Below, in pieces: positions 1 through 64,000 of a stretch of 64,000 nucleotides of DNA. Positions within the stretch are counted from its first letter, which is position 1; every line of letters begins with the position of its first letter. The stretch is from Methanococcoides methylutens MM1 (GTDB taxonomy: Archaea; Halobacteriota; Methanosarcinia; Methanosarcinales; Methanosarcinaceae), in the NCBI RefSeq assembly GCF_000970325.1, contig NZ_CP009518.1, positions 2,232,001-2,296,000 on the forward strand. Direction: 5' to 3'. The translations under genes were made by a program, and so were the position numbers. The notes below the pieces were generated by a model that was given only the letters and a program-made list of their open reading frames with translations, searched no databases and was not told the DNA's origin.

Positions 1-1
1 T

Positions 2-832
2 GTATCAGATCGCTGCCATTTCCTTGGATACGCAGACGATGAAACCGCGAGGGACTGGATAAACGCATGCGATGTACTCTGTATCCCGAGCAGGAATGAG
101 CCTTTTGGCATAGTTGTCCTTGAGGGATGGGATGCTGAAAGGAACATCGTTGCAACAGATGCGGTCCAGATCATCGATAATTTCGTTGATGGCATAATGG
201 TATACAAGAACCCGGATTCCATTGCATGGGGCTTAAATTACATGCTTGATGACCTTTCCAATGACAACCTGAGAGAAACTGGAAAAGAGCTCATCGAAAC
301 AAAGTTCAACTGGCATACCATCGCAGAACAAACGATCGAAGCATATGTTCCGGAACAAAAAAGTGACTGGATACATGGAGAAACGCTTGGAAAATCAAAA
401 GAATTCTGGTGGAAAATTGACAGTGAACTCAATATTTCCATAAGCAGGGAACTAAGTTCTCCTAATGGTAAGCTCAAAGTTAATAAGCTCATTATGAAGG
501 ATGAACTGGGAAAACTGAATGAGTATATGGCAGATGAGAAGTGGAAAAACCTGTCAAATAACGTGGCAAGATTAAGGGAAGGAACCGAAAAGGAAGGTAT
601 TGGAAAGTTCCTTTATCATGATCTGAACTGGACCACCAAAGAATCCCAGCTATCGAGCCAGATCGGAACAATATTCCATCGGGCTGGAGTATGGGAATAC
701 AATGGGAAAAAGAGAGGGATCAAATTCCGAAAAGCGGATGACAATTGGGACTCTTTGATGGAAAGATATTATGGAGAATGCATCAAAGAACCAGCTCATC
801 CTGAGCAATGTAGTGGCGTTGGTCTTAACTGA
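2..832 (+). CDS. Glycosyltransferase family 4 (C-terminal part, cut by window edge)
   Basis: The reading frame is open from the first bases, so the true start lies upstream of the window. The visible N-terminal part reads like the second Rossmann domain of a GT-B retaining glycosyltransferase: FLGYADDETARDW, then a cytosolic CDVLCIPSRNEPFGIVVLE stretch containing the EPFG...E motif that binds the nucleotide sugar in GT4 enzymes. After about residue 90 comes a roughly 180-residue hydrophilic C-terminal extension (SDWIHGETLGKS..., rich in Trp, Lys and Glu) that I do not recognise and that is not part of a minimal GT4 fold. The stop codon TGA is at 830-832 inside a hairpin. Donor and acceptor cannot be told from sequence. 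GT4 class is secure; the role of the extension is unknown. Confidence 0.8.
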   Translation, partial: VSDRCHFLGYADDETARDWINACDVLCIPSRNEPFGIVVLEGWDAERNIVATDAVQIIDNFVDGIMVYKNPDSIAWGLNYMLDDLSNDNLRETGKELIETKFNWHTIAEQTIEAYVPEQKSDWIHGETLGKSKEFWWKIDSELNISISRELSSPNGKLKVNKLIMKDELGKLNEYMADEKWKNLSNNVARLREGTEKEGIGKFLYHDLNWTTKESQLSSQIGTIFHRAGVWEYNGKKRGIKFRKADDNWDSLMERYYGECIKEPAHPEQCSGVGLN

Positions 833-839
833 CCAGCGC
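816..839 (+). terminator. Hairpin overlapping the stop codon of the GT4 gene
   Basis: Arms GCGTTGGTC and GACCAGCGC pair over nine positions with one G-T wobble around a six-base loop; the TGA stop straddles loop and right arm. No strong T-run follows, so it could be a transcription terminator or an mRNA 3'-end stabiliser between convergent genes. Confidence 0.4.
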
Positions 840-866
840 TATGACAAAGTCTCATGATAGTAAGTA

Positions 867-2465
867 TCAGACAGACCTGATGTTCATACTAACTTTTTCC
901 AGTGTATCCACCTCAGGCGAATAATGCTTGTTGCCACCCATCTTCACCCTTCGTGAGATCTCAAGTTCCATATCCCTCATGAAATCGTCCACGGTGTTGC
1001 CCATGAGAACAATGGGCATGCCCTTCTTTTCCATCTCATCAAGGACCATGGAAGCATCATCATCCGCACTGAACTGTCTTGTGGGAGCCCTGATGTTCTT
1101 TGCGAACGGGGCGATCGTTCGACCGCCTACAAAGACCTCTTCGATGTAACCCTTCTCAAAGAGATGGTTCAGGTATTTCACAAAAGAAAAGGACCTGCCC
1201 CTGCGCTCATCCCTGAGATACACGAACGGCAAAACCTTATTCTTTCCTGCAAGCTGCTTGCGTATCATTTCAGTGCTTTCCACATCATTGACCTCTGCAG
1301 CATTAAATATGGTACAGCCACCCTCAAGCTCCATCCAGCGGGGCTGCATTGACATTATGTAGGCATCCAGTTCCTCAGATGGGATCGGCACACTTCCAAC
1401 TTCCTCAAGCACATAGTTCAATGAATGCACTGTTTCCGCACCCAGAAGACCCCTGTGCTCTTCAGGAACCACCACATTCTTCACAGTGGCCCCGCGCTTT
1501 TCGATCTCTTCCTTCATATAATCCTGAAGGACTGCATTCTGCTCACAGTTTATAACAATAGTTCCTTTCGGAATTGAACGTGCAAATGCCCTTGCTATCT
1601 CTATCTTGTCCCTGCCAAGTGTTGAAAGGTGATCCTGTCTGACATTGGTAATTACCACAATATGTGGTTTGACAAAGACCTCATTGACCATCCTTGTGGT
1701 ATATTCGGTGATCGCCTGGTTCTCAAAGATCGCAATATCCTTCCGCTCATCCGGGGAATAGGACTCGATAATCGGCACAAACTCCTGATAACCATGGATG
1801 TTCTCATAAAGTGTTACATTCGGACCCATCCTCTCAATTGGTATCGAGAAACCATTAACTATCAGATGGGGACGGTTCCCTGTGACCTTGGCAAGTGAAT
1901 TGTACCCGCGCCTTGTGAATATCTCAGAGAGACGATGGACTGTGGAAGACTTTCCACGGATGCCCACCACATCAATTCGCATATCCGTCAGTTCCAGAAG
2001 GTTGCGGTGCTTGCGGCCTCTCTTAAGGAAACAGCCAAGACATTCCATGGGACCCTTTCTGCCCACACTGAACGTAAGCAGATCATCACTATCATCCATC
2101 ACGAAGACCTTGACAGCACCGATCATATCCCGGAGCAGTTCCTTTCGCATCTCCTTTGCATCCTCGTGAACATCGAAGTGTCTTGCACTGCATGCAACAG
2201 TATTCCCACTACAGAAAGTCAGGTGCCAGTCGATAGCATCCGCATTTGCGATCTCCATTGAAGGTATCTCTTCAAGCGGTATGTCCTGGAATGCATCAAT
2301 CCCGGCAAGCCTTGCAGCCATGGCACGCACACGGTCCACTTCCCTCCATGCTTCGGAAGAGCTTGGGAACATCTTCCCGCTGTAGGCAAGGATCTCTTCC
2401 TTGTTCCTTAATCTCCAGGTCCAGCCACCTGCCTTATTGTAGATCTCATAGGTTGCTCGCTTCAT
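867..2465 (-). CDS. CapB/PgsB-like Mur-ligase-family protein with N-terminal YegP-like repeats
   Basis: A 532-residue cytosolic protein. Residues about 165-300 look like the ATP-dependent amide ligase core of PgsB/CapB (poly-gamma-glutamate synthase): P-loop GIRGKSST at 168-175, TGNRPH at 195-200, and VITNVRQDHL at 271-280, matching the ITNVRPDHLD motif of that family. The first 115 residues are unusual: residues 4-50 (YEIYNKAGGWTWRLRN...) and about 76-114 (DWHLTFCSGNTVACSARHF...) each resemble the small YegP/DUF1508 (HVO_2922-type) unit, giving a tandem pair. The gene overlaps the upstream membrane-protein gene by 4 nt (ATGA), so the two are translationally coupled. Known CapB forms gamma-glutamyl amide bonds with the membrane protein CapC; the substrate here is unknown. 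A folylpolyglutamate or MurC-type ligase is less likely because the C-terminal ligase domain pattern is absent and the CapC-like partner is adjacent. Confidence 0.75.
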   Translation of the reverse strand: MKRATYEIYNKAGGWTWRLRNKEEILAYSGKMFPSSSEAWREVDRVRAMAARLAGIDAFQDIPLEEIPSMEIANADAIDWHLTFCSGNTVACSARHFDVHEDAKEMRKELLRDMIGAVKVFVMDDSDDLLTFSVGRKGPMECLGCFLKRGRKHRNLLELTDMRIDVVGIRGKSSTVHRLSEIFTRRGYNSLAKVTGNRPHLIVNGFSIPIERMGPNVTLYENIHGYQEFVPIIESYSPDERKDIAIFENQAITEYTTRMVNEVFVKPHIVVITNVRQDHLSTLGRDKIEIARAFARSIPKGTIVINCEQNAVLQDYMKEEIEKRGATVKNVVVPEEHRGLLGAETVHSLNYVLEEVGSVPIPSEELDAYIMSMQPRWMELEGGCTIFNAAEVNDVESTEMIRKQLAGKNKVLPFVYLRDERRGRSFSFVKYLNHLFEKGYIEEVFVGGRTIAPFAKNIRAPTRQFSADDDASMVLDEMEKKGMPIVLMGNTVDDFMRDMELEISRRVKMGGNKHYSPEVDTLEKVSMNIRSV

Positions 2466-3625
2466 TCGTCTTCCTCCGAGAACAGTGAAGCATTCCAGAC
2501 ATGTTCATCCAGTGGCCTGGAAACCCAGTTGTATTTGACAAATGCTATGGAGATAGCCGCACCCAGTACAACTATCAGTAGCTGGAAAGTACCAAATTCA
2601 TGGAAAAGGCCTTGAGGCTGCCCTTCACCAAGAGCAGCTGCAAGGGCAATAAGTGGTGCCAGCAGGGCGATCTGCAATGGAATGAACAATTTTCTCTCTG
2701 CAGGTGCCGTCACGTGAAGGTTATACGCATTCAGCCCTGCTATCAGCCCGAGGAAGAAGACCGACAGGCCACGGGACACCGGGAATAGGAAGATGAACGG
2801 GACCGTCAACATCAGTGAAATGCAGGCCCCAAGACCGATCAGGTTCCTTCCATAGACCAGTGTTGCTTTCTGTATCATGACGATACCGAAGTAAGAGACA
2901 AAGAGATTGACAAAATAAAGCAAAAAGAACCACCTGTTCTCAAGTGAGAAGATAGCAAGGATAGCCATGGATACAACACCCACACGTATACCGGTGGACT
3001 TCCTTACAAACTCCGAAAGCACCAGGGAGACCATGAAAAGAACAAATGCGGAAAAACGGTCGATCATCGCGGGAACCGGCTGGATGTCCACAACCGCATT
3101 CTTCATAACGGCAAGATCGGAAGTGGAACTGAAAAGGATGGGAGGTGTAAGATATCCTATTGATTCACTTATGGAAGGAGTCACAAGTACCCAGGCTGCT
3201 GCCAGAAGTCCCACAAATATACCGACGGAAGCCATAATATCGTGCATCCGATACTCGGGTTTTATCCTTGAATAATTATAAGCTGCAAGCCCGGGAAGTA
3301 TACTTCCAAAGAACACTACGTCTGTGAGATCATAACCCACGCCCTTCATGAAGAACAGGCCAATGACAGGCAATACCGACCCCAGCAACAATGTTGCAAC
3401 AAGTTCCTCCCTCCCATAGATCATTGTGTTCTTCTGCAGGTAACGAAGCCCCAGATACGCAATTATGAAACCTGCAAGGAACAGCGGCAGCATGAAGAAG
3501 TTCTTACACGTATAGACCGCAAGTACCGGAACTACTATGACCCCGCCAAGACGGTATCCGAAGAACTGGGTAAGTATGATCACCGATAGAATTCCAATAA
3601 CCGCAAGAAACACCGATATAAGCAT
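2462..3625 (-). CDS. Doubled CapC/PgsC-like integral membrane protein
   Basis: A 387-residue, highly hydrophobic protein with about ten predicted membrane spans. PgsC/CapC is normally about 150 residues. Here the family pattern appears twice. Residues about 20-130 contain FGYRLGGVIVVPVL, then NTMIYGREELVATLLLG and GSILPGLAAYNYSRI. Residues about 210-330 contain STGIRVGVVSMAIL, KATLVYGRNLIGLGAC and LIAGLNAYNLHV. The paired IYGR / VYGR and PGL-AYN / AGLNAYN elements show an internal duplication within one chain. It starts at an ATG at 3623-3625; a TATA-like stretch on the minus strand lies at about 3644-3655. It is the first gene of a two-gene unit with the CapB-like ligase. By analogy with PgsBC it would be the membrane partner for synthesis or export of a gamma-linked amino-acid polymer or conjugate; no CapA, CapE or depolymerase gene is next to it. 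Confidence 0.7.
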   Translation of the reverse strand: MLISVFLAVIGILSVIILTQFFGYRLGGVIVVPVLAVYTCKNFFMLPLFLAGFIIAYLGLRYLQKNTMIYGREELVATLLLGSVLPVIGLFFMKGVGYDLTDVVFFGSILPGLAAYNYSRIKPEYRMHDIMASVGIFVGLLAAAWVLVTPSISESIGYLTPPILFSSTSDLAVMKNAVVDIQPVPAMIDRFSAFVLFMVSLVLSEFVRKSTGIRVGVVSMAILAIFSLENRWFFLLYFVNLFVSYFGIVMIQKATLVYGRNLIGLGACISLMLTVPFIFLFPVSRGLSVFFLGLIAGLNAYNLHVTAPAERKLFIPLQIALLAPLIALAAALGEGQPQGLFHEFGTFQLLIVVLGAAISIAFVKYNWVSRPLDEHVWNASLFSEEDE

Positions 3626-3710
3626 ACTAAATAGATGTTTTGGGATTATATATTAAGCCTATTATACGAAACAAAAGAAGGAGATACTCTTAGATTTTCA
3701 TATTTCACAC

Positions 3711-4205
3711 TCATTTTTTTAATGCGAACACAAGGTCCGTACTCTCATCCACAATTCTCTCAGCCCTCACAAAGTTGCCTTTGACACCAACATTCTCCCC
3801 CTCATACCAAGTCCCGGATACCTTAACATTGCTACCCCCTGAGACCGGACAGACACCCGGATAAACAACAATGACCGGACCTTTACCACTACGTAGAGTA
3901 AAAACACTCTCATACCTGCCGAATATCTTCCCCAGCACAATACCTATGGGAATACCGATAAAGGAATTTGCCTTCTCATATATCCTTGAATCACCAAGGA
4001 CCTCACCCTCAAGCTCTTCCCGAACAGTGGTTGTCTTTGAGGCTTTAGGACCCACAATGTCCTTCACCGGGACAAAAAAGATCACAATGAGCAATACAGA
4101 GATTAGAAATCCTGTAAGCAATTGGCCTATATAATAACTATAAGCCATTAATGCAAGTATCAATGTGAACCCGATGAGGAATTTATTATCAGAAAAATTT
4201 GCCAT
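3711..4205 (-). CDS. Small membrane protein with C-terminal beta-rich domain (hypothetical)
   Basis: A 164-residue protein. Two adjacent membrane spans occupy residues about 9-48 (FLIGFTLILALMAYSYYIG and LLTGFLISVLLIVIFFVP). They are followed by a soluble, beta-rich domain of about 110 residues with a conserved-looking VYPGVCPVSGGSNVKVSG segment that resembles an OB-like or NfeD-like barrel, although I cannot assign a family. It begins at ATG 4203-4205 and lies head-to-tail after the lipoprotein gene. Function unknown; it is probably membrane anchored with the domain on one face. Confidence 0.6.
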   Translation of the reverse strand: MANFSDNKFLIGFTLILALMAYSYYIGQLLTGFLISVLLIVIFFVPVKDIVGPKASKTTTVREELEGEVLGDSRIYEKANSFIGIPIGIVLGKIFGRYESVFTLRSGKGPVIVVYPGVCPVSGGSNVKVSGTWYEGENVGVKGNFVRAERIVDESTDLVFALKK

Positions 4206-4265
4206 TTTATTTGCCCCAGAACTTTGTGCACACTTTAAAAGAGAAACGAGGAACTGAACACTGGG

Positions 4266-5348
4266 TCAGTTCATCGACTCTGCGACCTCCAGGATCTCAT
4301 CGCTGTCAAGAGGACCGGATATAGTCAGGTCAATATCATCCACTTCCCATTGGAGCAGGTAATCCCCAAAGAGCTCGGCAAGTTTACCGGGAGAGCCATT
4401 GACATCAACACTTTCTGAAACCCGGAACTCAGCCTGTCCGGGAGATCCGGGTTCATAAAATACCTCTTCAATAAACAGGTTTGAATCGGCATTGATATAG
4501 ACCAGAGTTACTCTTTGCATAACCTGATTGTCAGTTGCGAACCCACTGTTATCGAACACCAGCGCATGATCGAACTCATATCCCTCCGGCACATAGGCGG
4601 GAATAAGTATATCAAAATCAGCATTCTCCTGTGCTTCTTCCAATGTCATTTCCTCAGGAAGTACGAACTCGTTCATGTCAAGTGTACTTACTTCCGCACC
4701 TTCAGGGATCTCGAACTCAAAAACATCGTCCGAAACACCGGTATTCACCTGCAGATCGCGGACCTCCACTGAAACGATGACATTACCCTCGTTATCGTAC
4801 ATGTCGTACTTCAACGGCATCCAGGTCTCTTCATCCACCCAGATCTTGAGGTTGCCTGTAAATATAGCATCAGAAGGACATTCTTCCTTTGGCTCAAGGA
4901 CCATTATGAAGGAATTTCTGCCATCGATCTTCTCAATTCCGGAAAAGGAAATATCACTTTCATTCAGGAACTGGGAGATCATGCCCGTGTAATCCATTTC
5001 CATATCGATGTGAGGAACACCCATAATTACAACCGTGTTCTGATGAGGATCGTATGTCCACATTGTCTCTCCGTTGTAAACAGAAACCATCCCAGCCTGT
5101 TCTGCAGGCTGCCTGATAACAGTACGGCTCTTTTCCTTTTTCTGGATCATGTCCTGCTCCATGACTGTTTCCTCACCCATGAGCGACATCGTCATATACA
5201 TCGTGAATGAAGAATCCTCTATCAGATCGTTCTTCTGCTGCATTTGCTCTGCAATCTCTTCTGCTGAGACCTGGTCGTCCACACATCCTGCTGATAAAAA
5301 TGCAGAGAATAACATAAGGAAAACAAACAAGATCCTGATTCTTTTCAT
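4266..5348 (-). CDS. LolA/DUF4367-like lipoprotein
   Basis: A predicted exported lipoprotein of about 360 residues. The signal peptide (MKRIRILFVFLMLFSAFLS) ends in a lipobox SAGC, so Cys would be lipidated and the protein anchored outside the membrane. The next 200 residues have the LolA-like outer-membrane-lipoprotein-sorting pattern found in many archaeal and Firmicute proteins (SSFTMYMTMSLMG, VYNGETMWTYDP, LKIWVDEETWMPLKYDMYD). The last about 120 residues (LIPAYVPEGYEFDHALVF ... LLQWEVDDIDLTISG) look like DUF4367. ATG at 5346-5348 is preferred over upstream GTG/ATG codons because it gives a compact signal peptide and an AGTGAT ribosome site. Role unknown; such proteins bind lipids or act in surface maintenance. 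Confidence 0.75.
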   Translation of the reverse strand: MKRIRILFVFLMLFSAFLSAGCVDDQVSAEEIAEQMQQKNDLIEDSSFTMYMTMSLMGEETVMEQDMIQKKEKSRTVIRQPAEQAGMVSVYNGETMWTYDPHQNTVVIMGVPHIDMEMDYTGMISQFLNESDISFSGIEKIDGRNSFIMVLEPKEECPSDAIFTGNLKIWVDEETWMPLKYDMYDNEGNVIVSVEVRDLQVNTGVSDDVFEFEIPEGAEVSTLDMNEFVLPEEMTLEEAQENADFDILIPAYVPEGYEFDHALVFDNSGFATDNQVMQRVTLVYINADSNLFIEEVFYEPGSPGQAEFRVSESVDVNGSPGKLAELFGDYLLQWEVDDIDLTISGPLDSDEILEVAESMN

Positions 5349-5505
5349 ATTGATCATCACTTCAGTTCAAATCCAAATTTCTGCCGGAAGATTTAATGCT
5401 GAAAATTTATAATGTGATTAAACATAATAAAAGTTTTGTGTCTCGAGAATAAAATTATTGGTTACGCATACAATTCTACTCATGAAAATCAGGAGAAGAC
5501 AGATT

Positions 5506-5874
5506 ATGAATAAAAAGATAGAAACAGTATTGGGGATCGCGGGTGGGACTTTAGCGATCATCGTAGCAGCATTCATGTTTGCAGTTACAGTAGTAGGGAT
5601 CAGGCCAGGCGGAAGCGGGTTTGGTTACGCCGTACCCACTGTTTTGGGGATCTCTGATCCTGAAATTATTATGTCCGGTTATTGTGTCCTGATAATGATA
5701 CTCGGAGCGATGGGAATCACCGGAGGACTATATGCGGGGAAGAACGATCAAATGGCAACCATATTGATGCTCATCCCGGGTATCGCAGGATTTGTGCTAC
5801 TGAGCGTAATATGGACACCCATAGGTGCCATGCTCATTCTGGGAGGAATACTTACCCTTAGACCAGAGAAGTGA
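5506..5874 (+). CDS. DUF4064-like small integral membrane protein
   Basis: A 122-residue protein with four hydrophobic segments (VLGIAGGTLAIIVAAFMFAV; a stretch around residues 55-75; MLIPGIAGFVLLSV; MLILGGILTL). The N-terminus KKIETVLGIAGG and the four-helix layout resemble DUF4064 family members. An in-frame start exists 16 codons upstream, but ATG 5506 has a good ribosome site (AGGAGAAG at 5491-5498), so I use it. It is transcribed divergently from the lipoprotein gene. Function unknown. Confidence 0.6.
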   Translation: MNKKIETVLGIAGGTLAIIVAAFMFAVTVVGIRPGGSGFGYAVPTVLGISDPEIIMSGYCVLIMILGAMGITGGLYAGKNDQMATILMLIPGIAGFVLLSVIWTPIGAMLILGGILTLRPEK

Positions 5875-5913
5875 GGGATTTTCAGATCTGACTCTAAATA
5901 ATCTGAAGTTACC

Positions 5914-6336
5914 TCAGTATTTTCCTGTCAGTTTGGCGATTGCCCTGTGCACACCATGAATGCTAAGATCACTGCCCAGGTACATCATGGGACACCTGCC
6001 TGTAAAGCAATTGTGATCAGCGCATAGTTCCCGTACAGCAGGAGTGTCTGTTCTCCAGTGGATCCAGATATTTACAACCCCTTTTTCAAAAAGCTGCTTC
6101 ATGATATCAGCAGGTTCCATGATAGTCACGCCTATCACTGCATTCTTAACACCATCCGGAACCTCTCCTGCAGATTTGATGGCATCCAGGTCCGGCCTGT
6201 TGGAAAGATCAACGTAATGGACTGTCTTGCCGCGCTTTTGCAGCTCATCAGCTGCCCATTTAATAGCAGGCTTTGTTTTGTCATTTACAACAATATACTC
6301 ATCCGCATCCCAGAACTCTGAATAATCCATTCCCAT
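5914..6336 (-). CDS. CoA-binding-domain (YccU-like) protein
   Basis: A single-domain Rossmann-type protein of 140 residues. It shows the pattern of the CoA_binding_2 family: an N-terminal strand then KWAADELQKRGKTVHYVDLSNRP, a central VIGVTIMEPADIMKQLFEKG, then VVNIWIHWRTDTPA and a terminal Cys-containing segment (CFTGRCPMMYL). Family members bind CoA or related nucleotides and have no settled catalytic role. The start ATG at 6334-6336 is preceded by GGAGGGCGAG at a good distance. It is convergent with the upstream small membrane protein gene. Confidence 0.75.
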   Translation of the reverse strand: MGMDYSEFWDADEYIVVNDKTKPAIKWAADELQKRGKTVHYVDLSNRPDLDAIKSAGEVPDGVKNAVIGVTIMEPADIMKQLFEKGVVNIWIHWRTDTPAVRELCADHNCFTGRCPMMYLGSDLSIHGVHRAIAKLTGKY

Positions 6337-6708
6337 AATAACTCGCCCTCCGTATCGAAAAATAATTTCACAATAATAAAATGAAATTAAGTAATTAAAA
6401 TAATCTTATACCTCGCTCCTTAAAATACCTTCTATTTGCCTTCGAGTCATATTCACCCATCCAAAGTTGCCTTATATTGCACAAACATATCCGGAAAGGA
6501 CAGGACATTCTTATACTTCATATGTAATTTCCAGTGGAAATGGAGGGGTTTGTGCGGAGACACATCCGTATTCTCATTAATGGGAAACGCTTTCCTAAAA
6601 AGGTAGCCTTTTGTGCAATATGTGTTTCTGTAAAAGATAATGATGGAAGCCAAAATATAACATATGTAAACGACCTACAAACTGTAAGGTCAATAAGGAG
6701 AAGGAAAA
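6337..6708. other. 372-nt divergent intergenic region
   Basis: It separates two divergent genes. It contains a TATA-like AAAATATAAC near 6652-6662, suitable for the thioesterase gene, and AT-rich stretches near 6365-6410 that could serve the CoA-binding gene. Short open frames here have no coding signature, and I see no tRNA or other RNA. Confidence 0.5.
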
Positions 6709-7122
6709 ATGAACCGCATAAAAGAGTTCTTCAAAAGGGACAAATTTGCAGAATACATCAATGCTGAACTTCTGGAAGTATCGGAAGGTTATGCAAAAGC
6801 AAAAATGGACATTCAGGAACACCACTTAAACGGCGTAGGTATTGTACAGGGAGGAGCAACTTTCACACTGGCGGACTTCGCTTTTGCAGCTGCATCCAAT
6901 TCCCATGGAACAGTTGCAGTAGCTATAAATGCAACGATCTCTTTTGTCACCGCGGCAACGTCCGGCACACTGATAGCCGAGGCAAGGGAAACCTCAAGGA
7001 ATCCGAAGATCGCCACATATACCATTGAGGTCACAGATGATAACAACAGCACCATTGCCATCTTTCAGGGAATGGTATACAGGAAAAAACAGACCGTTGA
7101 ATCATTCATGGAGCAGGCGTAA
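6709..7122 (+). CDS. PaaI-family hotdog thioesterase
   Basis: A 137-residue single hotdog-fold protein. The catalytic-region signature HHLNGVGIVQGGATFTLAD contains the N-x-x-G-x-x-x-G-G spacing and the downstream acidic residue typical of PaaI/YbaW-type acyl-CoA thioesterases. The following strands (ISFVTAATSGTLIAEARE) fit the central beta-sheet. The ribosome site AAGGAG (6695-6700) precedes ATG 6709. Likely reaction: hydrolysis of an acyl- or aryl-CoA thioester in the cytosol; the substrate is unknown. Its last 21 bases overlap the convergent HAD gene. Confidence 0.85.
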   Translation: MNRIKEFFKRDKFAEYINAELLEVSEGYAKAKMDIQEHHLNGVGIVQGGATFTLADFAFAAASNSHGTVAVAINATISFVTAATSGTLIAEARETSRNPKIATYTIEVTDDNNSTIAIFQGMVYRKKQTVESFMEQA

Positions 7123-7788
7123 GGATTCAACCTCTTCTTTTTTAGGATATTCAAGCCCAAGCAGGAAGTCCTTTAGCATACGGTGATCATCCACGATCAT
7201 GTCAGCCGTTGCGATGCTCTCTTTGCTGACATAGGTGGGCACAGCAACACAGAACATGCCCGCCCTGTTCGCAGCCTCCACGCCCATAGGAGCATTTTCC
7301 ACAACAAGGCATTCACTCCGATCAACGTTCAGTACCTCGGCGACCTTCAGGAACGGATCCGGCTCAGGCTTGCCGCGCTCCAGGTCCTCGCCGCTGAGAA
7401 CAACATCAAATATCCCGTCGAACAGCCTTCCAATAACATCATGTACGATGTTCCGGTCGGCTCCTGAGACAACAGAGAGAAGGAATCTTTCCTTCAATAT
7501 CGGAAGGCATTCATCCATTTCTTTGAACGACCTGAGCACAAGGATCCTTGCAAACTCTTCCCTGTATCTTTTGATAAGACCATCGACATCAAAATCATTG
7601 GGATCAATTCCCTCCTTCTCAAGGAGAGAACCAACGATCTCCACTGTCGGAGACCCTTCCAGATCATAGATATCCTGCTTATCCATAGCGATACCCAGAT
7701 CATCAAAAATATGCTTCATGGCCTCGGTGTGGTAGGACATCGAATCTACAAGCACACCATCCATATCAAATATCAGGACCTTTAACAC
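7102..7788 (-). CDS. HAD-superfamily hydrolase (beta-phosphoglucomutase-like)
   Basis: A 228-residue HAD phosphatase with a helical cap. Motif I is IFDMDGVLVDS at 6-16, with nucleophile Asp and acid/base Asp; motif II is SVVSGADR; motif III is GKPEPDPFLK; motif IV is VVENAPMGVEAA. The KPxPDxF motif and alpha-helical C1 cap place it with phosphoglycolate phosphatase or beta-phosphoglucomutase-type enzymes. The substrate cannot be fixed from sequence. It converges on the thioesterase gene with a 21-nt 3' overlap. Confidence 0.85.
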   Translation of the reverse strand: MLKVLIFDMDGVLVDSMSYHTEAMKHIFDDLGIAMDKQDIYDLEGSPTVEIVGSLLEKEGIDPNDFDVDGLIKRYREEFARILVLRSFKEMDECLPILKERFLLSVVSGADRNIVHDVIGRLFDGIFDVVLSGEDLERGKPEPDPFLKVAEVLNVDRSECLVVENAPMGVEAANRAGMFCVAVPTYVSKESIATADMIVDDHRMLKDFLLGLEYPKKEEVESLRLLHE

Positions 7789-7963
7789 GAATTACACCTT
7801 CAGAATACACAGATCCCGAATATCGGGCATCCGGGTTTGAAAGGGCATATAACAGAGGTTATTGATATAGCTTATTAAAATGAGCCATTGGAATAACCAT
7901 TTGACAAAAAAGGTAAACTAGAAAGAAAAACAGATCAAAGGAACTGTATAATACCATCAGTAT

Positions 7964-8356
7964 TTATCTTAACCTGATCTCTTTCTCGTGCTTGTGGAGG
8001 GCCATCTCAATATTGGATTTGAGATCCTGTTCCTTGAACGGCTTTGAAATATAACCATACGGCTCAGCCATCTTTGCCCTCTCGAGGGTCTTATCATCGG
8101 TATATGCTGTAAGGAAGATCACAGGGATATCGAACTTTTCCCGGATCATTTTAGCAGCCTCGATGCCGTCCATCTCGCCCCTGAGCATGACATCCATCAG
8201 CACGAGATCAGGATAGAACAGGTCTGCTTTTACGACAGCGTCCTCTCCTGAAGAAGCCGTATCGATCACTGAATATCCCATAAGCTCAAGCTTTTTCTTT
8301 ATGCTCAAAGCAACGATATTTTCATCCTCAACGACTAAAATATTTGCCTCTTTCAT
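7964..8356 (-). CDS. Stand-alone response regulator (receiver domain only)
   Basis: About 130 residues forming one CheY-like receiver: acidic pocket VVEDEN, phospho-acceptor Asp in LVLMDVML, Thr in FLTAYTD and the invariant Lys in YISKPF. No DNA-binding or output domain follows, so it probably signals by protein contact. I place the start at ATG 8354-8356, where GAAGGG stands at the right distance. A longer form from 8389 would overlap the kinase gene and has no ribosome site. It lies 10 nt after the histidine kinase, so the pair is one operon. Confidence 0.85.
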
Positions 8357-8366
8357 AGTGTACCCT

Positions 8367-10664
8367 TCAAATCCTTCCCTTTTCATCAAAAATTATTGTA
8401 AAAGCTGTCCCGCAGGAGCGATCCATTTCAATTATACCACCTATCTGGTCCACCAGCGTGTTCAACAACTGTAAACCCAGGGAAGTACTTTTCTTATGAT
8501 CAAGTTCTTTCGGGAAACCTATTCCATTATCACTCACAATTAGTATAAATTTATTTTCATCCCCACGCTGAAGATCAATACTAATCCTGCCCGAACTACC
8601 CTCAAAAGCATGCTTCAAAGAATTGGTGACCAGTTCATTGATGATAATGCCAAGGGGAATGGCAGTATCCATGCTCAGAAAGATATCCTCGACATTGATC
8701 TCGAGCTCAATATCCTTGTCAACTGAATATGAACTGATAAGTTCAGTAGAGAGCTTATGAATATAATCGGCAAAATTGATGCTTTCCATGTCCGTTGACC
8801 TGTAGAGCTCCTCGTGGATCAGCGACATGGACATAACACGGTTCTTGCTGTCCATAAAAGCCTGCACAACGTGAGTGTCATCGAAATCCATGGAACAAAG
8901 GTCGAGCAGGCTGCATATTATCTGGAGGTTGTTCTTTATGCGATGATGGATCTCCTTTTTGCGCATCGCCTCGATCTCCATCAGGGCCTTTTCGGCATCC
9001 TTGCGCTCGGTAAGATCATGTATCGTTATAATTACGCGGTCCTTGCCACCAATTTTAGCTGCCGTTGCTATGACATCGGTCCAGAAAAGCTCGCCATTCT
9101 TCTTACGGCCTTCCCATTCGGCGTTTGCAAATCCCTTTTCATAAGCAGTGTCTATTAACCACCTGATCTTCTCCATTGAAAAAAGGGCCTTCCCCCTTTT
9201 TATGTCCTCAGCGGTCCTGCCAAGCACCTCTTCCCTGGAATAACCCGACATCTCGCAACCCCTGGCATTGATATCAAGCAGCCGGTAGTTCTCTTTTTCA
9301 TGAATAGTTATGCCGTCAAGGGAAGCATTGAAAACAACGCGGTATTTTTCTTCAGAACTTTTAAGGGCAGACTCTGCTTCCCTGAATTCGGTCACATCCT
9401 CACCGGAACATAACAAACCTGTTATCTGACCATCATCGTCTTTCAGAACCACAGTATGCCATGCAATGATACGCGCTTCACCAGTGCCTGTCACTATGCT
9501 GCTCTCTGAATATTCCATGACGTTCTTATCGCCTTTCATTATCTTCGGGAAGGTTTTCCGGCCCTGGAAACTGAACTCTTCTGAAAAGCCAAGGTCATAC
9601 CATTTCTTGCCTATGATCCCGGATTCGGGTCGACCGAACATCCTGCAGCCTTTCCTGTTGATGCTGATTACGTTCTGGTCACGGTCAACTGCAAAGATGA
9701 TCACTCCAACGATATCCAGGTAGTTCTGGAGCTTATCCTTCTCCTTTTTGAGCAGGTGTTCAGCATTTTGGCGGTCGGAGATATCCCTGCATATAGCAAA
9801 GTAAGCATCTTTTCCATTCCATTTACCGGGAGTTACTTTCACTTCAACGGGAATGGAGACCCCTTGCTTTGTGATCATCGGGATTGAAAAGGAGGTATGA
9901 TTCTTCTCACGGACCTCCCTCATGACATTCAGGACCTTATCACGATCTTTATTGGAATGAAGACCCATAGGACCAAGTTTGCGTAATTCTTCCAGATTAT
10001 ATCCAAGCCTTTCAAGGGTCTTTTTGTTGGCGTCGATGATGTTACCGCCTATATCTATAACGAGAAAAAGGTCCTCGATGCTCTCAAAAAGGTTCTGGAG
10101 GTCTTTTTGTCTTTTTTCCAGCACCAGCTCAGACCTTATCCTTGCAATGAAACCACCGATCTGTGCACCGATAGCTTCCAGGGAATCTTTGATGTCAGAA
10201 GGAAGCTCATCGTGAGTGTGTGAAGCAACGTTCAGGCTGCCTACCACTTTACCGTTGTGCATTATAGGGATGATACCGCAGCCACGCAAACTGTTTGTAA
10301 AAGGGTCTTCCGGGATGTTATCCACAAAATCAAAGCATTTCCCGTACAAAGGAAAACCTGTTTCGAGGAGGGCATTCTTAGAAGAATCGGACACATAATG
10401 AGAATTTCTGCGAATGAACTTCTCTGAAAGGCCCTTCTGCATTACAAGATAGATCTCACCGGTATCCTCATCTACAAAATATATTCCGCCACAATCGATC
10501 ACACCGATATTAAGAGTGGTTTCCAGTAACCTCTCAAGACTCGTTAGAAGATTACTGCTGGAGCAGAGGGCAATACCTATGTCCCGCTGTATGCGCAGCA
10601 ACTTATCAGATACAGAAGCATTGAAATTGTCACCTCTATCATCCACATCCTCAGACACATTCAT
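8367..10664 (-). CDS. Cytosolic sensor histidine kinase (GAF-PAS-PAS-PAS-HisKA_2-HATPase)
   Basis: 765 residues with no membrane span. The order is: GAF-like domain at about 30-180; three PAS domains at about 195-305, 312-430 and 440-560 (each with an NAxxxxLxGYxxEEL-type or FGRPESG-type core, and a PAC-like tail such as [10 protein letters not shown] and ITIHDLTER); HisKA_2 dimer/phosphoacceptor with [11 protein letters not shown] at about 571; and HATPase with [19 protein letters not shown] and TSLGLQLL. This is the HWE/HisKA_2 type common in Methanosarcinales. The GAF and PAS domains suggest an intracellular ligand, redox or small-molecule cue. The partner is very probably the receiver protein immediately downstream. 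Confidence 0.9.
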
Positions 10665-10726
10665 GCTAATTACCGAATAGAATAAGACAGGTATTCAATA
10701 TTAAACTACCCAAAGTCTTGAAAATA

Positions 10727-10740
10727 ATACTATATTTTAC
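10727..10740 (+). promoter_or_regulatory. Putative TATA box of the carbonic anhydrase gene
   Basis: ACTATATTTTA sits about 55 nt before the ATG, which predicts transcription starting near 10764 and a leader of about 25-30 nt. This is position and motif evidence only. Confidence 0.35.
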
Positions 10741-10790
10741 TGAGGGAAATTGATTATTAATAGAAAATCATTATAATTCTTCGTGATACT

Positions 10791-11411
10791 ATGCCAGAAA
10801 ACGTTGAAGCAAATCCAGTTACTTCATGGAATCCAGAAAGCAAGCATCCGGAAATCTCGGAAACCGCATACATCCACCCGCAGGCAACTGTCATCGGAGC
10901 AGTTTCCATCGGTGAAAAGGTTATGGTCGCGCCCTATGCATCCGTAAGAGGAGATGAAGGCCTGGACATCAGGGTCGATGATCACAGTAATGTGCAGGAC
11001 GCAGTTATCCTCCATGGACGCCAGACCATCGACCAGAATGGGAATCCAATAAAAGAGAACCAGGTAGAAGTTGATGGAGAGAACTATTCGATATACATAG
11101 GAAAACGAGTGTCTCTTGCCCACCAGGCACAGGTTCATGGCCCTGCAATTGTTTTTGATAATGTGTTCGTAGGAATGCAGACCTTTGTGTATAAGGCAAC
11201 AATTGGAAAAAACTCAGTGCTTGAGCCAAAGGCCTGTGTGATAGGTGCAAATGTTCCTGAGAACAGATATGTGCCCGCAGGAGTTGTCATCACTTCCCAG
11301 GAAGATGCAGATGCATTACCTGAGATATACGAAGGATACCCATTCATGCATACAAATGACGAGGTCGTTGAAGTTAACGTGGAACTTGCAGACGGATACA
11401 ACCAGAGATAA
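10791..11411 (+). CDS. cam: Cam-type gamma-class carbonic anhydrase without signal peptide
   Basis: A 206-residue left-handed beta-helix protein closely following the Methanosarcina thermophila Cam pattern. Metal ligands are visible as His75 (VILHG), His111 and His116 (SLAHQAQVHGP), matching Cam His81, His117 and His122 with a constant offset of six. The catalytic Glu62 equivalent is Glu56 in RGDEG. The acidic loop is present, but the proton-shuttle Glu84 position is Gln78 (HGRQT instead of HALET). Cam is normally made with a signal peptide and exported; this protein starts almost directly at the mature domain (NPVTSWNPES), so it is predicted cytosolic. Reaction: reversible CO2 hydration with Zn, Fe or Co. 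It may supply CO2/bicarbonate around acetyl-CoA or methylotrophic metabolism. Confidence 0.9.
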   Translation: MPENVEANPVTSWNPESKHPEISETAYIHPQATVIGAVSIGEKVMVAPYASVRGDEGLDIRVDDHSNVQDAVILHGRQTIDQNGNPIKENQVEVDGENYSIYIGKRVSLAHQAQVHGPAIVFDNVFVGMQTFVYKATIGKNSVLEPKACVIGANVPENRYVPAGVVITSQEDADALPEIYEGYPFMHTNDEVVEVNVELADGYNQR

Positions 11412-11417
11412 TAAAAA

Positions 11418-11861
11418 TTAAGATGATGAGCCGCTCACATAAGGATAGCCTGCAGCTTTCCATTCGTTGATGCCGCCAAGCATGTTGTACACATCCGTAT
11501 AACCGGCATCAACGAGGATATTGCTTGCAGTAACACTTCTGGAACCAGAGCGACAATAGACAAGTATCGTTTCGTCCCGGGGCACCTCATCCAGCCTTGA
11601 GCTGAGTTCGTTCACATTGATGTTCACAGCACCTTCGATGTGCTCGGTCTCGAACTCACCCACTGAGCGGACGTCCAGCAGGAACACGTCCCCTGAATCG
11701 ATCATCTCTTTTGCTTCTTTTACAGACACATCGGCGTATCCATCTGAACCAACAGTCCCATCTGACGGATCAGAAGTGCCGTAGCCTGCACACCCTAAAA
11801 TGAGGCAGGAAACTGATACAATTGCAAGAACCAGTATGACCTTCTCAAAGACCATGTTCAT
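11418..11861 (-). CDS. Rhodanese-domain lipoprotein
   Basis: 147 residues. A signal peptide with lipobox LGCAG puts lipidated Cys at about residue 24; a short Ser/Gly/Asp linker follows, then one rhodanese domain. The domain shows FLLDVRSVGEFETEHIEGAVNI and the catalytic loop VYCRSGSRS with the active Cys, followed by the LGGINEWKAAGYP signature of the C-terminal helix. It is predicted extracellular and membrane anchored; it could transfer sulfane sulfur or handle thiosulfate or cyanide. It overlaps the upstream Cys-rich gene (TGA/ATG), so the two are coupled. Start could be ATG 11859-11861 or the ATG two codons later. Confidence 0.85.
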   Translation of the reverse strand: MNMVFEKVILVLAIVSVSCLILGCAGYGTSDPSDGTVGSDGYADVSVKEAKEMIDSGDVFLLDVRSVGEFETEHIEGAVNINVNELSSRLDEVPRDETILVYCRSGSRSVTASNILVDAGYTDVYNMLGGINEWKAAGYPYVSGSSS

Positions 11862-12103
11862 TCATCCTCTTCTCTGCAAAAATATTCGCCTTCAAGAGCG
11901 AACTGGCTGTAAACATAGCAATCCTTACACAAACATCCCGCTTTTTCAGGGACAGGTAACTTGTTGCCCCTTGCACAGAACATATACCCCTCTCCGGGGG
12001 ATGACGGGCAATGTTTGCAATTACAGGCCTTTGAATGGTGGAACGAGGGGCATATACCGAAATATTTACCGCCGATCTTTTCTTCTTCGCTACCGGACAT
12101 CAT
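11858..12103 (-). CDS. DUF2769-like cysteine-rich small protein
   Basis: About 81 residues with ten cysteines arranged as two similar halves. Half one has CPSFHHSKACNCKHCPS...MFCARG; half two has AGCLCKDCYVY...YFCREE. This resembles DUF2769, a Cys-rich family frequent in methanogens, and suggests zinc or Fe-S binding. I place the start at ATG 12101-12103 rather than a TTG at 12130; GGGG stands just upstream. Its end overlaps the rhodanese gene, hinting at a shared sulfur or redox job (inference). Confidence 0.6.
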   Translation of the reverse strand: MMSGSEEEKIGGKYFGICPSFHHSKACNCKHCPSSPGEGYMFCARGNKLPVPEKAGCLCKDCYVYSQFALEGEYFCREEDE

Positions 12104-12143
12104 TGATTCCCCATAAGATATAGGAAGCAACTTCCCTTTATCT

Positions 12144-12830
12144 TTATCTGATGATCTTTTGTGCGATCAGACCGAGGTGGTCCTCGTGGAACGGAGCAAG
12201 GTCATGCTTTTTAAGAACCTCGAATTTTGTATCGAATTCTTTCTCCAGCTTCTTTACCTCTTCCTTGAAGATCTTTGCCGGACTGGCCACAGTATCAATA
12301 CTCCTTGCCTTGATTGACAGAAGAAGATGACCCTCATCCTTGAGGAACTGCTCACAGTTCACTGCTGCGATCTGTGCCTGGTTGGGCTGTGCCACATCCT
12401 GGAAGACCACATCCACCTGTTCAACGATGTGTGCATAGGAAGCAGGATGGTTGGCATCTGCAAGAATAGGAACGATGTTAGATCTTGTGTCGCATAGCTG
12501 GATCAGTTCCCTCATGGTACGTGGGGAGAACTCCACAGCATAAACAAGACCATCTGTAACGATATCCGAAACATGGCTCACAGTGGTACCGGATGCTGCA
12601 CCAAGGTATAATACGCGGGAATCGCTTTTTATCGGGATCTTCATCTTCTTGAGCACCATGGCACCAAGCTTGCTCCTTCGGGCATCCCAGATACGGTACT
12701 CATCCCCTTCCATCTCTACGAGCCGTTCTCCGTAGACGGCCGAACCTGGCACCGCATTCTTTGTGCCAAGGAACCTCTTGCCACTTTTCTGCACTTCAAA
12801 AATACCGTCTGAAAGCTCTTTTGCAGCCAT
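12144..12830 (-). CDS. flpA: Fibrillarin-like rRNA/tRNA 2'-O-methyltransferase
   Basis: A 228-residue archaeal fibrillarin. The SAM-binding core is VLYLGAASGTTVSHVSD and VYAVEFSPRTMRELI; DVVFQDVAQPNQA and LLLSIKARSID complete the Rossmann methyltransferase signature. It is the catalytic subunit of the box C/D sRNP, which methylates ribose 2'-OH in rRNA and tRNA at sites set by C/D guide RNAs. Its start abuts the stop of the Nop5 gene, the normal archaeal pairing of these two sRNP subunits. Confidence 0.95.
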   Translation of the reverse strand: MAAKELSDGIFEVQKSGKRFLGTKNAVPGSAVYGERLVEMEGDEYRIWDARRSKLGAMVLKKMKIPIKSDSRVLYLGAASGTTVSHVSDIVTDGLVYAVEFSPRTMRELIQLCDTRSNIVPILADANHPASYAHIVEQVDVVFQDVAQPNQAQIAAVNCEQFLKDEGHLLLSIKARSIDTVASPAKIFKEEVKKLEKEFDTKFEVLKKHDLAPFHEDHLGLIAQKIIR

Positions 12831-13859
12831 TTAACGCCTCCCCCCTGAGTTCTTCTTTCCCTTGCCCTTACCCTGTCCTTTCCCGGAAGGCTTTGCTCTT
12901 GCAGGAGGTTTCGGATTTGCAGTCTTTATTGAATTGATCTTCTTCTCAAGCTCGGTCTTGATTGCAGGATTCAGCTCGCCTGAATAGACATCCGTACGGC
13001 AGGCCAGACTGATCTTTGCGGCCAGTGACCGTGCGATCTTGCCCCTTTGCCACCAGGGAGAGTTCTTGATAAGCGGATGATTGAATATCAGGCCGTGTTT
13101 CGGTGAGGGAGCACGGGACCTCAAATGCTTGAAGAGCGCCCTGCTGGCACCCATAACCTGGACCGTGCTGGAAGGCATCTGTGCCAGCCTCTCAAGCCCG
13201 CCCGTCATACTGATCAGACGCGCACCGATGAGAGGACCGGCGATAACTGTAAGGTTTGGAGCGATCTCCTCCATGTTTCGGAGGATGCTTTCCTCGATGC
13301 TGTGCCGGTTATCGTACAGCTCACACACATTGGAAGCAAACTGCTTCACAAGTTCCTCATCAGCAGGGGGAAGTTCGGCACCCATGGAAGAGGAGGCCTT
13401 AGCGAACATCGGGTCATCGGCAGGGATGTTGGAACGTGCGCCATGTTCCTTTACAAATCTTGCAAGCTGCTCTGAGCTTAGTCCCAGTTCCGGGAAGTGC
13501 AGTCCATACCACTCGGACAGGCGCTCAGAAAGTGCATTTGCAGCATCATCGATGTCATCCAGTGCCTCGACTGCCTGGATTATGCGCATGTCCGGCGTGT
13601 TGGTGCGGGAGATCCGCAGTTTTCCTGCACGTATGCTCACATCACGGAGGAGGGAATCATATTCCCGGTCATCTTCCACAAATCCACAGGAAATTGCCGG
13701 AGTGCGGATATCAAAGCCTGCTTCAGGAGACTGTGCTCCTGTCATCTCACGATGGAGAAGGCCTTCTGCAAGTTCATCAACATCCTTATCGAAAAGTTCG
13801 CAATCAATAGTACCATTTTCTTCAATGGTCAGGATCCCATACCATGTAATGATCTTCAA
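12831..13859 (-). CDS. nop5: Nop5 (Nop56/58-like) box C/D sRNP scaffold
   Basis: About 343 residues. A short N-terminal fibrillarin-binding domain (TWYGILTIEENG...), a coiled-coil with LSEWYGLHFPELG, then the Nop domain (NLTVIAGPLIGARLISMTGGLERLAQMPSSTVQVMGASRALFKHL, read in parts) that binds L7Ae and the kink-turn RNA. It ends in a basic Lys/Gly/Arg-rich tail. I set the start at TTG 13857-13859, with GGATGG upstream and one base after the stop of the preceding gene. A GTG at 13898 would add residues inside that gene. It works with fibrillarin directly downstream. Confidence 0.9.
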   Translation of the reverse strand: MKIITWYGILTIEENGTIDCELFDKDVDELAEGLLHREMTGAQSPEAGFDIRTPAISCGFVEDDREYDSLLRDVSIRAGKLRISRTNTPDMRIIQAVEALDDIDDAANALSERLSEWYGLHFPELGLSSEQLARFVKEHGARSNIPADDPMFAKASSSMGAELPPADEELVKQFASNVCELYDNRHSIEESILRNMEEIAPNLTVIAGPLIGARLISMTGGLERLAQMPSSTVQVMGASRALFKHLRSRAPSPKHGLIFNHPLIKNSPWWQRGKIARSLAAKISLACRTDVYSGELNPAIKTELEKKINSIKTANPKPPARAKPSGKGQGKGKGKKNSGGRR

Positions 13860-13860
13860 A

Positions 13861-14820
13861 TCAATCCATCCATATTTTTGCACCGGAGTTGTTCGCACGC
13901 GTCAGGACGACCTTCCCACCAACAGTCTCGTCCAGGAACATCTGTGATTCATTTCTTATCTGCTCGGCTATACGGCTGTGATCCACAACACCGAATACCA
14001 CAGGTCCGAAAGAGCTCATCCCTGCACCTGCCACACCCAGGTCCTGCATGAACTCGATAAGATCACGGACCTCAGGGGATTGCAGGGCAACTTCCCTTTT
14101 CTTGAAACCAACCATCTGCAAATGGTTCAGTGCCATCCCGAAGTTCTCTATGTCACCTTCAATGATCGCAGGCATCATCTGCATCAGCACAACATGGCTG
14201 ATCTCCTGAACCTCCTGAAGAGGGATAGGACACTCCTTCTTGAATATATCCACTTCCTGAGCATCGTGTGCCCCTTTGGAATCCGGAAGTGCCAGAATGA
14301 TGCCCCATTCAGGGAAATCATGCCTGAAGACAACCGGTGCAGGATCCGCCCGGCTGGCAGATGAAGGAGAGAATGACCCTTTTTCGCTGAACTTATGCCC
14401 ACAGTCAACAATGAAACCACCGCTCTCAAAAGAAGCAACACCTATACCGGAGGTCCCACCCCTGCCAACCTTTATGGCAAGCTCAGTGACACTCATTCCG
14501 AGGTCGTAAAGTTCGTTCACCGCTGCTGCAGCGCTCAGGGCAATCTGGGTACCTGACCCCAGGCCAACATGAGGTGGCATATCCTCTTCCACATGGACTG
14601 ATATTCCCTCACCTTCGGGGAGTAAAGCCTCTGCAGCTGCATATACCCTCTCCGAGAGAGCTGAACCACCGGTAACTTCGATCCCATCAGTTTTTTCAGC
14701 GGTCAGTGTGATGTTGGGATAATCAAGGGTTATCCCTGCACCGCCATCCACCCTGCCGAGCTCTGCATTCATGTCAATCAGCGACAGATGCAACCTTGAT
14801 GGAGATCTTATTTTTATCAT
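13861..14820 (-). CDS. Beta-ribofuranosylaminobenzene 5'-phosphate synthase
   Basis: A 319-residue GHMP-kinase-superfamily protein of the beta-RFAP synthase family. It shows SPSRLHLSLIDMN at the N-terminus, the GLGSGTQIALSAAAA phosphate loop, GRGGTSGIGVASFESGG and the C-terminal GAGMSSFGPVVFG. The enzyme condenses 4-hydroxybenzoate (or p-aminobenzoate) with PRPP, releasing pyrophosphate, at the first committed step of methanopterin/sarcinapterin biosynthesis, which supports a methanogen source. It lies tightly upstream of nop5, probably co-transcribed. Confidence 0.9.
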   Translation of the reverse strand: MIKIRSPSRLHLSLIDMNAELGRVDGGAGITLDYPNITLTAEKTDGIEVTGGSALSERVYAAAEALLPEGEGISVHVEEDMPPHVGLGSGTQIALSAAAAVNELYDLGMSVTELAIKVGRGGTSGIGVASFESGGFIVDCGHKFSEKGSFSPSSASRADPAPVVFRHDFPEWGIILALPDSKGAHDAQEVDIFKKECPIPLQEVQEISHVVLMQMMPAIIEGDIENFGMALNHLQMVGFKKREVALQSPEVRDLIEFMQDLGVAGAGMSSFGPVVFGVVDHSRIAEQIRNESQMFLDETVGGKVVLTRANNSGAKIWMD

Positions 14821-14845
14821 GCTCGTTTATTCGGCGTTCATAATA

Positions 14846-15553
14846 TTAAACACTAACACCCGAACTGGAAGACCCCCTGTTTCTCACAAACCACCAGCCG
14901 GTCCTGAGAACTTTCATGCTGAATATGAACCTCAAAAGAGGAAAAAGTAGAGATGCGATCCTGAACCGGATATCACCTGACATTTTCACATCCAGCCCTT
15001 CATCAGTGAACCGGGGATTAAGAGAGTAATGGAACTTCCTGCAACCACTCTGAAACACAGAGGCCAGAGTGTGAAGATATCCGCAAAGCATCCCCGTGTC
15101 TGCAGGATCAGGAAAACCATAATCCAGATCGCAGGACAGATCCCGGATGTGTATAGCGCTAAGGAGGCCTTTTATCAGTCTAAAGAAAGGATAGCGGATC
15201 CCATAGACCATACGCCCTTTTGCGTAATAATCATCAAAGGATTCACGTAATCCGGGTTCTTCACCTTTGTCAGATTCACCCTTGTCCTCCCTCTTATCTT
15301 TTCCATTGCCTTTCCCATCTCCAGTGACACCTTTATCAGCCTCATCCAACGACTGTTCTTCGGTTTCAGGTTCATTTCCCAGGGAATTCTTCTTTGAAAA
15401 ATGCTTAGAAAGTATGGTCCACTTCACATCTGCTCTGCTATGAACGCCATCCAGACTGCCCCTTACATTGAAAACTACGTCTATCGGGGCAAACAGTACA
15501 AGCCCCAGTAAAAGAACAATGTAAAGGCTAAGCGTGTAGATAAGAAGTGACAT
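14846..15553 (-). CDS. DUF2953 membrane-anchored protein (YtfI-like)
   Basis: About 235 residues. One N-terminal membrane span (IYTLSLYIVLLLGLVLFAP), then a domain with DVVFNVRGSL... typical of DUF2953, a highly charged Lys/Glu/Gly linker at about 75-115, and a C-terminal part with LSCDLDYGFPDPADTGMLCGYL that is characteristic of the family. Bacillus YtfI belongs to this family and sits next to ytfJ/gerW, exactly as here, since the following gene is GerW-like. Function unknown. ATG 15551-15553 is preferred to an upstream TTG. Confidence 0.75.
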   Translation of the reverse strand: MSLLIYTLSLYIVLLLGLVLFAPIDVVFNVRGSLDGVHSRADVKWTILSKHFSKKNSLGNEPETEEQSLDEADKGVTGDGKGNGKDKREDKGESDKGEEPGLRESFDDYYAKGRMVYGIRYPFFRLIKGLLSAIHIRDLSCDLDYGFPDPADTGMLCGYLHTLASVFQSGCRKFHYSLNPRFTDEGLDVKMSGDIRFRIASLLFPLLRFIFSMKVLRTGWWFVRNRGSSSSGVSV

Positions 15554-15594
15554 GTTCAACTGCTTACTATGCTGTCAAAAGAAGAGATAGCGGA

Positions 15595-16002
15595 TCATTC
15601 GCCATCATCATCTTCCGGAACCTCGCCCTCAGGTTCCTTTCCCTCGTCCTTTTTCATCTTTCCTTTTGCAGATTTGATCTTCTCGAAGACCTCCGGAACA
15701 GCTTCGATCAGTTTCCCGAAGTCACTCTTTCCGGAGATAGTCATCAGGCGAACACCTTCTTCCTCGATCACGATGAAAGCAACTGGCTCGATCTTGGCAC
15801 CGCCACCGCCGCCCCCACCAAATCCGGTTTCGGTTTCACCTTTGGATCCTTCACCGCCACCGCTGCCAAAACCAAAGGAAACCTTGGTTACAGGAATGAT
15901 AGTCTTGTTCCCGGCAACTACCGGATCTCCGATAACGGTCTTTGCACTGACCATGCGCTCAAGCTCGGTGGTTACTTCTTTTATAACATTTTCGACTCCC
16001 AT
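15595..16002 (-). CDS. GerW (YtfJ)-family protein
   Basis: About 135 residues. The N-terminal helix GVENVIKEVTTELERM, then TVIGDPVVAGNKTIIPVTKVSFGFG, a Gly-rich loop with a run of glycines, and AKIEPVAFIVIEEEGVRLMTI make the GerW/YtfJ family pattern. The C-terminal tail is acidic and Lys-rich. The start ATG at 16000-16002 has GGGGAGG eight bases upstream. In Bacillus YtfJ/GerW is needed for spore germination; archaea do not sporulate, so the role here must differ. It is the first gene of a likely operon with the DUF2953 gene. Confidence 0.85.
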   Translation of the reverse strand: MGVENVIKEVTTELERMVSAKTVIGDPVVAGNKTIIPVTKVSFGFGSGGGEGSKGETETGFGGGGGGGAKIEPVAFIVIEEEGVRLMTISGKSDFGKLIEAVPEVFEKIKSAKGKMKKDEGKEPEGEVPEDDDGE

Positions 16003-16144
16003 ATCGATAACCTCCCCACTATCCAAAAAGCAGGACCACAGGAACGATCACAGCATTTGGATATTGTGATGTATAAAAGAAATTATGGGAGATGGCAGTA
16101 TAAATGCATTCCCGTAGGAAACCTGCCAGAAGCTAAAAATGACC

Positions 16145-18325
16145 TTACTGTCCCTCATTGTCCATGAAGAAGTTCATCAGCGAATACTTAACTTTTTCAG
16201 GTTCCACGTCCACAAACTCATTCCTCTCGGCAGGAGGGAATACATCGAAGACCGCGAACTTGCCGAACCTCTCCTTCGAATCTGTCAGGAACCTGCCATC
16301 AAGAAGAATGCGTGCACCATAATCCTCAGGTGACCGTACGACCCTGCCCATGGCCTGCCTTATCTTGCGTATCGTTGGTACCTGTATGGCAAACTCCCAG
16401 CCTGCACCGTAACCAAAGACATGGTCATATGCGGATTCCACAGCGTTCATGCGGTCGTTGAGTGCCGGATATCCCACACCCACAATAACAACGGTGCGGC
16501 CCCTGCCATCACGGTAGTCGATGCCCTCACTCAGAGTTCCCCAGAGATAGGACATCAGTACGGCCTTGCCACCGGACTCACCGATCTCGAAGAAGTCCTG
16601 CCTGACCTCCTGGGAAGACACGCCCACCTCATCAAGGAACATAGGCACATCCACCACTGGTTCCATCTTTGAGTAGAAACGCTTCGCCTCAAAGGAGCTC
16701 TGGAAAAAGATGATCACATTGCCCTTCGAATTTTCAATTGAGTCCATCAGTGCCTGTTCCAGCAGTTCCACGGTATGAGGATCATCCCGGTTCTTTGCAA
16801 AGAGAGGAGGAATGGATACTGCAATTGAGAGCCTTTTTTCTTCCGGGAAGGATGTACCGTAGGCTATCTCACACGTATCCCGTGTGATTCCCAGAGTTTT
16901 CTTCACCATGTCGAAAGGATGAAGTGTCGCTGACATCAGTACCCCTGAGAACAGGGAGTTAAAGAGCGGTTCCGTGACGTTCTTGGGGATACAGGTGAAT
17001 AGTTCCACACGGCCGTAGATCTCATCGTTCATATCCCTGCGGACGTTCAGTATGGGATAATAATTTGGATTATGGGACAGCTCAAGGTAAGCTGAAAGGA
17101 AATCCGCAACATAGCGAATGTGGGAGCGCTTCATCACTCCTGTCAGGCCCTTCTTGTACTGCTCGCGATACATCTCATCGAGTTTGGCACCGATCTCGCT
17201 GGCCTCTGAAAGAAGCACCTGGATATCGTCCTTGTCACCGAAGTCTTCCTTTGCATTTCGAAGGAACCTTGCACGCACGATATCATTTCGGTCATAAGGG
17301 TCACTGATACGCATATCATACCAGTTCTTCCTTACACGCTCACGCTCTCCAAACTTGAACCTGGCATTATAGGTCTCAACAATGACATCCTGGAAGACCT
17401 TGAACAGGTTATGGATGTTGTCATCTGCCAGAAGGTCGACGTTGGCCTCAAGTTCTGCCCTTGCCTTCTCGATGGAATGTTCGGTCAGAGAAATAGATGA
17501 ATGGGAACGTGCTGCAGATTCTATATTATGTGCTTCATCGAAGATGGCGATGATGTCCTGCGGCTCCTTTTCCAGCCATCCCAGCACGGTTGAGAAGATG
17601 TCAGAATTGAGCACATGGTGATAATTGCAGATGAGAAGGTCCGCATGTTTGAGCTCGCGTTTTAGCAGTTCGTATCCGCACATGCCGTTCTGCAGGGCAT
17701 GGTCGTTGACCTCCTCAGGAGTGCGAACTTCCTTAAAGAGCCAGTCACGGAACGTCTCGCTGTCCGACCTCAACACCTCATAGAGGTCATTACAGGATCG
17801 ATCCCTCAGGCCTTTGGCCTTCTCTTCCAGTGCATCGAGTTCTTTTGACAGCTCATCGCGCAGTGCCACAAATGCCTGGTCATGGGATTTCTTGTAGCTT
17901 TCCCTGGCGGACCGGAGCTCCTGCCTCTTAAGATGCATTTCCCGCTCGGTTTCCATCAGTTCGAAGGTGTTCTCCCTTTTGACCGAGCATTCCTCATAAT
18001 CCGCCTCATGAGGACACATTGTTGTCTTTCCCTTGACGACTGCAACCTTGACATCGCGGATCTTCTTGATGTCACGCGCCTCGTTGATGAACTGGACCAT
18101 CTGCTGATGGACATTCGTAGCTATGATGACCGTCTTTCCAAGTTGTTTACCCACATGTAATGATGGAGACAATGCACTCAGCGTCTTACCGGTCCCGCAT
18201 GCCCCCTCGAAAAGCACGAACTGCTTCTGCATAAGGGCAGAATGAATTCGATCCATCGCAGCCTGCTGATTTTGATAGCATGAGCTTTTGGGGAAATACT
18301 TCATATACGCGGGATTATCGGTCAT
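16145..18325 (-). CDS. XPD/Rad3-family Fe-S DNA helicase with coiled-coil insertion
   Basis: A 726-residue SF2 helicase. Walker A is GACGTGKT at 41-48, DEAH at 263-266, and later motifs include VLMSATLHPFD and the QAMGRVVRSPEDYG motif VI. Four cysteines at 104, 113, 178 and 216 fit the 4Fe-4S domain that defines XPD. The domain is enlarged by about 60 residues of charged coiled-coil (MHLKRQELRSARESYKKS...) between the second and third cysteines, longer than in the compact crenarchaeal enzymes, so the whole protein is longer than typical archaeal XPD. Reaction: ATP-driven 5'-3' unwinding of DNA, in repair. It is transcribed alone. Confidence 0.9.
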   Translation of the reverse strand: MTDNPAYMKYFPKSSCYQNQQAAMDRIHSALMQKQFVLFEGACGTGKTLSALSPSLHVGKQLGKTVIIATNVHQQMVQFINEARDIKKIRDVKVAVVKGKTTMCPHEADYEECSVKRENTFELMETEREMHLKRQELRSARESYKKSHDQAFVALRDELSKELDALEEKAKGLRDRSCNDLYEVLRSDSETFRDWLFKEVRTPEEVNDHALQNGMCGYELLKRELKHADLLICNYHHVLNSDIFSTVLGWLEKEPQDIIAIFDEAHNIESAARSHSSISLTEHSIEKARAELEANVDLLADDNIHNLFKVFQDVIVETYNARFKFGERERVRKNWYDMRISDPYDRNDIVRARFLRNAKEDFGDKDDIQVLLSEASEIGAKLDEMYREQYKKGLTGVMKRSHIRYVADFLSAYLELSHNPNYYPILNVRRDMNDEIYGRVELFTCIPKNVTEPLFNSLFSGVLMSATLHPFDMVKKTLGITRDTCEIAYGTSFPEEKRLSIAVSIPPLFAKNRDDPHTVELLEQALMDSIENSKGNVIIFFQSSFEAKRFYSKMEPVVDVPMFLDEVGVSSQEVRQDFFEIGESGGKAVLMSYLWGTLSEGIDYRDGRGRTVVIVGVGYPALNDRMNAVESAYDHVFGYGAGWEFAIQVPTIRKIRQAMGRVVRSPEDYGARILLDGRFLTDSKERFGKFAVFDVFPPAERNEFVDVEPEKVKYSLMNFFMDNEGQ

Positions 18326-18371
18326 CGCACATCCTATGCTTTCACCCTACTTTAATGGTATTGATTGAACT

Positions 18372-19004
18372 TTACCCGACAGGTCTGACGGATACAATAT
18401 CCTCTGCAATCACCCGATCGGTGATACTATCGAACACCTTGACGGATAGCTCACTGCCTCCCTTGAAGCCGTAATTGTTGGAAGTGTCCGAATGCATTCC
18501 CACACTGACCCGTACAGTGGAGGCGTCGGTGCCATTGATACTGTCATCACCATTGAGCACAAGAACCTCGCCCACTGACCAGATCCCATCTTCAATACAC
18601 GGATTGTTGCTTCTGTAGGTCGCACATGTGCCATCCGGCGTCAGATCGAAGTATTTGGCAGTTACCTGCCCGTATACCTTGAAGCCGCCATGTCCCACTT
18701 TGCCCACATAGCTACTGCCATCGCCACTGAGGACAACGAAAGTGGAGTCCAGGTCCAGGGGATCTCCGCCTTTGTGCTCCAGGACCAGATAATTCTCTTT
18801 GTACTGTACTGCATTCGGAACGCCACCGACAGCATCTTTGACCTCTATTACCGCCATGGGAGTAGAAGAGGAAATACTACCAAAGACACCATCACCCATT
18901 ACTGCTGCTGCGACCAGGCCACCAAGGACCACTGTCAGCATAACCAGTAGGAGCGCTCCGATTATTGGTGCAACTGCACCATCGTTTTTAAGGATCGCTA
19001 CCAT
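18372..19004 (-). CDS. Type IV pilin-like secreted protein (DUF1628-type N-terminus)
   Basis: About 210 residues. A short basic leader and class III-like signal, ILKNDGAVAPIIGALLLVMLTVVLGGLVAAAV, fits the archaeal pilin N-terminus (DUF1628 / Pilin_N), where PibD-type peptidase cleaves before the hydrophobic helix. The rest is a Thr/Ser/Gly/Asp-rich beta domain (YLVLEHKGGDPLDLDSTFVVL...). It is probably a cell-surface filament subunit or pseudopilin. ATG 19002-19004 is preferred over a start seven codons upstream. It lies near, but is separate from, the archaellum operon. Confidence 0.75.
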   Translation of the reverse strand: MVAILKNDGAVAPIIGALLLVMLTVVLGGLVAAAVMGDGVFGSISSSTPMAVIEVKDAVGGVPNAVQYKENYLVLEHKGGDPLDLDSTFVVLSGDGSSYVGKVGHGGFKVYGQVTAKYFDLTPDGTCATYRSNNPCIEDGIWSVGEVLVLNGDDSINGTDASTVRVSVGMHSDTSNNYGFKGGSELSVKVFDSITDRVIAEDIVSVRPVG

Positions 19005-19309
19005 AATTTCAACCGATCGGAACACAGCAGGGGAATATTAAACGATTTTGTCGAACAATCGCTATATATAAAATAAGAACTGGAATCACCATTCATTCTT
19101 TTATGAAAAGATTAACAAATCCATAGAAGAAAATAAAGAAGCAATGAATGTCAACTGCCATTGTTAAACAGTACCGGCAGGAAAGATTTTCCATAAAGTG
19201 AAAGGCATATAAGGATTATCGATAGCTTTTTATCTAACTTATTTAATGGGTATATTGCAAAATTTGCACTAATACAAGTTTAACCGACTTGAATAAGGAG
19301 AAAATAATA
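19005..19309. other. 305-nt divergent intergenic region with short repeated motifs
   Basis: Divergent control region between the pilin-like and ferredoxin genes. It holds a TATA-like CTATATATAAAATA near 19061-19074 and two 13-mers that recur downstream: one at 19112-19124 recurs at 20516-20528 before the archaellum operon, and one at 19241-19253 recurs at 19613-19625 before the UMP kinase gene. No gene is seen. Confidence 0.45.
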
Positions 19310-19486
19310 ATGGTAGCTATAATTAACAGAGACGAATGTGTAGGATGCGGAACATGCGTAGATGACTGCCCATCCGAAGCAATCTCAATGGACGGCGACA
19401 ACATCGCTGTAGTAGACAATGATGAATGCCTTGACTGTGGTGCATGTGTGGACTCCTGTCCAACAGATGCTATCACAATGGAATAA
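19310..19486 (+). CDS. 2[4Fe-4S] ferredoxin
   Basis: A 58-residue ferredoxin with two complete clusters: [12 protein letters not shown] and [12 protein letters not shown], each CxxCxxCxxxCP. It is very acidic and has no extra domain. It carries low-potential electrons in the cytosol, as in methanogen pathways using CODH/ACS or Fpo/Rnf-type partners; the specific partner is not shown here. AAGGAG (19295-19300) precedes ATG 19310. The gene is monocistronic, ending in a strong hairpin that includes its stop codon. Confidence 0.95.
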
Positions 19487-19501
19487 GCCTGCTTATTCCA
19501 T
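19478..19501 (+). terminator. Perfect 10-bp hairpin spanning the ferredoxin stop codon
   Basis: ATGGAATAAG and CTTATTCCAT pair perfectly around the loop CCTG and are followed by a T-rich stretch. The left arm encodes the last Met-Glu and the TAA stop. It is probably a terminator or 3'-end stabiliser for this short abundant mRNA. Confidence 0.6.
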
Positions 19502-19728
19502 TTAATTTCTATTTTCCATTTATATTTTTATGTCGCTTTTTAGTGTTGCTTTTTCAATTGTCCTTTAACCGTTCTTACTGCAGACACCCTACAATTTAAA
19601 GCATGCTGGCTCATTTAATGGGTATGGAACATTAGCTTTTTTGAACCGCAAGTCAAAAGAAAGCCAGAGTTCTTTTTTGTTATGCCGATAGATTTAAGCC
19701 GTTGACAGCATTAGGAGGAAAGATCATC

Positions 19729-20433
19729 ATGTTAATCGTATTATCAGTAGGTGGATCCATACTCGCAAAGGACCTGGATCCTGAGCATTTTGCTGCTTAT
19801 GCATCAGCACTCCGGGAACTGGGAAAGGAACACAAATTAGTGATAGTAACCGGTGGCGGTGTTGCTGCAAGGGATTACATAAACGTTGCAAGGAAAGTAG
19901 GAGCCAACGAAGTAGTTTGTGATTTCATTGGAATTGACATAACAAGGCTCAACGCCCAACTCCTGATAGCAGCTCTTGGAAAAGACGCATACCCCGAACC
20001 CCCGACCAGTTACAAGGAAGCTGAGTCTGCAATAGCATCCGGTAAGATAGTGATAATGGGTGGAGTTATTCCTGGCCAGACTACCGATGCGGTCTCCGCA
20101 GTACTTGCCGAATATCTCAACGCGGACATGATGGTTATCGCTACATCAGTTGATGGTGTCTATTCAAGTGACCCAAGGGAAGACCCGGATGCTAAGAAAT
20201 ATGATGTGATGACCGCAAAGGAACTTGTGAGCGTTGTCATCTCCACTGAAATGAAGGCAGGTTCCAAATCACCTGTTGACCCGCTTGCATCCAAGATAAT
20301 TGAGAGATGCAACATCGATACCATCGTAATGGACGGTACCAACCCGCAGGATGTGCTTCAGGTAGTGCTTCAGGAAGCTTCTAAGGTCGGCGAGATAAGC
20401 GGTGTCCATCTGGGAACACGCATTATCGGCTGA
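19729..20433 (+). CDS. pyrH: UMP kinase (archaeal type)
   Basis: 234 residues of the amino-acid-kinase fold. It shows VLSVGGSIL at the N-terminus, VIVTGGGVAARDYI, DFIGIDITRLNA, VIMGGVIPGQTTDAVSAVLAEYL and the MDGTNPQDVLQVV tail, the pattern of archaeal PyrH, which phosphorylates UMP to UDP with ATP. ATG 19729 has a strong AGGAGG (19713-19718); an upstream in-frame start is less likely. A palindrome at 20458-20477 follows the gene. Confidence 0.95.
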   Translation: MLIVLSVGGSILAKDLDPEHFAAYASALRELGKEHKLVIVTGGGVAARDYINVARKVGANEVVCDFIGIDITRLNAQLLIAALGKDAYPEPPTSYKEAESAIASGKIVIMGGVIPGQTTDAVSAVLAEYLNADMMVIATSVDGVYSSDPREDPDAKKYDVMTAKELVSVVISTEMKAGSKSPVDPLASKIIERCNIDTIVMDGTNPQDVLQVVLQEASKVGEISGVHLGTRIIG

Positions 20434-20457
20434 CTGCGGAACCAGAAAACCATAAAT

Positions 20458-20477
20458 ATCAGATAACGTTGTCTGAT
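20458..20477. repeat. 20-bp near-perfect palindrome between pyrH and the archaellum operon
   Basis: ATCAGATAAC followed by GTTGTCTGAT is self-complementary except for one G-T mismatch pair. It lies 25 nt past pyrH and about 165 nt before arlCE. It could be part of a pyrH 3' hairpin or an operator; there is no strong T-run. Confidence 0.4.
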
Positions 20478-20555
20478 TATTATTAGGATATAAAAACTAC
20501 CTTGTGATGGAAAACTTAACAAATCCATCGCAGGGAAGCACCTTTTTTTGGAATA

Positions 20556-20594
20556 TTTTTATATAATAGCGTTGTACAATGTATATTAATACAT
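20556..20594 (+). promoter_or_regulatory. Putative archaellum operon promoter with downstream inverted repeat
   Basis: TATA-like TTTTTATATAAT lies at about 20556-20567; an inverted repeat ATGTAT-ATTA-ATACAT at 20579-20594 lies where the transcription start would fall. The operon's first ATG is at 20644, leaving a leader of about 50 nt. The inverted repeat is placed as a repressor operator would be. Motif and position evidence only. Confidence 0.4.
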
Positions 20595-20643
20595 ATATGT
20601 TTGAGGTTAAATATACAGTCTAATTACAACATTCCGTGAAAAT

Positions 20644-21963
20644 ATGGCTGGATTCAGTGACAAGTTGAAGAGCCTTACAAATGGTATTCTTCGAAAAAAA
20701 GGGAACAGCGGAACAGGATCGCCATTCGATTCCCAACCATCTCCATTCGGTGCACCGCAATCTCCTTTTGCAGCAGGCCCTCCTGATTTTGGTGATGCCA
20801 CTGGCTTCCCCGGAGGAGCACCTTTGGGACCACCGGGAGGTTCGCCTTTCGGAGCACCAGCTTCACCACCTTTGCCGCCTGGAATGAGCGGGCCGGGCAT
20901 GGATAAAGATCCGGAGCCGGAACCTGTTGATAATAAGCAGATAAATGAGAATGCTGAAAAGATCAAGGCACTTGAAACAAAGCTCTCAAAAGTTGATACC
21001 GCTATTTCCACAGTACAAAGAGAAAGCCAGAGTGTGAAAACGACGGTCGAGAAGATAGACCAGAGCGTACTGGAACTGCTCTCACTTTACGAACTCGTTT
21101 CAAATCAGGTAAATCCCTTTGTAGGGGATGAGCTTGGAGGCCGGGCCACCATTGAACGCTTTGACAAGGCTGAAAAAAGGATATCTGAAGTTGCCGATTT
21201 TGTAATGATGTTACAAAACGAGGTTGAAGGACTGAACCAGAGCCTCCAGATGCCGGGCCTTCCCGTAGAAGCTGAAGAAAAAATAGATGATATAACCACA
21301 AAGATGGACGTCTTTGCGGATTCTCTTGTCACACTCCAGGAAAGTGTCACCGAGATCTCACAGCAGGTCCATGATGCATATGAAAGACAAAAGCAACTTG
21401 ATATGGACATCGTGGATATTGCACATACAACAAGCACTTTTGCAGGCAGGATCGATGAACTTGAGAAGATCGACCTTTCGGAGCTGAAGAAAGAGCTTGA
21501 AGAATCCATCCTGAAAAGATCACAGCAAAATGATAGCACCAAAACGGGTCAGACCGATGAGTTCGGAGAACCTACAGGCGAAGGAAAGCAGGCAGGAGAA
21601 AGAAATCCACTTGTACGTCTGGATTCCATAAAGAAGAACCCGATGAGTGTCGTGGTATTGCTGAACTGGATCGAGTTCCTGATGGAAAGGGTCGGCAGGA
21701 ACAACCTGATGGACGCTCTTGATTATTATGTTGATATTGGGTGGATAAGTGAAGAGGTCAGATCAGAGATCATGGCCTATGCCAGAGGAATAGACTACTA
21801 TGTGGAAAAACCCACATGGAGGCTTTTGCCGGAAGACCACACAAAGTCACTCCTTTTCATCGAAAGGCTTTGCGGGCGCAAGATCGACAGGAACATGCTC
21901 AGTATGATCGACAGGGAGATGGCGAAAGTGAAGCATGGCCTGGAGGAACTTTATGGGATTTGA
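20644..21963 (+). CDS. arlCE: Archaellum cytosolic-ring protein ArlC/E fusion
   Basis: 439 residues. The N-terminus (about 1-18) is basic, followed by a Pro/Gly/Phe-rich low-complexity region to about residue 90, an acidic linker, a coiled-coil at about 95-140, the FlaC-like motif LELLSLYELVSNQVNPFV at 143-160, a long second coiled-coil, and a C-terminal FlaD/E domain at about 330-439 (VVVLLNWIEFLMERVGR, YYVDIGWISEEVRSEI, TKSLLFIERLCG). ArlC, D and E link the chemotaxis adaptor CheF to the motor; euryarchaea of this group carry them fused. First gene of the archaellum motor operon; its stop overlaps arlF by 11 nt. Confidence 0.9.
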   Translation: MAGFSDKLKSLTNGILRKKGNSGTGSPFDSQPSPFGAPQSPFAAGPPDFGDATGFPGGAPLGPPGGSPFGAPASPPLPPGMSGPGMDKDPEPEPVDNKQINENAEKIKALETKLSKVDTAISTVQRESQSVKTTVEKIDQSVLELLSLYELVSNQVNPFVGDELGGRATIERFDKAEKRISEVADFVMMLQNEVEGLNQSLQMPGLPVEAEEKIDDITTKMDVFADSLVTLQESVTEISQQVHDAYERQKQLDMDIVDIAHTTSTFAGRIDELEKIDLSELKKELEESILKRSQQNDSTKTGQTDEFGEPTGEGKQAGERNPLVRLDSIKKNPMSVVVLLNWIEFLMERVGRNNLMDALDYYVDIGWISEEVRSEIMAYARGIDYYVEKPTWRLLPEDHTKSLLFIERLCGRKIDRNMLSMIDREMAKVKHGLEELYGI

Positions 21964-22738
21964 GACCACTGTTGTCATATCCATATTCTTTGTTTCGGTC
22001 CTTGTCCTGGGGACAAACTCTTACGCTGTGATGAGCAGTTCAAATGATATCGTCAGTGATGCTGAGGACATCAGGTATGAAATGCAATATAACAAGCTGA
22101 ACAGTGCAGTTACCCCGGTTTCGATGAACTTCGACAACGAAAGTTCCATATTAACAGTAGAGATTACAAACTCCGGCAACATTGTCCTTGATTCCGATGA
22201 GGTCAGCATACTTGTTGATGGTTATCTCTTAAATTACGATTACTACCCGGAGACTTTAAAATGGTATCCGGGAGAAACAAAGATCTTCGCAGTCGAAGAT
22301 CCGGACGGTTCAACGAATAAAAGAGTGAAGGTCGTCACAGACAGCGGCGTAACCGGCTACATAGGTGGAGTTCCGAGCAGTGGAGATGGCACAATCCCGG
22401 ACATCGACTGGGACATTGAACCACCGGAAACCGAACCGGAAGAGTTTATTACCATCGATATGGTGGGAATAAACAATAAGAACTCACAATTGGTGATACA
22501 GGCAACAAACCATGGGACAAACACCCTCTATGCGGATGAACTAAGCATACTGGTGGACGGCAGAGTCAAACTCTATAGCTATTCCCCCGATACAAGAACA
22601 TGGTTCCCCAAAGAAACTAAAACATTCATAGTGGAAGGAATTTCAGGAACTACCCATACAAAAGTTGATCTCATCACCGACACGGGAATATCTACAACAT
22701 TCAGTGGAGTTCCTGAAAAAATAAAGGATAATAATTGA
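21953..22738 (+). CDS. arlF: Archaellum stator-like protein ArlF with duplicated ectodomain
   Basis: 261 residues. One N-terminal membrane helix (VVISIFFVSVLVLG), a short helical segment, then two copies of the ArlF beta-sandwich: residues about 64-141 (ILTVEITNSGNIVLDSDEVSIL...GGVP) and 176-254 (LVIQATNHGTNTLYADELSIL...SGVP), joined by an acidic Pro-rich linker (about 142-175). Both copies share SILVDG, the W-P-ETK segment and the closing GVP. ArlF normally has one such domain, which binds the S-layer from the pseudoperiplasm and, with ArlG, anchors the motor. ATG 21953 has GGAGG seven bases upstream. Confidence 0.85.
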   Translation: MGFETTVVISIFFVSVLVLGTNSYAVMSSSNDIVSDAEDIRYEMQYNKLNSAVTPVSMNFDNESSILTVEITNSGNIVLDSDEVSILVDGYLLNYDYYPETLKWYPGETKIFAVEDPDGSTNKRVKVVTDSGVTGYIGGVPSSGDGTIPDIDWDIEPPETEPEEFITIDMVGINNKNSQLVIQATNHGTNTLYADELSILVDGRVKLYSYSPDTRTWFPKETKTFIVEGISGTTHTKVDLITDTGISTTFSGVPEKIKDNN

Positions 22739-22779
22739 ACATTGATTTTATAAATAATCGGATAAAAAAAGGTGTACAG

Positions 22780-23292
22780 ATGGCATTCCTAAAAAGGTCA
22801 GAAGGACCCAGCTTTACCAGGAATGGGGAAGCTGAGACTGCAATTTCCCACATGATATTTTTCATAGCTGCCATAATAATTGCTATGACAGTCATAGTGG
22901 TAATGTCCTCAAATGTCCAGTCCCTCACAGGTGCCACTGCTTCAAGCAGCAAGGTACTATCAGAGCAGATAAAGACAGATATAACCATCATCAGTGATCC
23001 TGAGGCAGTACCATACAACACAACCTTAAAAGAATACACATTCTATGCCAAGAACACCGGCCGGACAAATCTGGACACCGAATACCTTGATATGTTCATA
23101 GATGGACTCCTCATAGATCACAGCGAACTGGAAATGATCCTTCCTGAACAGGACGTGCTCTGGCGACCCGGGACCACTCTTGAGATCAGGATGAAGTCAG
23201 AAAATCAAATGACTGAGGGAGATCACAGGATACTGATAGCTGCAGAGAACGGGAAATCCGACTCAATGGATTTCAGAATAACATGGGTGTAA
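22780..23292 (+). CDS. arlG: Archaellum protein ArlG
   Basis: About 170 residues. A polar N-terminal stretch, one membrane helix (MIFFIAAIIIAMTVIVVMSS) and a single beta-sandwich ectodomain (EYTFYAKNTGRTNLDTEYLDMFIDG...RITWV). It is related to ArlF; ArlG forms pseudoperiplasmic filaments capped by ArlF. I choose ATG 22780 with AGGTG just upstream instead of the earlier in-frame ATT-type start. It lies between arlF and arlH in the standard order. Confidence 0.85.
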   Translation: MAFLKRSEGPSFTRNGEAETAISHMIFFIAAIIIAMTVIVVMSSNVQSLTGATASSSKVLSEQIKTDITIISDPEAVPYNTTLKEYTFYAKNTGRTNLDTEYLDMFIDGLLIDHSELEMILPEQDVLWRPGTTLEIRMKSENQMTEGDHRILIAAENGKSDSMDFRITWV

Positions 23293-23293
23293 T

Positions 23294-23989
23294 ATGTCAG
23301 CGGTCCGCTCTTTTGAAATTCCCAGGGATGAGTTCAATGGAAAGCTTGGTGGAGGCTTCCCCTCCGGCTCCCTCGTAGTGATAGAAGGAGGTAGCGGAGG
23401 AGGAAAAAGCACTATCTGCCAGCGTATTACCTATGGCATGATCGAAGAGGATACAAGTGTTACTTTCATCTCAACGCAGCTGACAACAAAGGGTTACATC
23501 AACCAGATGTACTCTCTTGATTATCCCATCGCACCGCATTTGTTGAAAGGAAGGTTACTCTATATCCCGGTAATCCCACTTGTACAATCTGCAAAATCAA
23601 GGATCGATTTCATTGAAAGATTAATGGGTGCGGAAGAACTTTTCGAGAAGGATGTCATAGTAATAGACACGATATCCTCCCTCATAAAATACAGTGCAAA
23701 CGCTGAAAAGAGCCTGGACCTGATCTCATTCTTCAAAAAGCTTAACGGAATGGGAAAGGTAATAATCCTTACAATTGAACCCAGTGAACTTGGAGACGAA
23801 CTGGCGTCAATGTTCCGTTCATCCTGTGACATTTACATGTCGCTTCGTTCAAAAGCAATGGGTGCTGAGGTGAAGCGTACAGTTGTCGTAAACAAGTTTA
23901 CCGGAGCTAAAGGTCCCGTGGGACAGATGATAGGTTTCAGGATCGAACCTAAAGTAGGACTGGTCGTAGAAATAGCATCCGTTTCGTAA
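23294..23989 (+). CDS. arlH: Archaellum RecA-like ATP-binding protein ArlH
   Basis: 231 residues of RecA/KaiC type. Walker A GGSGGGKS at 32-39 and Walker B VIVIDTISSL. ArlH binds ATP (hydrolysis is weak or absent in studied homologues), forms a ring with ArlI inside the ArlC/D/E cytosolic ring and regulates the motor ATPase. It starts one base after the arlG stop and is followed after 23 nt by arlI. Confidence 0.95.
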   Translation: MSAVRSFEIPRDEFNGKLGGGFPSGSLVVIEGGSGGGKSTICQRITYGMIEEDTSVTFISTQLTTKGYINQMYSLDYPIAPHLLKGRLLYIPVIPLVQSAKSRIDFIERLMGAEELFEKDVIVIDTISSLIKYSANAEKSLDLISFFKKLNGMGKVIILTIEPSELGDELASMFRSSCDIYMSLRSKAMGAEVKRTVVVNKFTGAKGPVGQMIGFRIEPKVGLVVEIASVS

Positions 23990-24012
23990 AAAGATAAGCT
24001 GAGGTATATTAA

Positions 24013-25665
24013 GTGGAAGCTGAGTATCAAAAAGCATTACAAAGGAACCCTCATCTGGGAGTGTACATTCAGGACTTTGTAAACAGGACAGGCAATAACC
24101 CTGAGTTCGTGACCAGCCTCTCAAAAGATATACAGGACGATGAGTACATCAACCTGTTACTCCCTGTGGGAGATCCTGTTTTCATTCACCTTTACGGAAC
24201 TCCCGAAATGGGGGAGATCGGATACTATACAATAGAGCCTCCACTCAATGACATTGAGAAGGCAAAATACAATGCCATCATGGACATAATCCTTGAAAGG
24301 TCTGCAAGCGAACCTGTACCAAAGAACGAAGAAAAACTGAAGGAACTGATCGCAAAGCTTCTGAACGAAGCAGTTGATATCGGTGCAGGAGGGCAGATCT
24401 CCAGTGATGAAAAAGTAAGCATCATCGAGAAGCTCATTCCTACACAGAAGAAGATCCCTGTTACCCAGCAGGAATTCAATAATCTGCAGTATCACATAGA
24501 GAGGAATATCATCGGTTCCGGACCAATTGAGCCAATTATCAGGGACCCTCACCTCGAGGATATCCACAGTATCGGTGTAGCCGGAGTATTTATCGTCCAC
24601 AAGATCCTGGGCATGATGAAGACCGACCTTTCTTTCGGAAATGAGGAAGGTCTTGACCACTGGCTCAGGAGCATGAGCGAGAGAATAGGAAGGCCTGTGA
24701 GTGATGCCAGACCGATCGCCGACGGTGCACTCCCTGACGGGTCACGTATCAACATCATTTACAGTCTTGACGTCAGTAAGCGTGGAAGCAGTTTCACCAT
24801 GCGTAAGTTCAGTGAAGTACCGGTTAGTATCATCGAACTTATCATGTGGGGAGCCATCAGTTGTGAGATGGGTGCATACATGTGGATGTGCCTTGAGAAT
24901 GGTATGAGCGTTTTCTTCAGTGGTGAGACAGCAAGTGGTAAGACCACAATGCTGAACGCATGCCTCGCTTTTGTCAACCCGAAGTCCAAGATATTCACCG
25001 CAGAGGATACTGCTGAGGTCCAGCCACCCCAGCCCGTATGGCAGCAGTTGATCACCCGTGAGGACGGACCACCTGACTCCAGGGTCGATACCTTCGCGCT
25101 CCTGAAGGCCGCTTTGAGGTCCAGGCCGAACTACATCATCGTTGGTGAGATTCGTGGTGAAGAGGGAGCTGTAGCTTTCCAGGGTATGCAGACCGGTCAC
25201 CCGGTAATGGCAACTTTCCACGCATCCGCTGTTACAAAGATGATCCAGCGTCTGACAGGTGACCCTATCAACGTCCCGGTCACTTTCATCGATAACCTCA
25301 ATGTGGCAATGATCTTGCAGGCAGTATACCGGAAAGGAAAGTTCCTCAGACGTTGCCTTGCTATCGAAGAGATAGAAGGATACTATGAGGACGCAGGCGG
25401 AGTAGTCACAAGGGCCGTCTTCCAGTGGGACCCGGATACCGATACCCACAATTTCAGGGGTCTTAACAACAGCTTCATCCTTGAGAACAAGATCGCCACC
25501 AAGCTCGGATATGAGGACAAGAGGCAGATCTACAGTGACCTTATGCTGAGAGCAAGGATACTGGAAGAGATGAAAGAAAGAGGTATCAAGGACTACTACG
25601 ATGTCCTTGAGATCGTTACCAACTTCTACAAGTACGGTGTTGAAGGACTGCCTTTCGCAATTTGA
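24013..25665 (+). CDS. arlI: Archaellum motor ATPase ArlI
   Basis: 550 residues, secretion-superfamily ATPase (PilT/VirB11 type). N-terminal domain to about 240, then Walker A GETASGKT at 304-311, the Asp box and Walker B region around YIIVGEIRGEEGAVAF, and a His box TGHPVMATFHA. It powers assembly and rotation of the archaellum and is associated with ArlJ at the membrane. Start GTG 24013, with GAGGT upstream. The long open frame on the opposite strand over this gene is a composition artefact. Confidence 0.95.
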   Translation: MEAEYQKALQRNPHLGVYIQDFVNRTGNNPEFVTSLSKDIQDDEYINLLLPVGDPVFIHLYGTPEMGEIGYYTIEPPLNDIEKAKYNAIMDIILERSASEPVPKNEEKLKELIAKLLNEAVDIGAGGQISSDEKVSIIEKLIPTQKKIPVTQQEFNNLQYHIERNIIGSGPIEPIIRDPHLEDIHSIGVAGVFIVHKILGMMKTDLSFGNEEGLDHWLRSMSERIGRPVSDARPIADGALPDGSRINIIYSLDVSKRGSSFTMRKFSEVPVSIIELIMWGAISCEMGAYMWMCLENGMSVFFSGETASGKTTMLNACLAFVNPKSKIFTAEDTAEVQPPQPVWQQLITREDGPPDSRVDTFALLKAALRSRPNYIIVGEIRGEEGAVAFQGMQTGHPVMATFHASAVTKMIQRLTGDPINVPVTFIDNLNVAMILQAVYRKGKFLRRCLAIEEIEGYYEDAGGVVTRAVFQWDPDTDTHNFRGLNNSFILENKIATKLGYEDKRQIYSDLMLRARILEEMKERGIKDYYDVLEIVTNFYKYGVEGLPFAI

Positions 25666-25676
25666 GGAGAAAATAA

Positions 25677-27332
25677 ATGGACTTTAAAAAGGCGTTCAAT
25701 GCACTGGAAATGGAACCAAAGGCCTATGCTAAAAAGGTAGCTTTGCCAGTGGTCGCCTTTGGATTCATATTCTCGATCCTTATATACACATTATTGCCCG
25801 ACCTTTTTACCGGAAGTACTCAGATGATCCCGGCACTCATACCGGTGATATGTATAGGCTTTGCTTTTTACTACCCGTTCACGGCACTTGGAGGCAAGGC
25901 TGCCCAGATCGATAACAACATGCACTACTACATCACACAGATGGGTGCAATATCCACTGCGGAAACACCGAGACTGGATATCATAAAGATCGTTTCCAAA
26001 AATGAGAGCTACAAGTTCCTGGCAAAAGAAAGTGAAAAGATATACAACCTTGTCACTGTCTGGAACATGAGCCTCTCGGATGCATGCCGTTTCGCATCAA
26101 AGAGGACACCTTCTGTCCTTTATGAGGATTTCCTGGACAGGTTCGCACACGGCCTCGAATCCGGAGAGGACATCAAGGCATTCCTTGCAGCAGAACAGAA
26201 TGTCGTGATGAACGAATATGAATCAATGTACAACGGTGCCCTCTATGCAATAGAGGTCATCAAAGAACTGTTCGTCTCCCTGATCATGGCATTGATCTTC
26301 CTTGCATCCTTTGCAGTCATCATGCCTGTGATCACCGGAATGGATGCAGTCCTCCTGATGGGAGTGGTTGTTGTTGTTTTCGTGGTAACTGACCTTGTGA
26401 TGATCACTTTCACTAAATCAAAGGTACCAAAGGACCCTATCTGGCAGCAGACAAAGATAACGACAAAAGCCAAGACAAAATTATACCAGTCGATCCCTAT
26501 CTCAATTGCAGGATGTATTATTGTTGCTATAGCCGTCATGCTATACGGCAAACTTGAGCTACCCATTGCAGTTGCAGCAATATTGACACCACTGACATAC
26601 ATCGGCCATGTTGCAAAGAAGGTCGAGAAGGATATCAAGCGTAAAGATGAGAACTACCCTTCATTCATCCGCTCCCTTGGAAGTTCTGCAGGTGCAAGAG
26701 GCGGACTCATCGATGAAGCGCTTAAATCCTTGAGAATACATGACTTCGGACCACTTACAAAAGATGTGAACTCACTTTTCAAGCGAATAAACACCCGTGT
26801 GGACAAGAAAAAGTCATGGGAATTCTTTTCAGCTAACACCGGCAGCAATCTCATACAGAGATTCAGCGCCATGTTCGTTGAAGCCACCAATCTCGGAGGA
26901 CAGCCGGAAGTTATAGGTGATATGATAGCAACGAACTTCCACCGCATCGTTACCCTGAGAAAAAAGAGATACCAGTCAGCTTCCAGCCTGGTGGGAGTGA
27001 TGTACGGACTTACAGCAGGTATCGGCTTTACCCTTTACATATCACTGGGAGTCGTTGACCTGATGCAGGATATGTTCACTACCGTCACTATGCCTGATGG
27101 AATGGGAATGGGAATGATCCTGAACACGGATATCGGGAACATGGAACTCCTCTCAGCCATGGTATTGTTCATCATGTTAGCTCATTCCCTGATGTCAGCC
27201 CTCCTTATCAGATTCGTTGACGGAGGACATATACTCTGTTCGATGAAGGATTTCGTAATAATGGTATGGATATCCGGCATCAGCGCAGTGTTCACAACAT
27301 CAGGAGTGGCCTCACTTCTGGGAACCGCATGA
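25677..27332 (+). CDS. arlJ: Archaellum platform membrane protein ArlJ
   Basis: 551 residues, homologous to TadC/GspF-type platform proteins. About eight or nine membrane helices in groups: near 20-70, 205-255, 280-310 and the C-terminal cluster (about 440-545), separated by two cytosolic helical domains of the T2SSF type (for example about 75-185 and 320-435). The basic cytosolic loops contact ArlI. GAGGAG precedes ATG 25677. Last gene of the operon; a hairpin follows at 27396. Confidence 0.95.
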   Translation: MDFKKAFNALEMEPKAYAKKVALPVVAFGFIFSILIYTLLPDLFTGSTQMIPALIPVICIGFAFYYPFTALGGKAAQIDNNMHYYITQMGAISTAETPRLDIIKIVSKNESYKFLAKESEKIYNLVTVWNMSLSDACRFASKRTPSVLYEDFLDRFAHGLESGEDIKAFLAAEQNVVMNEYESMYNGALYAIEVIKELFVSLIMALIFLASFAVIMPVITGMDAVLLMGVVVVVFVVTDLVMITFTKSKVPKDPIWQQTKITTKAKTKLYQSIPISIAGCIIVAIAVMLYGKLELPIAVAAILTPLTYIGHVAKKVEKDIKRKDENYPSFIRSLGSSAGARGGLIDEALKSLRIHDFGPLTKDVNSLFKRINTRVDKKKSWEFFSANTGSNLIQRFSAMFVEATNLGGQPEVIGDMIATNFHRIVTLRKKRYQSASSLVGVMYGLTAGIGFTLYISLGVVDLMQDMFTTVTMPDGMGMGMILNTDIGNMELLSAMVLFIMLAHSLMSALLIRFVDGGHILCSMKDFVIMVWISGISAVFTTSGVASLLGTA

Positions 27333-27395
27333 CAGAAGTTACCATCCGCAAGTCAGGGCCAATGAATTAATTATTAACTTAATATAACCTGAGCC

Positions 27396-27411
27396 GAAGG
27401 TCTGTACCTTC
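27396..27411 (+). terminator. Hairpin after arlJ
   Basis: GAAGGT and ACCTTC pair over six bases around CTGT, 63 nt after the arlJ stop, between convergent operons. Short and without a clear T-run, so this is a weak terminator candidate. Confidence 0.35.
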
Positions 27412-27510
27412 AAAATGATATTGTCAGGTCAATTTAGGAAAAGACAGTTCGAGAGATAATGATCAACTGATGGATATCAATTGATCAAAAATAAGGAAAC
27501 CGGGATGAGA

Positions 27511-28524
27511 TCATCCATCCAGCATCTCGCGAACATGATTCGCGATTGCCCTGCCAACCTCAATGGTGCTGGCAGCCCCGCCAAGGTCAGGAGTGGTGAT
27601 ATTTTCAGTTATGCACCTTCCAACGGCCTCTTCAACAATATCAGCTTCTTTCTGGCGACCCATCCATTCCAGCATCATCTTCATGCTCAGGATAGCTGCG
27701 ATGGGGTTTGCAATTCCTTTGCCTGCAATATCAGGTCCGCTTCCGTGTACCGGCTCAAAGAAAGCATACTTATCGCCGATGTTTGCACTGGGAGCAAGCC
27801 CCAGGCTTCCCACAAGGGCAGCTGACATGTCGCTCAGTATGTCACCAAAGAGATTGGTAGTTACCACAACATCATACCTTTCAGGATAGGTCATCAGGCT
27901 GTAAGCCATGGCATCCACCAACATGTCCCTGTGCCCCACATTCTCGGACTCTGCCACCTCACGGCACGTGTTCAGGAACATGTTGTCAGACTTGAGGACA
28001 TTAGATTTGTGAACAATTGTAAGATCATTATGGCGTTCTTTGGCAATCTTGCAGGCAGTCCTGGCAATTCGTTCAGAACCCTTCCGGGAAACCACCCTTT
28101 TCGTATATGACACATCCTCATGAAATTCCTCGATGGAAGAATACATGCCTTCGGTATTCTCCCTCACGATCACAAAATCGAAGTCACTCCTTCCGATCAC
28201 ACCTGTGACACCGGGAAGTGGCTTGATAGGACGGATGTTCGCATACATGTCAAGCTCCTTGCGTATGGTCAGGAGCACGCTCTTGTAATTTGGATCAGGT
28301 GGCGTTGTGATCGCTCCGAAAAGAACGCAATCACAGCTTTTCAACACATCAAGGTCATTATCATCGATTGCAATACCGCATTTCTCCCATTTGCCGTATC
28401 CCAGCTCAAGCGGGACCTTCTCGATGGGAAGACCAAATACATCAAGGACCTCCACAGCTGCAGGGATGACCTCCCTTCCAATTCCATCGCCTTCGACAAT
28501 TGCAACTCTCATTTTTTCAGACAT
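27511..28524 (-). CDS. aksF: Homoisocitrate/3-isopropylmalate dehydrogenase family (probable AksF)
   Basis: A 337-residue beta-decarboxylating dehydrogenase. It has VAIVEGDGIGREVIP, GAITTPPDPNYKS, REN-TEGMYSSIEE and the closing EPVHGSGPDIAGKGIANPIAA signature. Isopropylmalate, isocitrate and homoisocitrate enzymes share this fold. The neighbouring small dehydratase subunit carries the homoaconitase-type YLRT loop, so I favour AksF, which oxidatively decarboxylates homoisocitrate and longer analogues on the way to 2-oxosuberate for coenzyme B. LeuB is the main alternative. Ribosome site GAGGAAG is formed by the end of the preceding gene; gap of 3 nt. Confidence 0.75.
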   Translation of the reverse strand: MSEKMRVAIVEGDGIGREVIPAAVEVLDVFGLPIEKVPLELGYGKWEKCGIAIDDNDLDVLKSCDCVLFGAITTPPDPNYKSVLLTIRKELDMYANIRPIKPLPGVTGVIGRSDFDFVIVRENTEGMYSSIEEFHEDVSYTKRVVSRKGSERIARTACKIAKERHNDLTIVHKSNVLKSDNMFLNTCREVAESENVGHRDMLVDAMAYSLMTYPERYDVVVTTNLFGDILSDMSAALVGSLGLAPSANIGDKYAFFEPVHGSGPDIAGKGIANPIAAILSMKMMLEWMGRQKEADIVEEAVGRCITENITTPDLGGAASTIEVGRAIANHVREMLDG

Positions 28525-28527
28525 AAC

Positions 28528-29388
28528 TCACTTCCTCTTATCCGCAAGGTCCAGTGCAAGATCCCGGATAGCTTCTGCCACGAAGAACTCGGACGCTCCC
28601 CAATGGACTACGACACCTTCGATACCGTTGATGGTGACCCGACCTGACTTCTCGGAGCGACAGCACCTGGTGATGAAAGGCTTTGTAGGTTCGAAGATAT
28701 CGGACTTGAAAGGACAGATGTTCACCAGTGAATATTCAACGTCCGGGAACCTCGTCTCAAAAAGCTTCTTCGATATCTCGCACCCCACCAGCAGAGTGCC
28801 GTCTTCAGTTATTGTATCACAGTCAAGGAACTTGCCTTTGAGTCCCGAGCAGGAGCAGGGGAAGACTGTCTTTGGCCCTTCGAACTGTGAAAGGTCTATC
28901 ACGTTCTCAGTAAAGCGTACTCCGAAGTCCCCGAATATTCCACTGGCTTCAAGCCGTCTTACCACATGGGACAGCCAGGAAGGTTCCGGAGGTACCACAT
29001 CAACTATCTCAATATCTATGATCTCCGACATCGAAGGTTCGTGTACGAATGTCACGTGATTGTCCACACCTGTGAAGATTACAGTGTTGACACCATCCTT
29101 GCACAGGTCCACTGCAATCTCGATAAGAAGGGCGCGGTCCTTTATGTTCAGTTTCTGGTCATACTTTATGACCTGCTCCTTCGCTGCAACCAGCTCAAGT
29201 TTTTCCACCTCACGCAAAAGATCATCGCCCTTCTTTGTTACATGATAGATGGAATATTCGATCTCATCCTCACCCACACAGTCCTCAACTACCATGTATT
29301 CGGAAAGGAAATAGATGATTTTCTCTTCTGCATCATCCGGGTGTATGCCGGTCACTCCGACATACTTGTATTCATCTGGAAAGATCAT
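28528..29388 (-). CDS. Conserved protein of unknown function within the hacB-aksF operon
   Basis: About 286 residues, cytosolic and acidic; I do not recognise the family. Visible features: KYVGVTGIHPDDAEEKI near the start, a possible nucleotide-like strand-loop (LCKDGVNTVIFTGVDNHVTFVHEP), and a C-terminal third with several cysteines (VFPCSCSGLKGKFLDC, VGCEISKK, NICPFKSD, FITRCCRSEKSG) that could bind a metal or cluster. It is sandwiched between hacB and aksF with gaps of 8 and 3 nt, so a role tied to coenzyme B or branched-chain pathway chemistry is a fair inference. ATG 29386-29388 is preferred over a TTG two codons earlier. Confidence 0.6.
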   Translation of the reverse strand: MIFPDEYKYVGVTGIHPDDAEEKIIYFLSEYMVVEDCVGEDEIEYSIYHVTKKGDDLLREVEKLELVAAKEQVIKYDQKLNIKDRALLIEIAVDLCKDGVNTVIFTGVDNHVTFVHEPSMSEIIDIEIVDVVPPEPSWLSHVVRRLEASGIFGDFGVRFTENVIDLSQFEGPKTVFPCSCSGLKGKFLDCDTITEDGTLLVGCEISKKLFETRFPDVEYSLVNICPFKSDIFEPTKPFITRCCRSEKSGRVTINGIEGVVVHWGASEFFVAEAIRDLALDLADKRK

Positions 29389-29396
29389 GGACAACG

Positions 29397-29888
29397 TTAT
29401 TTATTCTGTTCTTGTAATTTCTTGCGGTGTTCCACAAGACCACCATCTGTGAGGATCTCAAGCAGGAAGTCCGGAAGCTTGTTACCCTTGAAATCCTTTC
29501 CGTTGACACTCACAGTCCCTTCAAGCAGGTCGACCTCAACAATGTCACCCTCGTTGCATTCGATATCAGATTCCATTAAAGGAAGTCCGACATTGATGGC
29601 ATTACGGAAAAAGATGCGACCGAATGACTTTGCAACAACACAGGAAACCCCAGCATACTTAAGGGCAAGAGCAGCCTGCTCCCTTGAGGAGCCACAGCCG
29701 AAGTTGTTACCACCGACCACAACATCTCCTTTCTCGACCTTTTTAGAAAAATCAGGGTCAATGCCTTCCATTGCATGATCAGCAAATACCTGCATATCAG
29801 TGGTCCTGAGATATTTTCCCGGAATGATAACATCCGTGTCAATATCATCGCCAAAAATCCATGCCTTTCCTTTGATCTTACTTTCCAA
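29397..29888 (-). CDS. hacB: Homoaconitase small subunit (HacB/AksE type)
   Basis: About 163 residues, the swivelling domain of the aconitase family. The substrate-loop sequence GKYLRTTD contains the YLRT motif described for methanogen homoaconitase, as opposed to YLV-type loops of isopropylmalate isomerase. It also has [11 protein letters not shown] and the [17 protein letters not shown] segment. With a large subunit elsewhere it would hydrate/dehydrate homoaconitate-type intermediates leading to coenzyme B. I put the start at TTG 29886-29888 (AGGTGA at proper spacing); a longer form from 29975 would add a non-conserved tail and has no ribosome site. Confidence 0.8.
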
Positions 29889-29971
29889 TATTGTCACCTG
29901 TGATGTAGCTTTTACTCGATGATATTTGTATGTAGCGGAAAAAGAATTGTGTGACCGGAATAACTCAATGC

Positions 29972-30838
29972 TCACAGGTCCGGGATTGTCTTCAGGTACT
30001 CCCTTACACTGGGACCGAAGTCCTCACTGCAGAGTGCAAAGTCGATGACTGCCTGTACATACCCCAGCTTGTCACCGGTATCGTATCGCCTGCCTGCAAA
30101 CTTGTGAGCATAGACCTTCTGGGTTTCATTGAGCATACGTATGCCATCCGTAAGCTGGATCTCACCACCAACACCTTCTCCTGCATCCCTGATGCAATCG
30201 AATATCTCAGGAGTGAACACATACCTTCCTATGGCACCTATGTTCGATGGCGCTTCTTCGATGGAAGGTTTTTCCACAATGTCCTCGAGGATGTACAGTG
30301 ACTCATCCAGTGGCTTGCCTTTTATGATACCATAGCTGCTGACCTTCTCCTGTGGCACCTCTTCAACCGCAATTGTAGAACACCTGTATTTCTTGAAGAC
30401 CTCTATCAGTTGGCGAATACAGGTAGTATGGTTGACAATGATATCATCACCAAGAAGAACCGCAAAAGGATCACCGCTAATGTGCTTTTGGGCAGTCATG
30501 ATGGCATCGCCAAGCCCTCTGGGTTCTTTCTGCCTGATGTAATGTATGTCCACCATGGAAGAGATATCCTCCACCATTTCCAGAAGGTCATCCTTATGCT
30601 TTTCTTTAAGGTGCATCTCCAGCTCGGGAGATCCATCAAAATAGTCCTCAATGGAACGCTTACTCCTGCCGGTAACAAAGATAATATCATCAATACCGGC
30701 GGCAATAGCCTCCTCCACAACATAATGAATAACAGGCTTATCGATTATCGGAAGCATTTCTTTAGGCATGGACTTGGTCACCGGCAAGAACCGGGTCCCA
30801 AGACCTGCAGCAGGAATTACAGCTTTTTTAACATCCAT
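29972..30838 (-). CDS. galU: UTP-glucose-1-phosphate uridylyltransferase
   Basis: 288 residues. N-terminal nucleotide-binding motif [38 protein letters not shown], the metal-binding LLGDDI and the [20 protein letters not shown] segment mark GalU. Reaction: UTP + glucose-1-P to UDP-glucose + PPi. It stands just downstream of aglB and at one edge of the glycan region, so it most likely supplies UDP-glucose (and derived UDP-sugars) for surface glycans. Confidence 0.95.
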
Positions 30839-30864
30839 TTAAACATCCCCTAAATATCTGTGCA

Positions 30865-33327
30865 TCAAACCTCTATCACATTTCCGTCCAGTACATCCCT
30901 TTCACTGACATCCACTTCTTCCTGAACAGTGCCGTAGCTTATCTTGTAAGGACCTACAGGCATGGTATCGAACTGAGTCTCACCCTCGATCGGACCAAGC
31001 GAGGAGTATGGTACCGTAAAGGAGTAAGTGCCATCAGAAACTGTTGACTGGGAATATACGAAGGTCCTGCCAATGTTTGTCAGTATGGTTACCGAAATTG
31101 TGACGTCCTCGCCTTCAGGAGCTTCGCCGACGATCTGTGCACCCTCAACATACTCGAATATCTTCACATATCCGGTATTTTCAAGAGGAATGTTTCCTTC
31201 GAAGAGTGCATTGTACACATTCTTGTAACCGGTCTCCGCGGAATTACCAGCAGGAGATTCGTGCACCATACGGTACTGTTCCAGCCCCCTTGCATCGAAA
31301 ATGTGGAGCCTTGATTCCATGGAGTTGAAATACCTTGGGCCTGGAACGGTCTGTACTCCCTGATCTGTCTGCACAGGAATGTAATAGTCAGCCGTGTCAA
31401 GTGTCCATGCCGTCATGGCATAGAACTTTCCGGTTGCCATCTCCACATCGGAGACGATGTAGCGTGCACCTGCCTTTTCAGGATCAGGGTGGACTGCCTC
31501 AAGAACTGCAGTAGCCTCTTCTTCGGACTGTGCTGTGAAGAATGTGGATGCACCGGGCTTGTTCTCCTCCTCGATGCTGTTCCTTCTGCCACCTACTCCC
31601 TGCTGGAATGGATTGGCATTCGGAATGCGGTGGCCGATCACTTCTATCCAATGACCATAATCCCACCACGACATAACACCATATGCAGTGTCAGGGTATG
31701 GATAGATCTCACCTTTTGCCGGGGCTTCATAGCTCTCGTAGTAATCCAGTCCTGGGTCAGGGGTGTTGGAGTTCAGCCACATGGTAGATTCGATCCAGTA
31801 GCCATTGGGTCCACCTGTGTACTGGGACTGCTGCATTGACATGTTGTAACTTGGATACATGAAGACCAGTATGATCACAAGAACTGAGAGCACATGCCAG
31901 ATCTTGAAACTTTTAATGTCGAACTTGTCCTTTAATTTGATGTCATCGAACAGATCCTTCCAACCTGCAAGCTCCAGAATCTTGATTCCGACGAATGCAG
32001 ACAGGATTGCGGCGTTCACTGAATAATAGTATGCGAAGCGGTTCTGCTGGAGCATGGCCCAGATGATCATAAAGGTCCAGATCAGCAGGAATGTTCTTTC
32101 AGGAGTGTTGTTCTTTTTGAAAGCCTCATAGCCGAGGTAGATTATTGCGATGAGTGAGATGTAACCCAGGGTTGTGAAATTGCCCCAGAAGGGAGCCAGG
32201 GAGAACTGGCCACCTACGGAGAGGAGAGGGGAGGCTTCAGCAATGGTTAGAGCACCACCGGAAGTCAGGAAGAAACTGGAAACCCGGACTATCAACGAAT
32301 AAACAGAAGGCAAGAGTAGTTTTGCCATCAAGGTACCTATAATAGACAACAATAGGATAAAAGCCGGATAGTAATACGACTTCAAGTCTTTTCTTTTAAA
32401 TGAAAGCGAGATTCCGGTAAGTATGGGGAATGCAAAAAATCCAGCGAGCAGTCCTTTGATCGGAAGTGATTTTCCATAACCTCCAAGCTGTGGTGTTATT
32501 AAGACAGCTACAAAAGCAATGGCAAATATAATCATACCACCAATTGCCAGATAGTCAGTTGACCTGCCTTTCAGGTGGTCAATGATGTGCTGGATGGCAA
32601 CGTATACTCCTATAATGAAAGCAAAGAAAACTCCGCCTGTCCATGCTGTCATATATGCACTTAGTGCAAGACCTGTAAGAACAAAATAAGGAAGTGTCTT
32701 TTTTAATGAAGCGAGATCATTGTTCTTTATGTCCTCAAAACTGAACGGATTTTCCCTGGCAGTTTTTAATCCCATAATCAGGAACATGGCTGTGATGGTG
32801 CTCAAAAGGGTTTCTGAGATATGATGATCATTGAATCCCATCATTGACCTGGACAGGAACTGACCTGGAGCTATCGCAATGAGAATTGCTGCCATCAATC
32901 CAATCTTACGATCACCAAAGACCCATTTAGCAGCAAAATAGGTAGGAATTACTACAAAGGCCCCGAGGAATGCGGGGTAATAAACACACACAGTATTGAT
33001 CAGATCCTGACTTGGTGAACCAAAACCAAGTATCCAGATGATCGTTGCAAGCGTCATATCGAATAGGGGAGCAAATATTTGCTCAGTACCATATGGATAC
33101 TGTGTGTATGCGTCAAACCACAGCATGTGTGGGAAGTTGTGGAGAATGTTCTCCACATTTCTGAGATGATACCAGGGGTCATTTCCTCCAAAGCGTACAA
33201 AATCCGAGGATATAAATACACCTGCTTCGGGCATGGTTCGTATATATAATGCTATTATAAAAGCAATTAATATCCCTGAAAAATAGGGAAGGCTTTTCCT
33301 AAGTTTCTCATTCATCTCATCGGCCAT
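30865..33327 (-). CDS. aglB: AglB oligosaccharyltransferase (STT3 family)
   Basis: 820 residues. About 12-13 membrane helices in the first 500 residues, then a soluble extracellular domain. Catalytic and binding motifs: first acidic motif in RFGGNDPWYHLRN, GFNDHH in the first half, the WWDYG signature (MSWWDYGHW), and a DK/DM-type element near DVEMATGKFYAM. It transfers the lipid-linked glycan to Asn in N-x-S/T of S-layer proteins and archaellins on the outer face of the membrane. Its presence anchors the function of the following 30 kb of sugar genes. Confidence 0.95.
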   Translation of the reverse strand: MADEMNEKLRKSLPYFSGILIAFIIALYIRTMPEAGVFISSDFVRFGGNDPWYHLRNVENILHNFPHMLWFDAYTQYPYGTEQIFAPLFDMTLATIIWILGFGSPSQDLINTVCVYYPAFLGAFVVIPTYFAAKWVFGDRKIGLMAAILIAIAPGQFLSRSMMGFNDHHISETLLSTITAMFLIMGLKTARENPFSFEDIKNNDLASLKKTLPYFVLTGLALSAYMTAWTGGVFFAFIIGVYVAIQHIIDHLKGRSTDYLAIGGMIIFAIAFVAVLITPQLGGYGKSLPIKGLLAGFFAFPILTGISLSFKRKDLKSYYYPAFILLLSIIGTLMAKLLLPSVYSLIVRVSSFFLTSGGALTIAEASPLLSVGGQFSLAPFWGNFTTLGYISLIAIIYLGYEAFKKNNTPERTFLLIWTFMIIWAMLQQNRFAYYYSVNAAILSAFVGIKILELAGWKDLFDDIKLKDKFDIKSFKIWHVLSVLVIILVFMYPSYNMSMQQSQYTGGPNGYWIESTMWLNSNTPDPGLDYYESYEAPAKGEIYPYPDTAYGVMSWWDYGHWIEVIGHRIPNANPFQQGVGGRRNSIEEENKPGASTFFTAQSEEEATAVLEAVHPDPEKAGARYIVSDVEMATGKFYAMTAWTLDTADYYIPVQTDQGVQTVPGPRYFNSMESRLHIFDARGLEQYRMVHESPAGNSAETGYKNVYNALFEGNIPLENTGYVKIFEYVEGAQIVGEAPEGEDVTISVTILTNIGRTFVYSQSTVSDGTYSFTVPYSSLGPIEGETQFDTMPVGPYKISYGTVQEEVDVSERDVLDGNVIEV

Positions 33328-33471
33328 ATGTTACACCTGATATGATCATCATGCATTCATCATTTTCATTTAGGCTTGCAGTTTAGTAATGTTAGGATAT
33401 AAGTATTATGTAAAATTGCTTAAACAGATATAAATTTAACATCGGTCACAAACAACCGCCTCATTTAGCAT

Positions 33472-34626
33472 TTAATCTTTTAAGATCGACTTTTGAAAAA
33501 CTTCCACGATCTTATCCCATGTCCTGACTGGTGGGTCGTACTTGTCAGTAGTACCAAATTGTCTGAGGATCTGTTCTCTTATATCATCAACATTCTGTGG
33601 CCTCACAAAAAAAGTTCCTTTGTAATCAGCCATTGATTCCTTAAGTCCACCTACCTCTGAAACAACCACAGGCTTCCCAAAAGACATTCCGATATGAGCA
33701 ATCCCACTCTGGGATGCCCTGAGGTATGGTAAGACCAGTACATCTGCTGCACTGAAGTAAGTGGGTATCATGTCATCAGGCACGTACTCATCAACTAACG
33801 TTATCTTTTCTGAATAAGGGGACTTTTCTATTTGCTCCAGAAGTTCTTTACGATCTTCCCAGACCTCACCGACAATGAGCAATCTGCTTTTTTGAGCTAT
33901 TTCCTCAGGCAGCTCTTCAAAAGCCTCTATAAGATAAGGTATGCCTTTGTATTTTCTGATCAGACCAAATGAGAGGATGACAAATTCTTCTTCTATAGAA
34001 AGACTTTCTTTTGCGTCCCTGCTTTCTACAGGCTCCCCGTACTGATCATAGAGTCCATGGGGAATCACATGGATCTTTTCCATGTCGATGTCATATCTTT
34101 CAGCAACCAGTTGCTGATCGGACCTTGAATGAGTTATGTATGCATCCAAGTCCTTACGGAGACTTTTTCCCATCAATTTAGAGTATAATCGAATTGGAAG
34201 AATGGCTTCTTCAAAGGGATCCACAACTTCGTGGAACTCTATTACCACTTTTGTGTCCTTACCCAAACTGGAGAACAGTTTCAGCAAAAGGTGCATATGC
34301 GCCACCGAAGATGTCCACCACTGCAATATCACAACATCCGGATGCTGCCTTTTAAAAAAGCGATAGGCTTTGAACCAGGTAAACGGATTATTGTAGTCCA
34401 TCCCGTCAAATACCTCAATATCGGAACGGAAATCCAGAGTGGAAATGTCCTTCCCCACGTGCCCCTTTCCCGGAAACAGGAATGTGGGCAGCAATTGCCT
34501 GAAGCAGATAACTGAGACATCATAACTTTCTGACATCGCGTTTGCTAATCTGATCGTATAATAACTGATACCACTGATAAAACGCTTTGAAGGTCCCACA
34601 ATACATATCTTCTTTTCAGACCGCAT
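33472..34626 (-). CDS. Glycosyltransferase family 4
   Basis: 384 residues, GT-B fold. N-terminal acceptor domain starts with CIVGPSKRFISGISYYTIRLA; donor domain shows FVILSFGLIRKYKGIPYLIEAFEEL, then AADVLVLPYLRASQSG and GKPVVVSEVGGLKESM. The usual EGFG...E motif is altered (RASQSGIAHIGMSFG), so one of the acidic donor contacts is missing or shifted. Donor unknown. Normal base composition; it diverges from the next GT gene. Confidence 0.85.
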   Translation of the reverse strand: MRSEKKICIVGPSKRFISGISYYTIRLANAMSESYDVSVICFRQLLPTFLFPGKGHVGKDISTLDFRSDIEVFDGMDYNNPFTWFKAYRFFKRQHPDVVILQWWTSSVAHMHLLLKLFSSLGKDTKVVIEFHEVVDPFEEAILPIRLYSKLMGKSLRKDLDAYITHSRSDQQLVAERYDIDMEKIHVIPHGLYDQYGEPVESRDAKESLSIEEEFVILSFGLIRKYKGIPYLIEAFEELPEEIAQKSRLLIVGEVWEDRKELLEQIEKSPYSEKITLVDEYVPDDMIPTYFSAADVLVLPYLRASQSGIAHIGMSFGKPVVVSEVGGLKESMADYKGTFFVRPQNVDDIREQILRQFGTTDKYDPPVRTWDKIVEVFQKSILKD

Positions 34627-34690
34627 CTAACCTAAAATTGCATCATCTTTATATTAAACTAATGCATGAATATCCTAAAGAGGCAAAATA

Positions 34691-35758
34691 TTGAAGATCG
34701 CACAGATATGTCCCCGTTATGCTCCCGAAATCGGAGGAGTGGAAACCCATGTTAAAGAGATCAGTGAAAAGCTGGTCCAAAGGGGACATGCTGTCGATGT
34801 TATCACAACCGATCCAACCGGCAAACTATCAAAAAACGAGATAATAAATGGTGTAAACGTCATCAGGTTCAAAGCATTTGCTCCGGGAAATGCATACTTC
34901 TTTGCTCCACAAATATATTCGTATCTGAAAAACCAAGACTATGATATTGTCCACGCACATAGCTATCATGCATTGCCTGCCTTCTTTGCAGCTCTGGCCA
35001 GACCCGGAAAAAAGTTTGTATTCACCCCACATTACCACCGCAGCGGCCACACCTTTTTCAGGAACTTACTGCATAAACCATACAGATTACTTGGAAGAAT
35101 GATTTTTTCCAGAGCCTATACAATAATATGCGTCTCCGAATTTGAAAAAGGCCTTGTCAATGAGGACTTCAATGTTAGTGGCAAGATCGAAAAAATTCCC
35201 AACGGAATAAATCTTGCAGAATTTGAGAAACTGAGACCACAGAAAGATGAAAGCGGAAAAAAAACACTCCTCTACGTGGGCCGCCTGGAAGAATACAAGG
35301 GCGTACAATATATAATTCAGGCTTTGCCGGAACTACCTGATTTCAAACTCAAGATAGTTGGAAAAGGTCCCTATGAAGACGAGCTTCACAAGCTTGCCGA
35401 TCAAATCGGTGTTTTTGACCGCATCGAATGGTTAAAGGGAATTTCGAGGGATGAACTTTTGAATTGCTATGCATCAGCAGATATATTTTTAATGCTTTCA
35501 AAGCATGAAGCATACGGGATAACGGTGGCAGAGGCTCTGGCCGCAGGCACGCCTTGTGTTGTAGCAAGGGGGAGTGCGCTTGATGAGTTTGTAGATGGAA
35601 TTATGTGTATAGGAATTGAAGTTTCAGACATTGCAGATAAATTAATAGAATCAATCTGCACCTTGAAAAACAATAAAATTGAGACTTTGAAAAATCAAAA
35701 TAAATTGATGGATTGGGAGAGCGTAACAGATAAAATAATTACACTGTATGAAAAATGA
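34691..35758 (+). CDS. Glycosyltransferase family 4
   Basis: 355 residues starting at TTG 34691 (AGAGG upstream). N-terminus AQICPRYAPEIGGVETHVKEIS is typical of archaeal GT4 enzymes with an acceptor on polyprenol phosphate. The donor domain has LLYVGRLEEYKGVQYIIQAL and the E-x7-E motif as SKHEAYGITVAEALAAGTP. Cytosolic face; sugar unknown. Confidence 0.9.
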   Translation: MKIAQICPRYAPEIGGVETHVKEISEKLVQRGHAVDVITTDPTGKLSKNEIINGVNVIRFKAFAPGNAYFFAPQIYSYLKNQDYDIVHAHSYHALPAFFAALARPGKKFVFTPHYHRSGHTFFRNLLHKPYRLLGRMIFSRAYTIICVSEFEKGLVNEDFNVSGKIEKIPNGINLAEFEKLRPQKDESGKKTLLYVGRLEEYKGVQYIIQALPELPDFKLKIVGKGPYEDELHKLADQIGVFDRIEWLKGISRDELLNCYASADIFLMLSKHEAYGITVAEALAAGTPCVVARGSALDEFVDGIMCIGIEVSDIADKLIESICTLKNNKIETLKNQNKLMDWESVTDKIITLYEK

Positions 35759-35862
35759 AGCTTTTTGATATTACTAGGTTACTGTTTAAGTAAGCTTAAA
35801 TTATTTTAGTTGAATTAACCAACTATAAATGATAATGGTATTATTTGATCTATAAGGCGATA

Positions 35863-36918
35863 ATGATGGAAATTGATTATATAGATGGGCTAAAAACAGA
35901 TGAGATATATGGGATGTCAAAATATCAAAGAGGCATACTTAGTAATTTAGAAGATGTGACATTGAATAGAATTGAATATCCAAATATTAATAAAGTTGCT
36001 AATATTTTCACCCGCTATTTCGCATATCCGTATATCGTCAAAAAGGAAGTGAAAAAAGACAATGTAAAGCACATTACAAGTCAAGACTTAGGGCATCTTT
36101 TGAAATTTGTGAAATTAAATAAGACCGTTGTTACATGCCATGACCTAATACCTGTAGTATATGATAAAACTCGTCTACCAAATTGGAAATTTAATATTGA
36201 GGGATTAAAGAAAGCAGATCGAATAATTACTATTTCTGATTTTTCAAAAAATGATATTATAAAGTATTTGAATTATCCCGAAGACAAAATTCGAATTGCA
36301 TCACCAGCAGTAGATCATGCTAATTACTACAGAAAAAGAGACAAAAGCATCTTATCTGAATTAGATATAGCTGAAAATGAGAAGGTTGTACTATATGTTG
36401 GATCCGAACAGCCGAGAAAGAATGTTCCGACTTTGATAAAGGCTTTTAGTAAATTGAAAAAACGATTCCCAAATGTGAAATTGCTTAAAATTGGTAAACC
36501 TCAGCATCCCAGTGCAAGAAAAGAACTTTTAGAACTGATAGATTCACTAAATTTACGGAATGATATAATCTTTTGTGGATATATTTCTGAAAAAGAATTA
36601 GTTAAATACTACAATGCTGCAGATTTGTTTGTTTTCCCATCATTATATGAAGGGTTTGGTCTGCCACCATTGGAAGCTATGGCTTGTGGCACACCAGTCA
36701 TAACATCAAATAGGTCCTCATTACCTGAAGTAGTAGGTGATGCTGGAATTATGATCGACCCTTTTGACATTGATGAAATGGCAGATATGATGTATGAGGT
36801 TTTGACAAATGAGGGATTGAAAGAAGATCTTGCCAAAAAGGGTCTGGAAAGATCAAATATTTTCAACTGGAAAAATGCGGCTGACGTCACATTATCAGTC
36901 TATGAAGAACTAAATTAA
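35863..36918 (+). CDS. Glycosyltransferase family 4 (AT-rich)
   Basis: About 351 residues; ATG 35863 with AAGGCG upstream. It shows TVVTCHDLIPV in the acceptor domain (as in mannosyltransferase B-like GT4 proteins), VVLYVGSEQPRKNVPTLIKAFSKL and the SLYEGFGLPPLEAMACGTPVITS motif with both conserved Glu. Clearly lower G+C than the genes before it, and the first gene of the AT-rich island on this side. Confidence 0.9.
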   Translation: MMEIDYIDGLKTDEIYGMSKYQRGILSNLEDVTLNRIEYPNINKVANIFTRYFAYPYIVKKEVKKDNVKHITSQDLGHLLKFVKLNKTVVTCHDLIPVVYDKTRLPNWKFNIEGLKKADRIITISDFSKNDIIKYLNYPEDKIRIASPAVDHANYYRKRDKSILSELDIAENEKVVLYVGSEQPRKNVPTLIKAFSKLKKRFPNVKLLKIGKPQHPSARKELLELIDSLNLRNDIIFCGYISEKELVKYYNAADLFVFPSLYEGFGLPPLEAMACGTPVITSNRSSLPEVVGDAGIMIDPFDIDEMADMMYEVLTNEGLKEDLAKKGLERSNIFNWKNAADVTLSVYEELN

Positions 36919-36932
36919 GGAGAATCATGGGA

Positions 36933-37832
36933 TTAGCATCTTTTTTGATAACCATAATTTCCCTTAATTATATCATAGATAATATAGAAGAGTGTTTTAG
37001 AAGACCTTTTTCTTTTAAGTATAGATTTGAAAATAGATCCAAGCATTTTAAAAAAGAAATATGGGTAAAAAAAGATTTTCTTTTTGAAAGTACTATTCTT
37101 TTTTATTAATAAAAATAGATTTCGCATTCCATAATAATATGAAATGCATGATGTCTTAACAGATGCTGATACTTTATGCCAAATTTTAGAATTCGGCACA
37201 CATATAACTTTATATCCTTTCTTTTTAGCCCTCAGGCATAAATCAACATCTTCTTGGTACAAAAAGAATTTTGGATCTAAAATTCCGACATTGTCAATTG
37301 CTGTTTTTTTTATTAATAAGCTACAACCTGAAATGTAATCAAGTTCAATCTCTTTATTGAATTGACCAACATCTAATTGATTTAAATATGGATACCTCAT
37401 ATTGCCACTGTATAAGTTAATTAAGCCACCTATATATGTTACTTTATTAGGTTCATCATACATGTAGACTTTTGGCCCCACAATTGCAATTTTTGAATCT
37501 GATTCTGAAACTTTAACTAATTCTTCCAAAAACCCAGGGTCAACTACAGTATCATTATTCAATAAAAGTATATAATCAGTGCCTTTTTCTAATGCATACC
37601 TTATAGCCACATTATTTCCTTCAGCAAACCCCAAATTCTCTCCGTTCTCAATAATCTCAACTTCTGGATATGTTCCTTTAAAATATTCAACAGACCCATC
37701 AGTTGATCCATTATCCGCCAGCAATATCTCATAACTGGGGTAGGTAATATGATTTAAGGATTCGAGACACTCAACTGTATCTTCTTTTCCGTTCCAGTTT
37801 AGGATAATAATACTGACTTTTGGATGCATCAT
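36933..37832 (-). CDS. Glycosyltransferase family 2 (rhamnosyltransferase-like)
   Basis: 299 residues, GT-A fold. VSIIILNWNGKEDTVECLESL, the nucleotide contact LLADNGSTDGSVEYF, DXD-like LLNNDTVV, and later LDPKFFLYQEDVDLCLRAKKKGY, the ED motif of WcaA/rhamnosyltransferase-like GT2 enzymes. A membrane-associating C-terminal stretch (IFFYPYFFFKMLGSI) follows. Given rmlABCD in the window, rhamnose is a reasonable but unproven donor sugar. Confidence 0.85.
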   Translation of the reverse strand: MMHPKVSIIILNWNGKEDTVECLESLNHITYPSYEILLADNGSTDGSVEYFKGTYPEVEIIENGENLGFAEGNNVAIRYALEKGTDYILLLNNDTVVDPGFLEELVKVSESDSKIAIVGPKVYMYDEPNKVTYIGGLINLYSGNMRYPYLNQLDVGQFNKEIELDYISGCSLLIKKTAIDNVGILDPKFFLYQEDVDLCLRAKKKGYKVICVPNSKIWHKVSASVKTSCISYYYGMRNLFLLIKKNSTFKKKIFFYPYFFFKMLGSIFKSILKRKRSSKTLFYIIYDIIKGNYGYQKRC

Positions 37833-37945
37833 TTAAACCCATTTATTGTTAAAGTTGAATTTAACTAACTATTTTCCAAAATTCGTTATAAACAACTTAA
37901 AAAATAAATAATTATCCCACAACACTAGGTAGTAATATATTATAG

Positions 37946-38929
37946 TTAACGAAGCAAATCTTCAACAAAGCTATAAATACCATAAGAGTAACGATGATAA
38001 TTACCTTTTATTAACTGATTCATAACTATAGGAAATCTCTGGATTCTTTTTTGAGGCATTTCCACTCGCTTATAACAATGCTCTACTTTTGATTTAAGGT
38101 ATGATTTTTTTTCATTATTAATTGAACTGAGTTTGCGATTAGTGTAAGCAGAAATTTCCCTATATTGGATAAAACAATTCAAATATTCATTAGGATCTAT
38201 TTTTAATCCGAATATCAATTTAGATGCCCTCTCTTTTATTGTTATTAATAGGTCACGTTTGGACCCAGCACCTATTTGTTGCGCTGAATGCTGACGATAT
38301 TTAATCAATTGTTCAGGAACTATCACTAAATCCGCCTTAAAAGCAATTAGTAATGCAATCCAACCATCATGAATCCAACTAGAACTAATTGGCAAAACAA
38401 AATCTCTATATTCTGAGCGAAATGCCATAGTAGCACCGGTTACAACATTATGCTTAAGCAAAACCTCAACAGATCCACCGTTATTGAATCTTTTTTGTTC
38501 TTTTTTAGTAAATTCGATTGATTCCCAAAGAGTGTATCCTAGGGGATTTAAATATTTATCCACAAGTTCAGCGTCTGTAAAAACAGCCCCAACATTGGTT
38601 TTAGTCAAGAAGATACCTTCCATAATTAGTAACTTTTTAGGATTCCAAACATCATCTTGGTCAGACAAAGCAATAATATCACCTTTGCATAATCCAATAG
38701 CTTGTTCAAAATTTTTAGTCGAGCCCAAGTTCTTCTCATTAATTATCAACCGCACAGGGAAGTGGGCTTTTGTTGCAAATTTTTTAACAATTTCGATAGT
38801 ATTGTCCGTTGATTGGTCATCACAAATTACCAATTCATCTGGCAAACGCGTTTGTTGAGCAATGCTTTCAAGTTGTTCCTGTAAATAATGGGAACCATTA
38901 TAGGTACAGAGGGCTACAGAAATTTTCAT
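37946..38929 (-). CDS. Glycosyltransferase family 2
   Basis: About 327 residues. KISVALCTYNGSHYLQEQLESI, ELVICDDQSTDNTIEIVKKF and LSDQDDVWNPKKL mark a GT2 enzyme of the rhamnosyl/galactosyltransferase type; WIHDGWIALLIAFKADLV lies at the catalytic loop. The start is uncertain: an ATG at 38929 begins at the conserved MKISVALC sequence, an ATG at 38947 or a TTG at 38995 would add a non-conserved leader. No clear ribosome site at any of them. Confidence 0.85.
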   Translation of the reverse strand: MKISVALCTYNGSHYLQEQLESIAQQTRLPDELVICDDQSTDNTIEIVKKFATKAHFPVRLIINEKNLGSTKNFEQAIGLCKGDIIALSDQDDVWNPKKLLIMEGIFLTKTNVGAVFTDAELVDKYLNPLGYTLWESIEFTKKEQKRFNNGGSVEVLLKHNVVTGATMAFRSEYRDFVLPISSSWIHDGWIALLIAFKADLVIVPEQLIKYRQHSAQQIGAGSKRDLLITIKERASKLIFGLKIDPNEYLNCFIQYREISAYTNRKLSSINNEKKSYLKSKVEHCYKRVEMPQKRIQRFPIVMNQLIKGNYHRYSYGIYSFVEDLLR

Positions 38930-39257
38930 ATTATTATCACAATTCATTTGAGGAGTATTTAATATTTCCACCGGACATAAACTTTCCAACTTCAACTTTT
39001 GAATTCGTTATTAATCCCTAAAATATGCATTTTAAACAAATGATTTTGGCATCTGAATTTAACAAGTCCATACATCCAACTGGCAAATTGACACATTATC
39101 TTTACCAAGATTGTTTTGAATGAACCCCTCAAAGAACTATCGTTTATACTCGGTATAAGTCTCCTCCATAAGGCTAGCCAAATTTATTGAATATAGATAC
39201 TATGATTAATTGCATTTAGATAAGAAGATTCCTGCAGAGACAGTAATGCCTATGGGT
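38930..39257. other. 328-nt AT-rich gap
   Basis: Between a GT2 gene and the broken epimerase. A short minus-strand stretch at about 39131-39190 reads NLASLMEETYTEYKR followed by a stop, which could be the tail of a lost gene, but it is too short to assign. No RNA or repeat seen. Confidence 0.3.
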
Positions 39258-40308
39258 TATATATTATAATATTTTGTGTACCATTTGACGAAATTTTGTA
39301 TTCCATTTTCTATCGGAGTATCAGGCTTATATTTGAAGTCCCGAATTATGTCGTTTACGTCTGCATAAGTCAATAACATATTACCTAACTTCAAGGGAAG
39401 AAAATTTGTTTTTGCTTTTTCCCTAGAGAATCTTCTAAAACTTTCACAAAATTCATCAAATTGACTGGGTTATTATTTCCAATATTATAAATTTCGTAAG
39501 GAGCTTTAGAACTGGAAGGATCTGGATATTTACCATCCCATTGTTGATTACTTTTTGGAGGTTTATCTATTACTTTTACTAATCCCCCGATAATATCATC
39601 TATATATGTAAAATCTCCTTTCATATTCCCGTAGTTGTATATGTCTATAGGATTATCTTCTAGTATAGATTTAGTAAACAAAAAATAGGCCATATCAGGA
39701 CGTACCCAAGGCCCATAAACTGTGAAAAAACGGATCCTTGTAACGGGAATACTAAAAAGATAACTATAAGTATGCGCCATCAATTCGTTCGAATTTTTAC
39801 TAGCTGCATATAATTTAATAGGATGGTCAACACTATCACTAGTTGAAAAAGGTATTTTTCATTGAGGCCATATACGCTTGAACTACTTGCAAAAATAAGA
39901 TGTTTTATGTTGTTGTCTCTACAGCCTTCTAATGTATTTAAAAAACCAACAATGTTACTATCAATATATGAATGAGAATTATCCAAACTATATCTTACCC
40001 CTGCTTGAGCAGCAAGATTGCAAACAATATCAAATTGTTCATTTCTAAATAAGTTCTCAATTTTTTCTTTATCTTTAAGATCCAGTTTTATAAATTTGAA
40101 GTTAAAATACTTTTTACTTCTAATGCCCTTCTCGTACTCAATGTGATTATTATATATTCCTAAATCTGCAAGCCTTCCATATTTTAGTTCCGGATCATAA
40201 TAATTATTGATATTGTCAATTCCTACAACTTCATTACCATCTTCAATTATTTTTTGTGGAGAGGTGATACCCTATGAACCCTGCAGCACCCGTTATGAGA
40301 TTTTTCAT
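39258..40308 (-). pseudogene. NAD-dependent nucleotide-sugar epimerase broken by three frameshifts
   Basis: Read with three one-base shifts, the region gives a full epimerase of about 350 residues like UDP-glucuronate 4-epimerase. It starts at ATG 40306-40308 with LITGAAGFIGYHL; after a shift near 40250-40270 it continues IIEDGNEVVGIDNINNYYD, NLAAQAGVRYS and FASSSSVYG; a second shift near 39851-39860 leads to LYAASKNSNELMAHTYS (the YxxxK active site), FFTVYGPW and GDFTYIDDII; a third shift near 39407-39420 leads to the normal C-terminus ending GIQNFVKWYTKYYNI, stop 39258. All three breaks lie at or beside A/T homopolymer runs. It is either a young pseudogene or an effect of sequencing error. 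An intact relative is at 60214-61149. Confidence 0.85.
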
Positions 40309-40529
40309 GATAGCTCCTATTTATAGATGAATTAATTGTTATACTCTTTAATTTTAAGAGATTTACAAATTACCAATGATTTTTTCCAAAGCTAAGTTAG
40401 TGAAGGACACAATATAAAAGTACTATTGAATATATGCTTTGGTTCTGATGAGAGGTTTATCGGAATTCTCTTAACTATCCTTTTGTATATAACTAGAAAT
40501 GTTAAGATGCTTTGATGAAAAATAACCCA

Positions 40530-41267
40530 TCATATAAAATTTTTTACCATAAGAGATTTATTGATAAGTCGTTCGGATAAATCATTTAATCGATCACAGA
40601 TATTATCAAAAAATGTTTTTTTGTGAGGAGACCATATAAAAAAATCTCCATTTCTTGAACTTTCATCCATTATCGTAAAATCAAAATTGTGTTTCCAAGC
40701 AACATAACAAAAGCTAAGCTGATCTCTCTTGCTATGACACATGAGCTCGCTCCACCAATCTTCCATTACAGTTACTACTTTCTTTACATTGTGCCTTCGC
40801 AAGAGTACGTTATTTTCGGTCAACCCATTATTTATAGGATAGCCTAATTTTTGGTATTTATTCATTTGTTTATTAATTTTTGCCTCATCATCTCTTCCCA
40901 ATTCAATACAAGCTTTTGCTTCCTCATATATGCAACTTCTTTGAGGATGATCGGGACAAGCCATGAACCCATCAATTAAATATTTCTGAATGAGTATTTC
41001 CACATCACCAATAATATCTATATTTCCATCTACATAGACACTATATTCATACTCTTTGAAAAAGCGATGTGGTAATATTTTTAGGTACCTGTTCTTTAAA
41101 TTAGGAGGAAATTCTTCCATTTCAAAATAGATTACTTCCCAAATATCAGACTTTAGTTTTGGATTATCTGTAAAACACACATAATCACAACTTGAAGATA
41201 TATAAGATGGGTCTTTAAGATCATCGTACCCACCAAATATAGCAGTGTAAATAACTATATTTGCCAT
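40530..41267 (-). CDS. DUF616-type glycosyltransferase-like protein
   Basis: About 245 residues. IVIYTAIFGGYDDLKDP at the start, CDYVCFTDNP, and the DxD-like YSVYVDGNIDIIGD, followed by FMACPDHPQRSCIYEEA, fit the DUF616/TOD1-MUCI70-like family of predicted GT-A glycosyltransferases found in bacterial capsule loci. ATG 41265-41267 with GAGG just upstream. Low G+C; donor unknown. Confidence 0.75.
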   Translation of the reverse strand: MANIVIYTAIFGGYDDLKDPSYISSSCDYVCFTDNPKLKSDIWEVIYFEMEEFPPNLKNRYLKILPHRFFKEYEYSVYVDGNIDIIGDVEILIQKYLIDGFMACPDHPQRSCIYEEAKACIELGRDDEAKINKQMNKYQKLGYPINNGLTENNVLLRRHNVKKVVTVMEDWWSELMCHSKRDQLSFCYVAWKHNFDFTIMDESSRNGDFFIWSPHKKTFFDNICDRLNDLSERLINKSLMVKNFI

Positions 41268-41427
41268 CAACGACCTCTAAAATGATAAAATTTATCTATT
41301 ATATAAGATAATCTGATTTATCTTTTTTTTGATTTATTGCATGTAAGTAGAACATAGGATGAATATAAGAAAGTTTTTGTGCATTTAAGTAGAGAGAGTA
41401 CAAAGGACAATAATAGAAGTGATCAAA

Positions 41428-41832
41428 ATGGGATACGATATTATAACCTTCTTAAAAAACAGGATTCAGGATTTTAAATTAATACGTATTTGTAAACAGA
41501 AAGGGTTTCCTCTAAAGGTTTTGATTGCTTGTGATGTTGATATTTTAACATTGCCAGATGATATAATTTTGAATCATCCTGTGGGTGTGGTTATTTCATC
41601 ATTTGCTAAAATTGGCAATGGATGCAACATCAAACAAAATGTTACAATTGGTGCAAAATATCCAGACACCGCAAATCCAGAATATCCAACAGTTGGAAAT
41701 CATGTTTTAGTTGGTGCTGGATCGGTGATTATTGGAAATATCACCGTTGGAGATTATGCTACGATTGGGGCCGGTTCAATTGTATTAAAAGATGTTCCTG
41801 CAGGTGCTACCGTTACGGGAGTATGGAAGTAA
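41428..41832 (+). CDS. Left-handed beta-helix acetyltransferase (serine acetyltransferase/WbbJ-like)
   Basis: About 134 residues with hexapeptide repeats (IGNGCNIKQNVTIG, VGNHVLVGAGSVIIGN, VGDYATIGAGSIVLKDV) and the family C-terminus PAGATVTG. It is short for a cysteine-pathway SerA enzyme and lies in a glycan cluster, so O- or N-acetylation of a sugar with acetyl-CoA is the likelier role. Catalytic His would be in the PVGVVISS/IKQNVTIG region, but no clear active His is seen (ILNHPVG is the candidate). Confidence 0.8.
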   Translation: MGYDIITFLKNRIQDFKLIRICKQKGFPLKVLIACDVDILTLPDDIILNHPVGVVISSFAKIGNGCNIKQNVTIGAKYPDTANPEYPTVGNHVLVGAGSVIIGNITVGDYATIGAGSIVLKDVPAGATVTGVWK

Positions 41833-42251
41833 AGTTTTAGACAGAGGAATTTTGATTAGGGGAAAAAACAACAATTTGAAATCCTTTTAAATGACTTTGC
41901 AGAAACCTCCAACAAGACAAAACATAAATCTTGACATACCTGCCAAGATTGCATATCAATACCTTGAATTTTACGTAACAGAAATAATTTCTTTCCAAAT
42001 CTGAAACATCGTTTCAACAAGATTACGCAGAGAATAAATTTATTCATCAAATTCATTTATAACTTTCCTTCAAGAACCCACTTCATCCATTAATGATAGA
42101 TTGATATTCTATTGCGGTGATAAAATCACAAAATTGCTGTAAATTGTAGAGAATTATGATTTACTAATGATTATTCCCAAAAAATGTTTGTAGCTAAGCT
42201 TTTTCAAAATAATAAAGGCACAACTTGTGATGGCATTGATATCCCTATTTA
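41833..42251. other. 419-nt gap with a possible degenerate transposase tail
   Basis: On the minus strand around 41945-42060 one frame reads YSLRNLVETMFQIWKEIISVT between stops, which resembles the C-terminal end of DDE transposases of the IS5 type (RNLVE...). The frame is interrupted on both sides, with no terminal repeats visible. The remainder is AT-rich without features. Weak evidence. Confidence 0.3.
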
Positions 42252-43736
42252 TTAAAAATTAAACATTTTCCTTATAAGTAACAGTGTTTCATGATTTAAG
42301 CGTTTATCAACAAAATATACCATAATGAGGAAAAGTAAAAAACCTATGATTGAAACTGATACAAAACCTATAAATTCACTTGTATCAATGACAAGTTTTA
42401 AAATAACTATAGATGCGACCATAGTTGTTCCGATCATCAAAGGGTAAACTAATTGTTGAACGAATTTTTTAATTCCACATTTTGTAATCTTTATAACATC
42501 AAAAATAAGTCCTAAACCACAAATAAAAATACTTAAAAAAACCACGAATGAAGCCCCCAAGAGTTCCCATTTTATAGTAAAAGGATAAATTAAGACAGCT
42601 ATAACAAACAAACGAACTATCTGCCATTTAGTATCTATTTTAGGTTTTCCAACGGCGTAAAATATAGGACCTGCAGTTGCTGCCAGAGATCGTACTAATC
42701 CTGCAAAAACCAACACTTGCATTACTGGTACCATAGGCAACCATTTTTCTCCTAAAAATATTGTTGTAAAATCATAAGCTAAAATAAAGATTAAACCAGC
42801 GATTGGAAATGATAGGAATGTAGTAAACTGAAACACTCTCAAATATGCTTCTCTCAATTTGGGGATATCGTCTTGTATTTTTGAGTAGACCGGAAATGTT
42901 ACCTGCGAGATTACATGAGTTATTTCTGTCGCAGGCAAATTCGAAAGCTTATAAGCCATTTGATAAAACCCTAAAGCAGTTACACCTAATAGCCTTCCCA
43001 CTAAAATATCATCACCCTGAGTAACTAAAAATATTAATGCACTTGACCCTAAGATCCATTTTCCATATCCAAAAAGTTCCTTTCCCTTTCCAACATCGAA
43101 ACTCAAATGTGGCCTATAAGGGTGTATGAAGTAACTTACAACAAACATCACCATATTGCCTGCAAGTAAACCAAATACAAGAGCCCATACATTACCTAAG
43201 ATTAAAACTGCAACAACAGCTACAATAAAATCTGCCAATGTACCACTTAATTGGTAGAAAAATTGTTTATTGAACTCTAATTCCTTTTGGAAATGGATTA
43301 CACCAATATTAGTAAATGCTTGGAAAACTATCGAAAGACCAATTACTTGTATTATTGGTTTCGCCTCCGGTGCATCGAAGAAGGTTGCAGCGTAAGGTGC
43401 AATTAAATATAAGATAGCAAATAGGATAAGACCACGCAGGATTAAAAAAGTCCAAGCACTGTTCAAATAAGGCTTAATATCGCATTTCTTTTGAATTAGT
43501 GCTAGTTGGAATCCTGTTTGTGAAAATGTCTCCAATGTTGCCATTGCTAAGAGTGCGATGCCCATCAGACCAAAATCATTAGGTGCAAGAATGCGAGCAA
43601 GAATCACAAGTCTTGCTAAGCCAAACAATTGTTGTACTACTCGAAGTAAAAATACCCAAACACCACTTATAATAGCACGTTGAGACAGATCTTTTTCAGA
43701 ATGTTTTATGTTATTAGTGGTTTCATTTTCTGTCAT
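42252..43736 (-). CDS. Wzx-like flippase (MOP superfamily, polysaccharide transporter)
   Basis: 494 residues with 12-14 membrane helices. AIISGVWVFLLRVVQQLFGLARLVILARILAPNDFGLMGIA (seen in parts) is the WzxC/polysaccharide-synthase N-terminus, and repeated FGYGKWILGSSALIF, GRLLGVTALGFYQMAYKLSNLP is typical of WzxC-like proteins. It would flip a lipid-linked glycan across the membrane. Last gene of the rmlC-B-D-A-wzx unit; gap of 7 nt after rmlA. Confidence 0.9.
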   Translation of the reverse strand: MTENETTNNIKHSEKDLSQRAIISGVWVFLLRVVQQLFGLARLVILARILAPNDFGLMGIALLAMATLETFSQTGFQLALIQKKCDIKPYLNSAWTFLILRGLILFAILYLIAPYAATFFDAPEAKPIIQVIGLSIVFQAFTNIGVIHFQKELEFNKQFFYQLSGTLADFIVAVVAVLILGNVWALVFGLLAGNMVMFVVSYFIHPYRPHLSFDVGKGKELFGYGKWILGSSALIFLVTQGDDILVGRLLGVTALGFYQMAYKLSNLPATEITHVISQVTFPVYSKIQDDIPKLREAYLRVFQFTTFLSFPIAGLIFILAYDFTTIFLGEKWLPMVPVMQVLVFAGLVRSLAATAGPIFYAVGKPKIDTKWQIVRLFVIAVLIYPFTIKWELLGASFVVFLSIFICGLGLIFDVIKITKCGIKKFVQQLVYPLMIGTTMVASIVILKLVIDTSEFIGFVSVSIIGFLLFLIMVYFVDKRLNHETLLLIRKMFNF

Positions 43737-43743
43737 TTATATC

Positions 43744-44454
43744 TTATTGTTTTCTTTCGTTCGCAACGATATTTCCCGCCTTCAACAAGCTCTCAAAAGT
43801 CCCCGCATCGCTCCAGAATCCATCAAGCACCTTACACTTCATGGCTCCATTATCAATGTAGTAGTTATTCACATCCGTGATCTCAAGCTCTCCCCTACCC
43901 GAAGGCTCAAGCGTTTTGATAACTTCAAAGACCTTATTGTCATAGATATACATACCTGTAACTGCATAATTGGTCTTTGGAACTTCAGGCTTTTCCTCGA
44001 TGCCTATCACTTGGTCACCGTCCAGTTCTGCCACACCAAACCTGTTAGCATCAGTAACTTCTTTGAGGAAAATCCTTGCACCGCCTTTGAAGCTTTCGAT
44101 GTCTTCTTTGATGCTATCCTGGAATATGTTATCGCCTAGTATTACGGTCACATCATCGTCATCGGCAAAATCCTCTACAAGGCCAAGGGCCTGTGCAATA
44201 CCACCGGCTTCCTCCTGTATCTCATACGTAAGCCGGACTCCAAAATCTGAGCCAGATCCAAGGAGTTCGAGGAAGTGGCCTGCATGCCCCCTGCCTGAGA
44301 CGATCATTATGTCCTTGATTTCTGCATCGACCAAGGTCTGCAGCGGGTAATAGATCATTGGCTTGTCATAGACTGGCAAAAGGTGTTTGTTTGTCACTTT
44401 TGTAAGGGGGTACAACCTGCTTCCTGTACCACCTGCAAGTATTACTCCTTTCAT
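43744..44454 (-). CDS. rmlA: Glucose-1-phosphate thymidylyltransferase
   Basis: 236 residues. GVILAGGTGSRLYPLTKVTNKHLLPVYDKPMIYYPL, VILGDNIFQD and EEKPEVPKTNYAVTGMYIYD are RmlA/RfbA hallmarks. Reaction: dTTP + glucose-1-P to dTDP-glucose, the first step to dTDP-L-rhamnose. It is shorter than the bacterial homotetrameric form (about 290), as often in archaea. It overlaps the rmlD stop by 4 nt. Confidence 0.95.
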   Translation of the reverse strand: MKGVILAGGTGSRLYPLTKVTNKHLLPVYDKPMIYYPLQTLVDAEIKDIMIVSGRGHAGHFLELLGSGSDFGVRLTYEIQEEAGGIAQALGLVEDFADDDDVTVILGDNIFQDSIKEDIESFKGGARIFLKEVTDANRFGVAELDGDQVIGIEEKPEVPKTNYAVTGMYIYDNKVFEVIKTLEPSGRGELEITDVNNYYIDNGAMKCKVLDGFWSDAGTFESLLKAGNIVANERKQ

Positions 44455-45260
44455 GTTTTCCTCTCCTTCAGGTAATCATCTAGTGCTTCTTTCCAGTCCC
44501 TCATAGGACTGGTTTTAGTGTTAGTCAGGACTGAATATTTGGGACGCTTTGCTTTTCTTGGGAACTCATCACTTGTGCATGGGACAGCATTGTCTATGAT
44601 CTCGGATGCAAACTCATACCAGGAACATACACCTTCATTGGTTATGTGGTATATTCCGGGTCCAAGATCGATCATTTCTCTGGTTTTATGGGCCAGATCC
44701 ACTGTATATGTTGGTTTTCCGAATTGGTCATTGACAACTTTTACGTTATCCAGCTCTTCCGATAATCTCAACATCGTTTCAACGAAATTTTTCCCGTTGG
44801 AACCAAACAGCCAGGATATCCTGATAACCCTATAATCGTTCAGATTTTCGATTATCTTTTGTTCGCCCATGAGCTTTGATTGGCCATACAAATTGATGGG
44901 ATCTGGTTCATCTCCTTCCGAATACTCATCCTTTGAGCCGTCAAACACATAATCTGTGCTGAAATGGACCATTTTGGCTCCTGCATTTGAACAGGCTTCT
45001 GCAACATATCCGGGTCCATGCCCATTGACAGCAAAGGCAAGGTACTCATCGTCCTCACAGCCATCCACATCAGTATATGCAGCTGCGTTTATCACAACAT
45101 CGGGATTTATCTGCCCGATCGTTTGTACGACCTCATCCCGCTTTGTAATATCAAGCTCCTTGCGTGTTAATTGTACAGCATCCGGGAACACCTTACAGAG
45201 ATCCGTGCCGAGCATCCCCCCGGCTCCAATGATCACTGTTTTAATGGTTCCCACCACCAT
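44451..45260 (-). CDS. rmlD: dTDP-4-dehydrorhamnose reductase
   Basis: 269 residues, extended SDR. VIIGAGGMLGTDLCKVF at the NAD(P) fold, VINAAAYTDVDGCEDDEYLAFAVNG, FSTDYVFDG and the YGQSKLMGEQ active site (Tyr, Lys). It catalyses the last step, reducing dTDP-4-keto-L-rhamnose with NAD(P)H. The ATG at 45258-45260 has a weak ribosome site, and the conserved KTVIIGAGG core begins only at codon 7, after an ATT; the exact start is unsure. It overlaps rmlB by up to 28 nt. Confidence 0.95.
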   Translation of the reverse strand: MVVGTIKTVIIGAGGMLGTDLCKVFPDAVQLTRKELDITKRDEVVQTIGQINPDVVINAAAYTDVDGCEDDEYLAFAVNGHGPGYVAEACSNAGAKMVHFSTDYVFDGSKDEYSEGDEPDPINLYGQSKLMGEQKIIENLNDYRVIRISWLFGSNGKNFVETMLRLSEELDNVKVVNDQFGKPTYTVDLAHKTREMIDLGPGIYHITNEGVCSWYEFASEIIDNAVPCTSDEFPRKAKRPKYSVLTNTKTSPMRDWKEALDDYLKERKT

Positions 45261-46189
45261 TTATTCTCTTTATACCAGCTAATCGTATGCTCCAGAGCGG
45301 TATCAAAATCATATGCCGGATTCCATCCCATTTTTTGGAGTTTGCTGCAGTCAAGGGAATACCTGAAATCATGCCCTTTTCGGTCTTCCACATATTCGAT
45401 CATGGATTCATCATATCCAAACGCTTCAAGGAGCCTGTGAGTGATCTCAAGATTGGTAAGTTCATTCCCACCGCCAATATTGTAGATCTGTCCGGGATTT
45501 CCATTATGAAGAACAAAATCCACAGCTGAACAATGGTCCTCCACATAGATCCAGTCCCTCACATTTAATCCGGTCCCGTAAACCGGTACTTTTTCACCTT
45601 CCATGAGTCTGCTGATGAAAAAAGGAATCAGTTTCTCAGGGAACTGGTAGGGACCGAAATTGTTCGTACACCTTGTTACTGTAACCGGAAGACCATGTGT
45701 GATATAATACGACATTGCCAGCAGGTCAGATCCGGCTTTGCTTGAAGAATATGGACTTGAAGGATTCAGCATGTCTTCTTCAACAAAAGAGCCTTCCTTA
45801 GTGCTGCCATACACTTCGTCAGTGGAGATGTGAATGAACTTCTTGATATCATTTGCAAGCGCACTCTGAAGAAGGTTATTGGTGCCAAGAACATTCGTCG
45901 ATACGAAAACCGAACAATCTTCAATCGAACGGTCCACATGGCTTTCAGCCGCAAAATGGACCACCTGATCGACTTCTTTCATCACTTCATTTATAATGAC
46001 AGGATCACAGATATCTACTTTAACAAAAGAGTAATTAGGGTTATCCACAACATCTTTAAGGTTCTCGGGATTTCCTGCATATGTAAGTTTATCAAGATTT
46101 ATGATTTCATAATCAGGATATTTTTCCAGCGTATAATGAATAAAATTGCTGCCAATGAATCCACAGCCGCCTGTCACTAATAATTTCAC
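45233..46189 (-). CDS. rmlB: dTDP-glucose 4,6-dehydratase
   Basis: About 318 residues. LLVTGGCGFIGSNFIHYTLEKYP, LDKLTYAGNPENL, VVHFAAESHVDRSIED, HISTDEVYG and the YSSSKAGSDLL active site are RmlB hallmarks. It makes dTDP-4-keto-6-deoxyglucose. The start GTG at 46187-46189 follows AAGGTGAT with 5 nt spacing; the earlier GTG at 46198 overlaps that ribosome site. Tail end encodes WWEPLKQ. Confidence 0.95.
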   Translation of the reverse strand: MKLLVTGGCGFIGSNFIHYTLEKYPDYEIINLDKLTYAGNPENLKDVVDNPNYSFVKVDICDPVIINEVMKEVDQVVHFAAESHVDRSIEDCSVFVSTNVLGTNNLLQSALANDIKKFIHISTDEVYGSTKEGSFVEEDMLNPSSPYSSSKAGSDLLAMSYYITHGLPVTVTRCTNNFGPYQFPEKLIPFFISRLMEGEKVPVYGTGLNVRDWIYVEDHCSAVDFVLHNGNPGQIYNIGGGNELTNLEITHRLLEAFGYDESMIEYVEDRKGHDFRYSLDCSKLQKMGWNPAYDFDTALEHTISWYKENKWWWEPLKQ

Positions 46190-46241
46190 TCGTATCACCT
46201 TAAGACATATTTTATGGATCTTTTTTTATTCAAATAGAGAG

Positions 46242-46796
46242 TCAAAAGTTCATTTCGGCGTTTTTCATTTCCGGAAGAATATTATCTTTTCCAGAAACAT
46301 TTATATCGCAGTCTTTTACTTTCCAGTCAATGTTCAATAATCGGTCATTGTATAAAATCCCTGTTTCAGATTCCGGATGATAATATTCATCGCATTTATA
46401 CGCAAAAACTGCAGATTCGCTCAAAACAGAAAAACCATGTGCAAAACCTTTCGGGATCAAAAACTGTCTTTTATTTTCAGCAGAAAGTTCAACTCCAAAC
46501 CACTTCCCAAAAGTTGGAGAACCTTTTCTAAGATCAACTGCAACATCATACACTTTCCCTTGCAGCACCCGAACCAATTTTGTCTGGCTATAAGGAGCTA
46601 ATTGATAATGGAGGCCACGAATAACCCCATAGGAAGATCTTGATTGGTTGTCCTGGACAAAATTGAATTCCATTCCGGTCAAATCATCAATTATCTTTTT
46701 ATTGTAGCTTTCGAAGAAATAACCTCTGTCATCCTCAAATACTTCAGGCTCAATAATAAAAAGATCACTTATCCCAGTCTCTATCAACGTCATCAT
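46242..46796 (-). CDS. rmlC: dTDP-4-dehydrorhamnose 3,5-epimerase
   Basis: 184 residues, cupin fold. DLFIIEPEVFEDDRGYFFESYN, QDNQSRSSYGVIRGLHYQL (with the catalytic His in GLHYQ), GKVYDVAVDLRKGSPTFGKW and FLIPKGFAHGFSVLSE. It converts dTDP-4-keto-6-deoxyglucose to the L-rhamno ketosugar. Start at ATG 46794-46796 (GAGAGTGA upstream). First gene of the rmlCBDA operon. Confidence 0.95.
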   Translation of the reverse strand: MMTLIETGISDLFIIEPEVFEDDRGYFFESYNKKIIDDLTGMEFNFVQDNQSRSSYGVIRGLHYQLAPYSQTKLVRVLQGKVYDVAVDLRKGSPTFGKWFGVELSAENKRQFLIPKGFAHGFSVLSESAVFAYKCDEYYHPESETGILYNDRLLNIDWKVKDCDINVSGKDNILPEMKNAEMNF

Positions 46797-47216
46797 AAAA
46801 TTCACTCTCGCTCATACTCATCATCAAACCGAACAACATAATCTTCTCAAAGCTGTGCTTAGATCTCAAAAAGCAACTTCTTGGGATTCGGAAACCCGTG
46901 TTGATACAAACACTTTGATGAACATACTCTTGCAATCATTTTCAACACACACCCTATTCTTTCGAAAATAATCAAGTATTAACTCCTATCATTATACATT
47001 TGAACACTCATTTGCTTTTAGGGAATACAATTATGTCCTTAAACGTGTCCCTTTCTCAATGTTAAATACATGTTAATTATGCTTATTTTCATACTAATAT
47101 GGAGTTATGTTAACAGTTAAAGATTGAATGATATTTGTAGTAGCCTTCAATATTTTTGTTGTTTTTGGTCCTCAATAGCTAAATTGTTACTAATCCATTA
47201 ATTTTGGAAATCTATA
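46797..47216. other. 420-nt AT-rich intergenic region upstream of rmlC
   Basis: Contains the rmlC control region (minus-strand ribosome site near 46800-46808) and otherwise AT-rich DNA without a convincing ORF, RNA or repeat. It separates two same-strand genes with different base composition, so it may mark a junction in the mosaic. Confidence 0.4.
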
Positions 47217-48734
47217 TTAAGTATATTCAAATCTATAAACTCTTATGTTCTCATCAGAGCCATCAGGGATCAAAATCATAGACTGATCTATATGCTCAAT
47301 TACTTCTGGGTCTGAAAAATAGGAATTCAGCTTTTGATCTGCAATTACCCATCCATTTTTATTATTTGTTTCATCTTTAAACATATCATAATCTTTGAGT
47401 ATGATCACCCCTGTATATCTATCTCTCAAAATTCCATCCATATCCTCAAAAGCATAGTACTCATTTTGTCTGAGCCAGTAATCAGTATACCCCAGATAAT
47501 ATAAACTACATATCGGCATTGTGCTGAGTATCACATCATCTTCAACCATGTTTTTCTGAACGTACTCCGCTGCATGTTGCCAATTTGGATGCGGAGTTTC
47601 ATAAGGGAGAGGTTGATAATCATTGCTATTTAATTCATATAAACCAACACCATTGGGAATCAAAAATAATAAAATTATGAGCATAGGGGCATATTTACTT
47701 ATTAATTTGCAGTTAACGTGATTAATCCTCTGCAATAATTCAAATATACCATTCGAAGCGAGTGCAATAAATAAAGGATATATGAAAAACAAGTATCTTG
47801 TACACTTGGAATCAAGAAATAATGTTAGAAGGACAAATGGGACAAAGAATCCTATCATAATGACTGAATGATCATAATTCTCTTTTTCGGAGTGAAATAA
47901 TGAAAAAAATACAAAAAATGAGAGAATGGGGAAATATCTGATAAGGAAATGTGCATAGAAATCCAATCCCATTCTCATTCCAATTGGCGTATATTGAGGT
48001 GCAAATGGAATATTTTCAATTAGAACATTAATGAGAACTAAAATTATAGAAATGGTAACAATAAAAAAAAGCGAGCTATGTTTTGTATCAAATAAGTTAT
48101 TCTTGGCAGCAACCATTTTAAAGACCAGATATGCAAAATAAGAGAAACCAATAGGAAGAAATAGAATATAGAACTGGTGTACATAATAGGTCAATATTAT
48201 AATTGCAATCGATGCTAAAACCAGAGCAATAATTTTTTTGTTATTTTTTTCTTTTTGCACATTCTTTGGTACAAGTTCTTTGGAGAGTTCATACACTATA
48301 AATAGAAATGTTACATAGAGAAACTGTAATAGAATATACATCCGAGCATTAACAGACCAATAAATTTGCCAGGATGAGATTGATAATAGAGCCACAGTAA
48401 CAAGGGCAACTTCTTGCGACAATACAGCTTTTATGAAGAAATAAGTAACTATTAGGGACAAAATTCCAATAATAATAAATGGTAGTCGAGCTGTAATTTC
48501 AGAAACACCAAATAATTTGAAAGAACCTGCAACAAGTAATGTGGTTATGATAGAACGGTCATAAGGAATCTCTGACGGCAATAAAGGTTCTCCAGTTTCT
48601 AAGATACCAATTGCAGCGAAAACATGAAACATCTCATCTACCCAAAACTGTAGTGGATTAATTAGCCTAATTAAAGCTAGAATTGAAAAAATAGATATTG
48701 GAAGAAGAAATAAGTAATTTTTTTTGAGATTCAT
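47217..48734 (-). CDS. PMT/ArnT-like membrane glycosyltransferase
   Basis: 505 residues, about 11-12 membrane helices. The first loop carries the acidic WVDEMFH motif, as the DE motif in GT39/GT83 (PMT_2) enzymes; it is followed by LARLPF-like ITARLPFIIIGI and a C-terminal soluble part ending VIEHIDQSMILIPDG. Such enzymes use a polyprenyl-phosphate sugar on the outer face. Sugar and acceptor unknown; it may modify the glycan outside the cell. Low G+C. Confidence 0.8.
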   Translation of the reverse strand: MNLKKNYLFLLPISIFSILALIRLINPLQFWVDEMFHVFAAIGILETGEPLLPSEIPYDRSIITTLLVAGSFKLFGVSEITARLPFIIIGILSLIVTYFFIKAVLSQEVALVTVALLSISSWQIYWSVNARMYILLQFLYVTFLFIVYELSKELVPKNVQKEKNNKKIIALVLASIAIIILTYYVHQFYILFLPIGFSYFAYLVFKMVAAKNNLFDTKHSSLFFIVTISIILVLINVLIENIPFAPQYTPIGMRMGLDFYAHFLIRYFPILSFFVFFSLFHSEKENYDHSVIMIGFFVPFVLLTLFLDSKCTRYLFFIYPLFIALASNGIFELLQRINHVNCKLISKYAPMLIILLFLIPNGVGLYELNSNDYQPLPYETPHPNWQHAAEYVQKNMVEDDVILSTMPICSLYYLGYTDYWLRQNEYYAFEDMDGILRDRYTGVIILKDYDMFKDETNNKNGWVIADQKLNSYFSDPEVIEHIDQSMILIPDGSDENIRVYRFEYT

Positions 48735-49147
48735 GCTTGCAATAAATCTAACATAGTTATTAAATTTATTCCCAAACTGTACCTGTAAAAATACTTTTCA
48801 GTAAATTAGATTAAACTACTATAATTTTAATAGCAAAAATTTCACTGTGTTTGTTTACTCAAAAAATAGAAAGTAGATACGTAATACCCAGAAGAAATTC
48901 ATTTTAAAAATTTAATGTTAAAATTAAATAAAAAATTAATTTTTAAAACAACAAAAACTAATACATCCTATAACAACTAAATTTTGAATATTTTATAGAA
49001 AACTTTATGAAATAAAAGAAGGATGTAAGTAGAAATTAAGCAGCATTAGCAGTAATTATAAACTAAAAACGTATAATGTGATTTGAATGTTTTTAGAGGT
49101 TGCCTGGTAATCCGACCTAAAATGTTAGTCTGGAACTGTGGTTATAA
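48735..49147. other. 413-nt AT-rich divergent intergenic region
   Basis: Very A+T-rich, between two divergent membrane glycosyltransferase genes. TATA-like AATTATAAAC occurs near 49055, suitable for the 915-residue gene; its ATG 49148 has no clear ribosome site. No other feature seen. Confidence 0.4.
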
Positions 49148-51895
49148 ATGAGTTCAAACTTAGCCTTCAATAAAGAAACTATTGAAACACTTACAATCGA
49201 AATTTCCAGATTGCCCACCTATATAGATTTCTATATAGGGATAGAAAAACTGCTCTGCTTTCTATTCATATCTGCATACATTTATGGCTTCTTCTATATT
49301 AGAGACCGGAATAAAACGGATGCCATTCATACCAAGAGATCGAAGAAACTGATAAACTATGTATTATATGCCCTTATATGCAGTGCTATATTCTACTACA
49401 TTCCATACTTCATCTCAAGCAGTGCAGCGCTACCTATTGTAACAGCAACCTTTGCCCTCGGTCTAACCATATTGTACCTGCAAAGGTCGGAAAAGAGATT
49501 ATCATATACATTACACCCAAAATGGATCAGGAGGTCATATGTAATCGACCATGAGAAAATCTATGAATTAATCTCATTTTTGTTCTATGGTCTGCTGTTG
49601 TTGTCCATTTTGAACATGATGGTACATCCATACTCTTCTGAAAGTGTAAGCTCACAGGCAACAAAGGTAATCATCTCCTTTGGAATCTTTTCCATATACA
49701 TCAACAGAAAACAGGTATGGAATCATCTACAAACCATTCAAGAGACTGATCCAAATGATTTCAGATTTAAAAACGTTGGTACCTTTGCAATATATCTGAG
49801 CAGGGAATTATTAATACCTCTTGTCCAGTCTACCAGAGAGTTTGATCGAACAAATCCCAGACATGAAAGGATTAATAGTATCATCTCTCATACATTTATG
49901 GGACTGCTTTTAGTTATTGCAATACAATCAAACTCATCATTATTGCTACCTGAAAGATTAAAAACACCGATAACCCTGGCAACCTTCATCCTCGGTGTGA
50001 CCAGCTATTACCTGAAAAGAGTCAGACCAATCTCCCCATTAATGCATGAAATGGATAATGAAGGTAAACAAGAATTCATATACGAAAGATTTGATGATAC
50101 CATTACCTATGCATCTTACCTCTTGCTGACCTTTACCCTATTATACCATCTCCCATGGTCACTCGGCGACTTAAAAACAGAGATAATAATAGCTGCTATT
50201 CTTTTTGGTGCTTTAACCTTCTATTTGAACAGAGAAGAGCTTAAAAGGATCGAGGAAAGAATATGCCAGGAGAAGCTTGATGAGAAAAAGCGGGAGAAGG
50301 AATTTGCTAAGAAGTACCCTCGGATTAACCAGGTGTGGGGAATGCGGTGGATTGGAATAGAAATTTATAAGGAAGGATGGTTGTACAGCGGGACCTTAAT
50401 TTCAATTGTTTTGATCGCATTTATAATTCGAATCTGGAATTTGACCATATTAGACCCATATACTGATGAATATATACATTTAGTTGCAGCAAATAATCTA
50501 ATAGAAATGGGAGAAACCAGTTATACAAGAGCTTTTCTTGTGACACATCTTGTAAAAATATTTTTTATAATTGGAAATGCTACATCATTTTATGAATATT
50601 TATTTTGGGGAAGAGTACCAGGAGTTATTTTTGGTGCTTTAACAATTATTCCATTATATTATTTAGCCAAAAGAATTAATAAACCAGTTGCAGTTATTAG
50701 TGGAATTTTATTTGCGATTTCGCCTTGGGCAATCGGTGTTTCAAGAAATATAAGAGAGTATACTTATTATCTTTTTTTCATTTTAATAGCTTGTTTAATT
50801 CTGATTAAAATGCTTGAATACTCTTATGATAATAGCAAGAAAAACACATTTAAACTTGGAATATATTCTTTTGTATTAATTGGTTTTTTATATTACTCAT
50901 CTAAAATAGATTACCTATCCTCTCTAAAAATTTCATTTTTGATATATCCAGTAATACTATTTTATTTTTTATTATTTAATTACCAGAAAGTGTTGACAAA
51001 TATTAATTTTAATAAAAAAATATATTATGTGTATTTAATAATATGTTTGTTATTTGGAGCTTTTCTATTAGATTTTATAATAAATAATTTTCAGGTTTTA
51101 TTTGGAAATGTAGAAAAAACTGAATTATGGTTTAATTATTTTTTTAAATCTAGCGGAAGCCCTATGCAATGGTGGAGCGACTCAGTATTTACTTATATCG
51201 CATATTTAGTATTTAGTATTGGATTTATTTGTGCATTATATACTAAAAAAAGAGAATATTTCATGCATTTTCTTATATTTAGTGCATTCATAATATTTTT
51301 TGTATTCTTTTTTAATCGATATGCAAGTCCAAGATACATTTTTTATGCCCTTCCGTTTTTTTGTATTCTTATTTCTATGAGTATTTATTCATTAATCAAT
51401 TTAAAAAAGGTATTTAGTAAATCTTATTCAAAAATAGCATATATTGTTGTTTTGTTTTTAATCATTTCTTCGATATTTAATATTAATAATACGATTTATC
51501 CAATTACATCTGATAAACATGGCTATGTTAAAATGACAGGCGAACATCATGATAAAGCAAAAGATACTATACTATTTCTAGAAAATGAAATTCAAGAAGA
51601 AGATGTATTTATAACAACAATATTTGGTCCAGTAATACAGCTCGCATTCGATATCAATATTAATGAAGAAAATAACCATCAATATATATATCGTGATAGC
51701 GAAAGATTTGATCGAGTAGAAGAATTCATGGAAAATAATTCTCAAGGATTAATGATCCTAGACTGGAGAAGAAATGGTTATTGGGTCAACGGCTATCCTA
51801 AAGAGGGGGAGTTTAAAGTTGGTAATATAACTGTAAAAACATTACAAAATAAAGACGGAATACAAGTTTATAGATGGAAGCATGAATGGAATTAA
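49148..51895 (+). CDS. Large membrane glycosyltransferase with repeated N-terminal membrane module
   Basis: 915 residues in two very different halves. Residues about 30-400 are four (perhaps five) copies of a two-helix unit, each closing with a G/S-x-x-x-Y-L/I-x-R signature: GLTILYLQR (105-113), FSIYINRKQ (181-189), GVTSYYLKR (283-291), GALTFYLNR (354-362), separated by charged loops. A charged helix (about 367-400, KLDEKKREKEFAKKYPR) leads to residues about 420-915, a PMT_2/ArnT-type glycosyltransferase with the acidic DPYTDEYIHL motif (436-445) in its first loop, LFWGRVPGVIFGALTIIPLYYLAKRI and a soluble C-terminus. Composition drops sharply in G+C near 50,400, just at the domain boundary. 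Probably transfers a sugar from polyprenyl phosphate; the role of the repeat module is unknown. Confidence 0.7.
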   Translation: MSSNLAFNKETIETLTIEISRLPTYIDFYIGIEKLLCFLFISAYIYGFFYIRDRNKTDAIHTKRSKKLINYVLYALICSAIFYYIPYFISSSAALPIVTATFALGLTILYLQRSEKRLSYTLHPKWIRRSYVIDHEKIYELISFLFYGLLLLSILNMMVHPYSSESVSSQATKVIISFGIFSIYINRKQVWNHLQTIQETDPNDFRFKNVGTFAIYLSRELLIPLVQSTREFDRTNPRHERINSIISHTFMGLLLVIAIQSNSSLLLPERLKTPITLATFILGVTSYYLKRVRPISPLMHEMDNEGKQEFIYERFDDTITYASYLLLTFTLLYHLPWSLGDLKTEIIIAAILFGALTFYLNREELKRIEERICQEKLDEKKREKEFAKKYPRINQVWGMRWIGIEIYKEGWLYSGTLISIVLIAFIIRIWNLTILDPYTDEYIHLVAANNLIEMGETSYTRAFLVTHLVKIFFIIGNATSFYEYLFWGRVPGVIFGALTIIPLYYLAKRINKPVAVISGILFAISPWAIGVSRNIREYTYYLFFILIACLILIKMLEYSYDNSKKNTFKLGIYSFVLIGFLYYSSKIDYLSSLKISFLIYPVILFYFLLFNYQKVLTNINFNKKIYYVYLIICLLFGAFLLDFIINNFQVLFGNVEKTELWFNYFFKSSGSPMQWWSDSVFTYIAYLVFSIGFICALYTKKREYFMHFLIFSAFIIFFVFFFNRYASPRYIFYALPFFCILISMSIYSLINLKKVFSKSYSKIAYIVVLFLIISSIFNINNTIYPITSDKHGYVKMTGEHHDKAKDTILFLENEIQEEDVFITTIFGPVIQLAFDININEENNHQYIYRDSERFDRVEEFMENNSQGLMILDWRRNGYWVNGYPKEGEFKVGNITVKTLQNKDGIQVYRWKHEWN

Positions 51896-51976
51896 TAAGA
51901 AAAGTACTCTTTAACAAAACCAGTGTTAAGAGCTGATGTTGCATGTATGTTCGTTTTGAGTATTTGCAACTGTAAA

Positions 51977-52004
51977 GCGGGAAACGGGAGTTCCCGTTAC
52001 TCGC
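51977..52004. terminator. GC-rich hairpin between convergent genes
   Basis: AACGGGA and TCCCGTT pair around GT (51983-51998), extended by GCG/CGC with a three-base internal loop. It stands out in AT-rich DNA; likely 3'-end or terminator structure for the 915-residue gene. Confidence 0.45.
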
Positions 52005-52052
52005 ATGGATATATCGATAAATATTAAGCACTTATTTGAAAAAACACAATAA

Positions 52053-52086
52053 TCCCCTTGTGTTTGTGATGCAAACGTACACAGGG
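52053..52086. terminator. Second hairpin before the convergent GT4 gene
   Basis: GTTTG-TGATG-CAAAC makes a perfect inner stem (52062-52076), continued by CCCTTGTGT against ACACAGGG with small bulges. It is placed 21 nt from the end of the minus-strand GT4 gene, so it may serve that operon's 3' end. Confidence 0.45.
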
Positions 52087-52106
52087 CATTTCTTATTATT
52101 GTAAAT

Positions 52107-53288
52107 TTATAAATGATTATTCGAACTATTAATCCATTTTAGGATTTTCTTCACCCGAGCATCCCACGTAAAATTATTGATTTTTGTCAAGTTATTATGT
52201 TGCAAATCCACCTTTTTCTCAATATCATTAAGAAGACAGTAGATTTGATTAGCAAGATCTTCACTATTCTCTGCTTCAAAAAAAACTGCATTAGTTTCGT
52301 CTAATATTTCTCTCATAGCAGGTAAATTTGAAGCAACTATGGGCAAACCACATGCCATATATTCAAATAATTTTAATGGTGATGTATATTTGGCCCCTAT
52401 GGCAGTTTTTGCGTTAGGAATTACACCCATATCGGATAATTTCAACAGTTCTACAACCTCAGATTGTGATACAAAACCTTTTAAAATAATATTTTTTTTA
52501 TTAATATGCAGATCATCAATTAATTGTTCTATTCTCGCTATATCTCCTAATGATCCTCCAACTAAGATTAGCTTCGTGTCATCACACATAGTAGAAATAG
52601 TTGCATAAGCTTTGATTAAAAAATCTACGCCTTTCCATTTTTTGAATGATCCAGCATATATTATTATTGAATCGGCGCCTTTAATACTATGCTTCTCTCT
52701 CAAAAACAGCTTTTCTGGTAGATTATTGAATAAATCCATGTTAACTCCATCAGCTGCGACATATATTTTATTTGTTTTTATTCCCAAATTTTGAATTAAA
52801 TCGATTTTAATACCGTTTGAAATTGGAATAAATAAATCAGGTACTTTTAATGCTTTTCTCTCATGAGCGAGAGAAACTTTACTAGAACTTTTGTGGTAAA
52901 TTGTATGGGGCTCATATATTATTTTTTGTTTTGGCCTCAGAAAACATGGTAAATTGGATATGAAATATATAAAAGAGAAATCTCTAGTATATATATAGTC
53001 CACATTCAAATAATTAAGGACGACTAATGATTGGATGCAATATATTCCTCTTAAAGCAAATTCAATAAATTTATTCTTAGTAAATAGTAAAGTTAACAAT
53101 CGGACATGATAAAAATTATGGCTTAAACCAAAAAAATCCAAACGTCTTTTTAAATCGCTTTTTTTTATATAGCCAGATAAAAAATAAACTTCTGAATATT
53201 TTGTGAAAGATGATACCATGTTGAAAGTTTGGTTTACATTTGCTGAATTTTTGTTTAAATCATTAAAATACACATAAGCTAGTTTCAT
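52107..53288 (-). CDS. Glycosyltransferase family 4 (AT-rich)
   Basis: 393 residues. Acceptor domain with NVDYIYTRDFSFIYFIS and IIYEPHTIYHK; donor domain with IIYAGSFKKWKGVDFLIKAY and LFEYMACGLPIVASNLPAMREIL. The E-x7-E motif is partial (KTAIGAKYTSPLKLFE), common in this GT4 subgroup. Last gene of an eight-gene minus-strand series; it overlaps the flippase gene by 4 nt. Confidence 0.85.
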   Translation of the reverse strand: MKLAYVYFNDLNKNSANVNQTFNMVSSFTKYSEVYFLSGYIKKSDLKRRLDFFGLSHNFYHVRLLTLLFTKNKFIEFALRGIYCIQSLVVLNYLNVDYIYTRDFSFIYFISNLPCFLRPKQKIIYEPHTIYHKSSSKVSLAHERKALKVPDLFIPISNGIKIDLIQNLGIKTNKIYVAADGVNMDLFNNLPEKLFLREKHSIKGADSIIIYAGSFKKWKGVDFLIKAYATISTMCDDTKLILVGGSLGDIARIEQLIDDLHINKKNIILKGFVSQSEVVELLKLSDMGVIPNAKTAIGAKYTSPLKLFEYMACGLPIVASNLPAMREILDETNAVFFEAENSEDLANQIYCLLNDIEKKVDLQHNNLTKINNFTWDARVKKILKWINSSNNHL

Positions 53289-54817
53289 TTTTTAAAGCTC
53301 CACGGTAGAAAACTTAAATTTAGTCCTGTAATTTCTCTTACTAGTTTACAATCATATTCTGTGAAGAATCTAGAAACAAATAATATAACTATATAGGCTA
53401 TGATTAGTATAATTGATATAAATAAATTATAAACTAAAAAAGTACTTTCCAACAAACGATAAATTATAAATATAACTAAAATTAAGAAGTAATTTTTTAT
53501 AAGATCATTTATCGGTAATTCAATTTGTATGTATTTTTTAATTTGATAATAGGTTAATATATAATAAATGATCATTGAAAATAATGTTGCTAGTGCAGCA
53601 CCATTTATGCCATAAATTGGAATAAATAAAAGATTAAGTATTATATTTAGTAGCGTTGAAAGCATCATACATTTTGAGTTAATTTCGGGCTTATTAATAC
53701 TCATTAAAGCAAAAATAAGTACCATAAAGGGCAAAAATAAAAAAATGATTGAAAGAATCTGCAAAACTGTGCTTGCTAGATTATATTCTGATCCATAAAA
53801 AGTTAAGATGATATTTTCAGAAAAAATAAATACAAAAAAAGTAACTATGCATAAAGGGACACAAGAGATACGTATTATATTATTGAGTATAAATGATACT
53901 TTTTGTTTATCATTTGTAGAAGCTAATTTTGTTAGAATTGGATAAATTATTTCATAAAAATAACGAGGAATCTGTCGAATAGCTTCAAATAAAGTATATG
54001 CTACAGAATAAATTCCTACTGATGACGCAGTTAAAAAGATACCAATTAAAAATGAATCCCCCCACGTATGAATTTGGTTTCCAATGTTTATGATAAAAGA
54101 TCTTTTCCCAAAATCCCATATATTTGTCAGAGTAGGTAATAAATACATAGATAATGTCATAACATTTAATTTGATATTTTTTTTAAGTATGATTAAGGCT
54201 AAGATAAAAGTTAAAAAAGAAGCAACGACAATTCCTTCTGTAATTCCTATAACACTCCGCGTATAATAAAATCCAATATATCCAAATAATAAAAAGCTGA
54301 ACCGACTAAAAATTATCAGAATCGCGCGACATTTAAACAATTCCAAGCCTAGTAGCACTCCCTTGATATTAGAAATGCCCAAATAGAAAAAAAGGTATAG
54401 TGAAAAGTATTTAAAAATAATTTCGGCAATAACCACATTACTTTTGCTCACATTAAATATCTGATTTACAAAAAAATGTGATAATAAATATAATCCTAAA
54501 GCTAAGAAAACTGCAATGATTATGCTAACGAATAAATTCATAACAATATGTACATTTCTTTTCTCATGAGAATCATGATAAAAAGCCACAAAATATGAAG
54601 CAGTGGATTCAACGAATGATGCTACAGATGTTGCTAAAACAACTGCAACCAATAGGCCTAATTGAAATAAACCGAATAGTTCTGCACCTAAAATTTTAGC
54701 AAATATGATGGTATATAAAAATAAAAAGAGATAACCAACAAGCTGCCCAAATATATTATAAATTGAATTTTTAAATATACTTGATTTCTGTGTATTATGA
54801 TTATAATTTCTTTGCAT
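53285..54817 (-). CDS. Second Wzx-like flippase
   Basis: 510 residues, about 14 membrane helices. SIYNIFGQLVGYLFLFLYTIIFAKILGAELFGLFQLGLL is the typical start of PST/MATE-like oligosaccharide flippases (shown in part here), with GIYSVAYTLFEAIRQIPRYFYEIIYPIL and a C-terminal helix cluster. It is distinct from the WzxC-like protein at 42252-43736, so the locus encodes two flippases. Low G+C. Confidence 0.85.
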   Translation of the reverse strand: MQRNYNHNTQKSSIFKNSIYNIFGQLVGYLFLFLYTIIFAKILGAELFGLFQLGLLVAVVLATSVASFVESTASYFVAFYHDSHEKRNVHIVMNLFVSIIIAVFLALGLYLLSHFFVNQIFNVSKSNVVIAEIIFKYFSLYLFFYLGISNIKGVLLGLELFKCRAILIIFSRFSFLLFGYIGFYYTRSVIGITEGIVVASFLTFILALIILKKNIKLNVMTLSMYLLPTLTNIWDFGKRSFIINIGNQIHTWGDSFLIGIFLTASSVGIYSVAYTLFEAIRQIPRYFYEIIYPILTKLASTNDKQKVSFILNNIIRISCVPLCIVTFFVFIFSENIILTFYGSEYNLASTVLQILSIIFLFLPFMVLIFALMSINKPEINSKCMMLSTLLNIILNLLFIPIYGINGAALATLFSMIIYYILTYYQIKKYIQIELPINDLIKNYFLILVIFIIYRLLESTFLVYNLFISIILIIAYIVILFVSRFFTEYDCKLVREITGLNLSFLPWSFKK

Positions 54818-55025
54818 AAGAATTCACTTCATGAGGTATTAATCAAAGAAATACTAGTTCAATTTTAATTTGTTACACCAAAATAAAGCTGCAAATTTTT
54901 AGATTAAAATGTTTAACAAATTAAAGTTTGTCGATTTACCAGCCATATTTTTTGATGAATTGTTGGGATTAACTATAATTCATCATGATTCTTTTCTAAA
55001 TGATTATTGTTGGATTTTATATATT

Positions 55026-55667
55026 TCAAAATCTTTTTTTGAAAATCATTAAATTCTTATATAACCAAAAAACCCCATTTTGGGCTTCCAATTCTCTTGA
55101 AGTTAACTCTGTTTCATTTGTATCAAGGATATAATTGTACCTTGCAAATTTCTTAATCCAATATTCGCATGGCTGTTCATTTACGTGATGCGTACCGCCT
55201 TGTCCAGGTGGTGCAGCAGTAAAAATAATCCGATTCGAGTAGTTACATATGTTATTAATAAAAGTATCTACATATTCTTCATCTATATGTTCAGCTACCT
55301 CAATACATAAAGTTAAATCAAATTTACTATTAATAAAAAAAGGCTCTCTCAAATCTTTCAGTAGAATTAATTCCGGTGAAATAAGAGCTGTTTTTTTTGC
55401 ATTAGCTGATCCGTCCACACCTAGAATATCTACATTATTATTTTGAAATTCTTTTAAATAGATACCATTTCCACAACCAATATCAAGAACTGAATTTGGA
55501 TTGTATTTTTCCATAAGAAGATTGATTAAAATATTTGCACTATATGCAGATAATTCTATATTCTTCCTAAAAAATTTTCCCGAATACATTTTATTTATGT
55601 TATTTCTGTACACAAGGTTATTTTTTAGATCCAAGGTTATTTTTTTTATTTTTCTGAGCATAGTCAT
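55026..55667 (-). CDS. SAM-dependent methyltransferase
   Basis: About 213 residues, class I fold. Motif I VLDIGCGNGIYLKEF, acidic residue in ILGVDGSANAKK, then DLTLCIEVAEHIDEEYVDTF. A GGTHHVNEQPCEYW segment lies near the substrate loop. It may methylate a sugar of the glycan. The start codon lies inside the end of the asparagine-synthase gene (about 50-nt overlap), suggesting translational coupling. Confidence 0.8.
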   Translation of the reverse strand: MTMLRKIKKITLDLKNNLVYRNNINKMYSGKFFRKNIELSAYSANILINLLMEKYNPNSVLDIGCGNGIYLKEFQNNNVDILGVDGSANAKKTALISPELILLKDLREPFFINSKFDLTLCIEVAEHIDEEYVDTFINNICNYSNRIIFTAAPPGQGGTHHVNEQPCEYWIKKFARYNYILDTNETELTSRELEAQNGVFWLYKNLMIFKKRF

Positions 55668-57381
55668 CACAGTTTAAACCAATTATAAATGCATTTTTTT
55701 TATTGCGTATAATGTATTCTTTATCAATTATCAGATTACTTGGATGATTTTGTGCGTCAACTTTCTTAATTGGGTATCCAAATCCCTTTTTTTTCATATT
55801 GAGAATGTAATCTGGCAATCGGTCCCGCATCATTAGCTTTAATATATATTTTAATGTGTCATTTTTGAAAAAGATACCAGTTTTTGTGGATAATATAAAT
55901 TCGAATAATCTATAATCTAAAAAAGGCGACCTTACTTCCACAGAATTTTTCATAGACATTCTATCAACTTTTACCAGAATGTCGTCTTTTAAAAATGTGT
56001 TTATGTCCAGAATCTGAAGATTTTTAATAAGAGGTACTTGGTCGTTCCAGTATTTTCTAAAATACCAATAGTCATCATAATTTTCTAGCTTTTCTAGGAA
56101 AGGTTTACTAAATATCATTTTCTTTTCATCTCGTGTGAACCCTCCCAACAACTTAGTATAAATTTCCAAGTCATCATTTGAAGATAAAACAAAAAAACCT
56201 TTTGAAAGCACACTAATTCTTACTTTAAATGATAATGATCTCAACCGTTTTTTAAATTGTTTTGGCAATATTTTTTGAATTTTTTTTACTGTAAAAAATT
56301 GAGAATAATGACGATAACCTGCAAATAATTCGTCACCACCATCTCCTGTAAGTATAACTTTTATATTATTGTCGTTTGCAGCATTTGATATCAAATTTGT
56401 GGGGATAGCAGAACTATCGGCAAATGGCTCATCAAAATATTTGAAGATTTCATCAAACTCTTTCGTTGAATCAACTTCCAATATATGTGCTTTATTGTAA
56501 CTTAGTCTTCTTACTAATTTTACTTCATTTGTATTCGTGGCAACATGAAGTAAATTTATTTCTGTATTATCTTTTAAGAAATGAAAAATCGTAGACGAAT
56601 CCAAACCCGCACTTAAAAATAATCCAATTGGAACATCCGAAATTAATCTAATATTAATGCAATCTTTGATAAGAGATTCAAGTGTATTTAACACTTCTTT
56701 TTCATCATAGGTACTTTCAGAAACGTTTAAGCTCCAATATTTTTGTTCTTTTAGATGTTTCTCTTTGAGGTCAAATACAATATATGTTGCAGCATCTAAT
56801 TTTTTTATTTCATTGAATATTGTTTTCGGTGTTGGAACATATCTATAGGTAAAATAATCATATATTGCAGTATCATCTATTGTCAGTTGTACACTAGATT
56901 TTTTGATAGCTTTTATTTCGCTCGCAAAAATAAATTTTCCATTTAAGAAATAATAGAAAAGAGGTTTTACCCCTAATCTATCTCTTGCCAAAAACAATAT
57001 TTCTTTATTTTTGTCATAAATAGCAAATGCAAACATACCATTAAATAATTTAACACAGTCCTCGCCATACTCTTCATATGCATGGACTATTACTTCGGAA
57101 TCAGTGTTAGACTTGAATTTATGCTTTTTCTGCAATTTATGCTTCAATTCATTGAAATTATATATTTCTCCATTAAAAATTATTATTATAGAACCATCTT
57201 CATTTGTCAATGGCTGATTCCCATTTTCGGAAAGATCAATTATACTTAACCGTTGATGTCCAAATGAAATATTATCTTTTACATAGAAACCTTCTGCATC
57301 AGGACCACGATTTTTTATTGATTCCATCATTTGACATACAAGACTTTTATCACACCAATTAAAACCAACAATTCCGCACAT
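55618..57381 (-). CDS. asnB: Asparagine synthase (glutamine-hydrolysing)-like amidotransferase
   Basis: 587 residues. Class II glutaminase domain with catalytic Cys2 (MCGIVGF), RGPDAEGF and NGEIYNF; synthetase domain with the PPi-loop PIGLFLSAGLDSSTIFHFL and GDGGDELFAGYRHY. The C-terminal part after residue about 520 is short and diverged (KKKGFGYPIKKVDAQNHPS...). AsnB homologues inside capsule and O-antigen loci can amidate sugar acids rather than make free asparagine, so this role is possible here. Low G+C, third from the end of the minus-strand series. Confidence 0.85.
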   Translation of the reverse strand: MCGIVGFNWCDKSLVCQMMESIKNRGPDAEGFYVKDNISFGHQRLSIIDLSENGNQPLTNEDGSIIIIFNGEIYNFNELKHKLQKKHKFKSNTDSEVIVHAYEEYGEDCVKLFNGMFAFAIYDKNKEILFLARDRLGVKPLFYYFLNGKFIFASEIKAIKKSSVQLTIDDTAIYDYFTYRYVPTPKTIFNEIKKLDAATYIVFDLKEKHLKEQKYWSLNVSESTYDEKEVLNTLESLIKDCINIRLISDVPIGLFLSAGLDSSTIFHFLKDNTEINLLHVATNTNEVKLVRRLSYNKAHILEVDSTKEFDEIFKYFDEPFADSSAIPTNLISNAANDNNIKVILTGDGGDELFAGYRHYSQFFTVKKIQKILPKQFKKRLRSLSFKVRISVLSKGFFVLSSNDDLEIYTKLLGGFTRDEKKMIFSKPFLEKLENYDDYWYFRKYWNDQVPLIKNLQILDINTFLKDDILVKVDRMSMKNSVEVRSPFLDYRLFEFILSTKTGIFFKNDTLKYILKLMMRDRLPDYILNMKKKGFGYPIKKVDAQNHPSNLIIDKEYIIRNKKNAFIIGLNCDDYAQKNKKNNLGSKK

Positions 57382-57454
57382 TTAGAGTATCACCACAAAA
57401 ACTTTCATTTTTCCGACTACAAACATAAAAATTTGTCCACATTGGCAAAGGCAT

Positions 57455-58087
57455 TCAATCAGGATTCATAATTCGCAATAAACAGATGCCAGTAAATCCA
57501 AAACCTTTTTTTATCTTCTGCTCCATAAAATCATTCATAACTGGAATCTTTACAAATTTAAATTCAAAACCATGAGAATTTAATAACTTTCTCACTAACC
57601 AAAATATTTGCAAAGAACAATGATATGTTTTATGTTTTGTTAAACTTCTATTTTTGATAATCTCAAACGACGCATTGGTTAATTTATTTGGAGTCTGAAA
57701 TAAGTAGTACCCATAGGGCTTTAATACTCTTCGTACCCCAGAAAGATGTTCATGCGTATCAGGAATATGTTCAAAAACATCAAAACTTATTACTAAATCA
57801 AAAGATGAATTAATAAATGGAATCTTGTCTCCAGAACCAATAAATGTTGTTGCATTAGAATTACGAGAATAATTTACTTTTATCAGAATTTTGCTTGTAT
57901 CAAAACCTATTGCATCGAATCCCTTTAAAGTAAGATAATCTGTTAACGTTCCAGCACCACATCCAATCTCTAAAATTCTACTACCTTCCTTTAGCAAACC
58001 GTTTTCTTCTAAAAACTGAACATTTGCAGCAAAATTGCCTCTGTCAATCTTTCCAATTTTTATGTCAGTAGCATAATTGTCAAGCAT
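57455..58087 (-). CDS. SAM-dependent methyltransferase
   Basis: 210 residues, class I. RILEIGCGAGTLTDYLTLKGF, AIGFDTSKILIKV, FDLVISFDVFEHIPDTHEHLS and VLKPYGYYLFQTPN. It resembles the UbiE/COQ5-like proteins in glycan clusters; substrate unknown. It begins five nt after the stop of the GT4 gene. Confidence 0.85.
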   Translation of the reverse strand: MLDNYATDIKIGKIDRGNFAANVQFLEENGLLKEGSRILEIGCGAGTLTDYLTLKGFDAIGFDTSKILIKVNYSRNSNATTFIGSGDKIPFINSSFDLVISFDVFEHIPDTHEHLSGVRRVLKPYGYYLFQTPNKLTNASFEIIKNRSLTKHKTYHCSLQIFWLVRKLLNSHGFEFKFVKIPVMNDFMEQKIKKGFGFTGICLLRIMNPD

Positions 58088-58092
58088 GAAAA

Positions 58093-59220
58093 TTACCTAC
58101 CAATAAAACATTCTTCATAGATTGTAACGTACGACTCACCAACTCTCCCCCAGCTCATCCCTTCAGCAATCTCTCTGCTCCTAACTCCCATCTGTCGGCG
58201 TCCCCCGGAGTCATCAACAAACTCAAGAATTGCCTCCGCAATAGCATCCGAATCGCCCATTGGGATAAGTACACCATTCCCATTCAGAAGTTCTGAAGTC
58301 CCGCCGGTATCCGTGACAATGACCGGCAACCCTGCAGCCAGTGCTTCAAGTAAAGCATTGCTCATGCCTTCATTTAGGGATGGCAAAACGAAAATATCGC
58401 TGTTTCTATAGATTTCAGCGATCTGATCATGATCCACATAACCTTTAAAGTCAACATTGTCCGAGATCTTCAGATCATCAGCTAATTTCTTCAGTGTATC
58501 TTCCTGGTTGCCTTCACCAACAAGAGCTAAATGGATTTGTTTGTCCTTCAATTTCTCAATCGCTTCTATTAGGAAATTGATACCTTTCCTCTCGATCAAT
58601 CTTGAAACACAAACAATTTTTAATTCACCATCACTGGTACGATCAAAATTCGGCTCAAACTCTGAAATATCGATTCCATTGTAGATCTCACCTATTTCCT
58701 GAGACGGTGATGTATCTAGGGCAAGTTCCTTTAATCCCTGACTGTTCGCAACTACAGCTCCGGCATCAGCCCAAATCTTTTTGATAAGGGGTTTTAGGAA
58801 AACATATTGAATGCCAAACCTTTTGTTGAAACCAGGAACATCAGAACCCCTTAAAGAAACAATATAAGGTATCTTTTTTCTGAACAGGTAGGCTACTGCA
58901 CCACATGGAACACTGAAAAATGCATGACACACATCATATTCTTTTTCTTTCATCAGCTTATCAATGAACTTTTTTGCTTTCCAGCTGTAGCTCATGATCT
59001 CACGCTGTGTCCAGTAGTGAATATCCTTTTTATTAACTGGTAATTTATAAATGCTGACAGTATCGCCGATCTTCTCCGTTTCAAAGTTATTGGATGGAGA
59101 AGATGTTACCAGATCTACATCAAGACCTTTACTGGCCATTTCTCGTAGAAGGTACTTGCATGCATTGCTGCCACCACCTCCCAGAGGCGGATACTCATAG
59201 TTCAGCATCAAAATTCTCAA
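58093..59220 (-). CDS. Glycosyltransferase family 4
   Basis: 375 residues. RILMLNYEYPPLGGGGSNACKYLLREMASKG, IKIVCVSRL-like LKIVCVSRLIERKGINFLIEAIEKL, and NSDIFVLPSLNEGMSNALLEALAAGLPVIVTDTGGTSELL with the Glu pair. Start TTG 59218-59220 overlaps the GT2 stop (TTGA). Base composition is back near chromosome average. Confidence 0.9.
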   Translation of the reverse strand: MRILMLNYEYPPLGGGGSNACKYLLREMASKGLDVDLVTSSPSNNFETEKIGDTVSIYKLPVNKKDIHYWTQREIMSYSWKAKKFIDKLMKEKEYDVCHAFFSVPCGAVAYLFRKKIPYIVSLRGSDVPGFNKRFGIQYVFLKPLIKKIWADAGAVVANSQGLKELALDTSPSQEIGEIYNGIDISEFEPNFDRTSDGELKIVCVSRLIERKGINFLIEAIEKLKDKQIHLALVGEGNQEDTLKKLADDLKISDNVDFKGYVDHDQIAEIYRNSDIFVLPSLNEGMSNALLEALAAGLPVIVTDTGGTSELLNGNGVLIPMGDSDAIAEAILEFVDDSGGRRQMGVRSREIAEGMSWGRVGESYVTIYEECFIGR

Positions 59221-60203
59221 TCGATCAGCCTCTCGACCAGATAGTTCTTCCTGCCATCTTCACCATAGTAGACCTTAAGCATAATATCAGCCAGGATTCC
59301 GGATACGATCAACTGTACACCGACCATCATCATCAATATCACCAACAGGAACAGAGGACGGTCTGAAAGGCCCATTCCAAAGAACAACCTCTGGATACCC
59401 AGCCAACCTCCTATCAGGGCGCCTGCAAAGCAGGATATCAAACCTGCACCTCCGAACACGTGGATCGGTCTGACGGAGTATTTCTGCCAGAAACTTATTA
59501 CGATGAGGTCAAGGAACCCTTTTACCACCCTTTTCCAGTTGTACTTGGTGATACCATGTGCTCGCTGGTGGTGTTGCACTTTTGTTTCACAGATGAGATA
59601 GCCTTTCCAGAGAAGCATCGCTGGAATGTATCTGTGGGTTTCTCCGTAGAGTTCCAAATCCTTTACACATTCATTACGGTATGCTCTAAGAGTACAGCCT
59701 GAATCATGGATGAACTCACTGGTAATACTTCTTCTTATAAGGTTGGCGAATTTGGATGTGATTGTTTTGGAAAGTGGGTCTTTTCTGTCGGCTCGCCAGC
59801 CACAGACAACATCACAATCTCTGGTTTCGAGCATATCGACCAGTTTTGGAATGTCTTCGGGATCATTCTGAAGGTCACCGTCCATGCTGATGACGACATT
59901 TCCTTTTGCAAAGTCAAAACCTGCCTTCATGGATGCACTCTGGCCAAAGTTCTTCCTGAACTTAAGGATCTTGATATTAGGATTCTTCTCGTTGGCAGCT
60001 TTTAGTTTTTTGAACGTACCGTCGGTACTGCCATCATCAACGAAAATCACCTCGTATGACCTTCCGTACTTTTCAAGAGCTTTCTCAAGGACTTCAACAA
60101 GCGGTTCTATATTCTCTTCTTCATCAAGTAATGGGATAACAATCGATAGATCAACAGGGTCCCTTTTCTTGGCATCCTCTAAAGAATCAGCAACTTTTTT
60201 CAG
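59217..60203 (-). CDS. Polyprenyl-phosphate GT2 glycosyltransferase with CTG start (predicted)
   Basis: 328 residues, dolichol-phosphate-sugar synthase/ArnC type. The N-terminus, needed for the fold, reads KKVADSLEDAKKRDP then DLSIVIPLLDEEENIEPLVEV, EVIFVDDGSTDGT, GDLQNDPEDIPKLVDML and RRSITSEFIHDSGCTLRAYR; two membrane helices lie near the C-terminus. No ATG, GTG or TTG exists between the upstream stop and that N-terminus. The only well-placed start is CTG 60201-60203, with AGGTGAT four bases before it; the first canonical codon (GTG 60050) would delete 51 residues including the IPLLDEEEN strand. Product: a sugar-phosphate-polyprenol for AglB or for the PMT enzymes (inference). Confidence 0.8.
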   Translation of the reverse strand: MKKVADSLEDAKKRDPVDLSIVIPLLDEEENIEPLVEVLEKALEKYGRSYEVIFVDDGSTDGTFKKLKAANEKNPNIKILKFRKNFGQSASMKAGFDFAKGNVVISMDGDLQNDPEDIPKLVDMLETRDCDVVCGWRADRKDPLSKTITSKFANLIRRSITSEFIHDSGCTLRAYRNECVKDLELYGETHRYIPAMLLWKGYLICETKVQHHQRAHGITKYNWKRVVKGFLDLIVISFWQKYSVRPIHVFGGAGLISCFAGALIGGWLGIQRLFFGMGLSDRPLFLLVILMMMVGVQLIVSGILADIMLKVYYGEDGRKNYLVERLID

Positions 60204-60213
60204 TCAGATCACC

Positions 60214-61149
60214 TCATTGGTTCACAAAATCAATGTACCACTGCACATAACGTTTCAATCCTTCTTCCAGACCGATCTTAGGGCTATATCCAAGATCCCT
60301 CGAAGCTTTGCTGACATCGGACCATGTGTGTTCAGCATCTCCTTTCATAGAGTCGCTGTAGATGATCTCTGACTCACTATCCGTGATAGAAACGATCTTC
60401 TCTGCGAGTTCACGGATACTGATACGTTCACCACCACCAATATTATACTCTCCTATGCCGTTTTTCATTGCACGAATATTTGCATCGACCACATTATCAA
60501 TGAATGTGAAATCCCTGGTCTTACTTCCATCCCCGAATATCTCGATGGTTTCATTGTTCAGGGCTTTCTTTGTAAAAATATTGATAGCCAGATCCGGCCT
60601 CATCCTGGGACCAAAAACGGTGAAATACCTGAGAGAAATTGTATCAAGGTCATGTAGCTCATTAAAAACACGGCAATAATGCTCTGCGATAAGTTTTGAT
60701 GCACCGTATGGTGACACTGGCAAATTCGGGTGATTCTCATCGAATGGAAGATATGACACCTTCCCATAAACTGAAGATGAAGATGCATTGATAACTTTTT
60801 TTACCCCGGCTTTCACAGCAGTCTCGAGAATGTTCAATGTACCTGTAGCATTTGCAGAATGAGATTTAGAAGGGTTGTCCACAGAGATCCTTACTCCAGC
60901 CTGTGCTGCATTATGGAATACATAATCCACATCTTCAAAAAGGTCATATAATAGCTGTTTATCGAGTATATTCCCTTCCACAAGTTCAAAATTAGGATTG
61001 TCCATGAATGTCTCGATATTCTTCCGTTTAACCTGTGGATCATAGTATGAATCAAAATTATCCAGGCATACAACCGTAGCCATATCTAACAACTTGTTGC
61101 ACAGATGTGATCCGATAAAGCCAGCTCCTCCAGTAACTACACACCGCAT
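60214..61149 (-). CDS. NAD-dependent nucleotide-sugar epimerase
   Basis: 311 residues, extended SDR. CVVTGGAGFIGSHLCNKLL, VFHNAAQAGVRISVDNP, NASSSSVYG, SPYGASKLIAEHYC (catalytic Tyr/Lys) and GDGSKTRDFTFIDNVVDANI. It is of UDP-glucose/UDP-glucuronate 4-epimerase type; the exact sugar is not settled. First gene of the minus-strand glycan operon; its ribosome site for the next gene lies across its stop codon. An intact counterpart of the pseudogene at 39258-40308. Confidence 0.9.
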   Translation of the reverse strand: MRCVVTGGAGFIGSHLCNKLLDMATVVCLDNFDSYYDPQVKRKNIETFMDNPNFELVEGNILDKQLLYDLFEDVDYVFHNAAQAGVRISVDNPSKSHSANATGTLNILETAVKAGVKKVINASSSSVYGKVSYLPFDENHPNLPVSPYGASKLIAEHYCRVFNELHDLDTISLRYFTVFGPRMRPDLAINIFTKKALNNETIEIFGDGSKTRDFTFIDNVVDANIRAMKNGIGEYNIGGGERISIRELAEKIVSITDSESEIIYSDSMKGDAEHTWSDVSKASRDLGYSPKIGLEEGLKRYVQWYIDFVNQ

Positions 61150-61362
61150 AACCTTTCAAAAACAGAGTATTCTATTTAAATTTTTTGGAGTATTTTGATT
61201 TTTATATATACAGAGACAATAAAAGTGCCTACTTTTACTTAGTATCAGTTAAGAGGGTAAAAAGACAAATCGATATTTCTTTAAAATAGACTTGTTTAGT
61301 TTGAAGCTCCAATTGATAGTTCCACTCAGAGTTGAAATACTCTAAAAAAGAAATTATTATGA

Positions 61363-62730
61363 TCATTCCCTTCCATACTCATCATCAAATCGAACAATAT
61401 CATCCTCGCCAACATACTCCCCGAGCTGCACCTCAATGATCTCAAGCGGCAGCTTCCCGGGATTTGATAACCTATGCCTGACACCGGCCTTAATGAACGT
61501 ACTCTCACCCTGCCTGAGGAAATACCTCTCACCATCATTCTCAACACAGGCCATTCCTTCAACAACGACCCAGTGTTCACTTCTGTGATGATGCATCTGG
61601 AGACTCAGTTTCTTGTGAGGTAAAACAATAATGTTCTTGATCTTGTGCCTTTCCGAATTTTCCAGAATTGTGTACGAACCCCATGGCCGGTACACGGTCT
61701 GGTGCAGTTGTACGCGCTCATCATCTTCTTCCTTAAGAGCAGATACGACATCCTTCACCTTCTGACTGCTTTCCCTCGGGCAGACAAGCAACGCATCCGG
61801 CGTGTCCACAACAACCATATCTTTGACATCGATCATTGAAACGATCTTTTTGGGTCTTGAATGAATCAGATTGCCAGTCGAATTTACCAGCATATCATCG
61901 CAATTGTAGATGACATTGCTATTTTCATCTTTGTCGAACTCATTGTAGATCGAATTAAAGTTTCCGAGATCGTTCCAATGGTCATCGATCTTTACAGTGG
62001 CCACCTTATCAGAAATTTCCATGATGCCATAATCAATTGATATCGATGGTAATTTGCCATATATCTCCTGTATGTCATCCGAACTTTCAAATGTATCTGA
62101 TACCTCCGGAGCATGAGATTTCAGCTCATGAAAGAAAACTTCAGTGTCAAAAAGAAACATCCCACTGTTCCAGAGACAGCCTTCTTTGATGTATTTTTCA
62201 GCAACCTCAACATCGGGTTTTTCTTTGAACTCCGACACCTTATAGCCAACCCCAAGAGATTCACCAGGTTTGATGTAACCATAACCTGTATTTGGTGATG
62301 TTGGGGAGATTCCAAAGGTAATCAGATACTCTGATGCAAGGCCTTCTGCGCTTGCAATGGTTTCCATAGCTTTGGTGTCAAGAATATGATCCGATGAAAA
62401 GATTCCAACAACGGACCGCCCAAACTTCTCCGTAATCGCTCTCATCCCGTAACATATAGCAGGGAGGGTATTCTTGCCTACAGGTTCAAGGAGGAGATTT
62501 TCAGCCGGGAGCTCATAACCCAGTTCTTCGATCTGTCCGATAACGAAGAATTTCTGGGATGCATTTGTCACCACAAATATCTCGGATATATCAGACACTT
62601 CCAGGCACCTGATGACTGTGTCCTGAAAAAGTGAAGTCTGATTCAGCTTTAAGAATTGTTTTGGGTATTTTTCACGGCTTAAGGGCCAAAGGCGTGTTCC
62701 CGAACCACCTGCAAGAATGATGGATTTTAT
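61363..62730 (-). CDS. manC: Mannose-1-phosphate guanylyltransferase / mannose-6-phosphate isomerase, ATA start (predicted)
   Basis: 455 residues. The N-terminus reads KSIILAGGSGTRLWPLSREK with PKQFLKL, the essential GDP-mannose pyrophosphorylase signature, then LLEPVGKNTLPAI, DHWNDLGNF and a cupin PMI-like domain at about 340-455 (RPWGSYTILE, HHHRSEHWVVVEG). This signature lies upstream of every ATG/GTG/TTG in frame: the start position is occupied by ATA (62728-62730), preceded by GGAG eight bases away; the first canonical start (GTG 62598) would remove 44 residues including that motif. It probably makes GDP-mannose from Man-1-P and GTP, and may also interconvert Man-6-P and Fru-6-P. Start by ATA or a sequence change is the point to check. 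Confidence 0.85.
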   Translation of the reverse strand: MKSIILAGGSGTRLWPLSREKYPKQFLKLNQTSLFQDTVIRCLEVSDISEIFVVTNASQKFFVIGQIEELGYELPAENLLLEPVGKNTLPAICYGMRAITEKFGRSVVGIFSSDHILDTKAMETIASAEGLASEYLITFGISPTSPNTGYGYIKPGESLGVGYKVSEFKEKPDVEVAEKYIKEGCLWNSGMFLFDTEVFFHELKSHAPEVSDTFESSDDIQEIYGKLPSISIDYGIMEISDKVATVKIDDHWNDLGNFNSIYNEFDKDENSNVIYNCDDMLVNSTGNLIHSRPKKIVSMIDVKDMVVVDTPDALLVCPRESSQKVKDVVSALKEEDDERVQLHQTVYRPWGSYTILENSERHKIKNIIVLPHKKLSLQMHHHRSEHWVVVEGMACVENDGERYFLRQGESTFIKAGVRHRLSNPGKLPLEIIEVQLGEYVGEDDIVRFDDEYGRE

Positions 62731-62960
62731 GTTCTCAGCTCCATAATTGAAAATTTGTTAATGAAATAGATAATCTAAGGTCGAAATAGATGCATAAGAC
62801 TGAAGTTAATTAATGGAATAACACATATTAAGTTCTTTTGTACTAATGCCCAATTGGTAACGAGAATATCTAATTCCAAAATAAGAAGAAAAAGATAAGA
62901 TACTAAATCAACATCATTTACGGGATAGAACGTTAATATTTAACTACGCCTTGAAAGTCG

Positions 62961-63374
62961 TTACAAATGCATTATCCCCAGCAACTGCAATATCCCCAGC
63001 AACTGCAATATCCCGAAGTTCCCCCACATGACCATCAAATTGTTAACAACAAGGAACACACCAACAAAAGTGATAATCCCCCTGACCATTGGCCACATCT
63101 CGGAAACCTTCGAGTCGGAAGAGGACATGATATCCTTGTAAAACCAGTATACTACAAAGATAAAACCGATCTTCAGCACAAAGAATGCCCACACTCCGAA
63201 CTCTGCTATCAACAATGCTAGGAACCCGTTCTCTTCAACACCAACACTCAGAGCTTGAGCTGTTGTGATGAAATCCCCGAGTACGTAGAATAGCAGAATA
63301 TACCTGATATCATAAAGGAAGCTGTTGAACTCCCTGAGTGAATACCAGTTCTGTGTGGAAAGCTCCTGCTGCAT
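62961..63374 (-). CDS. Small membrane protein (DUF5658-like) with repeated C-terminus
   Basis: 137 residues with about three or four membrane helices. YILLFYVLGDFITTAQALSVGVEENGFLA has the D-xx-TT-x-GxxE-N pattern seen in DUF5658 proteins. The C-terminal peptide is LLGILQLLGILQLLGIM, from an 18-bp tandem repeat in the DNA. Function unknown. Confidence 0.6.
   Translation of the reverse strand: MQQELSTQNWYSLREFNSFLYDIRYILLFYVLGDFITTAQALSVGVEENGFLALLIAEFGVWAFFVLKIGFIFVVYWFYKDIMSSSDSKVSEMWPMVRGIITFVGVFLVVNNLMVMWGNFGILQLLGILQLLGIMHL
62973..63008. repeat. Two tandem 18-bp repeats
   Basis: TATCCCCAGCAACTGCAA occurs twice back to back, followed by a partial third copy (TATCCC...). On the minus strand each unit encodes LLQLLGI-type residues at the end of the membrane protein, so in-frame expansion or contraction would change its tail length by six residues. 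Confidence 0.85.
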
Positions 63375-63537
63375 AAATAGAAGTATCCATGTACATTGTT
63401 ATGTATGAAATGTCCACATAATTTGGTATTGTGTACACATATAACGGCGAGAAGGCTACAAACAGCGATTTACTAAACCATCACTCAAAAAAGAATTGCC
63501 ATGTATGCTTATGTAGTAGAATAACAAATGCAATTAC

Positions 63538-64000
63538 ATGGAACAAAACAAAAATACAATAGAAATATCCTCATCACTTTCTGACAACAACTGTGATGCA
63601 TACCTGATGATAGGGAACTCGAATAATGCAGACATGTATTATACCACACACTTCATCGCAGGCGACCCTTTCGCATACATCCAGACAAAACAGGGAGAGG
63701 AGATCCTCATCGTCTCCACCATGGAGCTGAACAGGGCGAAGATGGAAGCAAGAGTATCCAATGTACACACCATGCAGCAATATGGGTTCATGGAAAAGCT
63801 GAAAGCAAGGAAGGATGGAGAGCTTGCATACTGCGACTGCCTTGCGGAACTTTTCCAGCAAAAAGGAGTCAGGCACATCATGGTACCACATGATTTCCCG
63901 CTTTTCACTGCCCAGACGTTGAAAGAGGAGGGATTCGCGGTAATCCCTACCAAGAGCCCTTTCAGAGAAATGAGGAAGAAAAAGGATCACGAGGAGATAG
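63538..64000 (+). CDS. Xaa-Pro aminopeptidase / M24-family peptidase (N-terminal part, cut by window edge)
   Basis: 154 residues visible, continuing past the window. It begins MEQNKNTIEISSS and shows the creatinase/prolidase N-terminal domain: ADMYYTTHFIAGDPFAYI (as in archaeal PepQ-like proteins), EEILIVSTMELNRAKMEA, VRHIMVPHDFPLFTAQTLKEEG and, at the end, REMRKKKDHEEI, the linker to the metal-binding catalytic domain. No clear ribosome site before ATG 63538. Likely cytosolic dipeptidase or Xaa-Pro aminopeptidase. Confidence 0.8.
   Translation, partial: MEQNKNTIEISSSLSDNNCDAYLMIGNSNNADMYYTTHFIAGDPFAYIQTKQGEEILIVSTMELNRAKMEARVSNVHTMQQYGFMEKLKARKDGELAYCDCLAELFQQKGVRHIMVPHDFPLFTAQTLKEEGFAVIPTKSPFREMRKKKDHEEI

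Follow-up and report, generated by a model that had tools for sequence, protein, structure and literature searches.

The gene at positions 49148-51895 (+) of the window, by which we mean the whole 64,000-nucleotide stretch of Methanococcoides methylutens MM1 DNA analyzed here, raises the question of what a repeated membrane module is doing in front of a glycosyltransferase, and whether the two parts of the encoded protein share a history. The gene is a single uninterrupted open reading frame of 915 codons encoding 915 amino acids, and the archaeal source genome consists of one contig of 2.39 Mb. In order, the protein comprises a half repeat, four two-helix repeats, a charged linker, and a GT-C glycosyltransferase with a PMT/ArnT/AglB fold, an arrangement that we read as a chimera of a membrane-repeat module and an enzyme.

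Judging from the gene content of the window, a surface-polysaccharide island surrounds this gene. Sugar-nucleotide genes at 43744-46805 were read as rmlABCD from their sequences, and the island also holds family-4 and family-2 glycosyltransferases, methyltransferases, and a mannose-phosphate enzyme. The neighboring gene (47217-48734, -), which is divergent from the chimeric gene, encodes a PMT_2-like GT-C protein of 505 amino acids without the module, and relatives of this neighbor at 54% adjoin module-bearing genes in L011, L012, and L078 (L numbers refer to relatives compared below). No RNA families around the locus and no tRNAs across the window were found. Two differing Wzx-type flippases are also present in the island, at 42252-43736 and 53285-54817, about 10 kb apart and with G+C of 0.34 and 0.26, respectively.

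The earlier note had described the N-terminal part as repeats ending in a Y-L/I-x-R signature. All four of the signatures it quoted (GLTILYLQR, FSIYINRKQ, GVTSYYLKR, and GALTFYLNR) are present in the protein, and the copies can be aligned. Two hairpin HMMs, trained solely on hairpins from proteins of other genomes, recovered four copies: residues 66-113 (49343..49486, +; ending YLQR; 10-20 bits), residues 141-189 (49568..49714, +; ending YINR; the weakest copy at 1.6-5.7 bits), residues 243-291 (49874..50020, +; ending YLKR; the copy nearest the relatives at 28-33 bits), and residues 324-371 (50117..50260, +; ending FYLNR; 22-31 bits). Together, the N-terminal part scored 54.5 or 70.4 bits with the two models, far above the best of 1000 local shuffles that preserved the local hydrophobic pattern (11.7 and 10.9 bits), while each of 59 other membrane sequences used as controls gave at most one match above 4 bits. 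A half repeat ahead of these, consisting of a single helix that ends in YIRDR (residues 23-52; 49214..49303, +), is our own reading by eye together with a helix at residues 23-52 in a low-confidence model, and is unscored by the hairpin model; adding it to the four hairpins gives a count of nine helices for the module. The repeats thus span residues 23-371, each copy being closed by Y-x-x-R, rather than the whole of the first 400 residues as first described; residues 362-410 form a linker. The loops on the Y-x-x-R side contain 34 Lys/Arg between them, against 3 in the four short loops opposite, and we therefore read the Y-x-x-R face as cytoplasmic. Such an orientation would suit a GT-C enzyme, in which the first helix begins on the cytoplasmic side and is followed, outside, by the Asp-Glu pair.

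No family in Pfam, NCBIfam, or the PDB sequences covers the module, which bears out the initial impression that the repeat belongs to no known family. DUF2178 (PF09946) was considered as its origin and set aside as weak: the proximal hairpin of several modules gave E values of 0.02-0.07, modules of relatives scored 13.7-15.5 bits against a cut-off of 22.8, the window protein had no match, and the profile-profile probability was 34%; moreover, the DER...EKA signature of local DUF2178 proteins is absent from the module. Structure prediction of the repeats, which had been suggested as a check, produced pairs of helices with a long linker helix behind them, albeit at low confidence (AlphaFold pLDDT mostly 30-50 for this region of the window protein and 56 on average for the module of L081), and a fold search with these low-confidence models returned no match.

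Another candidate that we tried was GtrA, in which case the module would be a carrier-handling, flippase-like domain fused to a GT-C enzyme, and one protein would both flip and use a lipid-linked sugar. Two-helix repeats ending in (F/Y)-x-N-R are reminiscent of GtrA, and in gtr clusters GtrA is paired with a specificity-determining GT-C enzyme. Against this, the profile-profile probability with four archaeal GtrA domains was 1.2%, seven modules gave no Pfam match to GtrA (PF04138) at E values up to 10, and a helix number ranging from 1 to 9 is hard to square with a transport fold. A GtrA origin for the module was accordingly rejected, and we regard this explanation as very improbable.

The module leads into a charged linker helix and a short juxtamembrane helix (residues 362-410; 50231..50377, +), the feature most widely shared among relatives. 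Its consensus, EKKRExEFxxKYPxINxxWGxRWIxKWxYKEG, is the best conserved section of the module-bearing proteins, more so than the repeats. The remainder of the protein (residues 411-915; 50378..51892, +) was assigned as the glycosyltransferase half by fold search and alignments. AlphaFold modeling with eight sequences gave a whole-protein pLDDT of 48, with core residues 380-560 mostly at 60-89, and a Foldseek search with the enzyme model retrieved AglB (E 2e-4) followed by PglB, ALG9, PMT, and ArnT, all with probability 1.0. These predictions place the C-terminal half in the GT-C superfamily by fold, in agreement with its original description as a PMT/ArnT-type enzyme. An acidic motif is found in the first external loop, where a D440-E441 pair, invariant across the aligned relatives, is the putative catalytic motif. 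This fold is shared with the PMT_2/ArnT/PMT/AglB enzymes (PF13231), as is the Asp-Glu pair that follows the first helix of the enzyme, whereas the module-less GT-C homologs compared have neither the N-terminal module of membrane repeats nor the linker. At the level of curated families, the C-terminal half exceeded no cut-off: the window protein had no match to PMT_2 (PF13231), although several relatives exceed its cut-off, and it scored 16 bits against the curated cut-off of 126.25 bits for TIGR03663 (Agl23).

The earlier note had reported a drop in G+C near 50,400, at the domain boundary. Maximum likelihood placed a change point in GC3 at codon 437 (50456..50458, +), from 0.39 to 0.13 (p<0.005), so the drop is present at silent sites. 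An explanation without exchange would be a single ancestral fusion in which the enzyme half evolves faster and owes its AT-rich codons to its membrane-helix content. However, under the codon usage of the module, a GC3 of 0.42 would be expected for the enzyme half, and 0.17 was observed, indicating that amino-acid content does not account for the drop. In GC3, the enzyme half is similar to the AT-rich genes of the island between 52 and 58 kb (0.19-0.23), and the module (0.41) is intermediate between the window's core genes (about 0.45-0.60) and the genes of the island (0.19-0.27). The proposal that the module is the older, host-derived part is therefore borne out only in part, the module being nearer to the core genes yet below them. 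The break also recurs: a GC3 step within 65 codons of the join (p<=0.01) was found in nine genes (the window gene, L009, L013, L072, L073, L074, L076, L079, and L086), a significant step away from the join in L075, and no significant step in another nine (L010a, L010b, L011, L012, L032, L033, L051, L077, and L078). The break in L086:3-2168, from 0.68 to 0.20, falls inside the linker, ahead of a long-type linker that it has in common with L013.

More direct information on the history of the two halves came from splitting the proteins at the YKEG motif and comparing the halves separately by identity. Shared N-termini with distant C-termini were found, as were similar C-termini behind different N-termini. 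The modules of L072 and L079 are 73% identical but their enzymes 24%; for the L079 enzyme, the counterpart in L073, which is from another archaeal family, is closer at 57% identity. Likewise, L013 and L032 share 70% in the module and 26% in the enzyme, and the L032 and L033 enzymes are 54% identical. Conversely, L011 and L051 share 68% in the enzyme and 41% in the module, and L010b and L072 share 53% in the enzyme and 33% in the module, with unequal helix numbers. Approximately unbiased (AU) tests on the enzyme data rejected the module groupings L072+L079 (p 2e-41) and L013+L032 (p 3e-5), as well as the five Methanosarcinaceae modules together (p 8e-4); on the module data, L073+L079 was rejected (p 0.009) and L032+L033 was not (p 0.41). 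As these groupings were picked after inspecting the pairwise identities, the smaller effects need caution.

The DNA itself also contains breakpoints. L072 and L079 have a DNA identity of mostly 0.8-0.9 over a region that begins 2.3 kb upstream and runs to codon 160; beyond it, identity is at chance level, the homology stopping at a single base after GAGAAAAAGCGG. Identity likewise drops sharply at the join in L009/L013 and L013/L032. In L011, L012, and L078, homology stops upstream of the module gene, implying that there the whole gene was exchanged and not the enzyme half alone. For the window gene, a same-genus comparison through the neighboring gene retrieved relatives of only 25-27% identity; it shows the composition break alone, and with no close relative its chimeric origin is argued from that break and from its relatives, and we infer its breakpoint. 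Given that the main incongruent pairs come from separate assemblies and that the window genome is a single contig, assembly chimerism is unlikely.

A fusion without exchange could still appeal to the fact that the enzyme halves all appear to be GT-C and that many pairs are only 20-26% identical. However, enzymes that are 53-68% identical stand behind modules that are 33-49% identical, across genera and families, the AU tests reject congruence, GC3 is much lower than amino-acid content would dictate, and homology ends abruptly within the gene. This account is already contradicted and has hardly any probability left. Module and enzyme have separate histories, and the chimera first suggested from composition gains stronger support from phylogenetic incongruence, from the DNA breakpoints in relatives, and from the recurring composition break.

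We also asked how widely the module occurs. Residues 1-417, searched against 112 genomes of the family, matched proteins of about 600-740 amino acids through the last hairpin and linker, and a model of this stretch (A1) had matches in 17 of the 238 class genomes searched. The distribution is patchy and limited to one archaeal class; in an even draw of 393 genomes of the phylum, matches were confined to the window's own family. The module was found, for example, in Methanococcoides seepicolus, in an ANME-2 cluster archaeon, and in Methanosarcinales metagenome-assembled genomes; several of the relatives were drawn from metagenome bins. The number of module helices per protein varies from 1 to 9, with one in L010, L011, and L012, four in L009, L013, L072, L076, and others, six in L073, and nine in the window protein, and at least six enzyme types were found behind the module. 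The earlier note had suggested looking for the module without the enzyme, and no such case turned up in searches with the linker model (238 class and 393 phylum genomes), the hairpin model (238 genomes), and a further module search (186 genomes): strong module matches all lie within GT-C frames, every matched frame of sufficient length runs on into a GT-C-like enzyme, and the single short frame (G131) is truncated where its contig stops. On inspection, weak and short module matches (L138, L141, L142, L145, and others) resembled chance hits. Conversely, the neighbor at 47217-48734 and the nearest module-less GT-C proteins have no module, so it is no standard component of this family of enzymes. 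One module gene, L086, comes from a bin labeled Deltaproteobacteria, and its neighbors resemble archaeal genes; it is probably a misbinned archaeal contig.

Taken together, we favor, with a probability of roughly two in three, a "polymorphic" GT-C family of Methanosarcinales and relatives, with a constant anchor, exchangeable catalytic halves, and docking to a fixed partner. A constant N-terminal module of one to nine helices, mostly two-helix hairpins with Y-x-x-R ends predicted to be cytoplasmic, precedes catalytic domains replaced through horizontal transfer, and a charged, presumably cytoplasmic linker helix leads into the first helix of the enzyme. Of this picture, the data demonstrate the repeats, the common module, and the swapping of catalytic halves where linker and enzyme meet. 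The gene probably sits at the border of an island of surface-glycan genes, where recombination within the conserved flank and the module may import a new enzyme together with island genes, and the exchanged half would determine the sugar transferred. Since the cytoplasmic end of the module and the linker stay constant while the enzymes vary, the module might dock each new enzyme on a fixed host partner, the least certain step; candidates are a flippase, the machinery for lipid-linked sugar donors, or another membrane enzyme such as the neighboring GT-C protein. The scaffold role proposed earlier for the module is compatible with such docking, while the alternative proposal of a lipid-carrier receptor found neither support nor contradiction in these data. 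A bolder version, in which this undescribed module is a universal socket that accepts nearly any GT-C domain by in-frame recombination, yielding serotype-like glycan switching, with hairpin number changing through duplication, is more tentative and in our estimation falls somewhat short of even odds.

The most serious competing explanation is that the module has no role, being the final conserved segment ahead of a hypervariable island, kept as a homology arm, with the fused membrane part merely tolerated. The unbroken block of identity formed by module and flanking gene in L072/L079 and L009/L013, and the location of the gene at island edges, would both be expected. However, dN/dS for the module was 0.15-0.33 in four pairs (simple Nei-Gojobori estimates, some with high dS), indicating purifying selection on the protein and thus more than DNA homology. 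Moreover, the flanking genes differ across several archaeal families while the linker amino acids are still conserved, and the reading frame and cytoplasmic end are retained despite changes in hairpin number. We therefore consider a homology arm without other function unlikely; under the polymorphic-family reading, the purifying selection is consistent with the module serving fixed machinery.

Related arrangements have been described. In Neisseria, PglB and PglB2 have a common N-terminal domain, and replacement of the C-terminal enzymatic domain at the protein-glycosylation locus alters the glycan (PMC11130364). In that system an enzyme, a phosphoglycosyltransferase, makes up the constant part, and two alleles are described, whereas here the constant part is a membrane repeat module with no catalytic sign, followed by at least six enzyme types. 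Phage tail fibers likewise combine a constant N-terminus with exchanged C-terminal domains. Polymorphic toxins have a constant N-terminus for a fixed machinery and C-terminal functional domains exchanged by recombination (PMC3482391); by comparison, the part exchanged here is a multi-helix membrane glycosyltransferase rather than a toxin or receptor-binding domain, and a search of the window genome for silent or standalone enzyme cassettes found none at E 1e-5. In the N-glycosylation islands of Haloferax, the surface-glycan genes of close strains vary through transfer and recombination, and the passages of that work considered here describe changes in gene content and recombination within genes; a fixed module combined with exchanged catalytic halves is not among the cases they report (PMC5867893). 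A literature search, with most subscription journals outside its reach, found no account of the module or of a GT-C enzyme swap. The diversification of archaeal surface glycans, which can be read by viruses and mating partners, is poorly understood. If our reading is true, it would provide a simple genetic device for glycan diversity, in which large membrane enzymes are swappable as domains in nature, and exchange could alter the cell-surface sugars of methane-metabolizing archaea. The module also serves as a marker of such loci and is a candidate adaptor for coupling glycosyltransferases to a host assembly.

While comparing the loci, we also noted several features of their surroundings. In L011, L012, and L078, from three species of one genus, the flank is more than 90% identical, with three different module genes at one site. 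In L075:7494-9902 and L077:5479-8247, also from a single genus, the flanking genes are 83-100% identical at the protein level, the module genes differ in orientation and their enzymes are 29% identical, and both enzymes carry a C-terminal extension resembling a carbohydrate-binding domain. L033:8999-11770 and L051:1976-4687 have long, masked-looking stretches (G+C 0.02-0.03) beside the module gene, where relatives have the surface protein mentioned below. On two contigs of one assembly (G021), L013 and L014 carry the same module and surface-protein genes, reflecting either a recent duplication or an assembly effect. Finally, a LamG/CBM-type secreted surface protein (62-73% identical) is encoded divergently from the module gene in L009:5287-7878, L013:9552-12065, and L032:9654-12179, and is a possible acceptor or partner for that enzyme.
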